Assembly (NCBI GenBank): GCA_025054775.1
Contig: JANWZA010000030.1
Span: 89,623 to 140,320 of the forward strand
Direction: 5' to 3'
From: Microscillaceae bacterium
GTDB taxonomy: Bacteria; Bacteroidota; Bacteroidia; Cytophagales; Microscillaceae
DNA length: 50,698 nucleotides
The position numbers were made by a program, and so were the translations under genes. Positions within the stretch are counted from its first letter, which is position 1; every line of letters begins with the position of its first letter. The notes beneath the pieces were generated by a model, which was given only the letters and a program-made list of their open reading frames with translations, had not been told where the DNA came from and did no database searches. Below, in pieces: positions 1 through 50,698 of the stretch.

Positions 1-75
1 TATAGCCAATAGTTCGTTTACTTCTTTGAGAGATAAATTTACTAATTTCTCTGCAAACTCTTTTAGATCTGCCAT
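1..75 (-). CDS. rplL: 50S ribosomal protein L7/L12, N-terminal fragment
   Basis: Only the first 25 codons lie in the window; the gene runs off the left edge. The reverse-strand start ATG at 73-75 gives MADLKEFAEKLVNLSLKEVN, which matches the N-terminal dimerisation helix of the ribosomal stalk protein L7/L12. It lies 79 bases downstream of rplJ (L10), its assembly partner, in the conserved rplKAJL order, so rpoB is expected just outside. Identification is by sequence plus context. Confidence 0.93.
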   Translation of the reverse strand, partial: MADLKEFAEKLVNLSLKEVNELLAI

Positions 76-154
76 TGTATTAAAAGTTTTGATTTGTTGT
101 AGATTTCGTAAAAGTATAAAAACAAAAGAAATGTATTGATTAAGTAAGAATAAG

Positions 155-688
155 CTATTGTTCTTTGTTTTTTACTAAAGTTTGAAGCACTCCTGCTAAT
201 TTAGCACCTACACTTTGTATAGTAGAAGCTAAATGAGTTCCTGGGGATTGCAACAATCCAACCAGTTCACCCAACATTTCTTGTTTAGATTTAATTTTAG
301 TTAATGTCTCTAAATGCTCTTCTCCGATAAACAAAGTAGAGTCAATGGATGCTCCTTTAAGTATAGGTTTTTCATTCCCTTTTTCTCTAAACTCTTTTAA
401 CAAGCGTGCAGGTAGGCTTCCCGCCTCTTTACAGAACATAATACCTGAGAAGTTTCTCAGAACTTCTTTGTAAAAAGGAGTATAGTCTGTATCAAGACTT
501 TCCAAAGCCTTTTTAATTAAGGAATTTTTTACAACCTTATACTCAACACCACGCTGAAAGCATAACTTTCTAAAATCATTTACTTGATTTACCGTCATGG
601 AACTAGCATCTATAATATAGAAGTAATTGTTTTGGGCAAATTTTGCTTTCAGCTCTTCAATGATCGCTGATTTTTCTTCTCTTGTCAT
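155..688 (-). CDS. rplJ: 50S ribosomal protein L10
   Basis: This 177-residue protein is the base of the ribosomal stalk; it binds 23S rRNA and anchors L7/L12 dimers. The N-terminal part, with the MTREEKSAIIEELK start, the Y-x-I-x-D-x-S-x-M strand and the VEYKVVKNSLIKKALE segment, is typical of L10. The C-terminal helix, near LLQSPGTHLASTIQSVGAKLAGVLQ, would carry L7/L12. Length is normal for the family. It sits between rplA (39 bases upstream) and rplL, so it is probably co-transcribed with them. In many bacteria L10 represses its own operon by binding the leader; no such structure was identified here. Confidence 0.97.
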   Translation of the reverse strand: MTREEKSAIIEELKAKFAQNNYFYIIDASSMTVNQVNDFRKLCFQRGVEYKVVKNSLIKKALESLDTDYTPFYKEVLRNFSGIMFCKEAGSLPARLLKEFREKGNEKPILKGASIDSTLFIGEEHLETLTKIKSKQEMLGELVGLLQSPGTHLASTIQSVGAKLAGVLQTLVKNKEQ

Positions 689-727
689 TGTATTTCAAGT
701 ATTTTTAAGTAATCAAAGCTAAAAAGG

Positions 728-1426
728 CTAAATGCCTGGAATAGTTGCTTTATCTATTGATACAGATGGACTCATGGTGCTTGACACAAAGATACTCTTA
801 AAATAAGTACCTTTAGCAGAAGCAGGTTTTAGTTTAGACAACGTTAAAATCAGTTCTTGAGCATTTTCAGTAAGTTGCTGTGGAGTAAAAGAGACTTTAC
901 CTATACTTGCATGGATAATTCCTGTCTTATCTGCTTTGAAATCTATTTTTCCTGCTTTCACTTCTTTCACGGCTCTCCCTACTTCCATCGTTACGGTACC
1001 TGATTTAGGATTAGGCATTAGGCCTCTTGGCCCTAATATTTTGCCTAACTTACCCACTTTTGCCATTACGTTAGGTGTGGTAATAATTACATCTACATCC
1101 GTCCAGCCTTGTTCTATTTTAGTAATATACTCCTCTAAGCCCACGTAATCTGCTCCTGCGTCTTTAGCTTCTTGCTCTTTATCTGGGGAGCATAGTACTA
1201 GTACTCGTACAATCTTTCCTGTTCCATGGGGTAATGTTACCACTCCACGCACCATTTGGTCTGCTTTTCTTGGATCAATACCTAATCTTATATCAATATC
1301 TACTGAAGCATCAAATTTGGTAAAAGTAATATCTTTTACAATTTGAAAAGCTTCTAAAAGGCTATAGCTTTTTGACCTGTCGTATTTGGCAATTGCCTCA
1401 CGTTGTTTTTTTGTTAATTTTGCCAT
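728..1426 (-). CDS. rplA: 50S ribosomal protein L1
   Basis: This 232-residue protein of the L1 stalk helps release deacylated tRNA from the E site. The diagnostic L1 signature around residues 116-150 is present, with [20 protein letters not shown] followed by the GTVT segment. Length is normal. The start at 1426 gives [20 protein letters not shown]. It follows rplK by 25 bases, so the two are almost certainly one transcript, as elsewhere. L1 often autoregulates the rplKA mRNA; I did not find a clear mimic site. The plus-strand open frame inside it is a shadow. Confidence 0.97.
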
Positions 1427-1451
1427 CTTCTTTAACTAAATTTTAGAAAGG

Positions 1452-1904
1452 CTATTCACTAATTTTTTTCCAAGGTGGATCACCTACTACTGTAATTCCC
1501 ATGCTTCTTGCTGTACCAGCTACTAAACGCATAGCGGCTTCTATGGTAAAGCAGTTCAAATCGGGCATTTTAGTTTCGGCGATTTTTCGTATCTGTTCCC
1601 AAGTAATATTTGCTATCTTCTTACGATTGGGCTCTGCTGAGCCTCGTTGTTGTTTTACTGCTTCTAGCAACAATACTGATGTAGGAGGTGTTTTAATTAC
1701 AAAATCAAAAGTTTTATCTTTATAATAGGTAATCAAAACGGGTAAAACAACTCCTTGTTTTTCTTGAGTCCGAGCATTAAATTGCTTACAGAACTCCATG
1801 ATATTCAAGCCTTTGCTACCTAATGCAGGTCCAATAGGAGGCGAGGGATTAGCCTGCCCTCCCTTGACTTGTAGCTTTAAGTAGCCTGCAACTTCTTTTG
1901 CCAT
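1452..1904 (-). CDS. rplK: 50S ribosomal protein L11
   Basis: This 150-residue protein is part of the GTPase-associated centre, binding 23S rRNA with L10. The N-terminal domain shows the conserved [15 protein letters not shown] segment, and the C-terminal RNA-binding domain ends in the family hallmark [11 protein letters not shown]. The start at 1904 gives [20 protein letters not shown]. It leads the rplK-rplA pair and lies 114 bases downstream of nusG. I saw no good promoter motif in that gap, so it may be read through from secE-nusG. Confidence 0.97.
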
Positions 1905-2018
1905 TTTTACTTAAACAAGAAATGAACGAAAAAATATATGTAAAGTGAGTTCAAAATTTGCCTTTTCGTTGTTTGGAATGTAAAGGGAAGTACTTTGCCA
2001 ACGAACTAGCTTGTAGCT

Positions 2019-2576
2019 TTAATCTACTTTTTGAACTTGTGCATAACTCAACTCCATAGGGGTACTCCTGCCAAAGATAGCAACCACTACTTTCAATTTC
2101 TTTCTATCTTCAAAGACTTCTTCAATTACTCCCTTAAATCCTTTGAAAGCGTCATCAGTTATTACCACTTCTTCCCCTACAATAAAAGGAACTTGTAAGG
2201 TTTCTCCTTTTTGTATATCCTCTTCTACTTTACCCAAAATTCTGCTTATTTCTGACGCACGCAAAGGTATAGGTTCTTTACTTATCCCACTTTTTTCACC
2301 TCCTAAAAAACCTAATATTCCTGGAATACTCGTAATAACAGGCATTACCTCTTTATGACTCAAATCTGCATTGACAAAAATATAGCCTGAAAAAGAGGAG
2401 CGTTCTCGCTGTACTTTCTTCCCATTACGTATTTCATATACTTTCTCAGTAGGTATGAGAATTTGAGGTACGTAATCTTCTAATTTTCTACGCTTTATTT
2501 CGGTCTCTAAATAACTTTTTGCTTTCTTTTCTTGCCCTGATACTGCTTTTACGACATACCATTTCAACCCTGCCAT
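2019..2576 (-). CDS. nusG: Transcription termination/antitermination factor NusG
   Basis: The product is a 185-residue RNA-polymerase processivity factor that also couples transcription to Rho or ribosomes. The N-terminal NGN domain begins with KWYVVKAVSGQEKKAKSYLE. The C-terminal KOW domain carries the usual G-E-x-V-x-I-x-D-x-x-F-K-G-F pattern near residues 130-150, and the protein ends with a normal beta strand. I start it at ATG 2574-2576 (MAGLKWYVVK). The open frame extends five codons upstream (MIFRN), but the NGN domain begins right after the inner Met, and the longer form would reach towards secE. It sits 18 bases after secE in the standard order. Confidence 0.95.
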   Translation of the reverse strand: MAGLKWYVVKAVSGQEKKAKSYLETEIKRRKLEDYVPQILIPTEKVYEIRNGKKVQRERSSFSGYIFVNADLSHKEVMPVITSIPGILGFLGGEKSGISKEPIPLRASEISRILGKVEEDIQKGETLQVPFIVGEEVVITDDAFKGFKGVIEEVFEDRKKLKVVVAIFGRSTPMELSYAQVQKVD

Positions 2577-2594
2577 ATTACGAAAAATCAACCG

Positions 2595-2786
2595 TTAAAA
2601 CAATTCATAATAAAGTTTAAGTAGATTATCAAAGACAAGATCTACCATACCTATCAAAAGGGCAAAGATAATAGAGGCTACAATTACTAAAGTAGTATGG
2701 CTTTGTAACTCACTATACTTTAACCATTTTACGTGTTTTTTAAGTTCGGTGTAAGAATCAGTAAAAAAGCCAACTATTTTTTTCAT
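2595..2786 (-). CDS. secE: Protein translocase subunit SecE
   Basis: This 63-residue membrane protein clamps SecY in the Sec translocon. It is the short, single-transmembrane form. An amphipathic N-terminal helix (FFTDSYTELKKHVKW) is followed by one hydrophobic segment, TTLVIVASIIFALLIGMVDL. I chose ATG at 2784-2786 (MKKIVGFF) over an in-frame start 13 codons upstream. The extension (MYISLQNGKKHTY) is not SecE-like and would run almost to the tRNA. Position between tRNA-Trp and nusG is the universal arrangement and supports the call despite the short length. Confidence 0.93.
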   Translation of the reverse strand: MKKIVGFFTDSYTELKKHVKWLKYSELQSHTTLVIVASIIFALLIGMVDLVFDNLLKLYYELF

Positions 2787-2835
2787 ATACGTATGTTTTT
2801 TTCCATTTTGGAGAGAAATGTACACCTTGCCCTCG

Positions 2836-2906
2836 CACAGGTGGAGAGATTCGAACTCCCATCAACGGTTTTGGAGACCGCTATTCTACCCTTGAACTAC
2901 ACCTGT
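2836..2906 (-). tRNA. trnW: tRNA-Trp (CCA anticodon)
   Basis: On the minus strand the acceptor arm ACAGGTG (2900-2906) pairs with CACCTGT (2837-2843). The anticodon loop reads CTCCAAA and the T loop is GTTCGAAT within a paired arm. The 3' CCA is not encoded. The placement between tuf and secE is conserved in many bacteria. Confidence 0.95.
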
Positions 2907-2925
2907 TTGCTATTAAGTTAGGGTG

Positions 2926-2933
2926 CAAATATA
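2926..2933 (-). promoter_or_regulatory. Candidate -7 promoter element for tRNA-Trp/secE/nusG
   Basis: The minus strand reads TATATTTG, an exact match to the Bacteroidota -7 element TAnnTTTG, 20 bases before the tRNA-Trp 5' end. No clear TTG-type -33 element is at the expected spacing. Placed just downstream of the tuf terminator side, it would restart transcription for tRNA-Trp-secE-nusG. Confidence 0.5.
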
Positions 2934-3024
2934 ACCATTTTCAGAAAAACATTAAAAAAATTAGCAATTTCTATCCTAACAATTTTAGAAATATCTTACA
3001 CTCTAAAGGCAACCCCTATCTCTT

Positions 3025-3058
3025 AAAACAAAATAAATGCACTCTTTACGAAGAGTGC
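3025..3058 (-). terminator. Rho-independent terminator of tuf
   Basis: An eight-base stem GCACTCTT (3039-3046) and AAGAGTGC (3051-3058) closes a four-base loop just past the tuf stop. Read on the minus strand it is followed by a T-rich run (positions 3038 down to 3025). This should end the tRNA-tuf transcript. Confidence 0.75.
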
Positions 3059-3077
3059 GTTTGACAAAAAGTTATGT

Positions 3078-4265
3078 TTAAGCAATGATTTCTGTTACTT
3101 GACCTGCACCAATAGTGCGTCCACCTTCACGAATAGCAAAACGCAAACCTTTTTCCATAGCTACCGCACTCAATAATTTAACAGTAATATTCACATTATC
3201 TCCAGGCATTACCATTTCTACACCCTCAGGAAGGTGGATTTCACCTGTTACGTCTGTAGTACGCATGTAAAATTGAGGGCGGTACTTATTAAAGAAAGGT
3301 GTATGACGTCCCCCTTCTTCTTTTGTAAGTATATAGACTTCAGCCTTAAATTCTTGGTAAGGTTTTATAGATCCAGGCTTGCAGACAACCATACCTCGTC
3401 GGATTTGGTTCTTCTCAATGCCTCGTAGCAAAAGCCCTACATTGTCTCCTGCCTGGCCTCTGTCCAAAATTTTACGGAACATTTCTACCCCAGTTACAGT
3501 AGATCTCAAATTCTCAGCACCTAACCCTAAAATTTCCACAGGATCGCTAGTACTAATAACACCTCTTTCAATGCGTCCTGTAGCTACTGTACCACGACCT
3601 GTAATGGAAAACACGTCCTCAATAGGCATCAAGAAATCCTTATCTATATCACGTTTTGGAATAGGAATATAGTTATCTACGGCATCCATCAACTCTAAAA
3701 TTTTTTCTACCCATTTAGGATCGCCATTCAGTCCACCAAGTGCTGACCCTCTAATTACAGGAACCTCATCTCCAGGGAATTGATAGAAGTTCAACAATTC
3801 ACGAATTTCCATTTCAACGAGATCTAGTAGCTCGGGATCATCTACTAAATCTACTTTATTCATAAATACCACTATGGCAGGTACACCTACTTGACGTGCT
3901 AAAAGAATATGCTCACGAGTTTGGGGCATAGGACCGTCTGTAGCAGCTACTACAAGAATTGCCCCGTCCATTTGGGCTGCCCCTGTAACCATATTTTTCA
4001 CATAGTCAGCATGCCCAGGGCAATCTACGTGTGCATAGTGTCTTTTTTCAGTAGAGTATTCTACGTGAGATGTGTTGATAGTGATACCACGTTCTCTCTC
4101 TTCGGGTGCATTGTCAATAGAAGCGAAATCTCTTTTTTCTGCCAATCCCTTTTTAGCTAACACGTGAGTAATAGCTGCAGTGAGAGTGGTTTTGCCGTGG
4201 TCAACGTGTCCAATAGTCCCTACATTTACGTGAGGTTTGGAACGGTCAAATTGTTCTTTAGCCAT
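3078..4265 (-). CDS. tuf: Elongation factor Tu
   Basis: This 395-residue GTPase delivers aminoacyl-tRNA to the ribosome. The G1 motif GHVDHGKTT is near residue 19, the effector region holds RGITIN, the G3 motif is DCPGH and the G4 motif is NKVD, followed by domains 2 and 3 of normal length. It lies between tRNA-Thr and tRNA-Trp on the minus strand, the standard Bacteroidota arrangement, and is followed by a terminator. It is the only tuf copy visible here. Confidence 0.99.
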
Positions 4266-4352
4266 TTCTGAAAAATACTCTTTTTTAGATTTAGAAAATG
4301 ATAAACTAAGATTACTTGTGATAAAAGACTGTTTACATCTTTACAAACATTG

Positions 4353-4424
4353 AGCCAACGAAGGGATTTGAACCCTCGACCCCTTCCTTACCAAGGAAGT
4401 ACTCTACCCCTGAGCTACGTCGGC
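4353..4424 (-). tRNA. trnT: tRNA-Thr (GGT anticodon)
   Basis: On the minus strand, the GCCGACG acceptor strand (4418-4424) faces CGTTGGC. The anticodon stem CTTCC/GGAAG closes the loop TTGGTAA, giving anticodon GGT. The T loop is GTTCAAAT. CCA is not encoded. Confidence 0.95.
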
Positions 4425-4582
4425 TTATGGTATTTTTCTTTAATCTTAAGGAACTAAAATTTAAGTTTGTGTTTGAACGAGCTTTTTGAAAGCTACAAAA
4501 TCTTGCAACTTAGTTACTTTATGTTTTGAAAAAAGGCATAAAGTCCTGATTTTAACAGGGCGCTTTTATTGTAAATAAAGAG

Positions 4583-4655
4583 AGCGGGAGACGAGGCTCG
4601 AACCCGCGACCTACAGCTTGGAAGGCTGTCGCTCTACCAACTGAGCTACTCCCGC
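4583..4655 (-). tRNA. trnG: tRNA-Gly (TCC anticodon)
   Basis: The minus-strand acceptor GCGGGAG pairs perfectly with CTCCCGC (plus 4584-4590). The anticodon arm ACAGC/GCTGT closes CTTCCAA, giving TCC. The D arm AGCTCAGTTGGTAGAGC and T loop GTTCGAG are canonical. CCA is not encoded. Confidence 0.96.
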
Positions 4656-4702
4656 TTGTTTTATCTTACTTTTGATGAAACGAGGTAAAGTTCTCTTGAA
4701 AG

Positions 4703-4784
4703 TGGGGAGAACAGGATTCGAACCTGTGAAGTCAGAGACAGCGGATTTACAGTCCGCCCCAGTTGGCCACTTTGGTATCTCCCC
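4703..4784 (-). tRNA. trnY: tRNA-Tyr (GTA anticodon)
   Basis: A class II tRNA of about 82 bases with a long variable arm. The acceptor GGGGAGA (plus 4778-4784) pairs with TCTCCCC. The anticodon loop CTGTAAA gives GTA, and the T arm is ACAGG-TTCGAAT-CCTGT. It heads the tRNA-Tyr-Gly-Thr-tuf transcript. Confidence 0.96.
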
Positions 4785-4822
4785 GAAGGTGAACTATACC
4801 TTAATTCCGTACAAAAGTGGTG

Positions 4823-4853
4823 CAAAGATAATAGCTTTTTTTGAAAGTACAAA
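4823..4853 (-). promoter_or_regulatory. Bacteroidota-type promoter of tRNA-Tyr-Gly-Thr-tuf
   Basis: Read on the minus strand, TTTG (4850-4853) is separated by 19 bases from TATCTTTG (4823-4830). This is an exact fit to the Bacteroidota housekeeping promoter, 39 bases before the tRNA-Tyr 5' end. Confidence 0.8.
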
Positions 4854-4871
4854 TTTTTTATTAATTTTTTT

Positions 4872-5843
4872 TTATTTTTTTGAAGAAGCGCGCATGAGGC
4901 GGTCATTAAGGGCTTTGCCTAAATGCTGATTAGGGAAACGCGGAGCGATAATAATTTTTAGGTTAAGTGCATCTAAATATCGTAAAGAGGCAAAAAGTTT
5001 TTGGGCTGCCTCCTCAAAGTTAGTGATTGCTGGCAATATAATTTGATTTTCCACGGGAATATCTTTATTTAAGTGCTGTGTGAACAAAATACCTATTTGG
5101 TGAGGCGCGAATTGCTGAAGAGCCTCAGCTAGTAATTCAGGAATTTCGCCTACCATCAGAGGGGTATGAGTAGCGTAATGTTTGGTAAGCATACCTGCAG
5201 CTTGTGGACTTGTAGGATCAGCACTAGAGAAAGGCTTAATTTTCACCTCACCTATCAAGGATTGTATAGTTTCCACTGTAATACCTCCCAAACGATATAT
5301 CCACGTTTCATCATTTTCAAAACCTACGATAGTAGACTCAATACCAAGTTGGCAGGCTCCACCATCTAAAATAAACGGGATTTGATTGCCCAGCTGTTGG
5401 CTTACGTGCTGTGCGGTAGTTGGGCTTACATATCCAAAAGGATTAGCACTTGGAGCTGCTAATGGAAAATCAAGTTGGGCTAACAATGAGAGAGTAAGAG
5501 GGTGTTTAGGTATCCTGACAGCTACACGAGGCAGACCTGCAGTAACCAAATCAGGTATAATTTCTTTTTTAGGAAGCAGTAAAGTTAAAGCACCTGGCCA
5601 CAGGTTTTGAGCTAAAACATAGGCTTTTTCAGGAAATTCCTTCACAAAGTCATGTATCTTTTCAAGGCTATTAGTATGCACAATAAGGGGATCGAAGGTA
5701 GGGCGATTTTTGATTTTGAATATTTTACTTACCGCTCTTTGGTTATAGGCGTTAGCCGCTAAGCCGTAAACGGTTTCAGTAGGGATAGCTACTACTTCTC
5801 CTCGCTCTAACAATTGCTTTGCTATTTGGATTTCAAACTCCAT
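4872..5843 (-). CDS. sua5: Threonylcarbamoyl-AMP synthase, Sua5 type
   Basis: This 323-residue enzyme makes threonylcarbamoyl-adenylate from threonine, bicarbonate and ATP, for t6A at position 37 of ANN-decoding tRNAs. The YrdC domain comes first: VAIPTETVYGLAANA near residue 18, KNRPTFDPLIVH near 45, and SANPFGYVSPTTA near 131. A C-terminal Sua5 domain follows, introduced by GMLTKHYATHTPL at about 217. The two-domain length separates it from short TsaC. The start at 5843 (MEFEIQIAKQLL) leaves 28 bases to the RidA-like gene upstream, so the two may share a transcript. Confidence 0.94.
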   Translation of the reverse strand: MEFEIQIAKQLLERGEVVAIPTETVYGLAANAYNQRAVSKIFKIKNRPTFDPLIVHTNSLEKIHDFVKEFPEKAYVLAQNLWPGALTLLLPKKEIIPDLVTAGLPRVAVRIPKHPLTLSLLAQLDFPLAAPSANPFGYVSPTTAQHVSQQLGNQIPFILDGGACQLGIESTIVGFENDETWIYRLGGITVETIQSLIGEVKIKPFSSADPTSPQAAGMLTKHYATHTPLMVGEIPELLAEALQQFAPHQIGILFTQHLNKDIPVENQIILPAITNFEEAAQKLFASLRYLDALNLKIIIAPRFPNQHLGKALNDRLMRASSKK

Positions 5844-5871
5844 GAATAGAAATTCAGCTACTTGATTTACT

Positions 5872-6360
5872 CTATTCTATGGCAATACAAGATATTTGGA
5901 CGTTGGCATTATGCGGTAATTGAGTTACTTCTAATACATCTACAGCAGGGTGGACTTTGGTGAAATATCTTTTAATAATCTTACTTACAATTTCCAAATT
6001 GTCCATATCTTTAAGGTAGATAGTATATTTTACCACGTTTTCAAACTTCATGTTTGCCTTGTGCAATAGAAACTCTATGTTATTCATAGTCTGTTCAGTT
6101 TCGCTATAAATAGTCGCATCTATCAGGCGGTTTTCTTTTAAGCCAATCTGAGCGGAGATATACAAGGTATTACCTACTAAAATAGCTTGGCTACTTTCGG
6201 TAATAGGTTGAGTTACATATTGTGTATTAATATACTGCCTGCGATTAATTTTTGAATTTTTTTGATTAACAAAAAGCAAAAAATATATGAAAATTAGAAA
6301 CATTAAACCGAAAATGACAGCTCCTCTGATAGCTAATTTAGATGGCATAACGTGAATCAA
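5872..6360 (-). CDS. Membrane-anchored RidA/YjgF-family protein
   Basis: The 162-residue protein has an N-terminal hydrophobic segment (residues about 11-31, rich in F, I and L). A domain with the Rid fold pattern follows: a VGNTLYISAQIGL strand, a helix with EQTMNNIEFLLHKANM, YTIYLKDMDN, and a C-terminal LPHNANVQISCIAIE strand. Soluble RidA deaminates reactive enamine/imine intermediates using a conserved arginine in the F-P-A-R segment. Here the corresponding residues read HPAVDVLEV, so that arginine appears to be replaced by valine. Thus canonical imine deaminase activity is doubtful. It is probably held in the membrane with the Rid domain in the periplasm (inference). ATG 6348 is an alternative start. 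It may share a transcript with sua5. Confidence 0.8.
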   Translation of the reverse strand: MIHVMPSKLAIRGAVIFGLMFLIFIYFLLFVNQKNSKINRRQYINTQYVTQPITESSQAILVGNTLYISAQIGLKENRLIDATIYSETEQTMNNIEFLLHKANMKFENVVKYTIYLKDMDNLEIVSKIIKRYFTKVHPAVDVLEVTQLPHNANVQISCIAIE

Positions 6361-6405
6361 AAAAGTGGAACACTCTTTACAACATAATCATGTTCTATAT
6401 GATTG

Positions 6406-6413
6406 CAAAGGTA
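6406..6413 (-). promoter_or_regulatory. Candidate -7 element for the RidA-like/sua5 genes
   Basis: The minus strand reads TACCTTTG, matching TAnnTTTG, 45 bases before the RidA-like start. No -33 TTG was found at the usual distance, so this is a motif match only. Confidence 0.4.
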
Positions 6414-6500
6414 TGATTTTTTTGTGATAAAGTTTGATTTTAATGTCTTTTGCTTATTTTGTAATACCTTGTTGCTTGTTTTTGAAGTAGTTAGTTGGTA

Positions 6501-8516
6501 TCAAGTAACATTTTCTACTTTTCCAATTACTCCTCCTACTTTAATAGGTGTACCGTCTTCTGCTCTTAGGGTTGTGCCTTTGGTGTAAAAGGTATGGTAG
6601 TTACCGTCTTTCATTCGCAGGCGATAGGTAACTTCGTAGGGGGTTTTTCCAGTTTGGTCTTTGAGGTGAGCCATAAAAGCAGAAAATACTTTGGACTTGT
6701 CTTCGGGGTGGATTCTATCTGACCAACTAGACATTTTATTAGGAAATTCCTCTTGGGTATATCCTAAGATTTGATATACTTTATCATTCCACCAAAATTC
6801 AGTTTCACGGTTAAAGTTCAGGTCTTGAGGAACTTTTGCTTCCCAAAAGCCCTGTGGAATTGTATTTGCCATAAGTTCGTATCTGTCAGCGATAGTTTTC
6901 AATTCTTGTGTTCGTTGGTTAATTTCCTTTTCAAGGTTAGCTTTAAGTTGTTCTAGGGCATTTTGTCTGCGTTGCATTTCATCTTGGGTGGCTTGCAATT
7001 CTTCGGCATTTTGCCTCATTTCTTCTTCTTGGGCGCGCAATTGTTCAGTTTGTCGCTGAAGTTCTACTAATAGATATTTAGTACGAGCATTTCCTCTGGC
7101 ACTAACAATGGTAGAGGTAATGCTTTCCGTTAAGCGTTCTACAAAGTCAATTTGGTAAGGTTGCAAGACTTGATAAGATAAAATTTCTAATACCCCATAT
7201 GCCTCTTGGTTAATGACAAGTGGCACAATCAGGAGGCAGTGAGGTTGGGTGGTGCCTAATCCTGAAACGATATGAGCATAATTAGGAGGCAGGTCAGTCA
7301 TAAATACGGTTTGTCGTTCCAAAAAAGTTTGCCCTATTAATCCTTCACCTATTTCTATAAATTGTTTTTTATATTTTTTTCTTTCAAAGGCATAGCAAGC
7401 TACGAGTTCTAATTGTGCAATACGGTGTGGATTTTCTTCTAAGATATACAAACCGCCTTGTACTGCACCAATATATTTGATGAGATTAGAGAGGATTGCT
7501 TCTGCAAGTTCTTTAATTTCGCTGTTATTATGTTGTCGGAGAATATCACTAAATTTGGCTAAGCCTTCGGTAGCCCAATTACGTTGCTTTTCTTTTTCAG
7601 CTACTTCACGCATCTTGTTTCGCATGTTTATTAGCTCACCTGCCAAATTGCGCGTATTAAGGTGGGCGTTTTGAGGCGTAATACCTTTCATTTCTACATC
7701 ATAATTTCCATCACCGATTTGTTGAATAAAATTTTTAGCATTTTCCAAACATTGGATAAGGTTTCGTAATACAGCCTCTTCATTTTGCTTGTCAATTTGC
7801 TGTTCGGCTCCTAGGTCCATTACCAAATCTTTGGTCTGTTGGTCTATTTTGGCGAAACTTTCTATGCGTTTAGCCCTTTCATTAAGAATAGTAAAAATAG
7901 CAACAAAGCTAATTGCCAAAGAGAAGGTAACAGATAGAATTTGAATAATGCCAGAGTATTCTGCATTTTGGATAGCAGTTTGGTTGCGTTGTTCTAAAAG
8001 TTGTTTTTCAGTGTCTTCAATTTCTGCTAGGATAGAGCTAATAATATCTGAAAAATTTTTTCCTTTGTCTGAGGCAACTGCTTCCAATGTAGCTTCAAAG
8101 CCCTTGGTATTGCGTACTAGAATGACTTCGTTGAGTTCGTTCATTTTATACTTTACATTGGTTTTGAGCCTTGCCACACGTTTTTTTTGTGTATCATTGT
8201 TAGAAATCATTTTATCTAAATTTCGCAACGCTGCATCTATCGTATTGCGGGCTTGGTTGTAAGGGTCTAAGTAAGCAGGGTTTCCTGTGAGCAAGAAACC
8301 ACGTTGTCCTGACTCGGCTTCACGAATAATAGAATTTATTTTTTCAATATTTACTAAAATTTCATAGGTTTGAGCGATAGCACGACCATTGTTACTTAAA
8401 TTTCGGCTGTTAAGATTTATGAATATACCACTTAATATGGTTACAATAATAGAAGCATAGAGTAAATAAATAACCGTATTTTGAGAGCGATTTTGTTTCG
8501 TAGTTTGTCTGAACAT
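6501..8516 (-). CDS. CHASE3-GAF-PAS membrane sensor without output domain (paralogue 1)
   Basis: A 671-residue sensor. It has transmembrane segments at about 14-34 and 188-211 flanking a CHASE3 periplasmic domain (marker ESGQRGFLLTG at about 68-78). Next come a HAMP-like linker with IGDGNYD, a GAF domain at about 320-470, a coiled coil rich in E and Q (about 475-545), and a C-terminal PAS/PAC domain with RIHPEDKSKVF. The protein ends right after the PAC segment: there is no histidine kinase, GGDEF, MCP hub or HTH. It shares the linker-GAF signature (GLAKFSDILR, QGGLYILEE, SGLG, LLIVPL) with two further genes in this window at 20,553-22,553 and 31,678-33,615. How it signals is unknown. Confidence 0.87.
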   Translation of the reverse strand: MFRQTTKQNRSQNTVIYLLYASIIVTILSGIFINLNSRNLSNNGRAIAQTYEILVNIEKINSIIREAESGQRGFLLTGNPAYLDPYNQARNTIDAALRNLDKMISNNDTQKKRVARLKTNVKYKMNELNEVILVRNTKGFEATLEAVASDKGKNFSDIISSILAEIEDTEKQLLEQRNQTAIQNAEYSGIIQILSVTFSLAISFVAIFTILNERAKRIESFAKIDQQTKDLVMDLGAEQQIDKQNEEAVLRNLIQCLENAKNFIQQIGDGNYDVEMKGITPQNAHLNTRNLAGELINMRNKMREVAEKEKQRNWATEGLAKFSDILRQHNNSEIKELAEAILSNLIKYIGAVQGGLYILEENPHRIAQLELVACYAFERKKYKKQFIEIGEGLIGQTFLERQTVFMTDLPPNYAHIVSGLGTTQPHCLLIVPLVINQEAYGVLEILSYQVLQPYQIDFVERLTESITSTIVSARGNARTKYLLVELQRQTEQLRAQEEEMRQNAEELQATQDEMQRRQNALEQLKANLEKEINQRTQELKTIADRYELMANTIPQGFWEAKVPQDLNFNRETEFWWNDKVYQILGYTQEEFPNKMSSWSDRIHPEDKSKVFSAFMAHLKDQTGKTPYEVTYRLRMKDGNYHTFYTKGTTLRAEDGTPIKVGGVIGKVENVT

Positions 8517-8694
8517 AGCAGCAAGTTAGCTTAATTATGAAAGCATTGGCTTTTAAGGTGTAAAGAAAAACATTTTTTACCTACTAACCTAAAAATGATA
8601 GCAATATTTTTGCTAATTTTTGTAATTTTGTAGTCTAATTACAAAATTTGTTTATTTATTAAGTTTATATCTCTAAACTTATTTGTTCAAATTT

Positions 8695-8702
8695 TAACTT
8701 TG
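8695..8702 (+). promoter_or_regulatory. Candidate -7 promoter of the S41 protease gene
   Basis: TAACTTTG is an exact TAnnTTTG match, ending only seven bases before the GTG start at 8710. If used, the transcript would be essentially leaderless. No convincing -33 TTG lies at 17-20 bases upstream. Confidence 0.45.
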
Positions 8703-8709
8703 TACTAAC

Positions 8710-10344
8710 GTGAGCAACCTAAAAAATTCTATCAGTCAAATTCGTCTGCCTTTTATCGTAGGGCTCACCTTAGCCTGTGGTATCTTGATTGGGGCTACTT
8801 TGTTCGGAAATAATAAAAAAACAAGCCAACTCTTACAAGGCTATGCCAAGTTCAAAGAAATTCTAGGCTACATAGACCAAATGTACGTAGATACCGTAAA
8901 TACAGAAGAACTCACTGACTATGCCATTGAAAAGATGTTAGAAAAATTAGACCCACACAGTGTTTACATTCCTGCCAAAAATGTACAAATGGCAAATATG
9001 CAATTAGAAGGTGATTTTGAAGGCATAGGCATTGAGTTCAACATTTTTAGGGATACTATCATTGTCGTAGCTCCTATATCAGGAGGCCCCTCAGAACAAG
9101 TAGGGCTACAATCAGGCGACAAAATTATCAAGGTAGACGGCAAGAATGTAGCAGGTATAAAAATTGACAACATGCAAGTCTTCAAGCTATTACGAGGAAA
9201 GAAAGGAACCAAAGTTAATCTAGAAATCAAGCGAAAAAACAGTAAAGAACTGCTCAATTATACTATCATTCGTGATAAAATTCCACAACATTCGGTAGAT
9301 GTAAGCTACATGATTGATAAAAAAACAGGTTATATTAAAGTGAGCCGCTTTGCCGCTAATACCTACCGCGAATTCAAAGAAGCCCTAGAAAAGCTAAAAG
9401 CCAAAGGTATGCAACAACTTTTAATTGACCTGCGAGACAACCCCGGTGGATATCTTGACCGCGCATACAACATGGCTGATGAACTGCTAGATGGCAATAA
9501 AATGATTGTGTATACTGACGGCAGAGGTACACGCTATGACCAACAATATAGAGCCCACATTGACGGAGCATTTGAGAAAGGAGCAGTAGTGATTTTAATT
9601 GATGAAGGAAGTGCCTCTGCCTCAGAAATCCTAGCAGGTGCTATACAAGATAACGACCGAGGGCTAATCGTAGGAAGACGCTCCTTTGGAAAAGGATTAG
9701 TACAAGCCCCTATCGATTTGAGCGACGGCTCTGAATTAAGACTTACTATTTCACGCTACTATACCCCAAGTGGAAGATCTATCCAAAAGCCTTATTCACA
9801 TGATGGCAAAAAAGAAGACTATAACTTAGAACTTTACCACCGTTTCCAAAAAGGCGAGTTTTTCTCGGCAGATAGCATTAAGGTAAACGAAAAATTAAAG
9901 TACAAAACTTCAAAAGGTCGCATCGTATACGGTGGCGGTGGAATTGTACCCGATGTATTTGTGCCCTTGGATACTACCGAAAATAGCAAATTTTTGAATG
10001 AACTTTACAGTAAAAATATCCTTCGTGAATTTTGCCTCAATTATGCCAATGATAACAAAGCCACGCTTTCCAAAATGAAATTTTCAGAATTCCGTACTAA
10101 TTTTCAAATCACAGACCAACTGCTTAATAGCTTAGTAGAAAATGCCAAAAAATCAGGAGCAGCCTACTCTGATGCTGATTTTCAACGCTCTAAAGAGTTA
10201 ATTAGAAACCACATGAAAGCCTTTATTGCGCGTAGCCTGTATGGGCAAGAGGGCTTCTTTCCTATTTGGCTAGAACGTGATAAAGATTTTCAAACCGCTA
10301 TCAAACTGTTTGACAAAGCCCGCGAAATTGAGCAAATGAAATGA
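8710..10344 (+). CDS. S41-family carboxy-terminal processing protease (CtpA type)
   Basis: A 544-residue membrane-anchored or exported serine protease. An N-terminal hydrophobic segment (LPFIVGLTLACGILIGATLF, about 13-32) is followed by a PDZ domain (FEGIGIEFN to VDGKNVAGI). The peptidase core has LIDLRDNPGGYLDRA, the serine region GSASASEILAGA, and the lysine region GRRSFGKGLVQ, which together form the Ser-Lys dyad. A helical C-terminal extension of roughly 150 residues follows. The start codon is GTG; no better ATG precedes the hydrophobic segment. The gene is monocistronic, with a strong terminator hairpin 38 bases past the stop. Such proteases trim C termini of envelope proteins; the substrate here is unknown. 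Confidence 0.93.
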   Translation: MSNLKNSISQIRLPFIVGLTLACGILIGATLFGNNKKTSQLLQGYAKFKEILGYIDQMYVDTVNTEELTDYAIEKMLEKLDPHSVYIPAKNVQMANMQLEGDFEGIGIEFNIFRDTIIVVAPISGGPSEQVGLQSGDKIIKVDGKNVAGIKIDNMQVFKLLRGKKGTKVNLEIKRKNSKELLNYTIIRDKIPQHSVDVSYMIDKKTGYIKVSRFAANTYREFKEALEKLKAKGMQQLLIDLRDNPGGYLDRAYNMADELLDGNKMIVYTDGRGTRYDQQYRAHIDGAFEKGAVVILIDEGSASASEILAGAIQDNDRGLIVGRRSFGKGLVQAPIDLSDGSELRLTISRYYTPSGRSIQKPYSHDGKKEDYNLELYHRFQKGEFFSADSIKVNEKLKYKTSKGRIVYGGGGIVPDVFVPLDTTENSKFLNELYSKNILREFCLNYANDNKATLSKMKFSEFRTNFQITDQLLNSLVENAKKSGAAYSDADFQRSKELIRNHMKAFIARSLYGQEGFFPIWLERDKDFQTAIKLFDKAREIEQMK

Positions 10345-10382
10345 GATAAGGCAAAGTAACATTTAGGAATTAACAAAAACTA

Positions 10383-10420
10383 AAAACATAGTTCTTAGCT
10401 TTCATAAAGAACTATGTTTT
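10383..10420 (+). terminator. Strong hairpin terminator after the S41 protease
   Basis: A perfect 14-bp stem, AAAACATAGTTCTT (10,383-10,396) with AAGAACTATGTTTT (10,407-10,420), encloses a 10-base loop. The A and T ends make it potentially bidirectional. It starts 38 bases after the protease stop codon. Confidence 0.85.
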
Positions 10421-10878
10421 CTCTACCTTAATTACAAAATTTTATTTTGTACTCAATCAACATTAAACAAGTACTATTTTGAACGTGAGTTAAGCAACCA
10501 AATCTTGGATAAGTACAATATTTTGCGTAATCCATAAGATTAAAAAACTATAATCCAAGGGGTTAATCACCTTTCAATTACTCAAAATCTTTTTTATTAA
10601 GTATACTCAACTAACAGAGGTTTTGATTTTTTAGAAATCGGAACTGACTGAAAATCCAAATTTTATATTTGGAAAATTTACAAAATCACTTTTTATTTAG
10701 TATAATTATCTATCAAAACTTTAACATATAACTTAATTAAAATGTATAGTGTTATGAAATTGTTTTTTACAACCTAATAATGCTTGATTGGGTACTTTTG
10801 CGTAAATATTTTTGCGTAAAGAATTATCACACATTTAAACCACCGCTGTATTTAAGGCGATACACTTTCAATCATTGG

Positions 10879-10909
10879 TTTGTATATATGAAAAAAATTT
10901 CTATCTTTG
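10879..10909 (+). promoter_or_regulatory. Bacteroidota-type promoter of tRNA-Ser
   Basis: TTTG (10,879-10,882), a 19-base spacer and TATCTTTG (10,902-10,909) give a full consensus match, 27 bases before the tRNA-Ser 5' end. Confidence 0.8.
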
Positions 10910-10935
10910 CAAGCAAAACTTAATTGATAGCTCTT

Positions 10936-11022
<87 letters not shown>

Positions 11023-11142
11023 CTATTGAAGTTATGAATATAAGAAAATGAAATTTTAACTTATTGATTTTCAACATGTTGTGGTAAGGGCATTTTTTTT
11101 TCAAAGAGCTCAATTTATTGATGCTGAACTTACACTTTATCA

Positions 11143-12168
11143 ATGGAACTTAAAAACGACCTATTACTCAGAACCTTACAACACCAACCTACCAAACGGA
11201 AGCCCGTTTGGCTCATGCGGCAAGCAGGACGTATCCTTCCCGAATATCGTCAAATCAGAGAAACAGTACGTAACTTTAAGGACATGGTAAAAAATCCTAA
11301 TATTGCTGCTGAAGTTACACTCCAACCTGTGGACCTATTAGGCGTGGATGCCGCTATTATTTTCTCTGATATATTAGTTATTCCCGAAGCTATGGGTCTA
11401 ACCTACGAAATAGCTGAAACTAAGGGGCCTTATTTTCCTAAACCTGTCCAAACCTATAAAGACATAGAAATTTTGCGTATAGCCGAACCTGAGCAAGACT
11501 TGGCTTATGTATTAGAGGCAATTCGTATTGCAAAGAAGGCTCTTAATCATCGTGTTCCTTTGATTGGCTTTGCAGGCGCTCCTTGGACAATTTTTGCTTA
11601 TATGGTTGAGGGTAAAGGCTCTAAAACCTTTTCCAAAGCCAAGGCTATGCTTTACCAAGCCCCTCAATTAGCACACCAGCTATTAGACAAGATTACGCAA
11701 AGCACTATCGCTTATCTTAAAGCACAAATAAATGCAGGAGCTAACGTAGTGCAAATTTTTGACTCATGGGCAGGTATTCTTTCTCCTGAAACTTACCAAG
11801 AATTTTCCTTGAGGTACATTCAAAAAATTTGTGAAGCAATTACCGAGGCACCTCTCATAGTTTTCGCTAAAGGTGCATTTTTCGCACGGTTAGAAATGGG
11901 TAAGTTACCTTGCGCTTGTATCGGCTTGGATTGGACAATGCACCCTGTTACCTCACGTCAGCTTATCGGTGAAAATAAGGTGTTGCAGGGAAATTTAGAC
12001 CCGTGTGTGCTTTACGCTGATTTTGATACTATACGCAAGCATACGCTCCAAATGCTTAAAGATTTTGGCACTAAACATATTGCTAACCTCGGACACGGTG
12101 TTTATCCTGATATTGAGGTTGATAAGGTAAAATGTTTTATTGATACAGTAAAAGAATTTGAAACATAA
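11143..12168 (+). CDS. hemE: Uroporphyrinogen decarboxylase
   Basis: A 341-residue cytosolic enzyme that decarboxylates the four acetate side chains of uroporphyrinogen III to coproporphyrinogen III in heme synthesis. The family signature [17 protein letters not shown] is at about residues 20-36, the [16 protein letters not shown] segment at about 142-157, and the C-terminal [13 protein letters not shown] at about 317-329. All are intact and the length is standard. It lies 120 bases after tRNA-Ser and could be read from the tRNA promoter; no separate promoter was evident. No other heme gene is in the window. Confidence 0.97.
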
Positions 12169-12209
12169 GTATTTGAAAAATGTGTGAGAAAATATAGAAA
12201 TAAAATCTT

Positions 12210-13289
12210 ATGCAAAATTACTATCAAGTCTTAGGGCTAAATACTGATGCTTCGGCAGAGGAGATAAAAAAAGCCTATCGCTTGTATGCTAGCAAAATGC
12301 ACCCTGACAAGCACCAAGGCGATAACTTTTTTGAAGAACGATTTAAGGAAATTCAGAAAGCTTACCAGGTGCTTTCTAATCCGCAAAGCAAAGAAGCCTA
12401 TGACTTGAAACTAAAAAACTGGGGAAATAATAATTTCCTAATTTATCAAAGTAAATTAAATGAACTAGAAATTCGTGAAGCCCTTATCAGACAAAAAGAA
12501 CTTTACTGGAAACAAAAAGAAATAGAACTTACTCGCAACACCTACCGCCAAACCGCTAAAAAATATAACACCGTGATTATCGTTTCGTTTTTACTCAATA
12601 TTTTACTTTTTTTTGCATGGTTTTTAGAAAAAAACCACACTTTTGAACAAAATTTTTCACAAAGTATTTATCAACAACTTCCTTACGCATATCCTTCCAA
12701 GCCTGAACCAAAAAGAAGAGAAAATACCACAAATGCTTTGAGTCCCCAAGAGATGCAAAACTGGTGGAATAGTTTGGATAGTACCTGGAAAAGTATTTTC
12801 AAGAAAAACCTTGCACTTCAAGACCAAGATGAACCTTCACTTCAGGAAATCCAAGAAATGTTAAGATTACGCCGGTTAGATCTCAATAATAGTCAGGTTA
12901 AAGATTTACTACCTTTAAACAAACTAACGAACTTACGTACCTTGCATTGCTCTGGCAATCCTATCCGTAGCTTACAAGGTATCGAAAATAACCTCTACTT
13001 GGAAGAACTTTGGTGCTACAATACCTTTATAGAAAATCTTGTACCATTGCAATCTTTATATTACTTAAAGAGGCTTTCTTTCAATAATACCCCTGTCAAA
13101 GATTTAAGTCCTTTGGAAAAATTACCTAATTTGCAGATAGTAAATTGTTCTAAAACACAAATCCAAACATTGTATCCTTTGCAAAATTTACCTAATTTGC
13201 GGTTTGTAGGATGTTTTGAAAATGCTATCCCTATTACCGAACTACGCGACTTTGAAACCAAAAACCCACTTTGTAAAATCATTTATTAG
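12210..13289 (+). CDS. J-domain / transmembrane / leucine-rich repeat fusion protein
   Basis: A 359-residue protein of unusual architecture. Residues 1-66 form a J domain with an intact HPD motif at 31-33 and FKEIQKAYQVLSNP, which normally activates DnaK-type Hsp70. A charged helix is followed by one transmembrane segment (about 121-139). The C-terminal half, from residue 220, has six consecutive 22-residue leucine-rich repeats (LRRLDLNN, LRTLHCSG, LEELWCYN, LKRLSFNN, LQIVNCSK, LRFVGCFE). The J domain would face the cytosol and the repeats the periplasm, by inference from domain type. It starts 41 bases after hemE and ends five bases before the glycosyltransferase gene, suggesting one operon. 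The function is unknown. Confidence 0.88.
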   Translation: MQNYYQVLGLNTDASAEEIKKAYRLYASKMHPDKHQGDNFFEERFKEIQKAYQVLSNPQSKEAYDLKLKNWGNNNFLIYQSKLNELEIREALIRQKELYWKQKEIELTRNTYRQTAKKYNTVIIVSFLLNILLFFAWFLEKNHTFEQNFSQSIYQQLPYAYPSKPEPKRRENTTNALSPQEMQNWWNSLDSTWKSIFKKNLALQDQDEPSLQEIQEMLRLRRLDLNNSQVKDLLPLNKLTNLRTLHCSGNPIRSLQGIENNLYLEELWCYNTFIENLVPLQSLYYLKRLSFNNTPVKDLSPLEKLPNLQIVNCSKTQIQTLYPLQNLPNLRFVGCFENAIPITELRDFETKNPLCKIIY

Positions 13290-13294
13290 CTTAC

Positions 13295-14365
13295 ATGAAA
13301 ATTTTATTCCTATTTCCCTATCCTTTAGGGAGTGCCCCTTCGCAACGTTTTCGCTTTGAACAATACTTGCACTTTTTGAAAGAAAAAAATATCACCTACC
13401 AAACACAGGGGTTTCTTGATGAGAAAACTTGGCAAATCCTATACAAAAAAGGTCATATCTCCCAAAAACTTTTTGGAATTTTGAGAGGTTTTCTACGTAG
13501 GTTTTTTATACTTCTTCGTATGTATCAATACGATTTTATATTTATTCACCGTGAAGCTTCCCCTATTTTATATCCTTTTTTTGAGCTGATTATAGCTAAA
13601 ATTTTCAAAAAAAAAATCATTTTTGACTTCGATGATGCCATATGGTTGCCTAATACCTCACAAGAAAATCGTTTAGTAGCAGGTATAAAATTTCACCAAA
13701 AGACAAATTTAATTTGTAAGTGGGCGTATAAAATCAGTGCAGGAAATGATTATCTATGCGAATATGCTAAAAAATTTAACCAGAACGTAATCCTTAATCC
13801 TACTACAATTGATACAGAAAATTTGCATAATCCTGCACTTTTTCAGGTAAAAAAATTAGAAAAAATTGTAATAGGCTGGACAGGCACTCACTCTACAATT
13901 GTATATCTAAACGGAATTGTACCGATTTTACAAAATTTAGAACAAAAATTTGACTTTTATTTTTTAGTCATTTCTAACCAACAGCCCTCTTTTCAATTAA
14001 AATCACTACGATATGTAGCTTGGCAAAAAGAAACCGAAATACCTGACCTTATGCAAATAGATATAGGCATAATGCCACTTACCGACGACGCGTGGGCAAA
14101 AGGCAAATGCGGATTTAAGGCTCTGCAATACATGGCGTTAGGTATTCCCGCTTTGGTTTCTCCCGTAGGGGTAAATCAAAAAATTGTAGATAATGGCATT
14201 AATGGTTTTTGGTGTAGTACTGCTGAAGAGTGGCTCAACGCTTTAACTTTGCTTTTAGAAAATTCAGAATTGAGGCAAAATATGGGCAAAGAAGCACGCA
14301 AAAAAATTGAGAGGCACTACTCGGTACTTGCAAATAAGGAAAACTTTTTACAACTTTTTAGCTGA
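13295..14365 (+). CDS. Glycosyltransferase family 4-like (GT-B fold)
   Basis: A 356-residue glycosyltransferase. The N-terminal half has the FPYPLGSAPSQRFRFEQYL entry typical of GT4-like enzymes and a FDFDDAIWLPN segment. The C-terminal half contains IGWTGTHSTIVYL, and then KCGFKALQYMALGIPALVSP, which corresponds to the nucleotide-sugar binding E-x7-E region. No transmembrane segment was seen, so it probably acts at the inner membrane surface on a lipid- or protein-linked glycan. Donor and acceptor cannot be told from sequence. It follows the J-LRR gene by five bases and converges on rsmB with a gap of three bases and no obvious terminator. Confidence 0.85.
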   Translation: MKILFLFPYPLGSAPSQRFRFEQYLHFLKEKNITYQTQGFLDEKTWQILYKKGHISQKLFGILRGFLRRFFILLRMYQYDFIFIHREASPILYPFFELIIAKIFKKKIIFDFDDAIWLPNTSQENRLVAGIKFHQKTNLICKWAYKISAGNDYLCEYAKKFNQNVILNPTTIDTENLHNPALFQVKKLEKIVIGWTGTHSTIVYLNGIVPILQNLEQKFDFYFLVISNQQPSFQLKSLRYVAWQKETEIPDLMQIDIGIMPLTDDAWAKGKCGFKALQYMALGIPALVSPVGVNQKIVDNGINGFWCSTAEEWLNALTLLLENSELRQNMGKEARKKIERHYSVLANKENFLQLFS

Positions 14366-14368
14366 TTT

Positions 14369-15595
14369 TTAAGCCTTCCGTTCTAATAGTGCCATATAAA
14401 AACCATCAAAACCACTTTGCGAAGGTAGAATAGTCTGTTCATTTCGCAAGAAGAATTCTTTACCTGCTTCAGAGGCTAAAAATTTTTTTACCTGTTCGTG
14501 ATTTTCAGACGGTAAAATACTACAAGTAGCATATACCATTTTACCTCCCTTTTTGAGCATAGGGCTGTAATTTTGCAAAATATACTGTTGCTTTTCTCTT
14601 ACTTTATCTAAGAAATCAAGAGAGAGTTTCCACTTTGCGTCAGGGTTCCTACGTAAAACTCCTAAACCAGAGCAGGGGACATCTAACAAAAGTCTATCAG
14701 CTTTTTGAGCTAATTTTTTGATAGTTTTGAGGCTGTCAATTGGTCTTGTTTCAATATTAAAGGCTTGAGCTCGCCTAGCACGCCTTTTTAATTCTTGCAA
14801 TTTCCATGCTTCGGTATCTAGGGCAAGGATACGTCCTTTATTTTGCATTAAAGCAGCTAGATGTAAAGTTTTTCCTCCGGCTCCTGCACAAGCATCTATA
14901 ACGGTGTGTGAAGGTTTTACGTCTAGGAAATGAGCTACGCACTGCGAAGAAGCATCTTGCACTTCAAACAAACCTTGCAAAAAAAGGGGATTTTTGAAGA
15001 TATTTTGCCGATTTTTAAGTAATAGTGCCTCAGGGTAATTAGGTAATAATTCGGTTTCTATATTAAAATTTCTTAACTCACTTTGCAAATCCTTAGGCTG
15101 AATAAGTAAGGTATTAGCTCTCAAAACGACCTCTGCAGGCTGATTCAAAATTGCTATTTCTCGGTGCCAGAGTTCGGCTAACTCTTGCCAAGCCAAATCA
15201 TTTAACCAATCAGGTACGGAGTGAGAAATTTTGGCTTCCATCTCCGCGTTTTGCATACGACTATATACCTTCCTCCAAGAGATTTTGTTAAAAATTTCCC
15301 ATTCAGGTAATTTGTTGCCTTTTGTTAGAAAATAGACTGCAATAATGGTATAAAAATCAGTAGTATAGTATGTATTTTTATAATCTTTATAAGGAATTTC
15401 GCAAAGGAATAGTAAATATCGCCAAAAGCGTACAATATCATAGGTAGTTTGTGCCAAGAAGGCCCTGTCTCGTGCTCCCCATTTAGGATTAGATTTGAGT
15501 AATTTTTCTATCGCTTTGTCAGCATAGGCATTGCGGTTAAAAATTTGCTCTAGGGTGTGGGCTACGGCTTGCACAAGATTAAGATGTATTTTCAT
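14369..15595 (-). CDS. rsmB: 16S rRNA (cytosine-5) methyltransferase, RsmB/NOP family
   Basis: A 408-residue SAM-dependent RNA methyltransferase. A helical NusB-like N-terminal region (about 1-140) precedes the catalytic domain. Motif I reads VIDACAGAGGKTLHLAAL, motif IV DVPCSGLGVLRRNPDAKW and motif VI VYATCSILPSENHEQV; the PC and TC cysteines of the catalytic mechanism are both present. The architecture favours RsmB (m5C967) over RsmF, but the exact target is an inference. It is convergent with the glycosyltransferase gene and has a -7-like motif (15,624-15,631) 28 bases upstream. Confidence 0.88.
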   Translation of the reverse strand: MKIHLNLVQAVAHTLEQIFNRNAYADKAIEKLLKSNPKWGARDRAFLAQTTYDIVRFWRYLLFLCEIPYKDYKNTYYTTDFYTIIAVYFLTKGNKLPEWEIFNKISWRKVYSRMQNAEMEAKISHSVPDWLNDLAWQELAELWHREIAILNQPAEVVLRANTLLIQPKDLQSELRNFNIETELLPNYPEALLLKNRQNIFKNPLFLQGLFEVQDASSQCVAHFLDVKPSHTVIDACAGAGGKTLHLAALMQNKGRILALDTEAWKLQELKRRARRAQAFNIETRPIDSLKTIKKLAQKADRLLLDVPCSGLGVLRRNPDAKWKLSLDFLDKVREKQQYILQNYSPMLKKGGKMVYATCSILPSENHEQVKKFLASEAGKEFFLRNEQTILPSQSGFDGFYMALLERKA

Positions 15596-15623
15596 AAAAA
15601 ATTAAGCAAGAACAATCAGTCTA

Positions 15624-15631
15624 CAAATTTA
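15624..15631 (-). promoter_or_regulatory. Candidate -7 element of rsmB
   Basis: The minus strand reads TAAATTTG, a TAnnTTTG match, 28 bases before the rsmB start codon. No -33 TTG is evident. Confidence 0.4.
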
Positions 15632-15837
15632 CACCTTATTTTAAGCTTAAAGCACTCTTATTTTTTGTAATAAGGCAAAATTAAAAACAGGAATTTTTAA
15701 GATGCAAAATTCGCCTCTAATTTAGGAATTAGTAGTTTATACTCTCGTTTTTTTTGCTATACATGTAGGAATTTTACACAAGTTCACAAATTTTTAGAAT
15801 CAAGTATAAGCAAAACCCCCTAATTACGGAATAAGCA

Positions 15838-15897
15838 TAAGCGAAGCCTTGTAAAGCACACCCTTTCGCCTTTTAAGGCAAAAGGCAAAAGGAACAC
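15838..15897 (-). repeat. Dispersed intergenic repeat, copy A
   Basis: The reverse complement of this 60-base block aligns with the first half of the block at 35,741-35,872. Shared pieces include GTTCCTTTTGCC, a GCC-TAA centre, AAAGGG and GCTTTACA-GGCTTCGC. It is a shorter or decayed copy lying in the opposite orientation, between two gene starts. The copy outside coding sequence, with hairpin potential and no ORF, suggests a non-autonomous intergenic repeat family. Confidence 0.65.
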
Positions 15898-15977
15898 CTA
15901 GAAAAATTACTATTACTAAATACTCGACTAAATCCTAAAATAAACATATAAACACGAAAAAAAAACGCAAATAAAGT

Positions 15978-15985
15978 TATATTTG
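15978..15985 (+). promoter_or_regulatory. Candidate -7 element of the thioredoxin-NHL gene
   Basis: TATATTTG matches TAnnTTTG, 23 bases before the GTG at 16,009 and 35 before the ATG at 16,021. No -33 TTG is evident. Confidence 0.45.
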
Positions 15986-16008
15986 CACCCAAAATATTCA
16001 TTTGCAGA

Positions 16009-17628
16009 GTGGCATTTCGTATGTATTTTTTATACTACCCCTCCAGAATATGGCTTTTAAGAAAATTTTGCTATCAAAATTGTAGTATTATTTTACTTTT
16101 ACTGTGTTTGAAGACATTAGTAGCCTGCAATACACAATCTCAAAAAAATGAGTTCAAAAATAAAAAAGACACCTTACAAGTATCTAAAAAAGCAGATACT
16201 TTGGACATGGTCAATGCCCCTGAAATCAATACTGAATATGGCTGGCTCAATACAGATACGAGTTACTCTATCAAAGATTTTAGAGGAAAAATTGTTTTAT
16301 TAGATTTTTGGACATTTGGTTGTATCAACTGCCACCATATCTTGCCTGAAATCAAGAAATTAGAGCAAGAGTACCGTCGCGAATTAGTGGTTATTGGTAT
16401 TCACTCTGCCAAATTCGAAGCAGAGAAGACCACTAATAACATTAAGAAAGCTATTCTTAAATTTGACATTGGACACCCTGTAGTAAATGATGCTGACTAC
16501 AAAGTATGGAATGCTTACACCGTGAAAGCTTGGCCTACCCTAGTGTTGATCAATCCTGAAGGAAAAATTGTATTTCAAAAATCGGGGGAAGGGGCATATC
16601 GGTATGTGAAAGAATATATTGACCGCATTATTAAGGAGCAGGGCAATAAAATTAACCGAACTCCTATTACTTTTCAACTAGAAAAAAATAAAGAAAAAAA
16701 AGGAATTTTACGCTTTCCATCTAAAATGGTATTAGATACGGAAGGCAACCTTCTTGTAACGGATAGCGGCAACCATCGTATACTCAAGATAAGCCCCGAA
16801 GGGAAAATTTTGCTTACCATAGGGAGTGGAAAAGAAGGATTTCAAGATGGATATTTTGCCCAAGCGGCTTTTTCAGAACCCCAAGGCTTAGCACTTAAAG
16901 GCAACCTGCTCTATATTGCCGATACCAAAAACCACGCAATTAGGGTAGCCAATTTGCAAACGCAAATCGTACAAACTTTGGCTGGAAACGGCAAAATGGG
17001 CTACTATTATTTTGAGGACAAGTGGGGAACTCCTGTTAATCCTAATAGTCCTTGGGATTTGTGGATTGACGAGAAGCAAAACCTTATGTATATTGCTAAT
17101 GCAGGCAATCACCAAATTCTGCAAATGAATCTCCAAACGAACCAAATTTTTCGCTTTGCAGGCACAGGCAGAGAAGCCCTTACCGACGGTGATTTGAAAC
17201 AAGCCGCTTTTAACCAACCCAGCGGCTTGGTACAAATACAAGATACTTTGCTCTACGTAGCCGATGCCGAAGCTAGTGCTATTCGGCAAATTGACCTCAA
17301 AAATAAAACCGTCAAAACAATTATTGGCAAAGGATTATTTGACTTTGGCGACATAGACGGCTCTTTTGAAGAAGCCTTGCTACAACATTGTGTAGGTATT
17401 AGCAAACTTACTGATAACCAACTACTTATTGCTGATACCTACAACGGAAAAATTAAAATTGCAGATTTGCAACAAAAACGCATCTATTCCCTTGCACTCG
17501 GCTTTGAAGAGCCTAACCAAGCCCTTGTTTGGAAAAATACACTTTGGGTAAGCGATACGAATAATCACCAAATCGTAAAAATCAACCTACTTACCAATGA
17601 AAGGCAAGTACTAAATATTCAGCCATAA
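16009..17628 (+). CDS. Thioredoxin-like / NHL-repeat lipoprotein (NHLRC2-like)
   Basis: The 539-residue product has a lipoprotein signal ending in LVAC (Cys40), so it is probably attached to the envelope. Residues about 70-210 form a thioredoxin/TlpA-like domain with WTFGCINCHHI, the CxxC pair being Cys105/Cys108. Residues about 230-539 form a beta-propeller with six NHL-type units, marked by VTDSGNHRILKI, IADTKNHAIRV, IANAGNHQILQM, VADAEASAIRQI, IADTYNGKIKI and VSDTNNHQIVKI. The order matches the NHLRC2 family. The start may be GTG 16,009 or ATG 16,021; both keep the signal. A redox role in the periplasm is an inference from the domains. It is convergent with the CoA-transferase gene. Confidence 0.9.
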   Translation: MAFRMYFLYYPSRIWLLRKFCYQNCSIILLLLCLKTLVACNTQSQKNEFKNKKDTLQVSKKADTLDMVNAPEINTEYGWLNTDTSYSIKDFRGKIVLLDFWTFGCINCHHILPEIKKLEQEYRRELVVIGIHSAKFEAEKTTNNIKKAILKFDIGHPVVNDADYKVWNAYTVKAWPTLVLINPEGKIVFQKSGEGAYRYVKEYIDRIIKEQGNKINRTPITFQLEKNKEKKGILRFPSKMVLDTEGNLLVTDSGNHRILKISPEGKILLTIGSGKEGFQDGYFAQAAFSEPQGLALKGNLLYIADTKNHAIRVANLQTQIVQTLAGNGKMGYYYFEDKWGTPVNPNSPWDLWIDEKQNLMYIANAGNHQILQMNLQTNQIFRFAGTGREALTDGDLKQAAFNQPSGLVQIQDTLLYVADAEASAIRQIDLKNKTVKTIIGKGLFDFGDIDGSFEEALLQHCVGISKLTDNQLLIADTYNGKIKIADLQQKRIYSLALGFEEPNQALVWKNTLWVSDTNNHQIVKINLLTNERQVLNIQP

Positions 17629-17641
17629 TTAAGATGAAAAG

Positions 17642-18916
17642 TTACTTTACTTTCCAATATTCAAAGGCTTCACGTTCTAGTCGTTCTCTATGGTTAGGGT
17701 GAGCAATTTGGATAAGGGCTTTTACTCGTTCACGAATGGTTTTGCCATATAGATAGGCTACTCCATACTCTGTAACAACATAATGCACATGAGCGCGTGT
17801 AGTTACCACACCTGCTCCTGGTTTGAGTACGGTAGTAATTCTTGACTCTCCTTTGGAAGTTACCGAAGGCAAGGCAATAATTGGTTTTCCACCTTGTGAA
17901 AGAGCGGCACCGCGAATAAAATCCATTTGCCCTCCCACTCCTGAGTAGATATTTGTGCCAATAGAGTCAGCACAGACTTGTCCTGTTAAATCTACCTCAA
18001 TAGCACTATTGATAGCTACCATTTTAGGTTGTTGCATGATAACAGTAGGATTATTCACATATTCAATATCCAAAAACCGCACCATTGGGTTATCATTTAC
18101 AAAATCATACAAATCTTGTGAACCTAAAATAAAGCCCACTACGATTTTATTGCGGTGCTTTTGTTTTTTATTTCCTGTAATTACTCCGCTTTTGATAAGG
18201 GGGAGTACACCATCGGAAAACATTTCAGTATGAATGCCTAAATCTTTATGATTGCCCAAGCAAGCCAAAACTGCATTAGGAATAGAGCCTATGCCCATTT
18301 GCAAGGTGCTACCATCTTCTATCATTTCGGCGATGTATTCACCAATTTTCCGCTCTATTTCGTTAGGTTCAGGAGGAGTAATGGTATGTAAGGGGTGATT
18401 AACAGAAATAAATGCGTGAATTTTGCTAATATGAATAATACCATCACCATGGGTGCGTGGCATATGTGGATTGATCTCAGCAATTACATATTTGGCTGAC
18501 TCCAAAGCGGCTAACGAGCAGTCAATAGATATACCCAAGGAGCAGAATCCGTGTCTATCAGGTAAAGAAACTTGCAATAAAGCCACATCTAGCGGGATAA
18601 TTCGCTTGCGAAACAAAATAGGAACTTCACTTAAAAAGACAGGCGTATAATCTGCCATGCCTTCGTTCACGGCTTTGCGTGTATTAGCTCCTGTAAATAG
18701 ATTATTTACTCTAAAACTTTCAGGGTACTGCAAATATGGCAAATCACCTTCTACGTGCAAGTGGTGCAAACGTACATTTCGTAGTTCGTCAGCACGTTTG
18801 GTAAGGGCTTCAATGAGCGTAGTAGGTGTAGCAGCAACGCTATGAATAAATACATTTTGGTTAGATTGAATAATTGAAACAGCCTCTTCGGCACTTACGG
18901 TTTTGTAAATTGGCAT
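17642..18916 (-). CDS. Acetyl-CoA hydrolase/transferase family protein
   Basis: A 424-residue CoA-transferase of the acetyl-CoA hydrolase / 4-hydroxybutyrate CoA-transferase family. It has the GIGSIPNAVLACLGNHKDLG segment and HTEMFSDG, whose glutamate is the expected covalent CoA-ester residue. The glycine-rich GVGGQMDFIRGA follows, and the C-terminal VVTEYGVAYLYGKTIRER is also typical. Length is normal. The acyl substrate (acetate, succinate, hydroxybutyrate) cannot be read from sequence. It lies downstream of nadK by 47 bases on the same strand, possibly co-transcribed. Confidence 0.88.
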   Translation of the reverse strand: MPIYKTVSAEEAVSIIQSNQNVFIHSVAATPTTLIEALTKRADELRNVRLHHLHVEGDLPYLQYPESFRVNNLFTGANTRKAVNEGMADYTPVFLSEVPILFRKRIIPLDVALLQVSLPDRHGFCSLGISIDCSLAALESAKYVIAEINPHMPRTHGDGIIHISKIHAFISVNHPLHTITPPEPNEIERKIGEYIAEMIEDGSTLQMGIGSIPNAVLACLGNHKDLGIHTEMFSDGVLPLIKSGVITGNKKQKHRNKIVVGFILGSQDLYDFVNDNPMVRFLDIEYVNNPTVIMQQPKMVAINSAIEVDLTGQVCADSIGTNIYSGVGGQMDFIRGAALSQGGKPIIALPSVTSKGESRITTVLKPGAGVVTTRAHVHYVVTEYGVAYLYGKTIRERVKALIQIAHPNHRERLEREAFEYWKVK

Positions 18917-18963
18917 AGTGGTTTTTGGATTTATATGTGAACACTAGAATTTTATGTTAAAAA

Positions 18964-19836
18964 TCAATTTCTCATATCTAATCCCCAGTTTAACTTTTGG
19001 CGAAGCGTATATAAAAAATTATCTTCGTGTAATCGTAACAGGTTTACCTTAAAATCAGCTTTCTTTACGGCAATTTGCACTGTGGAGTCTATCACTTTTG
19101 AGCGCGAGTCTAAGGATACCAAGAAGTTCTTACCTCGTCCTTCTACACTAAATGAAATAACACTATCATCTGAAACAATCAAAGGACGTACATTCAAATT
19201 ATGGGGACTCACGGGGGCGATAATAAAATTGTTAGACTCGGGCAGTACCACTGGTCCGCCACAACTCAACGAATAGCCTGTGGAGCCTGTTGGGGTGGCA
19301 ACTATCAATCCGTCAGCCCAGTAGGAATTTAGGTATTCACCATCAATATAAGTATGAACCACAATCATAGAGGAGGTATCGCGTTTAACTACGGTAAACT
19401 CGTTTAGCCCAAAATTTAAGCCTTCAAATACATCTTGGTCGTCGGCTACACTTACTAAGGTACGGCTTTCTAGACGATAATAACCATTAAAAATTTGTTG
19501 AATAAGGTTTTTTACATCGGCAGGAGCGTTAGTAGCTAAGAATCCTAGTCTTCCTGCATTGATACCTACAATCGGAATACCTTTGCTTCCCACATGCGTA
19601 ACGGACTCTAGAAGTGTACCATCCCCACCTAAACTAAACAAATAATCAGCAGGAGGCAGGTCGCGGTGGTCTTTATATACTTCAGCTTGATATCGTATAG
19701 GAGTTTGCTTTAAGAACTCTGCCAAATCTGCCGAGACAACTATTTGCACGTGCCTTTGCTGAAGTTCGTCAAAGAGTGTTTGTATATGTTCTTGTATTTG
19801 TTCTTTGAAGGTGCGCCCGTGAATAGCAATAATCAT
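18964..19836 (-). CDS. nadK: NAD kinase
   Basis: A 290-residue cytosolic kinase making NADP from NAD and ATP or polyphosphate. The catalytic SLGGDGTLLESV motif is at about residues 68-79. NEFTVVKRD and the DGLIVATPTGSTGYSLSCGG loop are in place, as expected for the NadK fold. Length is normal. The start is ATG 19,836 (MIIAIHGRTFKEQIQ). It is followed by the CoA-transferase gene and preceded by ribE at 91 bases. Confidence 0.96.
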   Translation of the reverse strand: MIIAIHGRTFKEQIQEHIQTLFDELQQRHVQIVVSADLAEFLKQTPIRYQAEVYKDHRDLPPADYLFSLGGDGTLLESVTHVGSKGIPIVGINAGRLGFLATNAPADVKNLIQQIFNGYYRLESRTLVSVADDQDVFEGLNFGLNEFTVVKRDTSSMIVVHTYIDGEYLNSYWADGLIVATPTGSTGYSLSCGGPVVLPESNNFIIAPVSPHNLNVRPLIVSDDSVISFSVEGRGKNFLVSLDSRSKVIDSTVQIAVKKADFKVNLLRLHEDNFLYTLRQKLNWGLDMRN

Positions 19837-19927
19837 AAATTTGTGTGGCGTTAGGTTTCGTTAGCACAATTTTACATCTTTTTAGTCAAAACTAAAAACT
19901 TACGATATAAATATTTCCCTAAGGGAC

Positions 19928-20518
19928 TTACAAATACCCTTTTAGTAGTCTTTGCACGTATTTTCCTATGATGTCAAATTCTAAATTCACGATGTCACCT
20001 ATATTAATTTGTTGAAAATTGGTATGTTCAAAAGTATAAGGAATAATAGCTACTGAAAATCTATCAATTTGTGAATTAACTACAGTGAGGCTCACGCCAT
20101 TTACAGCGATAGAGCCTTTTTCTACGGTAATATTTCCAAGTTGAGGATTGTATTGAAAAGTAAAAATCCAGCTACCGTTTCTGTCAATGCGTTCTATGCA
20201 AGTGCCGATCTGGTCAGTATGTCCTTGTACGATATGCCCATCAAATCTGCCGTTGGCAGGCACACTTCGCTCTAAATTGATTAAACTACCGATTTTCCAA
20301 GTGCTTAGATTAGTTTTTTGTAAAGTTTCTTGTATAGCTGTAACAAAATGTATTTGATTTTCAATACCCACTACGGTAAGGCACACGCCGTTATGAGCAA
20401 CACTTTGGTCTATTTTCAGTTCGGCAGAGATTGAGCTTTGGATACCAAAAATACGATTAGTAGCCTGACTTTCAATACTTTTTACAATTCCCAAAGTTTC
20501 TATAATTCCTGTAAACAT
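19928..20518 (-). CDS. ribE: Riboflavin synthase alpha subunit
   Basis: A 196-residue enzyme that dismutates two 6,7-dimethyl-8-ribityllumazine molecules to riboflavin. Two lumazine-binding barrels are visible. The first starts MFTGIIETLG and includes VAHNGVCLTVV; the second has GHIVQGHTDQIG and IAVNGVSLTVV. I start at ATG 20,516-20,518 because every family member begins with MFTGI-type sequence. The open frame extends 27 codons upstream, but that part overlaps the end of the GAF sensor gene and is not RibE-like. No FMN riboswitch was recognised. Confidence 0.95.
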   Translation of the reverse strand: MFTGIIETLGIVKSIESQATNRIFGIQSSISAELKIDQSVAHNGVCLTVVGIENQIHFVTAIQETLQKTNLSTWKIGSLINLERSVPANGRFDGHIVQGHTDQIGTCIERIDRNGSWIFTFQYNPQLGNITVEKGSIAVNGVSLTVVNSQIDRFSVAIIPYTFEHTNFQQINIGDIVNLEFDIIGKYVQRLLKGYL

Positions 20519-20552
20519 ACATAATATATCATTCGGGCAGTTTTTTAAGGAG

Positions 20553-22553
20553 TTAGAAAGTTTGTATCTTACGAAATACAGCAACAAAAAATACTTCATC
20601 CCTTACAATTACTTCACCCAATTTGAGAAAAAGGGGAATTATTGTACCATCTTTGCTCAAACCCTCTACTTGGCGCGAAGTACCTAAAACACGTTTTTCT
20701 TGTTCATTCAAGTAGCGTGCTATATATAAGTGGTGGTTATCGCGATCAGGAGGAGGCATAAGCATCTTTACATTTCTGCCTAGTACCTCATCGGCAGTAA
20801 AGCCAAACAGGCGTTCAGAGGCTTTATTGAAGTATTGAATGATGCCTAGCGAGTCAGAAATTACCACACTATCGTTTATCAATTCTAACACACGCAATAA
20901 CTTCTCGTATTCTTTTTCAGCTTCTCTCATTTTGGCTAAAATACGTTCGTTATCCTCACGAAGTTCTTGGTTAATTTGTACAAGTTTTTGCTCCTGTTGT
21001 TGAAAACGTATATTAGCCTCTTGATAATCTTTAAGTAATTTTTGGTTTTGTTGGTTTGTGCTTACTACGGTAATAGCAGAGGCAACATTTTGAGCCAAAG
21101 CCTTGACAAAGCGGATATGATATTCAGCAAAAGGTTTGAGCGAAGCCAACTCAATAACCCCTTTGATTTTATGCTCTTCATTTTCAAGCGGTACGATGAG
21201 CAAATGGGTGGGTTCGGTGTTCCCTAAACCTGAGGTGATGTACATATAATTCTTAGGAATATCGGTAAAGTAGAGCGTTTCTTTTTCTTGAAAGGCTCGC
21301 CCAATTAGTCCTTCGGTAGTAGTTAAGGTACGTTGAATAAATTTCTCGCGCCCATAGGCATAAGCGGCTTTGAGTTCTAGCACGGGTTCAGGAGTTTGCT
21401 CATTCAAGATAAAGATGCCTCCTTGTACTACCTCCACCTGCTTTACAAGATTGGTGATAAGCTCTCTACAAAGTTTATCCAAATTAGCACTGTTGTCGCG
21501 CAAGATGTCTGAAAATTTGGCTAGTCCGTTAGTAAACCAAATCCTACGTTGCTCTTCTTGATATACCTCTAAAAGGCTGCGTCTCATTTCATTGAGGGCT
21601 TTACCTAGGTCGCTATCTTGCTCAAAAACAGCAAGTTGAGTTTCAAAATTTCCTTTTCCTACTTGGTTAGCATACTCCTTAACAGCAGCAAGATTTGCCG
21701 TAAGTTCGTTCAAACTACGAGCAATACCTCTAAACTCATCGCGCCTATGGGGAAGTGGCTCAATTAAGTTTCCTCGGGCAATTTCTTGCATTTTACTTTG
21801 AATAAACCGCAACCAGCTGAAACTTCGTGTAAATACAAGAATTCCCACACTATATGTTAGCACAAGGGCTATGATAACTGCCCAAATCGTGAACCGATTT
21901 ATCCAAAGTTCAGTTTCGGTAGTATGTTTTTCTAAGGCTATTTCTTTGAGTTTAATTTGGTTAATAAAGTTGCGAATATTTTGCTCTAGGATATTCTCTG
22001 CACTACTCAAGTCGTTAGTGTACAACTTTCTAACTGCATTAAAATTTTTTTGTGTGGCAAAGCGCACTTCTATTTGTTGTTGTATTTGGCGAATTTCTAC
22101 TAACTGCCTTGTTATGTTGTTATAGCCTACTTTGGCATCTAAGTCATTAAGTTGATTAGTAAAATGAAGTAGTGAGTCTTTATAGGCAGGAATAACAATA
22201 AGCCAGTTTTCTTTTAGTTTGCTACGATTAGTGGGTTCGTTTAGTATAATAAATTGACTCAAATGTACTTTTGTTTGTCGTACAGCGGCTAAAATATTAG
22301 TAGCATGGTAAATCATGGGTTTAGAAGCCTGATATAATAAATTACGTTGGGCTTGAATTTGTTTTTGGCTGTAGTTTAAGTAAAACACAATCGACAAGAA
22401 GCAAATTGTGTTAGTTACAAAAGCTAAAGTAATTAGCCCCTGTATGCTATTAAAATCTAATCTAAAATATTCACGCCAACTAATACGACGTTTCTTCTTT
22501 TCAAATTTCTCAGCACTTCCTTGAGGGGTGGGCTGGGGTATTGGTACAGACAT
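20553..22553 (-). CDS. HAMP-GAF-PAS membrane sensor without output domain (paralogue 2)
   Basis: A 666-residue sensor. Transmembrane helices at about 35-58 and 222-240 flank a helical periplasmic domain. HAMP and a second HAMP-like linker (VGKGNFE) follow, then GAF (about 345-490; GLAKFSDILRD, QGGIFILNE, SGLG, LLIVPL), a coiled coil and a C-terminal PAS domain. That PAS resembles the FixL type: ISDSLGIIQYFNKASERLFG, then GEVIVRDEVFFVAVFR. The equivalent of the heme-ligating region is not clear, so heme binding is not claimed. The protein ends at the PAS domain with no kinase or other effector. The gene has a proline-rich start (MSVPIPQPTPQG). Confidence 0.87.
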   Translation of the reverse strand: MSVPIPQPTPQGSAEKFEKKKRRISWREYFRLDFNSIQGLITLAFVTNTICFLSIVFYLNYSQKQIQAQRNLLYQASKPMIYHATNILAAVRQTKVHLSQFIILNEPTNRSKLKENWLIVIPAYKDSLLHFTNQLNDLDAKVGYNNITRQLVEIRQIQQQIEVRFATQKNFNAVRKLYTNDLSSAENILEQNIRNFINQIKLKEIALEKHTTETELWINRFTIWAVIIALVLTYSVGILVFTRSFSWLRFIQSKMQEIARGNLIEPLPHRRDEFRGIARSLNELTANLAAVKEYANQVGKGNFETQLAVFEQDSDLGKALNEMRRSLLEVYQEEQRRIWFTNGLAKFSDILRDNSANLDKLCRELITNLVKQVEVVQGGIFILNEQTPEPVLELKAAYAYGREKFIQRTLTTTEGLIGRAFQEKETLYFTDIPKNYMYITSGLGNTEPTHLLIVPLENEEHKIKGVIELASLKPFAEYHIRFVKALAQNVASAITVVSTNQQNQKLLKDYQEANIRFQQQEQKLVQINQELREDNERILAKMREAEKEYEKLLRVLELINDSVVISDSLGIIQYFNKASERLFGFTADEVLGRNVKMLMPPPDRDNHHLYIARYLNEQEKRVLGTSRQVEGLSKDGTIIPLFLKLGEVIVRDEVFFVAVFRKIQTF

Positions 22554-22597
22554 ATAAGCAGGGTTTAAGTTTTAGCACAGATAAAGCAAAACATATG

Positions 22598-22605
22598 CAA
22601 ATTTA
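22598..22605 (-). promoter_or_regulatory. Candidate -7 element of GAF/PAS sensor 2
   Basis: The minus strand reads TAAATTTG (TAnnTTTG), 44 bases before the sensor start. The -33 element is weak. Confidence 0.4.
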
Positions 22606-22774
22606 GTGCTTTATTCAGAATAATAGCCCAAGTTAGAACTGAATTTACCTTGAAAAATAACTTCCACTCCAAGTAAAAACTTAACATTTGCTTAATATGA
22701 CTTTCTTGGTTTTACAGCTAAAAAGTAAGAATTTTGCACATTCAAAGATGTATCACTTTTCCACTTTATTTCAT

Positions 22775-25700
22775 ATGATAACACAAAAAATACTACGATT
22801 CATTTACCGAAGTCTTTTACTGTTGTTTTTACTTACAGGAACAGGCTTTTTTGCTTGGGGGCAAGCTATCTTGACAGAACATTTTGACTATGGGGCTAAT
22901 AATGCTAATTTGGTAGATGCCACTACAAATTGGATTTGCACACCAACCTGTTCAAACACAAATCCGATACAATACGTAGCAGGTACAAATTTGAGTTTAG
23001 GAACTTACCCACAAACAGGAGGAAGAGTAACTTTTACTACCACAGGGCAAGACGTAAACCGTACTTTTACTCAGCAAACTACAGGTGCAGTATACGCTTC
23101 CTTCCTAATGAACATCACCTCTGCACAAGCTGCAGGTGATTATTTTTTCCATTTAGGACCCAACCCCATTAGTACAGCCTTTCACAGCCGCGTATTTGTA
23201 CGCTCACAAGGAAGCGGATTTGAAATTGGCATCCAAAAAGGAGCGACAGGTACTCCTAATTATCATAACGCCATATATAATTTTAATACAACTTACTTGG
23301 TAGTGGTGAAATATGAATTTAATAACGGCAGTACTACTGACGATGTATCTTCACTTTTCATTTTCTCAGGCAATGCTCCTGCTACTGAGCCATCTCCTAT
23401 TGCTACTAACAATGCAGGAAATGATTTTTCGGGTGTAGGGGCAGTTGCTATTCGGCAAGGAACAGCAGCTAATGCTCCTGCAGGTAGCATTGATTACATT
23501 CGTGTAGCTACTAATTGGTTAGATGTAACCTCTGCCCCTCCCTCTGGACCTACCTTTACTCTCACACAAGGTAGCAATACTATCAATAACAACAACTCAC
23601 CCGCTTTCAACATGGGTTCAGTGGTGATAAACAATAATTTAGATGTAACCTTCACTATTACCAATAACGGTACTGCGGCATTAAACATTACCACACCTAT
23701 TACTGTAAGCGGTGCAGGTTATTCCATTCAGGCCCAACCCGCTAACACTGTTGGTTTTAATGCCCCTAACAATACCACTACCTTCGTGGTACGGTTCAAT
23801 TCAGCTACTGCAATAAGTAACTCTCCTGGAACAGTAATTATCCAACACAATGCCGCAGGGGGAACATTTACGCTCAATTTGGTAGCTACGGCTACAGCAA
23901 GTGCTTCCCCTACCATAGCTGTTTCGCAAGGGGCTAACAATATTCCAAACAACAACTCCCCTGCTTTCAACATGGGTTCAGTGGTGATAAACAATAATTT
24001 GGATGTAACCTTTACCATTACTAACAATGGAACTGCGAACTTGAACATTACCACACCTATTGGCATTAGTGGTACGGGATTTACCATTCAAACCCAACCC
24101 GCTAGTACTGTCGGTTTTAACGCTCCTAACAATACTACTACCTTTGTGGTACGGTTCAATTCAGCTACTGCAGGTACTTTCACGGGGACGGTAACTATTC
24201 AAAATAATGCTGGACCGAATTATGTAATTAACCTATCAGCTACAGCAAATGTTCCATTGGCTAACTTTATAGAAACCTTTAATAGCAATTGCTTTGGCTC
24301 GTTTACTACATTTAGTGTAACAGGCGACCAAAGTTGGCAATGCGTAAACTTTGGTATTAACCCAACCAATTCTCCTATGGCACAAATGAACGGCTTTGCC
24401 TTCGGTGCCCCACGCGATAACCAAGACTGGCTCATTTCTCCGCTTATTACCGTTACGGCTACCAGTGTACTCTCTTTTTATACACAAGCTAGCTTCACAG
24501 GGCAAAACCTAACCGTAAGAATTTCAGAAGATTATATAGACGGTAATCCTAACACAGCTACTTGGGTAGATATCACCAGCCAAGCTAACCCTGCTCTGCC
24601 TCAAGCCTCAGGAAGCAGCACCCCTTCGGCCTGGGTACAAAGTTTTATTAACTTATCTGCCTATGCAGGCAAATCAGTGAGAATTGCTTTCGTTTATGTA
24701 TCTATCTCAACAGGTAATGCAGGCAGATGGTCAGTGGATGATATTCAAGTTACTAATGCAGAATTCTTTATCTACACTACTGTACAACAATTACCAAACA
24801 TTATTAACACTACCACTTCGGTACAAAATTATCGCATAGTTTCAAATGGTGTGAATAGTGTAACAGTAACCCCTCCTGCAGGTGGCATTGAAATTTCTAA
24901 AAACAACTCTTCAGGCTTTACTACTAATTCTCTAACTTTTAATGCTAGTGAATTAGCTACTAACCCCCAAGTATTTGTACGCTATCGTCCTGCTACCTCG
25001 TCTAAACAAGTGGTTTTAGGAAATATCACGAATACCGTTGGAAGTAAAACTCTTAATGTAAGAGTACGTGCCATTGACCGCACCCAAACTTTGGATGTAG
25101 TAACCTTAAATACCCTTTGGTTTAGTGTGAGTACTCCCAATGGTGGTGGTAACGAGTTAGGCCCCTCTGACAATGCTTTACAGGTAGAAAACTTGAAACA
25201 GACTATTCTTCTACTTGATGCAGATATTTATGCTTTACAAGAAGTAGGCAACGATGATATTGGAGGAGGTGTGAGAGGCTTTGATAAATTAGCAGCCGAT
25301 TTAGCTCCACTCGGTTATACAGCTATTCGCTCTCCTCACCCTGAAGTATTTAACCCAAATGATGACCCAGGTAAAATCCAACGTTTAGGTTTTGTGTATA
25401 GAACTTCCATGTTTAGCAATGTAAAAACACGCGTAATGATTGATGGGGCTACCATCCCTCCTGACTATCCAGGAACTGCCGCAAGATTCTTTTCAGGCAG
25501 GCGCTTCCCTTGGCTTCTAACTGCTGACGTAACCTTAGGTGGTCATACCCGTAGAGTAAACTTTATTAATTTCCATGCTCGCGCTAATGGTACAGAAACC
25601 ACAACAGACCAACTCTATGCCATGCGTAGATATGATGTAAATATCTTGAAAGATACTCTTGACCAACGCTTTAACGGTGAAAATGTAATTCTTCTGGGCG

Positions 25701-26653
25701 ACTATAATGACGAAATTAACTTCACCATTGCACGCGGTATTCAGACACCTGCTTTCCAAAATACTACTGAGTCAAGTTGGAAATCTTTTGCAGACGATAC
25801 ACAAGGGTATAGCATAGTTACACGTAATTTGAGTGCCAATGGATTTATCAGTTTCCTTGGTGGCGCATATGCTATTGACCATATCACACTTTCTAATGAA
25901 TTAGCAGGTAATCTGATAGCCAACTCACCTATCTCTGAAAATATGTTACCTTTGATTAACAACTATCGTAACACACTCTCCGACCACTTGCCCGTTTCAG
26001 CAAGTTTAGATTGGGCAATCACTCCTGCTACTAATACGGGTATAATAACTACTTCAACTAATAGTTTAGATTTTGGTGAAGTAGTTTCAGGGCAAACCCG
26101 CGAGCTGACTTATACCCTTTCAGGAAGTAATCTTACAGGAAACATCACCGTGAGCAGTAGCTCATCTTTCTACCAAATAGCACGTGGCTCGGGCAACTTT
26201 GTTAATAGTCTTGTCATTCCTGCTTCTGAATTAGCTTCTCCTCAGGAAATCCGTGTACGATTCGCTCCTAATTCTAACAATGATGGTACACGCACCGCTA
26301 ACATTACTCATGTAGGAAATTCAGGTAACATTACGCCCCGAGCTATCAGCCTGACAGGAGTAGAAAAAACGCAAGCTACTGCCTTAGAGCAATGGTTAGA
26401 GAAATCTTTGAGTGTATATCCTAACCCAACTACTGACATAGTAGAAGTAAAATTAGCAAAAAATAGATTTTCAGAAATTCCTAAAATTCAGCTACTTACA
26501 GCCGATGGAAAAATAATTTTTGAAAAAAATCTTATAGAAAATGCAGAAAATTTTGAAAGTACAATAAATCTTTCTAACTTTACAAAAGGATTTTATTTAA
26601 TTAAGCTTCACGTAGGCAACTTAAACACAACAAGAAAAATTTTAGTGAAGTAA
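22775..26653 (+). CDS. T9SS-exported endonuclease/exonuclease/phosphatase-domain protein
   Basis: About 1,292 residues. A signal peptide begins at ATG 22,775 (MITQKILRFIYRSLLLLFLL, cleaved near WGQA); a TTG (22,688) and an ATG (22,697) upstream are less likely starts. Then come a laminin-G-like region, two tandem 120-residue HYDIN/ASPM-type Ig modules, and a choice-of-anchor J-like module (SPLITV, WSVDDIQV). A small beta module precedes an EEP nuclease/phosphatase domain with VVTLNTLWF, ALQEVGNDD, INFHARANG, ILLGDYNDE and SDHLPVSA, covering the metal and phosphate residues. A further Ig-like module and a type A T9SS sorting domain (SVYPNPTTDIVEVKL, ending RKILVK) close the protein. It is presumably secreted or cell-surface and could degrade extracellular DNA or phosphoesters. 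Confidence 0.88.
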   Translation: MITQKILRFIYRSLLLLFLLTGTGFFAWGQAILTEHFDYGANNANLVDATTNWICTPTCSNTNPIQYVAGTNLSLGTYPQTGGRVTFTTTGQDVNRTFTQQTTGAVYASFLMNITSAQAAGDYFFHLGPNPISTAFHSRVFVRSQGSGFEIGIQKGATGTPNYHNAIYNFNTTYLVVVKYEFNNGSTTDDVSSLFIFSGNAPATEPSPIATNNAGNDFSGVGAVAIRQGTAANAPAGSIDYIRVATNWLDVTSAPPSGPTFTLTQGSNTINNNNSPAFNMGSVVINNNLDVTFTITNNGTAALNITTPITVSGAGYSIQAQPANTVGFNAPNNTTTFVVRFNSATAISNSPGTVIIQHNAAGGTFTLNLVATATASASPTIAVSQGANNIPNNNSPAFNMGSVVINNNLDVTFTITNNGTANLNITTPIGISGTGFTIQTQPASTVGFNAPNNTTTFVVRFNSATAGTFTGTVTIQNNAGPNYVINLSATANVPLANFIETFNSNCFGSFTTFSVTGDQSWQCVNFGINPTNSPMAQMNGFAFGAPRDNQDWLISPLITVTATSVLSFYTQASFTGQNLTVRISEDYIDGNPNTATWVDITSQANPALPQASGSSTPSAWVQSFINLSAYAGKSVRIAFVYVSISTGNAGRWSVDDIQVTNAEFFIYTTVQQLPNIINTTTSVQNYRIVSNGVNSVTVTPPAGGIEISKNNSSGFTTNSLTFNASELATNPQVFVRYRPATSSKQVVLGNITNTVGSKTLNVRVRAIDRTQTLDVVTLNTLWFSVSTPNGGGNELGPSDNALQVENLKQTILLLDADIYALQEVGNDDIGGGVRGFDKLAADLAPLGYTAIRSPHPEVFNPNDDPGKIQRLGFVYRTSMFSNVKTRVMIDGATIPPDYPGTAARFFSGRRFPWLLTADVTLGGHTRRVNFINFHARANGTETTTDQLYAMRRYDVNILKDTLDQRFNGENVILLGDYNDEINFTIARGIQTPAFQNTTESSWKSFADDTQGYSIVTRNLSANGFISFLGGAYAIDHITLSNELAGNLIANSPISENMLPLINNYRNTLSDHLPVSASLDWAITPATNTGIITTSTNSLDFGEVVSGQTRELTYTLSGSNLTGNITVSSSSSFYQIARGSGNFVNSLVIPASELASPQEIRVRFAPNSNNDGTRTANITHVGNSGNITPRAISLTGVEKTQATALEQWLEKSLSVYPNPTTDIVEVKLAKNRFSEIPKIQLLTADGKIIFEKNLIENAENFESTINLSNFTKGFYLIKLHVGNLNTTRKILVK
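23551..24255 (+). repeat. Two-copy tandem repeat of 360 bp within the secreted nuclease gene
   Basis: The block at 23,581-23,640 recurs at 23,941-24,000 almost unchanged, with a 38-base stretch around CTTTCAACATGGGTTCAGTG identical. The two units encode successive 120-residue Ig-like modules (SPAFNMGSVVINNNLDVTF in both). The high nucleotide identity points to recent duplication or gene conversion. Confidence 0.9.
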
Positions 26654-26729
26654 AACCACTTTCAAAATTTGAACTAATTTCTAAATTTTTGAGTAATATA
26701 ATGTTAAATTCATTAAACCGTTAAGCACA

Positions 26730-27155
26730 ATGAAGAAAAATTTTCTCTTACTCATCTTATTGGTAGTGTTTGCTCTACCTTTTATTACAAGCTGTAAAAA
26801 GAAAAAAAGCCCACAACCCGATCCCCTTATTGGTGCCTGGGCAGTTACAAAAGTAATGAATGGTAGCACAGACGTAACTTCTACCTACCAAGGGAATTAT
26901 CGTATTGAGTTCAGGGCTGACAGAACCTACTCTCACACTCGTAGGGATTTAGACGGTACATTTAGAAACACCACAGGAACTTATTCGGTAGCAGGTACAA
27001 CCATTAACTTGAGTGGTGAAATAGCAGCTAACGATAAAGACCAGCCTTTACAAAACTATAGTTTGAGTGCTGATGGTAAAACACTTACTTATACTCAATT
27101 AGAGAACACAAGAAAGCAACCTAATACTCTAAACTTTACGCTTTCTAAACAATAG
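26730..27155 (+). CDS. Small lipocalin-like lipoprotein
   Basis: A 141-residue lipoprotein: the signal MKKNFLLLILLVVFALPF leads into ITSC, with Cys22 as lipidation site, followed by a lysine tract (KKKK). The mature part begins PLIGAWAVTKVMNGSTDV and has strand-rich repeats (YRIEFRADRTYSHTRRD, GTYSVAGTTINLSG, YSLSADGKTLTYTQLE). This resembles the lipocalin-like DUF families of Bacteroidota, which bind small ligands. It lies 76 bases after the T9SS nuclease gene and ends at a clear terminator. Function is not known. Confidence 0.82.
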   Translation: MKKNFLLLILLVVFALPFITSCKKKKSPQPDPLIGAWAVTKVMNGSTDVTSTYQGNYRIEFRADRTYSHTRRDLDGTFRNTTGTYSVAGTTINLSGEIAANDKDQPLQNYSLSADGKTLTYTQLENTRKQPNTLNFTLSKQ

Positions 27156-27177
27156 TATTATCAAATCCTTATCAAAG

Positions 27178-27204
27178 ACCTACCTCTTTAAGGTAGGTTT
27201 TTTT
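27178..27204 (+). terminator. Rho-independent terminator after the lipocalin-like gene
   Basis: The stem ACCTACCT (27,178-27,185) pairs with AGGTAGGT (27,191-27,198) around a CTTTA loop and is followed by a run of T. Confidence 0.88.
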
Positions 27205-27289
27205 GTGCAAAAGACTTTATTTCAATTTTATTGAATGTAATTTATTTCACATTCAAAATCAAAATTAAGGTAGCTTTTTTGCCAAAAAC

Positions 27290-27319
27290 TTGTTTTTTTT
27301 AGAAAAATACGTATCTTTG
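27290..27319 (+). promoter_or_regulatory. Bacteroidota-type promoter of the 27,369 gene
   Basis: TTG (27,290-27,292), a 19-base spacer and TATCTTTG (27,312-27,319) fit the consensus exactly, about 50 bases before the start codon. It lies downstream of a terminator, so the gene is its own transcript. Confidence 0.8.
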
Positions 27320-27368
27320 ACAAAGATTTTCGCAAATCTATTACACAAAACTAAAATCAACATCTGTT

Positions 27369-27833
27369 ATGAAAAAAGCTGTTTCTTATTGTTTTCTTTT
27401 GTTAGCATTGCTAGCCAAAGTAGCCATCACACAAGCCCAAAATTACCAAACTTGGGAGGGGCAGGGTATTCAGTTTTTAGCTCCCAATGGCTTTTCCAAA
27501 GTTTCAGCCGATACCGAAAGATTTGAAGGCAAAGTAGAAGCCTCTAATATTCTCCATTTTGGAGTGTATGCTCTTTCGCAAAGTGTGAACAGCAGTAATA
27601 TTGCCACAAGTTTCAAGACCTTAGCCGAAGAAGCAGGGCTGAAATACGCTGGTACACAAAATTGGGCTATGGGAAACCTAAAAGGAATGTATGCCCAGGG
27701 TACTGTAAGTAACGTTCCTGCTTATTTTGCCGTAGTCTATGATGATAGCGGTAGTACTAAATTCACTGCTTTAATTGTGCATAACAATCCTGCTATGGCT
27801 ATGGCTATGTTGAACAGTTTTAGAAAAAAATAA
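27369..27833 (+). CDS. Small secreted protein of unknown function
   Basis: A 154-residue protein with a clear signal peptide (MKKAVSYCFLLLALLAKVAI, then TQAQ cleavage). The mature 130 residues have an alternating strand/helix pattern (FLAPNGFSKVSADTERFEG, ILHFGVYALSQSVNS, FAVVYDDSGSTKFTALIVH) and end with a helix (MAMAMLNSFRKK). I do not recognise the family. The pattern is reminiscent of proteins reporting surface or stress-related roles, but that is not evidence. It is flanked by its own promoter and terminator. Confidence 0.8.
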   Translation: MKKAVSYCFLLLALLAKVAITQAQNYQTWEGQGIQFLAPNGFSKVSADTERFEGKVEASNILHFGVYALSQSVNSSNIATSFKTLAEEAGLKYAGTQNWAMGNLKGMYAQGTVSNVPAYFAVVYDDSGSTKFTALIVHNNPAMAMAMLNSFRKK

Positions 27834-27850
27834 TTTAGCATTATACTTGC

Positions 27851-27888
27851 AACCTATAAGGTTGCTCATGCCTTATAGGTTTTTTTTA
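27851..27888 (+). terminator. Rho-independent terminator between the secreted protein and the P-type ATPase
   Basis: An 11-bp stem, AACCTATAAGG (27,851-27,861) and CCTTATAGGTT (27,871-27,881), is followed by seven or more T. It ends 18 bases after the stop of the secreted-protein gene. Confidence 0.88.
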
Positions 27889-27909
27889 ATCTACAAACAG
27901 TAATAGTAT

Positions 27910-30549
27910 ATGCTATTCTACCAACTTGCAGCCCAAGAGGTCTTAGCAAAATTAAATACCTCTTTGCAAGGACTTACCCCAGCCGAAGCCCAACAACGTT
28001 TAGAAAAGTATGGGCCTAATTTTTTCCAAACTAAAACCCTTATTCCACACTGGAAAATCTTCTTTGAGCAATTTCGCTCTTTTATCATTTATATCCTATT
28101 TTTTGCTGTTTTGCTCTCCGCTGTGGTACGTGAATACACAGAGGCTATTCTAATTTTGGCTATCTTGATAGCTAATGCCTTAATAGGTTATTTTCAAGAA
28201 ATCAATGCTATTAAGTCAATACAGGCTCTCAAAAACTTTCATATTGTAGAAACAAAAGTTTGTAGAGCAGGCAAATGGATAAAAATTGATGCCAAAAATT
28301 TAGTACCAGGTGATATAATTGCTTTGGAAGCAGGTGATAAAGTTCCTGCTGACTGCCGCATTTTAGAATTCCAAAATTTGAAAGTAGAAGAGTCTGTACT
28401 TACAGGGGAGAGCATGCCCGTTAGTAAAAATGCCCAAAAAATAACCCAAGAGGTAATTATTGCAGAGCAAAAAAATATGCTTTTTACCTCTACCACTATT
28501 ACCGAAGGCAAAGCCGTCGCTGTAGTAACGCATACAGGTATGAAAACTGAAATAGGCAAAATATCTCAAATGGTATTACATACAGAACGCACACTTACTC
28601 CTTTACAAGCCCGTTTAGAAATATTTGGCAAGCAAATTAGCTATGTCGTTTTAGGGATTTGCCTTGTCATTCTCCTTACACAAGGGTACTACGATATAAG
28701 CCGTTTTGGTATTCGGTTAGAAGCCTTTTTTGCTTTTTTCTTCATCGCTATTTCGTTAGCCGTAGCGGCTGTTCCCGAGAGTTTGCCTGTAGTTATTACC
28801 ATAAATTTAAGTATTGGGGTGCAAAAAATGCTCAAAAAAAAGGTATTAGTACGTACCTTGGCTTCCGTAGAAACCCTAGGCTCATGCGATGTTATTTGCA
28901 CTGATAAGACAGGCACACTCACTCAAAATCAAATGACTGTACGGAAAATTTGGATTTGGCAACAAGAAACGCAACTCTTTGGTATAGGCTATGAAATTGA
29001 AGGAGGGCAATTCTTTAGACCTAACCCTGTAGAAGAGTTATTAGTAGAAATTGGCTTTTTCTGCAACAATTCAGTCCTTTACAAGGAAAAAGAGGAGTGG
29101 ATTGTAACAGGAAACCCCACCGAAGCTGCTTTTTTGGTGAGTGCTAGAAAAGGAAATATTGAGGAAAAAAAGTATGTCCGTAAAAATGAAATATTGTTTG
29201 ACTCCGTACGCAAAAAAATGAGCGTATGGGTAGAAAATCAGCAAACAAAAAAAAATTATCTTTTCACAAAAGGTGCCCCTGACCAGGTACTCGCTATTTG
29301 TACCCATTACTTGACAAACGAAAACCAAGTAGAACCGCTTGGGGAAAGTGAAAAGCAACTCATCTTATCTCAAATTAACCATTATTCACAACAAGCCTTA
29401 CGTGTATTGGCTTTCGCTTACAAACCTATTGAACAAGAGACTGACTTTCAAGAAAATAACCTCATTTTTGTAGGCTTACAAGCCCTTGTAGACCCGCCCC
29501 GCCCCGACGTGGCAACAGCAATCAAAAAAACCAAAAAGGCTGGTATTAGGGTAATAATGATAACAGGGGATTACAAAGAAACAGCCAAAGCGATTGGCAA
29601 AGAAGTGGGTATTGAGGGAGAAGTTTTAACAGGAGAGGAACTTAATCGGCTCAATGACAGTGAATTAGAAAGAAAATTACAGCAGAATTACAACATTTTT
29701 GCGCGTGTAGTTCCCGAGCATAAACAACGTATTGTAACAGCTTTGCAAAAATTAGGGCATATCGTAGCTATGACAGGCGACGGCATTAACGATGCCCCTG
29801 CCTTAAAAAAAGCCAACATTGGAGTTGCCGTAGGTTCAGGTACTGAAATAGCCAAAGAAGCCTCCGATTTAATACTTTTAGATAATTCTTTTGCTAATAT
29901 TGTCAATGCTATTGAGGAGGGCAGAGGTATTTATGACAATATACAAAAGGTTATCATGAACTCGCTTGCTATCAACTTTTCAGAAGTGATAGCTATTTTT
30001 ATTACCGTTGTGCTTGGTTGGAACTTACCTCTCACTGCTCTTATGCTCTTGTTTATGAATTTAGTAATTGATGCCGTACCCGCCCTCGCTTTAGCCCTCG
30101 ATCCTCATAATCCAAATATTATGCGAAGAAAACCTAAACCTGCCAACGAAGCTATTTTACCTAAACCTATCCGTAATTTTTTAGTGAGTCTTGCTCTTTT
30201 GGCAGGACTAGGTATGATTTACATTTTTTACGACAAAGGTGGTTTACAACCCAACATGCTGGATTTGGCACGTACCCATGCTTTTCTATTTTTAGCTATT
30301 GCCTCACTTATTTTCATTTTTCAAATTCGGGCTTATTTTGGAGTACCTTTCTTTTCAAATCCCTGGCTTTGGGGCCTGGTAGCCTTTAATATCTTACTTC
30401 AAGTAGTTATTCTCAACATCCCTTTTTTGCGAAATATTTTTCATTTAGTTTCTCCTGAAATGATTGATCTTCAATATGTAGCATACAGTAGTGTCATTCT
30501 GTTAGTGCTTTCTTGGATAGCATTAAAATTACACCCAATTAAACAATAA
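27910..30549 (+). CDS. Cation-transporting P-type ATPase, calcium-pump (P2) type
   Basis: An 879-residue ion pump of the inner membrane. The TGES actuator motif (VLTGESMPVS), the phosphorylation motif CTDKTGTLTQNQ (Asp332), KGAPDQ, VMITGDYKETA and TGDGINDAPALKKA are intact. In M4, PESLP (Glu290) replaces the usual PEGLP, and M6 has N717/D721 in NLVIDAVPAL, so the main Ca-binding residues are kept. Length and the N-terminal cation-ATPase domain fit P2A pumps. Ca2+ export is the likely role; a change in ion preference from the Gly-to-Ser substitution cannot be excluded. A sensor kinase gene starts 12 bases later. Confidence 0.92.
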   Translation: MLFYQLAAQEVLAKLNTSLQGLTPAEAQQRLEKYGPNFFQTKTLIPHWKIFFEQFRSFIIYILFFAVLLSAVVREYTEAILILAILIANALIGYFQEINAIKSIQALKNFHIVETKVCRAGKWIKIDAKNLVPGDIIALEAGDKVPADCRILEFQNLKVEESVLTGESMPVSKNAQKITQEVIIAEQKNMLFTSTTITEGKAVAVVTHTGMKTEIGKISQMVLHTERTLTPLQARLEIFGKQISYVVLGICLVILLTQGYYDISRFGIRLEAFFAFFFIAISLAVAAVPESLPVVITINLSIGVQKMLKKKVLVRTLASVETLGSCDVICTDKTGTLTQNQMTVRKIWIWQQETQLFGIGYEIEGGQFFRPNPVEELLVEIGFFCNNSVLYKEKEEWIVTGNPTEAAFLVSARKGNIEEKKYVRKNEILFDSVRKKMSVWVENQQTKKNYLFTKGAPDQVLAICTHYLTNENQVEPLGESEKQLILSQINHYSQQALRVLAFAYKPIEQETDFQENNLIFVGLQALVDPPRPDVATAIKKTKKAGIRVIMITGDYKETAKAIGKEVGIEGEVLTGEELNRLNDSELERKLQQNYNIFARVVPEHKQRIVTALQKLGHIVAMTGDGINDAPALKKANIGVAVGSGTEIAKEASDLILLDNSFANIVNAIEEGRGIYDNIQKVIMNSLAINFSEVIAIFITVVLGWNLPLTALMLLFMNLVIDAVPALALALDPHNPNIMRRKPKPANEAILPKPIRNFLVSLALLAGLGMIYIFYDKGGLQPNMLDLARTHAFLFLAIASLIFIFQIRAYFGVPFFSNPWLWGLVAFNILLQVVILNIPFLRNIFHLVSPEMIDLQYVAYSSVILLVLSWIALKLHPIKQ

Positions 30550-30561
30550 ATAGCAATTCCT

Positions 30562-31644
30562 ATGGATGCACGTAATATTTCGCTTTTACTATCTGTTACA
30601 ATTGCTTTAATAAGCACCGCTTTTTTATGGATTTTGACCGAAATTAGCCCGCAAGTAGTTATCGTCGCTTTCTTTTTAGACTTCGGAGTTGCTTTTCTCT
30701 TATTTTATTTAAGTTTAGAATTTACTATTCTGCGAGAGATAAATAAAGTGTATGTAGTAATAGACAAATTAAAGAAGAAGGATTTTAAGATTTCACGCAA
30801 AAGTATTTCTTCCTACGTACCTGCTATTCGTAATCTCAATTATCAACTCTATGCTTATGCCTCACAAAAACAACAAGAAATAGAACAACTAAAAAAATTA
30901 GAGGCCTATCGCAGAGAATTTTTAGCTGACGTCTCTCATGAACTCAAAACTCCCATTTTTGCCGCACAAGGTTTCATACATACACTTATTGATGGTGCAA
31001 TGGAAGACCCTGAGGTACGTGATATTTTTTTACAAAAAGCAGCACGCAGTTTAGATAGCCTCACACGCCTCATTGAGGATTTGCTAACAGTTTCTAAAAT
31101 GGAAGCAGGCATTATCAAAATGGATTACACCAATTTTGACATGTACTGGCTCACCACTCAAGTAATAGAACGTTTAGAGGAGAAAGCACGGCAAAAAAAC
31201 ATTACGCTCTCAATTCTCAGGAATGAGAATGAAACTTATTATGTACATGCCGACATTCAGCGAATTATGCAAGTTATGCTCAATTTGGTAAGCAATGCTA
31301 TTAAATACGGCATAGAAAATGGCTGGGTGAAAATTTCTTTACAAAAAAAGGAAGATAAAGTTGAGGTTCAAGTAGAGGACAATGGCTTAGGCATACCTGA
31401 AGAACACCTTGATCGTATTTTTGAGCGATTTTACAGAGTAGAAAAGAGTCGTTCCAAAGACAAGGGTGGCTCAGGATTAGGCTTGGCTATTGTGAAACAT
31501 ATTTTACAAGCACACCAATCAGAGATAAAGGTTGCCAGTCAAGTAAAAAAAGGAACTACTTTTTCGTTTCAGTTACCACAGGCCTCGAGCGTGCCTAGCA
31601 CCGAATTGCAAATGCAAAGACTTTTACAAGAAAATGAGAACTAG
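30562..31644 (+). CDS. Sensor histidine kinase (PhoR-like)
   Basis: A 360-residue membrane kinase. Two transmembrane helices (about 5-28 and 30-55) leave almost no periplasmic loop, so the signal may come from the membrane or from partners. The DHp motif is FLADVSHELKTP (His126). The ATPase has NLVSNAIKYG, DNGLGIP and GGSGLGLAIV, all intact. It lies 12 bases after the P-type ATPase gene, so it is probably co-transcribed. No response regulator is present in the window, so its partner must be elsewhere. Confidence 0.93.
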   Translation: MDARNISLLLSVTIALISTAFLWILTEISPQVVIVAFFLDFGVAFLLFYLSLEFTILREINKVYVVIDKLKKKDFKISRKSISSYVPAIRNLNYQLYAYASQKQQEIEQLKKLEAYRREFLADVSHELKTPIFAAQGFIHTLIDGAMEDPEVRDIFLQKAARSLDSLTRLIEDLLTVSKMEAGIIKMDYTNFDMYWLTTQVIERLEEKARQKNITLSILRNENETYYVHADIQRIMQVMLNLVSNAIKYGIENGWVKISLQKKEDKVEVQVEDNGLGIPEEHLDRIFERFYRVEKSRSKDKGGSGLGLAIVKHILQAHQSEIKVASQVKKGTTFSFQLPQASSVPSTELQMQRLLQENEN

Positions 31645-31677
31645 CCCTTTACGCTTCTTAATTGCTTAACCAAGTGC

Positions 31678-33615
31678 TTAATGAGCATCTACAATTTGTA
31701 TGGGCACGTCAGAAATATCATCAAACAAGAAGAGATATTTAACAATAGCTCCCTGCTCATTGCGAATAGCTGCAGCACTAGCTTTGGTAAAGATTTTATG
31801 ATTAGCACGTCCTTTTAGGAATACGTAATCTGACCATTTGTAGCCACGCGCTAGCGTACTTTTGGCTTCTTCTACTTTTTCATAGGAGTCAAAGATATAT
31901 TCAATGGACATGTTATGAAAGTCTGAACTTTCATAGCGAAGTTTGGCTTCGGTAAGTTCGTTTACATTTGTAATACGAAACTTTTTAGTAGTTTCTATTA
32001 CGAGGTTAGTCATATTAAACAAATACTCTTTTTCTTTGGCTTCGCGTTGGGAGCGTTCTAATGACTCTTGGGTAGCTTGCAACTCTTCCATATTTTGTAG
32101 CATTTCTTCTTCTTGACTTTTCATTTGTTCAGTCATGAGTTTAGACTCTTCCAAAAGTCTGCGGGTGGTTTCGCTAATACGTACTGCTGAAATAGCTGAA
32201 GCAATACTTTCTGCCACTCGCTCTACGAACTCAATTTGGTAAGGCTCAAAAATCTTGAAGGAGGCTAATTCTATTACTCCAAAAACTTGTTCGTTCAATT
32301 TAAGTGGCACAATTAGCAAGCAGTTAGGGTTTGCTTCTCCTAGTCCAGAGGTAATTTTTACGTAATTGTCAGGCACTTCACGCAAGAAGATAGTATTTTT
32401 TTCTTGCCAAGCTTGCCCTGCTAAGCCATCGCCTTTGTAGATTTTTTGTTCTAGGAATTTTTTCTTGTCCCATGCATAGCAAGAGATGAGCGTCATATAA
32501 GGCTCTTCGCTTTCTTGGGTTTCTTCTACGATAAATAGCCCTCCTTGGTTAGCATCTACGTATTTTACCAAGTTGGAGATGAGCGAGTCACCGAGTTGTT
32601 GAATATCGTGGTTGTTTTTACGAATTAAATCACTGAATTTAGCAAAGCCCTCGTTTGCCCAACCACGGCGCCGCTCTTCTTCTGAAACCTTGGCAAGGTT
32701 GTTCCGCATTTCTATGAGTGCATTGCCAAGCACATCTTTTTCACTCAAGGGTTTGTATTGAGCATTATAGTTGCCTTTACCGATATTTTCAGCAAAGCGC
32801 GAAGTTTCCCGAAGGGCATTTACTAATTTATCTGCTGAGGCAGCCATTTCACCGATTTCATCATCTCTAAATTTGATATGTTTTTCTTCTGGGAGTTCTC
32901 CTTGGCTGAGTTTTATGAATATGCTGTTAAGATATTTGATAGGTTTTACGATGTGGTTAGTAATGATAAAAGAAACGATCAAGCCGAATACTAAAAGCAC
33001 CGAACCCAGCCCAATAGTAACGGTACGCAATACATTAAACGAGTTCAAAAGTTTATCTTGAGCCACTTGCGTTTCTATGGTTTTTTGGGTAGAGATGGAG
33101 TCAAGCTTTGCTAATACCTTGTTAGAAATAGGAATGATCTTATCGGCAATATCGGTTTCCGCTACGAGTTTAATTCCGGGGTCTTCATAGTCCTCAAAAT
33201 CTACTAATTCGCTCATGATTTTCTTTTGGATCTTGAGCAGTTTCTCAAATGTTACGAGCACTGAGTCCATAAGTGTTACTTGTTGCTTATTTTTCCAGTA
33301 GCTCATCAAACGGACTAGACGGTCCTTGAACTCGGGGTATTGGATATGCAATTTTTTCAATGCTTCTTTATCTTGGTTACTATCACGGACATATACCCAG
33401 CTAATTATATGTAATTTGGACTGCGTAACCAACAAAGTAAAGTTATTGATTTGCTCTAAAGAAGGGTTTACTACCTCAGAGGCTTCCTTTATGATAGAGG
33501 CACTTTGATTCAGAGTGATTATGCTCAAAACGGCATTGAATAGAAAGAAAAACAAGATGAGCATAAAGCCTCCGAAAATCTGTTGACCTATCTTAAGACT
33601 GCGTAGCTTGAACAT
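31678..33615 (-). CDS. HAMP-GAF-PAS-like membrane sensor without output domain (paralogue 3)
   Basis: A 645-residue sensor. Transmembrane helices at about 12-32 and 193-215 flank a helical periplasmic domain like the 4HB type. HAMP (about 216-270) and a HAMP-like IGKGNYN linker follow, then GAF (about 340-490; GFAKFSDLIR, QGGLFIVEE, SGLG, LLIVPLKLNEQVFGVIELAS). A coiled coil with MEELQATQESLERSQ precedes a PAS-like C-terminal domain. The protein ends about ten residues after it, with no effector. It is the closest of the three paralogues to a chemoreceptor in shape, but the MCP hairpin tip is absent. Its role is unknown. Confidence 0.85.
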   Translation of the reverse strand: MFKLRSLKIGQQIFGGFMLILFFFLFNAVLSIITLNQSASIIKEASEVVNPSLEQINNFTLLVTQSKLHIISWVYVRDSNQDKEALKKLHIQYPEFKDRLVRLMSYWKNKQQVTLMDSVLVTFEKLLKIQKKIMSELVDFEDYEDPGIKLVAETDIADKIIPISNKVLAKLDSISTQKTIETQVAQDKLLNSFNVLRTVTIGLGSVLLVFGLIVSFIITNHIVKPIKYLNSIFIKLSQGELPEEKHIKFRDDEIGEMAASADKLVNALRETSRFAENIGKGNYNAQYKPLSEKDVLGNALIEMRNNLAKVSEEERRRGWANEGFAKFSDLIRKNNHDIQQLGDSLISNLVKYVDANQGGLFIVEETQESEEPYMTLISCYAWDKKKFLEQKIYKGDGLAGQAWQEKNTIFLREVPDNYVKITSGLGEANPNCLLIVPLKLNEQVFGVIELASFKIFEPYQIEFVERVAESIASAISAVRISETTRRLLEESKLMTEQMKSQEEEMLQNMEELQATQESLERSQREAKEKEYLFNMTNLVIETTKKFRITNVNELTEAKLRYESSDFHNMSIEYIFDSYEKVEEAKSTLARGYKWSDYVFLKGRANHKIFTKASAAAIRNEQGAIVKYLFLFDDISDVPIQIVDAH

Positions 33616-33662
33616 AATGTTTGCGTAAGACCGTGATGTTTTTCATTTTATGAAACTAATAG

Positions 33663-33670
33663 CAAAGATA
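33663..33670 (-). promoter_or_regulatory. Candidate -7 element of GAF/PAS sensor 3
   Basis: The minus strand reads TATCTTTG, exact TAnnTTTG, 47 bases before the sensor start. The -33 element is weak. Confidence 0.45.
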
Positions 33671-33756
33671 TAAATAAAATAGAAAACATTGTGCCAATGT
33701 TGTGAATTTTGAAAAAACTATCAAAACCCATAAAACTCTTTTTATTAAAAAATTCC

Positions 33757-33764
33757 TACTTTTG
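33757..33764 (+). promoter_or_regulatory. Candidate -7 element upstream of the 21-bp array and murE
   Basis: TACTTTTG matches TAnnTTTG. If used, it would produce a leader of about 400 bases containing the whole repeat array before murE. No other -7 match was found between here and the murE start. Confidence 0.45.
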
Positions 33765-33806
33765 CCTAACCCTAAGCACAAACCTACTACCCCCATGAAC
33801 ATAAAT

Positions 33807-34142
33807 GTTTACAATAAATAATAAACTATTACAAAGCAATAGTAAACAATTACCATTTAATAGTAAATACTTCAAATTTAATAGTGAATGATTAGAGTAC
33901 AATACCAAATGTTTAGTTTTTAATACTAAGTGATTACTATTTAATAGTAAATATTTACTATTTAATAACAAATGTTTAGTTTTTAACATTAAAAAATATA
34001 CTACCAGCGATAAAAGTATTAACTTTAATATTAAGAAATTAACCTTTAATATTAAGTAATTAACATTAAACGCTAGAAATTTAACATTAAACATCAAAAA
34101 CTTAACATTAAACGTTAAACTCTTAACATTGAATATCAAAAA
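33807..34142 (+). repeat. Array of sixteen 21-bp degenerate units
   Basis: Sixteen consecutive units of 21 bases, with no spacer and no net phase loss over 336 bases, each starting at 33,807 plus a multiple of 21. The loose consensus is nTTAnnnTTTAATAnTAAAn. Examples are ATTACTATTTAATAGTAAAT, TTTAGTTTTTAATACTAAGT and TTAACATTAAACATCAAAAA. Several units are near palindromes, such as TTACTATT-T-AATAGTAA. Later units drift toward TTAACATTAAAC. Exact 21-bp spacing is two helical turns, so binding sites would all face one side of the DNA. It is not a CRISPR array, as there are no variable spacers. Confidence 0.85.
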
Positions 34143-34176
34143 CGTACTTTTTACTATTCATACTTAAACATTTAAA

Positions 34177-35649
34177 ATGAAAAACTTAAACTCTCTTTTA
34201 GATAACTTTCCTTTGCCTTATCAAATCTTACAAGGGGATACCAATTTACAAATTCAAGCTATTCAATTTGACTCTCGCAAGGTGCAAACCGAAGATGTAT
34301 TTGTGGCAGTGCGCGGTACGCAAACCGATGGGCATAGCTACATAAGCCAAGCCATTGAGCGAGGTGCCAAAGTTGTGATTTGCCAAACCCAACCCGCTAC
34401 TTTTGCCGAAGGCGTTACTTACATTCAGACCGAAAACTCTGCTAAATTTTTAGGATTTTTAATGTCTAACTTCTATGATAATCCTTCGCACAAGCTCAAA
34501 GTAGTCGGTGTTACAGGCACAAATGGCAAAACTACTAATGTAACCCTGCTTTATCGCCTGTTCAAAGCCTTAGGCTACAAAGTGGGCTTGCTCTCTACGG
34601 TAGAAAACCGCATTAACGATACCGTGTATCCCGCTACCCTCACTACGCCCGATGTTCACGAACTACATTTACGCCTCGCTCAAATGGTGCAAGAAAAATG
34701 TACTTATTGTTTTATGGAATGTAGCTCTCACGCAATTGTTCAGGAGCGAATTGCAGGAGTGAGGCTTACGGGTGCAGTTTTTACTAATATCTCGCACGAC
34801 CATTTAGACTTCCACGGCACATTTGACAATTACATCAAAGCCAAAAAGAAACTATTTGACGAATTGCCTCATGAAAGTTTTGCATTAACTAATATAGACG
34901 ACAAGCGCGGCCGCATAATGCTACAAAATTGCGTTGCAAAGCTACAAAAGACCTTCGCACTGCGAAGTTTTGCCGATTTTAAGGCAAAAATCATTGAAAA
35001 TACCTTGCACGGGCTTTGTTTAGAGATAGACAACCAAGAAGTTTGGTTTAGGCTGATAGGCAGTTTCAATGCGTATAACCTATTGAGTGTGTATGCTACC
35101 GCCATACTTTTAGGGCAAAAGAGCCACAACGTACTGCAAGCCCTCTCCGAGATAGAACCCGCCCAAGGAAGGTTTGAGCAAATTCGTTCTCCCAAAGGCA
35201 CTATCGGTATCATAGACTATGCCCACACTCCCGATGCCCTGGAAAACGTACTGAAAACCTTGCAAGATATTAAACCACCACACGCCCAAATCATTACCGT
35301 AGTCGGTTGTGGAGGCAACCGCGACACCACCAAACGACCTATCATGGCGGCTATTGCTTGTCAATATAGCGACAGAGTTATCCTCACCTCCGATAATCCA
35401 CGCTTTGAATCTCCCGAAGCCATTTTAGCTGATATGCAAAAAGGTGTTAAGTTCAATCAAAAACACAAAACCCAAACCCTCGTTCTCCGACAGGAAGCCA
35501 TTGCAGAAGCCTGCAAAATCGCCCAACCCAACGACATTATTTTGGTAGCAGGCAAAGGACACGAAACGTACCAAGAAATTGAAGGCATAAAGTACCCTTT
35601 TGATGACCGCGAGGTGCTGCGAAAGGCTTTTGAAAGCCTTCATACTTAG
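34177..35649 (+). CDS. murE: UDP-MurNAc-tripeptide synthetase (meso-diaminopimelate adding)
   Basis: A 490-residue cytosolic Mur ligase adding the third stem-peptide residue in peptidoglycan synthesis. The ATP loop reads VVGVTGTNGKTTN, and the central NISHDHLDFHG and C-terminal DYAHTPDALE and VVGCGGNRDTTKRP segments are standard. The substrate motif is DNPR (in LTSDNPRFES), which is the meso-DAP type rather than the lysine type. The start MKNLNSLLDNFPL is preceded by the 21-bp array. No other mur gene is adjacent here, so it stands outside the usual dcw cluster. Confidence 0.96.
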   Translation: MKNLNSLLDNFPLPYQILQGDTNLQIQAIQFDSRKVQTEDVFVAVRGTQTDGHSYISQAIERGAKVVICQTQPATFAEGVTYIQTENSAKFLGFLMSNFYDNPSHKLKVVGVTGTNGKTTNVTLLYRLFKALGYKVGLLSTVENRINDTVYPATLTTPDVHELHLRLAQMVQEKCTYCFMECSSHAIVQERIAGVRLTGAVFTNISHDHLDFHGTFDNYIKAKKKLFDELPHESFALTNIDDKRGRIMLQNCVAKLQKTFALRSFADFKAKIIENTLHGLCLEIDNQEVWFRLIGSFNAYNLLSVYATAILLGQKSHNVLQALSEIEPAQGRFEQIRSPKGTIGIIDYAHTPDALENVLKTLQDIKPPHAQIITVVGCGGNRDTTKRPIMAAIACQYSDRVILTSDNPRFESPEAILADMQKGVKFNQKHKTQTLVLRQEAIAEACKIAQPNDIILVAGKGHETYQEIEGIKYPFDDREVLRKAFESLHT

Positions 35650-36138
35650 TAAGTGCCAAAGGTTACTTCTTCTTTGTATTTCTCTTGTAGAAAAGTTTGC
35701 TAATGGTTAGCACAAATGAAAGGGCAGGGAGAAGATAATTAGGGCGTTCCTTTTGCCCTTTTCGCCCTAAGGCTCAAAGGGCAAAAGGACGGGCTTTACA
35801 GGGCTTCGCTAACGCTTCGGTGCTTCGCACCAAGCCCTGCAAAGCAGGGCTTGCCCTTTCAATCCCTAACGCAAGAGAACAACTTTTCAACCATTTACCC
35901 ACTCCCCAAAGATTTGTTCATAAAATAGCTAAACCTTCCCTTGAAAAACAAGACCTGCTCTGTATAAAATAAAATCTTCTTTACATTCAAACCCTTATTG
36001 AACACACCTTTAATCACACGCACTAACAAAAACAAACCCATTAACATAAAAGAAAAAAACTAAACCAAGAAAGAGAAAAACTAAACCAACTGCAAAGGAT
36101 ATATTGTTGTATCATCAAAACAATAACCCGTTGAAAGT
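35650..36138. other. Intergenic region with dispersed repeat, copy B
   Basis: About 490 bases between murE and the NUDIX gene. It contains the dispersed repeat at 35,741-35,872, then an AT-rich tail with no recognised motif. No ORF with a convincing start was found. Confidence 0.65.
35741..35872 (+). repeat. Dispersed hairpin-rich intergenic repeat, copy B
   Basis: A 132-base GC-richer block that stands out in AT-rich surroundings. It holds an 11-bp perfect inverted repeat TCCTTTTGCCC (35,748-35,758) / GGGCAAAAGGA (35,779-35,789). A second hairpin is AAGCCCTGC (35,832-35,840) / GCAGGGCTT (35,844-35,852) with an AAA loop. It ends near AATCCCTAACGC. The first half matches, inverted, the block at 15,838-15,897. 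It looks like a REP-like non-coding repeat; mobility by another transposase is only inferred. Confidence 0.75.
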
Positions 36139-36783
36139 ATGCTATATACCCACGACTTGCTTGCAAAGCTACAACAACGCTTACAAGAGCCATTGCCCGG
36201 CCTGCAGGCTCACATACAAATGGCACCCTCAGACCGCATAGACTTTAATAACCAAAAAATGCTTTACACGCCTCGCCCCGATAGCAAACTCTCGGCAGTT
36301 ATGATTTTATGCTATCCTAAAAAGGATAAGATTTATTTCCCCCTTATTGTCCGACCTGACAACACAGGAGTGCACAGCGGGCAAATTGCTTTACCCGGAG
36401 GTAAAAAAGACGACACCGATACCGATTTGACAGCTACCGCCCTTCGCGAAACCCAAGAAGAAATGGGCATAAAAGTAGAAAAAGCACAAATTATAGGTAG
36501 TTTAACCGAATTTTACATCCCTCCAAGCAATTATATCGTTTATCCAAAGGTAGCTGTTCTCACACACACGCCCCACTTTGCCCCTAATCCCAGAGAAGTA
36601 GCCCAAATTATAGAGGTAGATTTACAATCCTTTTTCCAAGACTGCCCCAGAGTAACAAGACGAGTAAAAAGTTCCTACTTAGAGCGCGAAGTGCCTTGTT
36701 ATGAAATTCAAGACCATATCGTTTGGGGTGCTACTGCCGTCATCTTAAGCGAATTTAAGATGTTATTAGCCGAAATTTGGTAA
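36139..36783 (+). CDS. NUDIX hydrolase, CoA-pyrophosphatase (NudL/NUDT7) type
   Basis: A 214-residue hydrolase. The upstream signature VHSGQIALPGGKKDD and the NUDIX box TATALRETQEEMGI have the spacing of the coenzyme A diphosphatase subfamily (GGK-x-D, then TALRE and EE-x-G). The metal-binding REtqEE glutamates are present. Likely role is hydrolysis of CoA or acyl-CoA to 3',5'-ADP and 4'-phosphopantetheine, but related substrates are possible. Start at ATG 36,139. Sixty-six bases separate it from the ATP-grasp-like gene. Confidence 0.87.
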   Translation: MLYTHDLLAKLQQRLQEPLPGLQAHIQMAPSDRIDFNNQKMLYTPRPDSKLSAVMILCYPKKDKIYFPLIVRPDNTGVHSGQIALPGGKKDDTDTDLTATALRETQEEMGIKVEKAQIIGSLTEFYIPPSNYIVYPKVAVLTHTPHFAPNPREVAQIIEVDLQSFFQDCPRVTRRVKSSYLEREVPCYEIQDHIVWGATAVILSEFKMLLAEIW

Positions 36784-36849
36784 TTTGTCAAAAAAATATT
36801 TTTTTAGCACAAAACTATCTTCTAACTTAACCTACTTTTATATTGTACT

Positions 36850-38043
36850 ATGGTAAAAGAAGTTCGCCAACGATACAACGAAGCATTTAGCACCGCCCAA
36901 TATGAGGCTTTTTTGCAGAAAATCCACACCGATTTTCCCAACCAATTAGAATTTAGAGTGGCCGAAACCCCTATATTCGTCCCTAAGTCTCTCAAAAATA
37001 AATTGATAGAGGCTTGCGAGAGCATCATAGATACAATTGTAAGTCCTGATTTTAAGCAAAAAACACAAGCGGCTATCCCCAAACATCAATTCGTACCAAA
37101 TGAAAATGACCATAGCTCTTTTGTTGCCATCGATTTTGCCATCTGCCAAAACAAAGCAGGAGAACTCACCCCACAACTTATTGAACTACAAGGGTTCGCC
37201 TCCTTGTATGCTTTCCAAGCCTATATTGCCGAGCAGTTTCAACAGCATTTTTATTGCCCTGAAAATTATTCCTCTTTTTTCAACGGCTTTACCAAAGAAA
37301 GCTATTTAGCCGAACTCAAAAAATTGCTCTTAGGTAAACACAAGCCTGAAAATGTAATTCTATTAGAGATTTATCCCGAAACTCAAAAAACAAGAATAGA
37401 CTTTGCCGTTACCAAGCATTTCTTTGGGATTGAGCCCGTTTGCTATACCAAAATTATTCGCGAAGGAAGGCAAATTTTTTATGAAAAAGAGGGCAAAAAA
37501 GTTCAAATCAAACGTATTTATCACCGCCTTATTTTTGATGAATTAGAAACCTATCCCAACCTACAAACCAACTTCAACATGACCGATGATGTAGAGGTTG
37601 AATGGGTAGGACACCCTAATTGGTTTTTTAGAATTAGCAAATATACTTTGCCCTTGCTCGCCGACAACCCCTACGTACCTAAAAGCTACTTTTTGCACGA
37701 GCTCCAAACCTACCCTACGGATTTGGAAAACTACGTACTCAAACCGCTTTATTCTTTTGCAGGCACAGGTGTAAAACTCAACATCACCGCACAAGATTTG
37801 GACACAATCCAAGACCGTGAAAATTACCTCATTCAGAGAAAAGTACAGTACGTGCCTGTTATTCAAGCCCCTAACGGCATGGTAAAGTGCGAAATACGTA
37901 TGCTTTATATCTGGCACGACGATGCCCCACGCCCTGTATTAGCTACCAACCTTGCCCGCATGAGCCGCGGTGAAATGATTGGAGTTCGCTTTAACAAAGA
38001 TTTTGATTGGGTAGGTGGTACAGTATGTTTTTTTGAAGTATAA
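36850..38043 (+). CDS. ATP-grasp-like protein of unknown substrate
   Basis: A 397-residue protein I do not recognise as a named enzyme. The last third has ATP-grasp-like features: ENYVLKPLYSFAGTGVKLN (candidate ATP-binding lysine and glycine loop), ENYLIQRKVQYVPVI, and CEIRMLYIW before VRFNKDFDWVGGTV (acidic/Asn metal-ligand region). The N-terminal two thirds contains LIELQGFASLYAFQAYIA, and VILLEIYPETQKTRIDFAVT with a HFFGIEPV segment. It could be a peptide or amino-acid ligase. It lies between a CoA NUDIX gene and an amino-acid permease gene (30 bases downstream), which may hint at amino-acid substrates. No signal peptide. Confidence 0.7.
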   Translation: MVKEVRQRYNEAFSTAQYEAFLQKIHTDFPNQLEFRVAETPIFVPKSLKNKLIEACESIIDTIVSPDFKQKTQAAIPKHQFVPNENDHSSFVAIDFAICQNKAGELTPQLIELQGFASLYAFQAYIAEQFQQHFYCPENYSSFFNGFTKESYLAELKKLLLGKHKPENVILLEIYPETQKTRIDFAVTKHFFGIEPVCYTKIIREGRQIFYEKEGKKVQIKRIYHRLIFDELETYPNLQTNFNMTDDVEVEWVGHPNWFFRISKYTLPLLADNPYVPKSYFLHELQTYPTDLENYVLKPLYSFAGTGVKLNITAQDLDTIQDRENYLIQRKVQYVPVIQAPNGMVKCEIRMLYIWHDDAPRPVLATNLARMSRGEMIGVRFNKDFDWVGGTVCFFEV

Positions 38044-38073
38044 ATCTAATTTTTACACAAATTAGTTGTTATC

Positions 38074-39528
38074 ATGCCCGAAACCAACTTCAAAAAAGAA
38101 ATTCGTTTATTTGATGCCGTCATGCTCGTAGCAGGCACGATGATAGGCTCAGGAATTTTTATTGTCAGTGCTGATATTGCTCGCCAAACGGGTTCGGCAG
38201 GTTATCTCTTATTGGTTTGGCTACTCACAGGGCTAATTACCATGATGGGGGCTTTGAGCTACGGTGAACTTGCCGCCATGATGCCCAAAGCAGGCGGGCA
38301 GTACGTTTTTTTGAGAGAGGCATACAACCCACTGCTTGCTTTTTTATATGGCTGGACTTTGTTTATGGTTATCCAAACAGGCACTATTGCAGCTGTGGCA
38401 GTGGCTTTTGCCCGCTTTACAGGTGTACTTTTTCCTTTTTTTGACGAGAAAAATATCCTTTTACAATTCGGTGCGTTCAAAATTTCTACTACCCAACTCT
38501 TGGCTATTGGTTGTATTAGTTTGCTTACTTTTATCAATATCAAAGGGGTGCGGTATGCCAAATTTATTCAAAACTTTTTTGGGAGTACTAAAATTATTGC
38601 CCTATTTGCCCTCATTTTGTTGGGTTTGGCTATCGGTATCAATGTAGAAGTGGTAAAGTTGAACTGGGAAAACTTTTGGCAAGCCAAACAAGTCGTGCTT
38701 AATCCTGACGGAACAGTACAAGCTATTCAAACGATTGGTGGAATGGCACTCATTTCGGCTATTGGCGTAGCTATGGTAGGCTCACTCTTTTCTAGTGATG
38801 CATGGAATAACATCACCTTTGCAGGCGACGAGGTAGTAAATCCCCAAAAAACTATCCCTTTGAGTTTAGCCATCGGCACAGGATTGGTTACTTTGCTTTA
38901 TTTGCTTACCAACGTTGTCTATTTATTAGTGTTACCCTTGAGAGGTTTGCAAAATGGAACGACTGTTTTAGAGCGAGGCATACAATTTGCTACCAACGAC
39001 CGCGTTGCCGTTGCCGTTGCCGAAGCCTTAGGCGGAGAGTGGGCTTTGCTGGCTATTACCGTACTTATTATGGTTTCTACTTTCGGCTCCGACAACGGCT
39101 GTATTCTCTCAGGGGCAAGGGTATATTATGCTATTGCCAAAGATGGTTTATTTTTCAAAAACATGGCAAAACTCAATTCACAAGGGGTGCCTGCTAATGC
39201 CCTTATAGGGCAAGCTATTTGGGCTTCTTTGCTTTGTTTGTCAGGTACTTATGGCAATTTGTTAGACTACGTAGTATTTGCCGTACTGCTTTTCTACATA
39301 CTCACCATTGCAGGAATTTTCGTTTTGCGAAAAACACAACCACACACACCACGCCCTTACAAAGCCTTTGGCTATCCGTTTGTGCCTTTGCTTTACATCA
39401 TTCTTTGCAGTGCCATAGAAATTATTTTGCTTATCTACAAGCCTGAATATACGTGGGCAGGGCTGCTCATCGTGGGCTTGGGCATACCCATCTATTTTGT
39501 GTTTAAGCCCCAATCCAAATCTAATTAG
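38074..39528 (+). CDS. APC-family amino-acid permease
   Basis: A 484-residue inner-membrane transporter with about twelve hydrophobic helices. The start segment RLFDAVMLVAGTMIGSGIFI is the classic APC TM1 (G-S-G-I). Later helices include YLLVWLLTGLITMMGALSYG and SAIGVAMVGSLFSSDAWNNI, with typical loop residues such as FAGDEVVNPQKTIP. The family imports or exchanges amino acids with protons or other amino acids; the specific substrate is unknown. It follows the ATP-grasp-like gene by 30 bases. Confidence 0.92.
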   Translation: MPETNFKKEIRLFDAVMLVAGTMIGSGIFIVSADIARQTGSAGYLLLVWLLTGLITMMGALSYGELAAMMPKAGGQYVFLREAYNPLLAFLYGWTLFMVIQTGTIAAVAVAFARFTGVLFPFFDEKNILLQFGAFKISTTQLLAIGCISLLTFINIKGVRYAKFIQNFFGSTKIIALFALILLGLAIGINVEVVKLNWENFWQAKQVVLNPDGTVQAIQTIGGMALISAIGVAMVGSLFSSDAWNNITFAGDEVVNPQKTIPLSLAIGTGLVTLLYLLTNVVYLLVLPLRGLQNGTTVLERGIQFATNDRVAVAVAEALGGEWALLAITVLIMVSTFGSDNGCILSGARVYYAIAKDGLFFKNMAKLNSQGVPANALIGQAIWASLLCLSGTYGNLLDYVVFAVLLFYILTIAGIFVLRKTQPHTPRPYKAFGYPFVPLLYIILCSAIEIILLIYKPEYTWAGLLIVGLGIPIYFVFKPQSKSN

Positions 39529-39638
39529 CAATTGACTATCAAGAGTGAGCCTTGTAAGCAAAACTTGTTAAAACAACTTAACACACTTTGCTTGAACCTC
39601 AAATATTGCACGACCTTTCTACTTTTTTGCTTTTCTGA

Positions 39639-39672
39639 GATTTGCGTGTTAAATTGCACGCTCAAATCTTTG
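39639..39672 (+). terminator. Possible hairpin terminator after the permease
   Basis: An imperfect stem, GATTTG-CGTG (39,639-39,648) and CACG-CT-CAAATC (39,657-39,668), is followed by a short TTT. It lies immediately before the YfhO gene. The T tract is weak, so this could instead be a regulatory hairpin. Confidence 0.4.
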
Positions 39673-39685
39673 AAAATCAAAAATC

Positions 39686-42160
39686 ATGAACCCAAGCAAC
39701 CGTTATATTCAGCAAATCCTACCGCATAGTCTTATCATTTTAGGATTTATCGTATTGAGTTTTTTCTATACTTATCCTGTTTTGCAAGGCAAAATTTTAT
39801 TGCAAAATGACGTAATTCAAGCAAAAGGAGCAGCACAAGAATTAGTAAAATACGAACAAGAAACAGGCAAAAAAGCTCTCTGGACTAATAGCCTCTTTGG
39901 AGGTATGCCCGCTTATATGATTAAAATGGATTATCCTAATAGTTTGCCCACGCATTTAGGTAGATATTTTGTGAATTTGTTGCCCTCTCCTACCAATATC
40001 ATTTTTTGGTATTTGTTTGGGTTCTATTTGGCAATGGTGCTATTGGGCTACAATCGGTGGTTGGCTGTGTTGGGGGCTTTCGGATTTGCCTTTGCTTCTT
40101 ACAACATTATCAACATTGAGGCGGGACACGTTTCCAAATGCCTTGCTATCGCCTTTGCCCCACCTTTTATGGCAGCCGTGATATTGGCTTACAAAGGTAA
40201 ATATTGGCTCGGCGGTGCCTTAGCGGGCTTATTTGCTGCAATCCATCTCTACGCAAATCACGTACAAATTACTTACTACGTGCTTATTTCTTTGGGCTTA
40301 TATGTAATTTTTGATTTAGTGCAAAAAATCAAAACTTCCCAACTTAAAACTTTTTTTCAAGCTACCATCATTTTGGCAATAGCAGGCGTATTAGCTATTG
40401 GCTCTCACGCTTCGCGCCTTTGGACTACTTACGAATACACTAACTACACCATTCGTGGCAAATCCGAACTTACACCCAAAGACAAAAAAATAGAAGGTGG
40501 CACAGGACTTGACAAGGATTATGCTTTTCAATGGAGTTATGGCATTTCTGAATTATTTACTTTCCTTGTACCACACTTCTACGGTGGCTCGTCCAGTGGT
40601 GATTTGGGCAAAAGTTCGGCTACCTATAAGTTACTCATCAACCGCGATGTTCCCGCAGAACAAGCCTTGGAATTTTGTAAACAACAACCACTCTACTGGG
40701 GCAACCAACCTTTCACTTCAGGTCCCGCTTATTTGGGGGCTATTGTGTGTATGTTGTTTGTTTTCAGCTTTTTAGTAAGTACCTCTTGGGAAAAATGGTG
40801 GTTGCTCACTGTAAGTATCTTGTTCACTTTACTGTCTTTGGGTAAAAATTTTGAAACATTTAATTATTTGATGTTTGATTATTTTCCGCTTTACAATAAG
40901 TTCAGAGCCGTAACCATGATTTTGTCTGTATTGCAAATTTATGTGATGTGGCTTATTGTTATGGGTTTGCAAGAATTATTAGATACTTACCAAACCCTTG
41001 ATAAACAGGTTCTTATGAAAAAAATATACTATGCCGTAGGCAGTACAGCAGGGCTGGCTTTGGTACTTATGCTTTTCAGTGGAATGTTTTTAGATTTTCG
41101 CGGGGCAGGCGATGAGCAATATTTTGCAAGTTTGCAAAAAATGACAGGAAGTGAAGATTTTGCCAAACAAATTCTTTCTGCGCTTCGCCAAGACCGCAGT
41201 GGTATGCTTTGGAGTGATGCTTTTCGCTCTTTTATTTTTATCCTTTTGGCAGGAAGCTTACTTTGGGCATGGGCAAATCAATGGCTTAAATCTACGGAAT
41301 ACCTTTTAGCAGGTTGGATTGCTCTTATAGCTATGGATATGATGTGGGTAAGTAGTCGTTATCTTAATAGTAGTAATTACGTAAGTAAAAGTAGTTTGGA
41401 GAGCCGTTTTGAGCCTTCACAAGCAAATCTTACTATTCAAAAAGACAAGAGCATTTATCGCGTGGCAAATTTTGCTACTAATACCTTTCAAGATGCTATT
41501 ACTTCGTATCACCACCTTTCTATTGGAGGCTACCATGCGGCAAAAATGCGTCGTTTTCAAGAATTGATAGATAATCAAATTAGTAAAGGCAACGAGGCAA
41601 TTTTTGCTATGTTCAATACCAAATATTTTATTTTGACTAATGAAAAACAAGAAGAGATAGTACGAAAAAATGACAAGGCCTTGGGTAATGCGTGGTTTGT
41701 AAAGGAATATGAAATTGTTCCTAACGCTGATGCAGAAATGCAAGCCTTATCAAAAGAACGTTTTAATCCAGCCCAAACTGCCATAATTGACAAACGCTTT
41801 GAAAAAATTTTGAACGGTCTGAAAATTCAGTCAGATAGCTTAGCAACTATCAAATTAGTAAAATATGCCCCCGATGAATTGAAATATGAAAGTAATGCCC
41901 AAACTCCACAATTAGCCGTTTTTTCAGAAGTATATTACGACAAAGGTTGGCAAGCTTACCTTGATGGCAAACCTGTGAAACACTTACGAGCAAACTACAT
42001 CCTGAGGGCTATGCCTGTGCCTGCGGGTAAACACGTGATAGAGTTCAAATTTGCCCCACAAACTTACTATCAAGGCGAAAAGATTGCTCTCGTAAGTTCC
42101 ATATTATTGGCTTTAGTACTTACAGGAGGTTTATTTTTGCACTTACGCTTTGAAAAATAG
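39686..42160 (+). CDS. YfhO-family membrane protein (GT-C fold)
   Basis: An 824-residue polytopic protein with about a dozen transmembrane segments, including HSLIILGFIVLSFFYTYPVL at the N terminus and VSSILLALVLTGGLFLHL at the C terminus. Early segments with LQNDVIQAKGAAQELVKYEQ and the TNSLFGGMPAYMI motif are typical of Bacteroidota YfhO proteins, which resemble lipid-linked GT-C glycosyltransferases. The C-terminal part is a globular domain (VYYDKGWQAYLDGKPVKHLR). Role in envelope polysaccharide or lipoteichoic-type glycosylation is inferred. Start at ATG 39,686. Confidence 0.85.
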   Translation: MNPSNRYIQQILPHSLIILGFIVLSFFYTYPVLQGKILLQNDVIQAKGAAQELVKYEQETGKKALWTNSLFGGMPAYMIKMDYPNSLPTHLGRYFVNLLPSPTNIIFWYLFGFYLAMVLLGYNRWLAVLGAFGFAFASYNIINIEAGHVSKCLAIAFAPPFMAAVILAYKGKYWLGGALAGLFAAIHLYANHVQITYYVLISLGLYVIFDLVQKIKTSQLKTFFQATIILAIAGVLAIGSHASRLWTTYEYTNYTIRGKSELTPKDKKIEGGTGLDKDYAFQWSYGISELFTFLVPHFYGGSSSGDLGKSSATYKLLINRDVPAEQALEFCKQQPLYWGNQPFTSGPAYLGAIVCMLFVFSFLVSTSWEKWWLLTVSILFTLLSLGKNFETFNYLMFDYFPLYNKFRAVTMILSVLQIYVMWLIVMGLQELLDTYQTLDKQVLMKKIYYAVGSTAGLALVLMLFSGMFLDFRGAGDEQYFASLQKMTGSEDFAKQILSALRQDRSGMLWSDAFRSFIFILLAGSLLWAWANQWLKSTEYLLAGWIALIAMDMMWVSSRYLNSSNYVSKSSLESRFEPSQANLTIQKDKSIYRVANFATNTFQDAITSYHHLSIGGYHAAKMRRFQELIDNQISKGNEAIFAMFNTKYFILTNEKQEEIVRKNDKALGNAWFVKEYEIVPNADAEMQALSKERFNPAQTAIIDKRFEKILNGLKIQSDSLATIKLVKYAPDELKYESNAQTPQLAVFSEVYYDKGWQAYLDGKPVKHLRANYILRAMPVPAGKHVIEFKFAPQTYYQGEKIALVSSILLALVLTGGLFLHLRFEK

Positions 42161-42354
42161 TAAGCAAAATGATTATAGCTCTACGTATCTTAAATTCAGC
42201 TATGGGCGTGAGCTTGTCCTTGTATTAAGTTAAAAAGTTTTTAATTTTCATGAGAGCTTAAACCCTAAAAAAGCTCTGTGCAAATACTAAAGTAAAATAA
42301 ATTGTACTAACTATTTTACCAAAATCTAAATTTAAGCCGTAAATTAAGTTTATG

Positions 42355-43440
42355 TTATTTATCTAATTCATTTCGTTCAAATCTGTACGGATTAAGCACG
42401 CTTTGCCAAATGGTAAATTCGGTAGTATTTCCTTCTAAAAAATCTGTAAAAATATGGGCAAAATATGGTGCTAAGGAAGCTCCTTTTGAACCTAATCCGT
42501 TGAAAATAGCCATGTTAGTATAGGTTTTGTGTAGTCCAATAATTGGTCTACGGTCTTTGGTGGCAGGGCGTATGCCTGCTTTTTGGTCTATAATTTCGTA
42601 TCGTGGCTTAAAAATTTTATCTAATTTTTGGGTAAGTTCCTTTCGGGCTTGTTCTGTAATAGTCAGGTCAAGGTTATGCCATTGGTAGGTAGCCCCTACA
42701 CGTATGGTTCGCTTATTAAGTGGTAAAATAAAGATGCCTTGGTTAATAATTTGATGTATTTCAAGTTCCTGTTTCAAAGCTAGGTCTAACACTTCACCTT
42801 TTACCAAGTTGAAGGGCAAATGAGGAAAGAAGGGATTTTGCAAAGCCTGTTTGCCTTCACAAAAAATAATTTTGCGGGCTTTTATACCTTGCCACTCTAC
42901 CCAGTCGGTATGTATTTTGAGTAAGTTATACTCAAAATTAGTACGTATTATTGTTTTTCTCGGATTTTTCTCTAATTCAAAACTTTTAAGCATAGTAGGT
43001 ACATCAATGTATCCTGTCCAGTTTCCTATCCAGCCGCCAAGGTAATAATTATGGATAAGGTTTTGGTAATCAGTAATATCTATTAAATTATCAAAAATGA
43101 AATCTCTCCACTGAGGAGAGGCGCTTTGAGCGATCCAGGTATTTTGTTGTTCTATACTTTCAAAAGGGTGGTAAATAGGTATGGGATAAAAAAATTTGGA
43201 AGAAAGAGTATGCTCCATTTGTGGATAGAACTGAAACAAAAAGGGGAACAGCTTGTCAGCGAGCCAAGTTATAACTTGTCTTTTTCCTGTAACAGGGTTC
43301 AAGATACCTGCTGCAATTTGTGAACAGCCGTCTCCTTGCGTTTGGTCTATCATTACAATAGACTTGTTTTTTTGCAAAAGTGTATAACCAACAATCGTAC
43401 CTGCTAAACCTTGCCCTACAATCAAATAATCATACATCAT
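42355..43440 (-). CDS. FAD-dependent oxidoreductase, possible MnmC oxidase half
   Basis: A 361-residue DAO-family flavoprotein. The Rossmann motif DYLIVGQGLAGTIVGYTLL at about residue 4 binds FAD; CSQIAAGILNPVTGKRQ is the FAD-contacting loop; QKAGIRPATKDRRPIIG and FNGLGSKGASLAPYFA close the fold, ending NPYRFERNELD. The last three resemble the C-terminal domain of bifunctional MnmC, which oxidises carboxymethyl-aminomethyl-uridine in tRNA. The adjacent divergent gene is mnmD, the other half of MnmC. A generic amino-acid oxidase remains possible. I put the tRNA role at moderate confidence. Confidence 0.72.
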   Translation of the reverse strand: MMYDYLIVGQGLAGTIVGYTLLQKNKSIVMIDQTQGDGCSQIAAGILNPVTGKRQVITWLADKLFPFLFQFYPQMEHTLSSKFFYPIPIYHPFESIEQQNTWIAQSASPQWRDFIFDNLIDITDYQNLIHNYYLGGWIGNWTGYIDVPTMLKSFELEKNPRKTIIRTNFEYNLLKIHTDWVEWQGIKARKIIFCEGKQALQNPFFPHLPFNLVKGEVLDLALKQELEIHQIINQGIFILPLNKRTIRVGATYQWHNLDLTITEQARKELTQKLDKIFKPRYEIIDQKAGIRPATKDRRPIIGLHKTYTNMAIFNGLGSKGASLAPYFAHIFTDFLEGNTTEFTIWQSVLNPYRFERNELDK

Positions 43441-43538
43441 AGTTGTGCAATTTGCTTATTTCTACTAAACTTTCAATTTACCCTAAAAGTTATGCCTGAC
43501 GCAAAAAAGCCTAAACTAATCTCTCTTATTGCCTAATT

Positions 43539-43570
43539 TTTGCTCAATCGTATGAAAAACACTATATTTG
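43539..43570 (+). promoter_or_regulatory. Bacteroidota-type promoter of mnmD
   Basis: TTTG (43,539-43,542), a 20-base spacer and TATATTTG (43,563-43,570) fit the consensus, 35 bases before the mnmD start. Confidence 0.7.
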
Positions 43571-43604
43571 AAGGCTTAAACGAGAAAGAATTTTGGAGTT
43601 TTCT

Positions 43605-44279
43605 ATGAGTTTGGAAATAGTAGAAACGGCTGATGGCTCGCATAGTATTTTTAGTACTGATTTTGGGGAGAATTACCACTCGCGCCATGGGGCGTTGCAA
43701 GAGTCAAAGCACGTCTTCATTGAAGCAGGGCTTAATTATGTACTCACCTATAAAGAAAAGATTGATTTGTTAGAAGTTGGATTAGGAACCGCTCTCAATG
43801 CCTTGCTTACGTTGCAAACTGTATTAGATGTTCCCGCCGAAGTACACTATGTTGGATTAGAGCCTCTACCCGTTCCTATGGAATTGGTAAAGCAGTTAAA
43901 TTATCCCCAACTCCTATCGGCTGATGGATATTTGCAAGATTTTTTTTTCAAAATCCATGAGTGCCCATGGGAAGAGAAAGTAGAGATTTTAGGGAATTTT
44001 TCTATTACCAAACATCAAACGTCTTTGGAAAGCTTCAGTACAAACTTCCCTTCATTTGATTTAGTTTATTTTGATGCTTTTGCCCCTGTAAAACACCCTG
44101 TTTTGTGGGAAGTCCCTGCTTTACAACACCTGCATAGCTTAATGCGCGTAGGAGGTATTTTGGTAACGTACTGTGCCAAAGGGCAATTTAAGCGAAATTT
44201 GAAGGAAGTTGGTTTTTTAGTAGAGGCCTTACCAGGTCCAAAGGGCAAACGAGAAATGACAAGAGCTACCAAAATTTAA
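43605..44279 (+). CDS. mnmD: tRNA 5-methylaminomethyl-2-thiouridine methyltransferase (MnmD)
   Basis: A 224-residue methyltransferase of the DUF752/MnmD family, acting on U34 of tRNAs that decode two-fold degenerate codons. It has the TADGSHSIFSTDFGENYHSRHG start and DLLEVGLGTALNALLTL (SAM motif I), followed by FDLVYFDAFAPVKHPVLWE (motif IV region). I use ATG 43,605 (MSLEIVE) over the TTG at 43,593, since the promoter at 43,563 supports it and family members begin here. It is divergent from the FAD oxidoreductase gene. Confidence 0.9.
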   Translation: MSLEIVETADGSHSIFSTDFGENYHSRHGALQESKHVFIEAGLNYVLTYKEKIDLLEVGLGTALNALLTLQTVLDVPAEVHYVGLEPLPVPMELVKQLNYPQLLSADGYLQDFFFKIHECPWEEKVEILGNFSITKHQTSLESFSTNFPSFDLVYFDAFAPVKHPVLWEVPALQHLHSLMRVGGILVTYCAKGQFKRNLKEVGFLVEALPGPKGKREMTRATKI

Positions 44280-44497
44280 GTGAAATGAAACCTAGATATA
44301 TATTTTCCGTCTATATTCATGTTACTGGCAATTTGGACAAAATATTCAAATTGTTCGTATTTTCAACAAATATTACATTATTTAGCATATTTGGAGAGTA
44401 TCCGAAAAAGCCTTTTTTAGACGTAAATTTATACGATAAAAGCTTTTGAACTCAAATATTTTATTTTATTTATTTCAACATCTTTTCTTTTGAAATT
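44280..44497. other. Intergenic region before the small lipoprotein gene
   Basis: About 218 AT-rich bases between mnmD and the 37-codon lipoprotein. No good promoter motif, hairpin or ORF was recognised here. Confidence 0.4.
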
Positions 44498-44611
44498 ATG
44501 AAAAAGGTTGCAATTATCTTAGTAAGCTTGTGCTTTATCTTTACCTCTTGCTCTAAACGTTACACTTGTCCTACTTATACTTCTATAAAGGAAATAAGCG
44601 TGAGAAAGTGA
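44498..44611 (+). CDS. Very small lipoprotein (37 residues)
   Basis: The frame starts MKKVAIILVSLCFIFTSCSK and ends at TGA 44,609-44,611. It has a textbook lipoprotein signal (positive n-region, hydrophobic core, FTSC lipobox with Cys18) and a mature tail of only about 20 residues containing another cysteine (RYTCPTYTS). A hairpin terminator follows 25 bases later. It is too short for most automated callers. It might be a real micro-lipoprotein, a pheromone-like peptide or a decayed gene; family unknown. Confidence 0.65.
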   Translation: MKKVAIILVSLCFIFTSCSKRYTCPTYTSIKEISVRK

Positions 44612-44635
44612 ACTATAGGGCTTACTATTACCTTT

Positions 44636-44673
44636 CCAAGTTATCTTTTTGTTACAAAGGTAGCTTGGTTTTT
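44636..44673 (+). terminator. Terminator after the 37-residue lipoprotein
   Basis: The stem CCAAG (44,636-44,640) / CTTGG (44,664-44,668), extended by an inner ATCTTT/AAAG pairing, is followed by TTTTT. It lies between convergent genes and may serve both. Confidence 0.65.
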
Positions 44674-44698
44674 ACTATAAAATTAAGGGAATACTGGA

Positions 44699-45428
44699 TT
44701 ACTTAGCTAACCCATAAATCAAGATTCCTACTATAATAGCTAGTGCAGTAAAAGTAAACATGCCCAAGATACAAGCAAAAAATGCTTTTACATAGTTACT
44801 AATTCGATGGCTATCAAAGAATTGTCCTACTGCCCAACTACTATAAGTAAGCTCTACCCAAAAAGAAATTTGCATAAGTTGCAGACCTGATAGGGTTTGG
44901 GTGAGAGCAAAAAACCAATATATAAGCATGTTTATACCCATTACGAAGCAAAAAAGTACTGTAATTTCGAAAAAATTGTATTGATATTTCCTGAATAGCA
45001 GTTTAGCCCAAAGTGCAGTAAAAATACTCATAATTATATTGGCATATTCATAATTTGTTTGTATCCAATGCAAAATTAAATTCGCAGTAGTAACTATTTT
45101 GTCTCTTTCAGTATTGAATGATTCTATTGGTTGTTCAAAATGAAAAAATTGATTGAATACGGAATAAAAAAGAGAGGTTATTACTAAAAAAGTTATAGGC
45201 TTGACAAATTTTGTCCTATTTTCTGTTATAAAATATAAAATACCTTATGCTATGTCCTGGGTTGGTTAAAAGTTCTTTAATAGTGTAGAGAATACCTTTT
45301 TCCAATTGTAGCACCTGCCAAATTTCTTGGAGTATGTATTTTCCATCAATTCTCGGAGGTTTAGCAGATTGCCCACAAATAGGGCAAAAATTTTGGGTTA
45401 TTTCACTATTACAATTTTTGCAATTCAT
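44699..45428 (-). pseudogene. Frameshifted DUF3667-type gene
   Basis: Two minus-strand frames fit one protein. The upstream part, from 45,428 (MNCKNCNSEITQNFCPICGQ, a CxxC-CxxC zinc ribbon), runs through ILQEIWQVLQLEKGILYTIK and KELLTNPGHSIRYFI, then stops at 45,216. The next frame continues ENRTKFVKPITFLVITSLFY and leads into the three- to four-helix membrane part ending at 44,699. These are the segments of DUF3667 proteins in order. The whole interval is one base over a multiple of three, so a single +1 change near 45,220-45,235 (a TATTTTATATTTTAT tract) explains it. It could be a real pseudogene or a sequencing error. Confidence 0.75.
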
Positions 45429-45449
45429 TTTTATACAAATCATTAGAAA

Positions 45450-46199
45450 TCATTTGGCTATGCTAGCATCTTGCGGTATGTATCGTTGGAAAAGACTTTG
45501 TATTTTAATTTGAAAAACTCCAAAGAAAGCCTCTCTAAAAATAGCGATGCTCATCTTAGATTTGCCTTTGGTACGGTCTGTAAAAATAATTGGGATTTCT
45601 ATAATTTTGAAACCAAATTTCCAAGTCAAAAATTTCATTTCTATTTGAAAAGCATAGCCAATAAAACGAATCTTATTGAGGTTAATAGTTTCTAAAACTT
45701 TTCTACGATAGCACTTAAAGCCTGCTGTGGCATCGTTAATAGGCAATCCTGTAATAAATTTGACATAGAGGCTTGCAAAATAGGAGATTAAAATTCGCTC
45801 AATAGACCAATTTACTACGTTAATACCTTTCACATAGCGTGAGCCAATTGCCAAATCATAGCCTTGCTTGGCACAAGCCTCGTAGAGCCGCACAAGGTCG
45901 TTAGGGTTGTGCGAAAAGTCTGCATCCATTTCGCAAATAAATTCATATTCACGTGCCAAAGCCCACTGAAAGCCGTGTATATAGGCGGTTCCTAGTCCTA
46001 ATTTACCTTCTCTTTGTTCTAAAAATAAACGATTAGGATATTTTGCCTGCATTTTTTTTACAACTTCTGCAGTACCATCAGGGGAGTTATCATCTACCAC
46101 GAGCAAATCAAAAGCCACAGGTAAGCCCATTATTACTTCAATGATGGACTCTATGTTTTCTATTTCGTTGTAGGTAGGAATAATAACGATAGGGTTCAT
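45450..46199 (-). CDS. Polyprenol-phosphate glycosyltransferase, DPM1-like (GT2)
   Basis: A 249-residue family 2 glycosyltransferase without a C-terminal membrane domain. It has IVIIPTYNEIENIESII, VVDDNSPDGTAEVVKKM, EMDADFSHNP (the DxD motif) and IGSRYVKG, then INDATAGFKCYRRKVLE and IPIIFTDRTKGKSKMS. These match the dolichol/polyprenol-phosphate mannose synthases of bacteria. The donor may be GDP-mannose or UDP-glucose. I start at ATG 46,199 (MNPIVIIPTYNE); an in-frame start 18 codons upstream reads through the promoter motif and is unlikely. It lies close to the DUF3667 gene. Confidence 0.9.
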   Translation of the reverse strand: MNPIVIIPTYNEIENIESIIEVIMGLPVAFDLLVVDDNSPDGTAEVVKKMQAKYPNRLFLEQREGKLGLGTAYIHGFQWALAREYEFICEMDADFSHNPNDLVRLYEACAKQGYDLAIGSRYVKGINVVNWSIERILISYFASLYVKFITGLPINDATAGFKCYRRKVLETINLNKIRFIGYAFQIEMKFLTWKFGFKIIEIPIIFTDRTKGKSKMSIAIFREAFFGVFQIKIQSLFQRYIPQDASIAK

Positions 46200-46230
46200 G
46201 CAGTTTTTGTTCAAAACATTAGTTAAAATA

Positions 46231-46238
46231 CAAAGATA
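46231..46238 (-). promoter_or_regulatory. Candidate -7 element of the DPM1-like gene
   Basis: The minus strand reads TATCTTTG, an exact match, 32 bases before the ATG at 46,199. It also overlaps the extended open frame, arguing for the inner start. The -33 element is weak. Confidence 0.5.
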
Positions 46239-46298
46239 CATATTTTTGAGCATTTACTTGATTTATTAAAAAGCCATGAAATTTTACTAACATTTCTT

Positions 46299-46306
46299 TA
46301 TTTTTG
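46299..46306 (+). promoter_or_regulatory. Candidate -7 element of the PAP2 gene
   Basis: TATTTTTG matches TAnnTTTG and overlaps the TTG (46,304) of the longest open frame. If used, translation must begin downstream, at ATG 46,394 or 46,418. Confidence 0.4.
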
Positions 46307-46393
46307 TTACTCTATATTTTGATTTTATTTGCTTTTTGTATTTTTGCAAAAGTAAAGGGATATTACCTTTTGTTTTTTTTCAATTTCTATCTT

Positions 46394-47071
46394 ATGTGTC
46401 GGGAGTGTTTTCTGAAAATGCTATGTAGAGGACGAGGTTTCTTTAGGGGTTGGCTTCTGTACTTTCCTTTAGGCTTATTCTTACTAATGTTTACCCAAAA
46501 AGGTGAGATTGAAATTTGGCTTAACCAAAGGCACACTCCTTTTTTAGATATAGCTTTTAGTATACTAACCTTTATGGGGGATGGCTTTTTTGTATTGTTA
46601 GTATGTATTTTGTATCTATTTATCCGCTTTTATGAGGCTTTGGTCTTGTTACTAGTGTATATTTTCTCTGGTATTCCTGTGCAAATACTCAAAAACACTC
46701 TCTTTTTAGGTGAGCCTCGCCCTAAAGTTTTTTTCGAAAATATCGCTCAAAAATTACATTTCGTAAAGGGTTTAGAAATTCATAGCTATAACAGTTTCCC
46801 TTCAGGACATTCGGCTACGGCATTTGCTATAATGCTTTTCTTTGCCATGTTTCTGCCTGAAAAACATCGCAACTGGGGAGGTGTATGTTGCTTTCTAATT
46901 GCATTTTTAATTGCAACCTCACGAATATATTTGTTACAACATTTTTTTATTGATACATTTGTAGGGGCTTTAATCGGAACAGTTACTGCTTTTCTTGTAA
47001 TTGGCTTCATAGAGAATAGAACTGAACTTAAAGATAAAATTTTTTGGCAAAAACGAATTAAATTAACTTAA
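46394..47071 (+). CDS. PAP2-family membrane phosphatase
   Basis: A 225-residue polytopic phosphatase, related to bacterial undecaprenyl-pyrophosphate and phosphatidic-acid phosphatases. The three catalytic motifs are intact: LKNTLFLGEPRPK (KxxxxxxRP), SFPSGHSATAFAIM (PSGH) and SRIYLLQHFFIDTFVGALIG (SRxxxxxHxxxD). I chose ATG 46,394 over the TTG at 46,304 because of the promoter overlap; ATG 46,418 is also possible. Substrate is not clear. It is divergent from the DPM1-like gene. Confidence 0.88.
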   Translation: MCRECFLKMLCRGRGFFRGWLLYFPLGLFLLMFTQKGEIEIWLNQRHTPFLDIAFSILTFMGDGFFVLLVCILYLFIRFYEALVLLLVYIFSGIPVQILKNTLFLGEPRPKVFFENIAQKLHFVKGLEIHSYNSFPSGHSATAFAIMLFFAMFLPEKHRNWGGVCCFLIAFLIATSRIYLLQHFFIDTFVGALIGTVTAFLVIGFIENRTELKDKIFWQKRIKLT

Positions 47072-47116
47072 TCTAAAAGAACTTAAATTTTTCATCCTTT
47101 AACCATACACAAGAAA

Positions 47117-48079
47117 ATGAGAAAAACTGCTATTTCATTCATATTACCTGTACTTGTAATAACTTTACTTTGGGCTTGCAGTAGCCCGCAAGGTGCTAAA
47201 GAAAACCAAAACATAAGCAACCATAAGAAACTACCCGACAGCACCATACTGTCAGATATTACTAATACAGTTAAGAATGCTCCCTCTCCTGTAGATTTTG
47301 TTTCGCATATCAACCAAGCTAACCTCGCATATTCTAAGGATTTACCTAATGATACGAAAAATGTAAATAATTACTTGAATGATGGCATTTATGCCCCACT
47401 CAATTTGGGCGTGTATATGACAGACTTGGGCTACAATGCCTTATACTTTAAGGTCGAGTCCTCTATCGAGTATCTTAAAGCCTGTAAAAAAATTACAGAC
47501 CATTTGGGTATTCTTTCAAAACAAAATAAGCAATTATTTGATAGATTTGAAAAAAACATGGATAACCGCGACTCCTTACTCTTAATCGTGAGTCAAAGTT
47601 ATGCTAATATCAATAATTACGTGAAAAATAATGACTCGTATGACATCTCCTCGCTTGCATTGGTAGGTAGTTGGGTAGAAGGGCTTTACCTTAGCACCAA
47701 GCTTGTGCTTCAGTATAAGCAAACCAGTCAAGATAAGTCTACGCAAGAGCGATTGCTACCCGTAATTTATAGCATTGGTGGGCAAAAACGCTCCGTAGAT
47801 AATTTGATTGAATTGCTCAGTGCAGTAAAAAATAAAGAAAAGTTAAAAGATTTACTTAAAGATTTTCAAGAACTTAAAGAAATTTATCAAGAAGTAAAAA
47901 TCATAGATAAAAAAGAAGGTGAAGAGTTTATTGATATTGCTGAAATCGGAAATATTGACCAAGTAAATGAAAAAATTACGTTGAGTAGTATTGCCAAAGC
48001 TGAAGTTACAGATGTAACCTTAAAACGTATTCTTAAAAAAATTACAGATATTCGTGAGAAGATTATCAACGTGAAATAA
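47117..48079 (+). CDS. Lipoprotein of unknown function
   Basis: A 320-residue lipoprotein: the signal MRKTAISFILPVLVITLLWA precedes Cys21 (LWAC). The mature part is mostly helical, with SYANINNYVKNNDSYDISSL, ALVGSWVEGLYLSTKLVLQY and IYSIGGQKRSVDNLIELLSA, and long lysine-rich helices toward the C terminus (KDLLKDFQELKEIYQEVK). I do not recognise the family, though the SWVEGLYLS pattern recurs in Bacteroidota lipoproteins. It begins 45 bases after the PAP2 gene, possibly in the same transcript. Confidence 0.75.
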   Translation: MRKTAISFILPVLVITLLWACSSPQGAKENQNISNHKKLPDSTILSDITNTVKNAPSPVDFVSHINQANLAYSKDLPNDTKNVNNYLNDGIYAPLNLGVYMTDLGYNALYFKVESSIEYLKACKKITDHLGILSKQNKQLFDRFEKNMDNRDSLLLIVSQSYANINNYVKNNDSYDISSLALVGSWVEGLYLSTKLVLQYKQTSQDKSTQERLLPVIYSIGGQKRSVDNLIELLSAVKNKEKLKDLLKDFQELKEIYQEVKIIDKKEGEEFIDIAEIGNIDQVNEKITLSSIAKAEVTDVTLKRILKKITDIREKIINVK

Positions 48080-48946
48080 AATTTGTTCTTTTACATCACT
48101 AAACACGTAGCTTTATTCACTTCCAACATTGGAAAAGCTATATTGTTTTTTTGCTCGGTTTATATTTTATGTAAAGCAAGTTCTTTTTTCCTTTTGCAGG
48201 AAAGTAGTATTTTTGCATAAATTACTTTAAATTATGGAGTAATTTGCAAACCTATTTGAGCCAAATTTTGCTCAATGCTTCTGTAGAAAAACACTATTTA
48301 GAAAGAAATATGCTTAACGCATGTAAATCTTGAAAATGTACTAAACCCAACCTGCTACGTGTAGCAAAAGAAACTTATTCCATTATTTACAAAACAGGGA
48401 TTACAACCTCTCCTAACTTGATGGTAGAAAAAATGAAAAATTGGGAATTGGAGAATACTAAAATGTTCAGCTAGAAGACCAATCCTTGCATATTGAAATA
48501 ATCATTCAAAAGCAATATGTTTTCTTTCTATAAGGGAAGACTCTAAGAAAAGAAGGTTCTGCATACTGAAAGGATTAGAATTAGTTTAGAAACCTTATTA
48601 CAATTTACAATCTCCTAATTTGTAGTAGTAAAAGAATTGTCATCAAGCTTAACTTAATCAATCTAATTCAAGAGAACGAAAAATGACTAATAAAATTTTG
48701 CATCACAGCTAGATGCTAAAAATGCAAAGAAAAAAAGCACAGGCTATTTTAGTACAATATTGAACGGATTTCAAAGAAAACATAAGAAACAACCTACAAT
48801 AGCTAAACCCCAAAGAGCATGAATTGGCAAATTAGCCAAAGAAATAAAGAACCATCCAAAGAAGACAAATAACCGAGTGAGTAGCTACTGCAAAAAAATC
48901 AATAAACGAGAGTAAAAATCTTTTAACTGAAAAACACTAAAAGACC
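48080..48946. other. Apparent gene desert upstream of mrdA
   Basis: About 870 bases with no frame longer than about 45 codons on either strand. A -7-like TATTTTTG lies at 48,208-48,215, and a frame at 48,244-48,474 is open apart from one TGA (48,331-48,333); it could be a decayed gene. The sequence is AT-rich and lysine-biased in translation. In many Bacteroidota mreC/mreD precede mrdA; neither is visible here. Confidence 0.5.
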
Positions 48947-50698
48947 ATGAGAGAAGATCGTAAATGGGTAATTTTAGGCTTATTCTTCTTTGTAGCTATT
49001 GTATTTTTAGGTAAACTATTCGCTTTACAGGTACTGGACAGTACCTACAAACAAGCCGCAGATAACAACGCTTTTAAGCGTATTATTATTTATCCGCACC
49101 GGGGTATGGTTTACGACCGTACAGGTAAGTTACTAATCTATAACACCCCTGTATATGATTTATTAGTTACACCAAGCAAAGTAAGCATAAAAGATACAAC
49201 GGCTTTTTGCAATCTTTTAGGTATCAGCAAAGAGTACTTTATCAAAACCATGCAACAAGCCATGCGGTATTCTATGAATGTACCCTCTGATTTTTTGAGA
49301 CAAATTTCTCACGTAGATTTTGCTAAAATTCAAGATAAATTGATTGATTATACAGGTTTCGATATTGTAACACGTACTATTAGAGCTTATCCACACCAAA
49401 GTTTAGCAAATACCTTAGGTTACATTGGGGAAATTGACTCAGTGAGACTAAAAAAAGATAGTGAAAAGTATTATCAACGAGGTGATTACATCGGCATTAG
49501 TGGATTAGAACAAGTCTATGAAAAAGAACTTCGTGGCAGAAAAGGGGTGAAATACGTCATGGTAGACGCCAAAGGGCGCGAAAAAGGCTCCTTCCGCAAT
49601 GGACAATATGATACACTTTCTATTGCAGGCAAAGATCTAATTTCATCCATTGACCTAGAATTGCAACAATACGGGGAGTATCTTATGCAAAACAAAGTAG
49701 GGAGTATTGTGGCTATTGAACCTGCTACAGGCGAAATCTTAGCTATCGTCTCCTCTCCAAGCTATGACCCCAATTTACTTACGGGAGCAAACTTTGCCAA
49801 AAATTACTCTCCTCTTGTATCAGACAAACGCAAACCTTTATTTAACCGTGCTATCATGTCTACAGATCCTCCTGGTTCAGTTTTTAAGGTAGTACAAGCT
49901 CTGGTAGGCTTGCAAGAGCGTGTTATCGTTCCTGAATCTCGTTTCTTTTGTAATTGGTCTTTGGTAAAATGCCACGGGCACCCTAGTCCGCTAGATGTAC
50001 GTGGTTCATTACAATATTCTTGCAATCCTTATTACTATAATGTATTTCGCAGAATTGTATATCAAAATATCTTGAACGATAGTCTTCAAACCGCTCCTGA
50101 CCAAGAGGAGGCAATTGGCTTTGAAAAGTGGCGAAATTATATGCTCAAATTCGGTTTAGGCGATAAGTTAGGGGTAGATATAGCTAATGAAAAAGGGGGA
50201 CGTATCCCCAAAACTTCGCTTTATGATAAACGCTATGGCAAAGGCAAATGGAAATACTCTAATATCTATTCTTTGGCTATTGGGCAAGGAGAAATCGGCG
50301 TTACACCTTTACAAATGGCAAACATTGCTTGCATCATTGCTAACCGTGGATGGTACCGTATTCCTCACGTTATCAAGAAGTTAGATAAAGAAGACTGTTT
50401 GCCTCAATATAGAAAAAAAATTTATACCGACATCAGCCCTAAACATTTTGAAGTAATTATAGATGGTATGGAGTGGGCAGTCAAAGCAGGAACAGTAGCC
50501 AGCTATGCCATAGCTCCTGATTTGAACATTTGCGGAAAGACTGGTACCGTACAAAACCCACGTGGGGAAGACCACTCTGTTTTTATCGCCTTCGCTCCCA
50601 AAGAAAACCCCAAAATTGCTATTGCAGTTTACGTAGAAAATGCAGGTTTTGGAGGAGTATGGGCAGCTCCCATAGCTACACTCATGATTGAAAAATAC
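48947..50698 (+). CDS. mrdA: Penicillin-binding protein 2, incomplete at the right edge
   Basis: The frame is open for 584 codons from ATG 48,947 to the last base and continues outside. It begins MREDRKWVILGLFFFVAIVF with one transmembrane anchor (about 7-27). The PBP dimerisation region includes PHRGMVYDRTGKLLI near residue 48 and SLANTLGYIGEIDSV. The transpeptidase core is complete: the serine motif DPPGSVFKVV (SVFK), SCN in YSCNPYYYN, and KTGT in CGKTGTVQNP. It makes the elongation-mode peptidoglycan crosslinks with RodA. The typical Bacteroidota neighbours mreBCD are not seen upstream; rodA would be expected beyond the edge. Confidence 0.95.
   Translation, partial: MREDRKWVILGLFFFVAIVFLGKLFALQVLDSTYKQAADNNAFKRIIIYPHRGMVYDRTGKLLIYNTPVYDLLVTPSKVSIKDTTAFCNLLGISKEYFIKTMQQAMRYSMNVPSDFLRQISHVDFAKIQDKLIDYTGFDIVTRTIRAYPHQSLANTLGYIGEIDSVRLKKDSEKYYQRGDYIGISGLEQVYEKELRGRKGVKYVMVDAKGREKGSFRNGQYDTLSIAGKDLISSIDLELQQYGEYLMQNKVGSIVAIEPATGEILAIVSSPSYDPNLLTGANFAKNYSPLVSDKRKPLFNRAIMSTDPPGSVFKVVQALVGLQERVIVPESRFFCNWSLVKCHGHPSPLDVRGSLQYSCNPYYYNVFRRIVYQNILNDSLQTAPDQEEAIGFEKWRNYMLKFGLGDKLGVDIANEKGGRIPKTSLYDKRYGKGKWKYSNIYSLAIGQGEIGVTPLQMANIACIIANRGWYRIPHVIKKLDKEDCLPQYRKKIYTDISPKHFEVIIDGMEWAVKAGTVASYAIAPDLNICGKTGTVQNPRGEDHSVFIAFAPKENPKIAIAVYVENAGFGGVWAAPIATLMIEKY

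Follow-up and report, generated by a model that had tools for sequence, protein, structure and literature searches.

The short tandemly repeated repetitive (STRR) heptanucleotides of heterocystous cyanobacteria are dispersed tandem repeats built on 7 bp that lie between genes. Iteron and operator arrays are tandem sites set at whole helical turns, tolerant of substitution and sensitive to phase, that belong to one origin or operon, and REP and BIME elements are dispersed intergenic palindromes of 20-40 bp that form hairpins and are not known to be situated at divergent promoters. BrickBuilt of Porphyromonas gingivalis consists of 19 copies scattered between genes, in which a 23-nt unit is imperfectly repeated in tandem (1 to 22.8 units), with up to 6% indels within the element and with leader and tail segments that have inverted ends; in the excerpted account the units are described as direct repeats (PMC4596501). 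The TAACTGA heptamers, found in the Beggiatoaceae, the Cyanobacteria and some Bacteroidetes, are direct repeats of fixed sequence that occur mostly in short sets (PMC4679880, also in excerpt).

The locus considered here lies in the window, the whole stretch of 50,698 nucleotides from a Microscillaceae bacterium that was analysed, and is one of about 20 arrays of 21-bp units in that genome. Like the STRR heptanucleotides the arrays are dispersed, based on 7 bp and placed between genes, and we know of no two-turn order or converging halves in STRR. With iteron and operator arrays they share tandem sites at whole helical turns; unlike these they are some 20 dispersed, mirror-symmetric arrays, and their protein is putative. 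They resemble REP and BIME elements as dispersed intergenic palindromic repeats, but that identity was rejected, the arrays being long, AT-rich and of 12-22 units, with five of the 17 scorable regions divergent. Like BrickBuilt they are some 20 dispersed intergenic tandem arrays with unrelated neighbours in a Bacteroidota genome, from which they differ, as far as the excerpt goes, in having 21-bp units, 12-22 to an array, almost no indels and two converging halves; leader and tail segments with terminal inverted repeats were not found in their flanks (PMC4596501). Like the TAACTGA repeats of the excerpted account they are heptamer-based, mostly intergenic, lineage-specific and without a common gene function, whereas the 21-bp higher-order unit, diverged but in phase, and the mirror polarity set them apart (PMC4679880). 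These two are known relatives in kind, neither having phase-locked converging halves in the parts of the accounts available, and the titles and abstract beginnings listed in searches of a PMC library contained no description of converging 21-bp arrays.

The preliminary description had reported sixteen 21-bp units in exact phase, and the 336 bases at 33807-34142 do divide into sixteen 21-mers. The periodic stretch proved slightly wider (about 33801-34172); the own borders of a phase-tracking model, which found 0 phase slips, were 33838 and 34189, and the part of the left half before about 33838 matches the consensus poorly. Self-match was 0.66 at lag 21, 0.52 at lag 7, which marks a sub-period, and about 0.25-0.4 at lags other than multiples of 7; set against the value at lag 21, that at lag 7 speaks against tandem copies of one heptamer, and no heptamer array was found in ~276 kb of sampled own sequence. 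Tandem Repeats Finder returned overlapping rows with periods of 21, 42 and 63. The array and its halves are as follows.

33801..34172, no strand: whole array, its 21-bp units in unbroken phase throughout; the genome has about 20 such arrays (periodicity and phase model)
33801..33986, + strand: left half, of forward-type units (phase model, with its switch at 33987, and + strand matches of the three-unit model R1)
33987..34172, - strand: right half, of reverse-complement-type units converging on the left half (leave-one-out scoring, phase model and three-unit model)

Near-palindromic units, which had been noticed before, are present, and the consensus then given for the unit fits the left half, whereas the right half is nearer to its reverse-complement form. 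In leave-one-out scoring the right half reached 92.1 when reversed against 27.6 when direct; scored with its own left half alone, the direct orientation was the better one (30.8 against 13.9).

Whether other arrays existed in the genome had been put forward as a check, and 19 full arrays and one five-unit partial array were found. A search of the 3.01 Mb in 65 contigs with the window array gave 49 matches in 20 places; a typed six-unit consensus recovered 18 of these together with two stray matches of 16-19 bases, and a three-unit (63-bp) sequence model recovered all 20. The 120 matches of the model at E<=0.01 all fell in arrays, in the partial copy or in one coding stretch (C3:34967). Only 150 of 3428 candidates were scored in the first pass of the model search, so that degenerate copies may be missed. 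The model alignment comprised 73 of 87 candidate segments, 14 at an edge or near a switch having been dropped by hand, and since the 87 were preselected for phase its freedom from gaps is partly due to selection. The 19 arrays, which include neither the partial array at C32:68.4 kb nor a degenerate stretch at C23:108.5 kb, all lie between genes in 18 intergenic regions, and the elements measure about 0.25-0.5 kb at 11-23% GC. With periods from 5 to 70 considered, no tandem array was detected in ~276 kb of readable own sequence at a threshold that the window array passes; this control was made up of the beginnings of chosen contigs without known arrays and tests for other repeat types, not for array density. 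Four of the 20 sampled contigs were all N and were the source of spurious 'arrays' and of three shuffled matches in the control scan.

Flanking genes vary widely. Five regions are divergent, three convergent and nine co-directional, and one is at a contig end. A scan of 34 flanking proteins against NCBIfam left nine without a family at 1e-10 and placed among the others lysS, CusA-type efflux genes, fabG, nadC, pnp, purL, nadD, ispE, purN, ligA, fadE, clpB and murE, with one neighbour heptosyltransferase-like under the curated cut-off. Whether such arrays lie before cell-wall genes had been a further proposed check; there is no cell-wall theme among these neighbours.

The arrays are bipartite, the left half reading as one directional unit and the right half as its reverse complement, with a palindromic middle unit between. 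Across all arrays the majority-letter unit changes with position from ATTTAATGTTAAGTTTTTAAT at the left end through ATTAAATATTAAATATTTAAT in the middle to ATTAAAAACTTAACATTTAAT at the right end. Forward and reverse units share one common 21-bp phase, so that the array is continuous and it is the asymmetry of its units that changes along it. From the left to the right half AT-skew rises in 19 of 19 arrays, compared with 30 of 60 control windows of low GC; for a fall in GC-skew the counts are 18 of 19 and 32 of 60. The control windows are half-overlapping and, at 24-29% GC, lie above the arrays' 11-23%. A leave-one-out profile built from the left halves of the other arrays placed the right half in reverse in 17/19, the direct orientation being preferred for L021 and for the first L025 array. 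When each right half was scored by its own left half only, the reversed orientation was better in 14 and the direct in five, the window array among the five. A two-orientation model found a forward block followed by a reverse block in 18 of the 19 arrays, with L021 (C6) lacking a switch, and in the 18 the switch lay at a mean of 0.53 of array length (sd 0.11). In L018 the orientation reverts close to the right end, and ahead of the second L025 array a short reverse-type stretch lies in the gap that separates it from the first. Orientation calls made unit by unit are less tidy than the model, with single opposite calls in several arrays (e.g. L025, L027, L029). A caveat that must be applied to these results is that the unit profile was built with the right halves reversed, an assumption shared by unit calling, the two-orientation model and the three-unit model; the scoring with left halves only and the skew test are free of it.

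Divergence among the arrays is considerable, 1919 of 7014 bases (27%) departing from the position-specific consensus. Over 7438 bases the phase-tracking model listed five phase slips, which come to about four because the slip between the two L025 arrays was entered twice; of the others one is inside L019 and two are near the left border of L024, at most 76 bp from it. When 0, 1, 2 or 4 indels were put into simulated arrays, the model found 0.03, 1.05, 1.8 and 3.25 slips. Bacterial non-coding DNA that evolves neutrally would be expected to hold dozens of indels at such divergence, and about four slips therefore indicate that the phase is probably constrained. Units of 21 bp amount to two turns at 10.5 bp per turn, so that sites at whole helical turns with phase kept, as in protein-binding arrays, are what was found; together with the lack of a common reading frame this makes the double helix the likeliest source of the constraint. 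Array size is narrow, at 12-22 units (mean 17.6, CV 0.19). Within the 19 arrays neighbouring units are 0.657 identical, a value that declines to 0.499 at a distance of 17 units; between units of different arrays identity was 0.601 when relative positions correspond, 0.597 when mirror positions are compared after reverse complementation and 0.565 for all units. The gradual change of the unit along the array had been taken to suggest stepwise duplication. The change is real, but it recurs across arrays and thus reflects position; it does not record local stepwise duplication, against which the near equality of same-position identity across arrays to that between neighbours also speaks.

We tentatively read the arrays as a two-turn-phased, mirror-symmetric, double-stranded scaffold for a putative AT-rich DNA-binding protein, and not as a murE switch. 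Each unit would be a near-palindromic site spanning two helical turns, and with that spacing all sites would face the same side of the double helix. The array could then be coated cooperatively, in a mirror-symmetric complex, by an AT-rich DNA-binding protein of the nucleoid type that is dimeric or oligomerises. Substitutions would be tolerated because many weak sites add up, and insertions or deletions would not, because half the array would be thrown onto another face. The target of such an element might be the chromosome and not any single adjacent gene, with the element serving between genes as an anchor, a boundary or a nucleation site; it may descend from a heptamer satellite, three heptamers making 21 bp and heptamer arrays occurring in sister genera. 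Both the protein and the function are inferred. An array for a dimeric DNA-binding protein had been among the initial suggestions; the two-turn phasing is compatible with it, and many other arrays exist in the genome.

The selfish minisatellite that had been offered as another option remains a serious rival and is possible. Heptamer slippage would have made (TTAAATG)n-like arrays that spread and decayed, with 21-bp order and polarity as by-products of copying, e.g. fold-back copying of one strand. The sub-period of 7 inside the unit accords with this, as do findings in relatives. In all tallies of relatives the own genome is included: arrays were matched in 6/57 genomes at 1e-3 in the first survey, and with the three-unit model in 5/15 family genomes at 1e-3 and 3/193 order genomes at 1e-7, the last under stricter filters and with 27 candidates scored per genome listed. 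The two other order genomes matched at 1e-7 held a uniform 21-bp array of one direction and pure heptamers, respectively. Pure (AAATGTT)n arrays are present in G002 and G011 (genus g3), the former also having, flanked by heptamers, a single 21-bp array that is almost uniform and runs in one direction, and an (AACATTA)n array was found in G033, which belongs to another family. The sampled sequence of G008 contains many plain heptamer arrays and some 15-bp and other tandem repeats, together with AT-rich 21/42-bp arrays, several of which lie between inverted heptamer arrays, e.g. (AAGGTTT)n and (AAACCTT)n; the richness of this sister genome in heptamer repeats makes neutral satellite copying a serious rival. 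GC-skew falls from left to right in 17 of 19 G008 arrays against 62 of 100 control windows, and the AT-skew rule holds in 7/19 only; as these arrays were retrieved for their resemblance to one of their number and filtered for 21-bp runs, their periods are a biased sample. Arrays of G013 have no clear polarity (GC-skew falls in 0/3, AT-skew rises in 2/3). Mirror-type arrays were found in the own genome only among the genomes examined, and as far as tested the arrays are lineage-specific in place and sequence, with 21-bp order and inverted layout recurring in part. The lack of an array at orthologous murE genes is also as a minisatellite would have it. Set against these points are units that keep phase at 27% divergence, the narrow size range, the AT-skew in the same direction in 19/19 arrays and the finding that neighbouring units are hardly more alike than same-position units elsewhere. 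Only one short copy came to light, although the 63-bp model should detect well-kept ones (among the 150 of 3428 candidates scored), and strand-neutral fold-back would be expected to yield divergent arrays as often as convergent ones.

An additional observation in G008 is that at five loci (L123, L124, L125, L126 and L131) the arrays between inverted heptamers have a layout like that of head-to-head fused telomere repeats.

Carried further, the scaffold interpretation would make these some 20 mirror-symmetric, helically phased intergenic arrays a new class of chromosome element, selected for phase, polarity and size and not for exact sequence, derived from inverted heptamer satellites and nucleating a two-sided nucleoprotein complex (boundary, anchor or centromere-like), a proposal that in this full form is rather doubtful. 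If phase and polarity are selected, the arrays would be a simple, readable code for a chromosome-organising complex, and their DNA could be used directly as bait for its protein; to our knowledge the nucleoid proteins of Bacteroidota are little known. If they are neutral, a satellite can gain higher-order, inversion-symmetric structure in a compact bacterial genome, such structure being known mainly from eukaryotic centromeres.

A MITE-type mobile element with an internal minisatellite is improbable, for all that BrickBuilt is similar in copy number, intergenic sites, Bacteroidota host and tandem units in the excerpted account (PMC4596501). The 150-bp flanks of the 18 regions have no common leader, tail or terminal inverted repeats; flank-against-flank comparison gave 40 short matches, the longest of 28 bp at 89% and away from the borders. 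Words of 6-10 bases are common to both borders in 10/18 regions (one of 10 bases, at L020), a count that has no control and no common word length. Phage and plasmid records contained no array match, and viral contigs none for one strict pattern.

A transcribed hairpin, whether as structured leader RNA or as an extruded cruciform, would account for consensus halves that are mutual reverse complements, and each of the 19 arrays had a + strand folding energy lower than the average for 15 dinucleotide shuffles (z -1.5 to -8.4). Pairing of the halves at the best register was, however, 0.635 within an array and 0.653 between arrays, and same-array halves were the better partners in only 8/19, or 4/19 with G-U allowed; as they pair no better than halves of different arrays, there is no compensatory change. 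Shuffles of unit order fold about equally well in most arrays, and a search of 33200-34600 against Rfam found no known structured RNA or riboswitch (0 matches at E<=1). On these three grounds the RNA hairpin is probably not what is selected, and we regard the reading as quite improbable. The arrays have 19 flanks that face a start codon, and in eight a -7-like motif on the appropriate strand separates the array from the gene (right of L019, L024 and L029; left of the window array, L015, L019, L024 and L030), so that the array is probably outside that transcript, though the motif is short enough to occur by chance. The window and L015 arrays end within about 5-12 bp of a start codon.

TAnnTTTG-like motifs are the Bacteroidota type of promoter. 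The surroundings of the window array contain the following.

31678..33615, - strand: divergent neighbour, an ORF of 645 aa without an NCBIfam match at 1e-10 (ORF list and NCBIfam scan)
33663..33670, - strand: TAnnTTTG pointing towards the divergent gene and lying between it and the array (motif scan)
33757..33764, + strand: TAnnTTTG (-7-like), candidate murE promoter upstream of the array (motif scan)
34177..35649, + strand: murE, downstream neighbour of the array (NCBIfam PRK00139)

That the window array is a murE leader controlling cell-wall synthesis is very improbable. The layout on which this rested was confirmed: the -7-type motif at 33757-33764 lies 43 bp before 33807, murE starts at 34177, 35 bp after the array end at 34142, and the next + strand match after the candidate promoter is at 34398, inside murE. 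Minus-strand matches occur at 33779-33786 and 33873-33880, and inspection by eye of the candidate promoter found no obvious -33 element. Against a murE leader, some 20 arrays adjoin unrelated genes, and relatives have no array at this place. A match to murE was found in 13 of 14 family relatives (none in G014 at 1e-100), upstream DNA was present for 11 of the 13 (absent for G008 and G010), and the proposed check for an orthologous array before murE found it in none of these 11. G013 does have a weak 21-bp-periodic stretch, but one situated a gene further away from murE, ahead of the preceding gene, which by eye is ruvC. The idea of a murE-specific or cell-wall leader thus fell on both counts: the window array is not a murE feature, and specificity for murE is without support. 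In one relative (L142, G006) the murE match contains one TAA inside the matched stretch. In the window as a whole TAnnTTTG occurs 113 times on both strands, where shuffles give 77 as the expectation and 97 as the maximum in 100, an excess consistent with a promoter of the Bacteroidota type.

Coding sequence for a heptapeptide-repeat protein (21 bp being seven codons) has practically negligible probability: the window array has a minus-strand ORF of 127 aa and some other arrays have similar open frames, but L019, L020, L029 and L030 have at least nine stops in every frame and no open frame is common to all. A CRISPR array was rejected, the 21-bp units standing head-to-tail without spacers and adjacent units being 66% alike. 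Intrinsic curvature as the selected property found no support either. Curvature predicted by a wedge model, with parameter values entered by hand, exceeded that of dinucleotide shuffles (mean z 3.1 over 19 arrays, lowest 0.3 in L021), and compared with column-permuted arrays of the same period it was within range and without excess (mean fraction 0.27; window array 0.05).

Several further stretches of the genome deserve mention. The five-unit partial array (L016:10004-10111; G000:C32, ~68.4 kb) coincides in part with the predicted 5' portion of an ORF for an RND adaptor (8952-10130, minus strand); the true start of this ORF is probably further in, and the partial array may have been read as coding. 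The degenerate AT-rich stretch L136:3440-3690 (G000:C23, ~108.5 kb) has traces of a 42-bp order and is possibly a decayed array. Directly after an array, a coding stretch with 21-bp periodicity (L015:6169-6268; G000:C3:34967-35026) matches the array model, and the C-terminal part of the gene that holds it weakly resembles MutS2 (below the cut-off). In the window, 400 bp after murE, positions 36049-36089 contain two 21-bp copies (AAAGAAAAAAACTAAACCAAG) that are 95% identical and of another sequence type.
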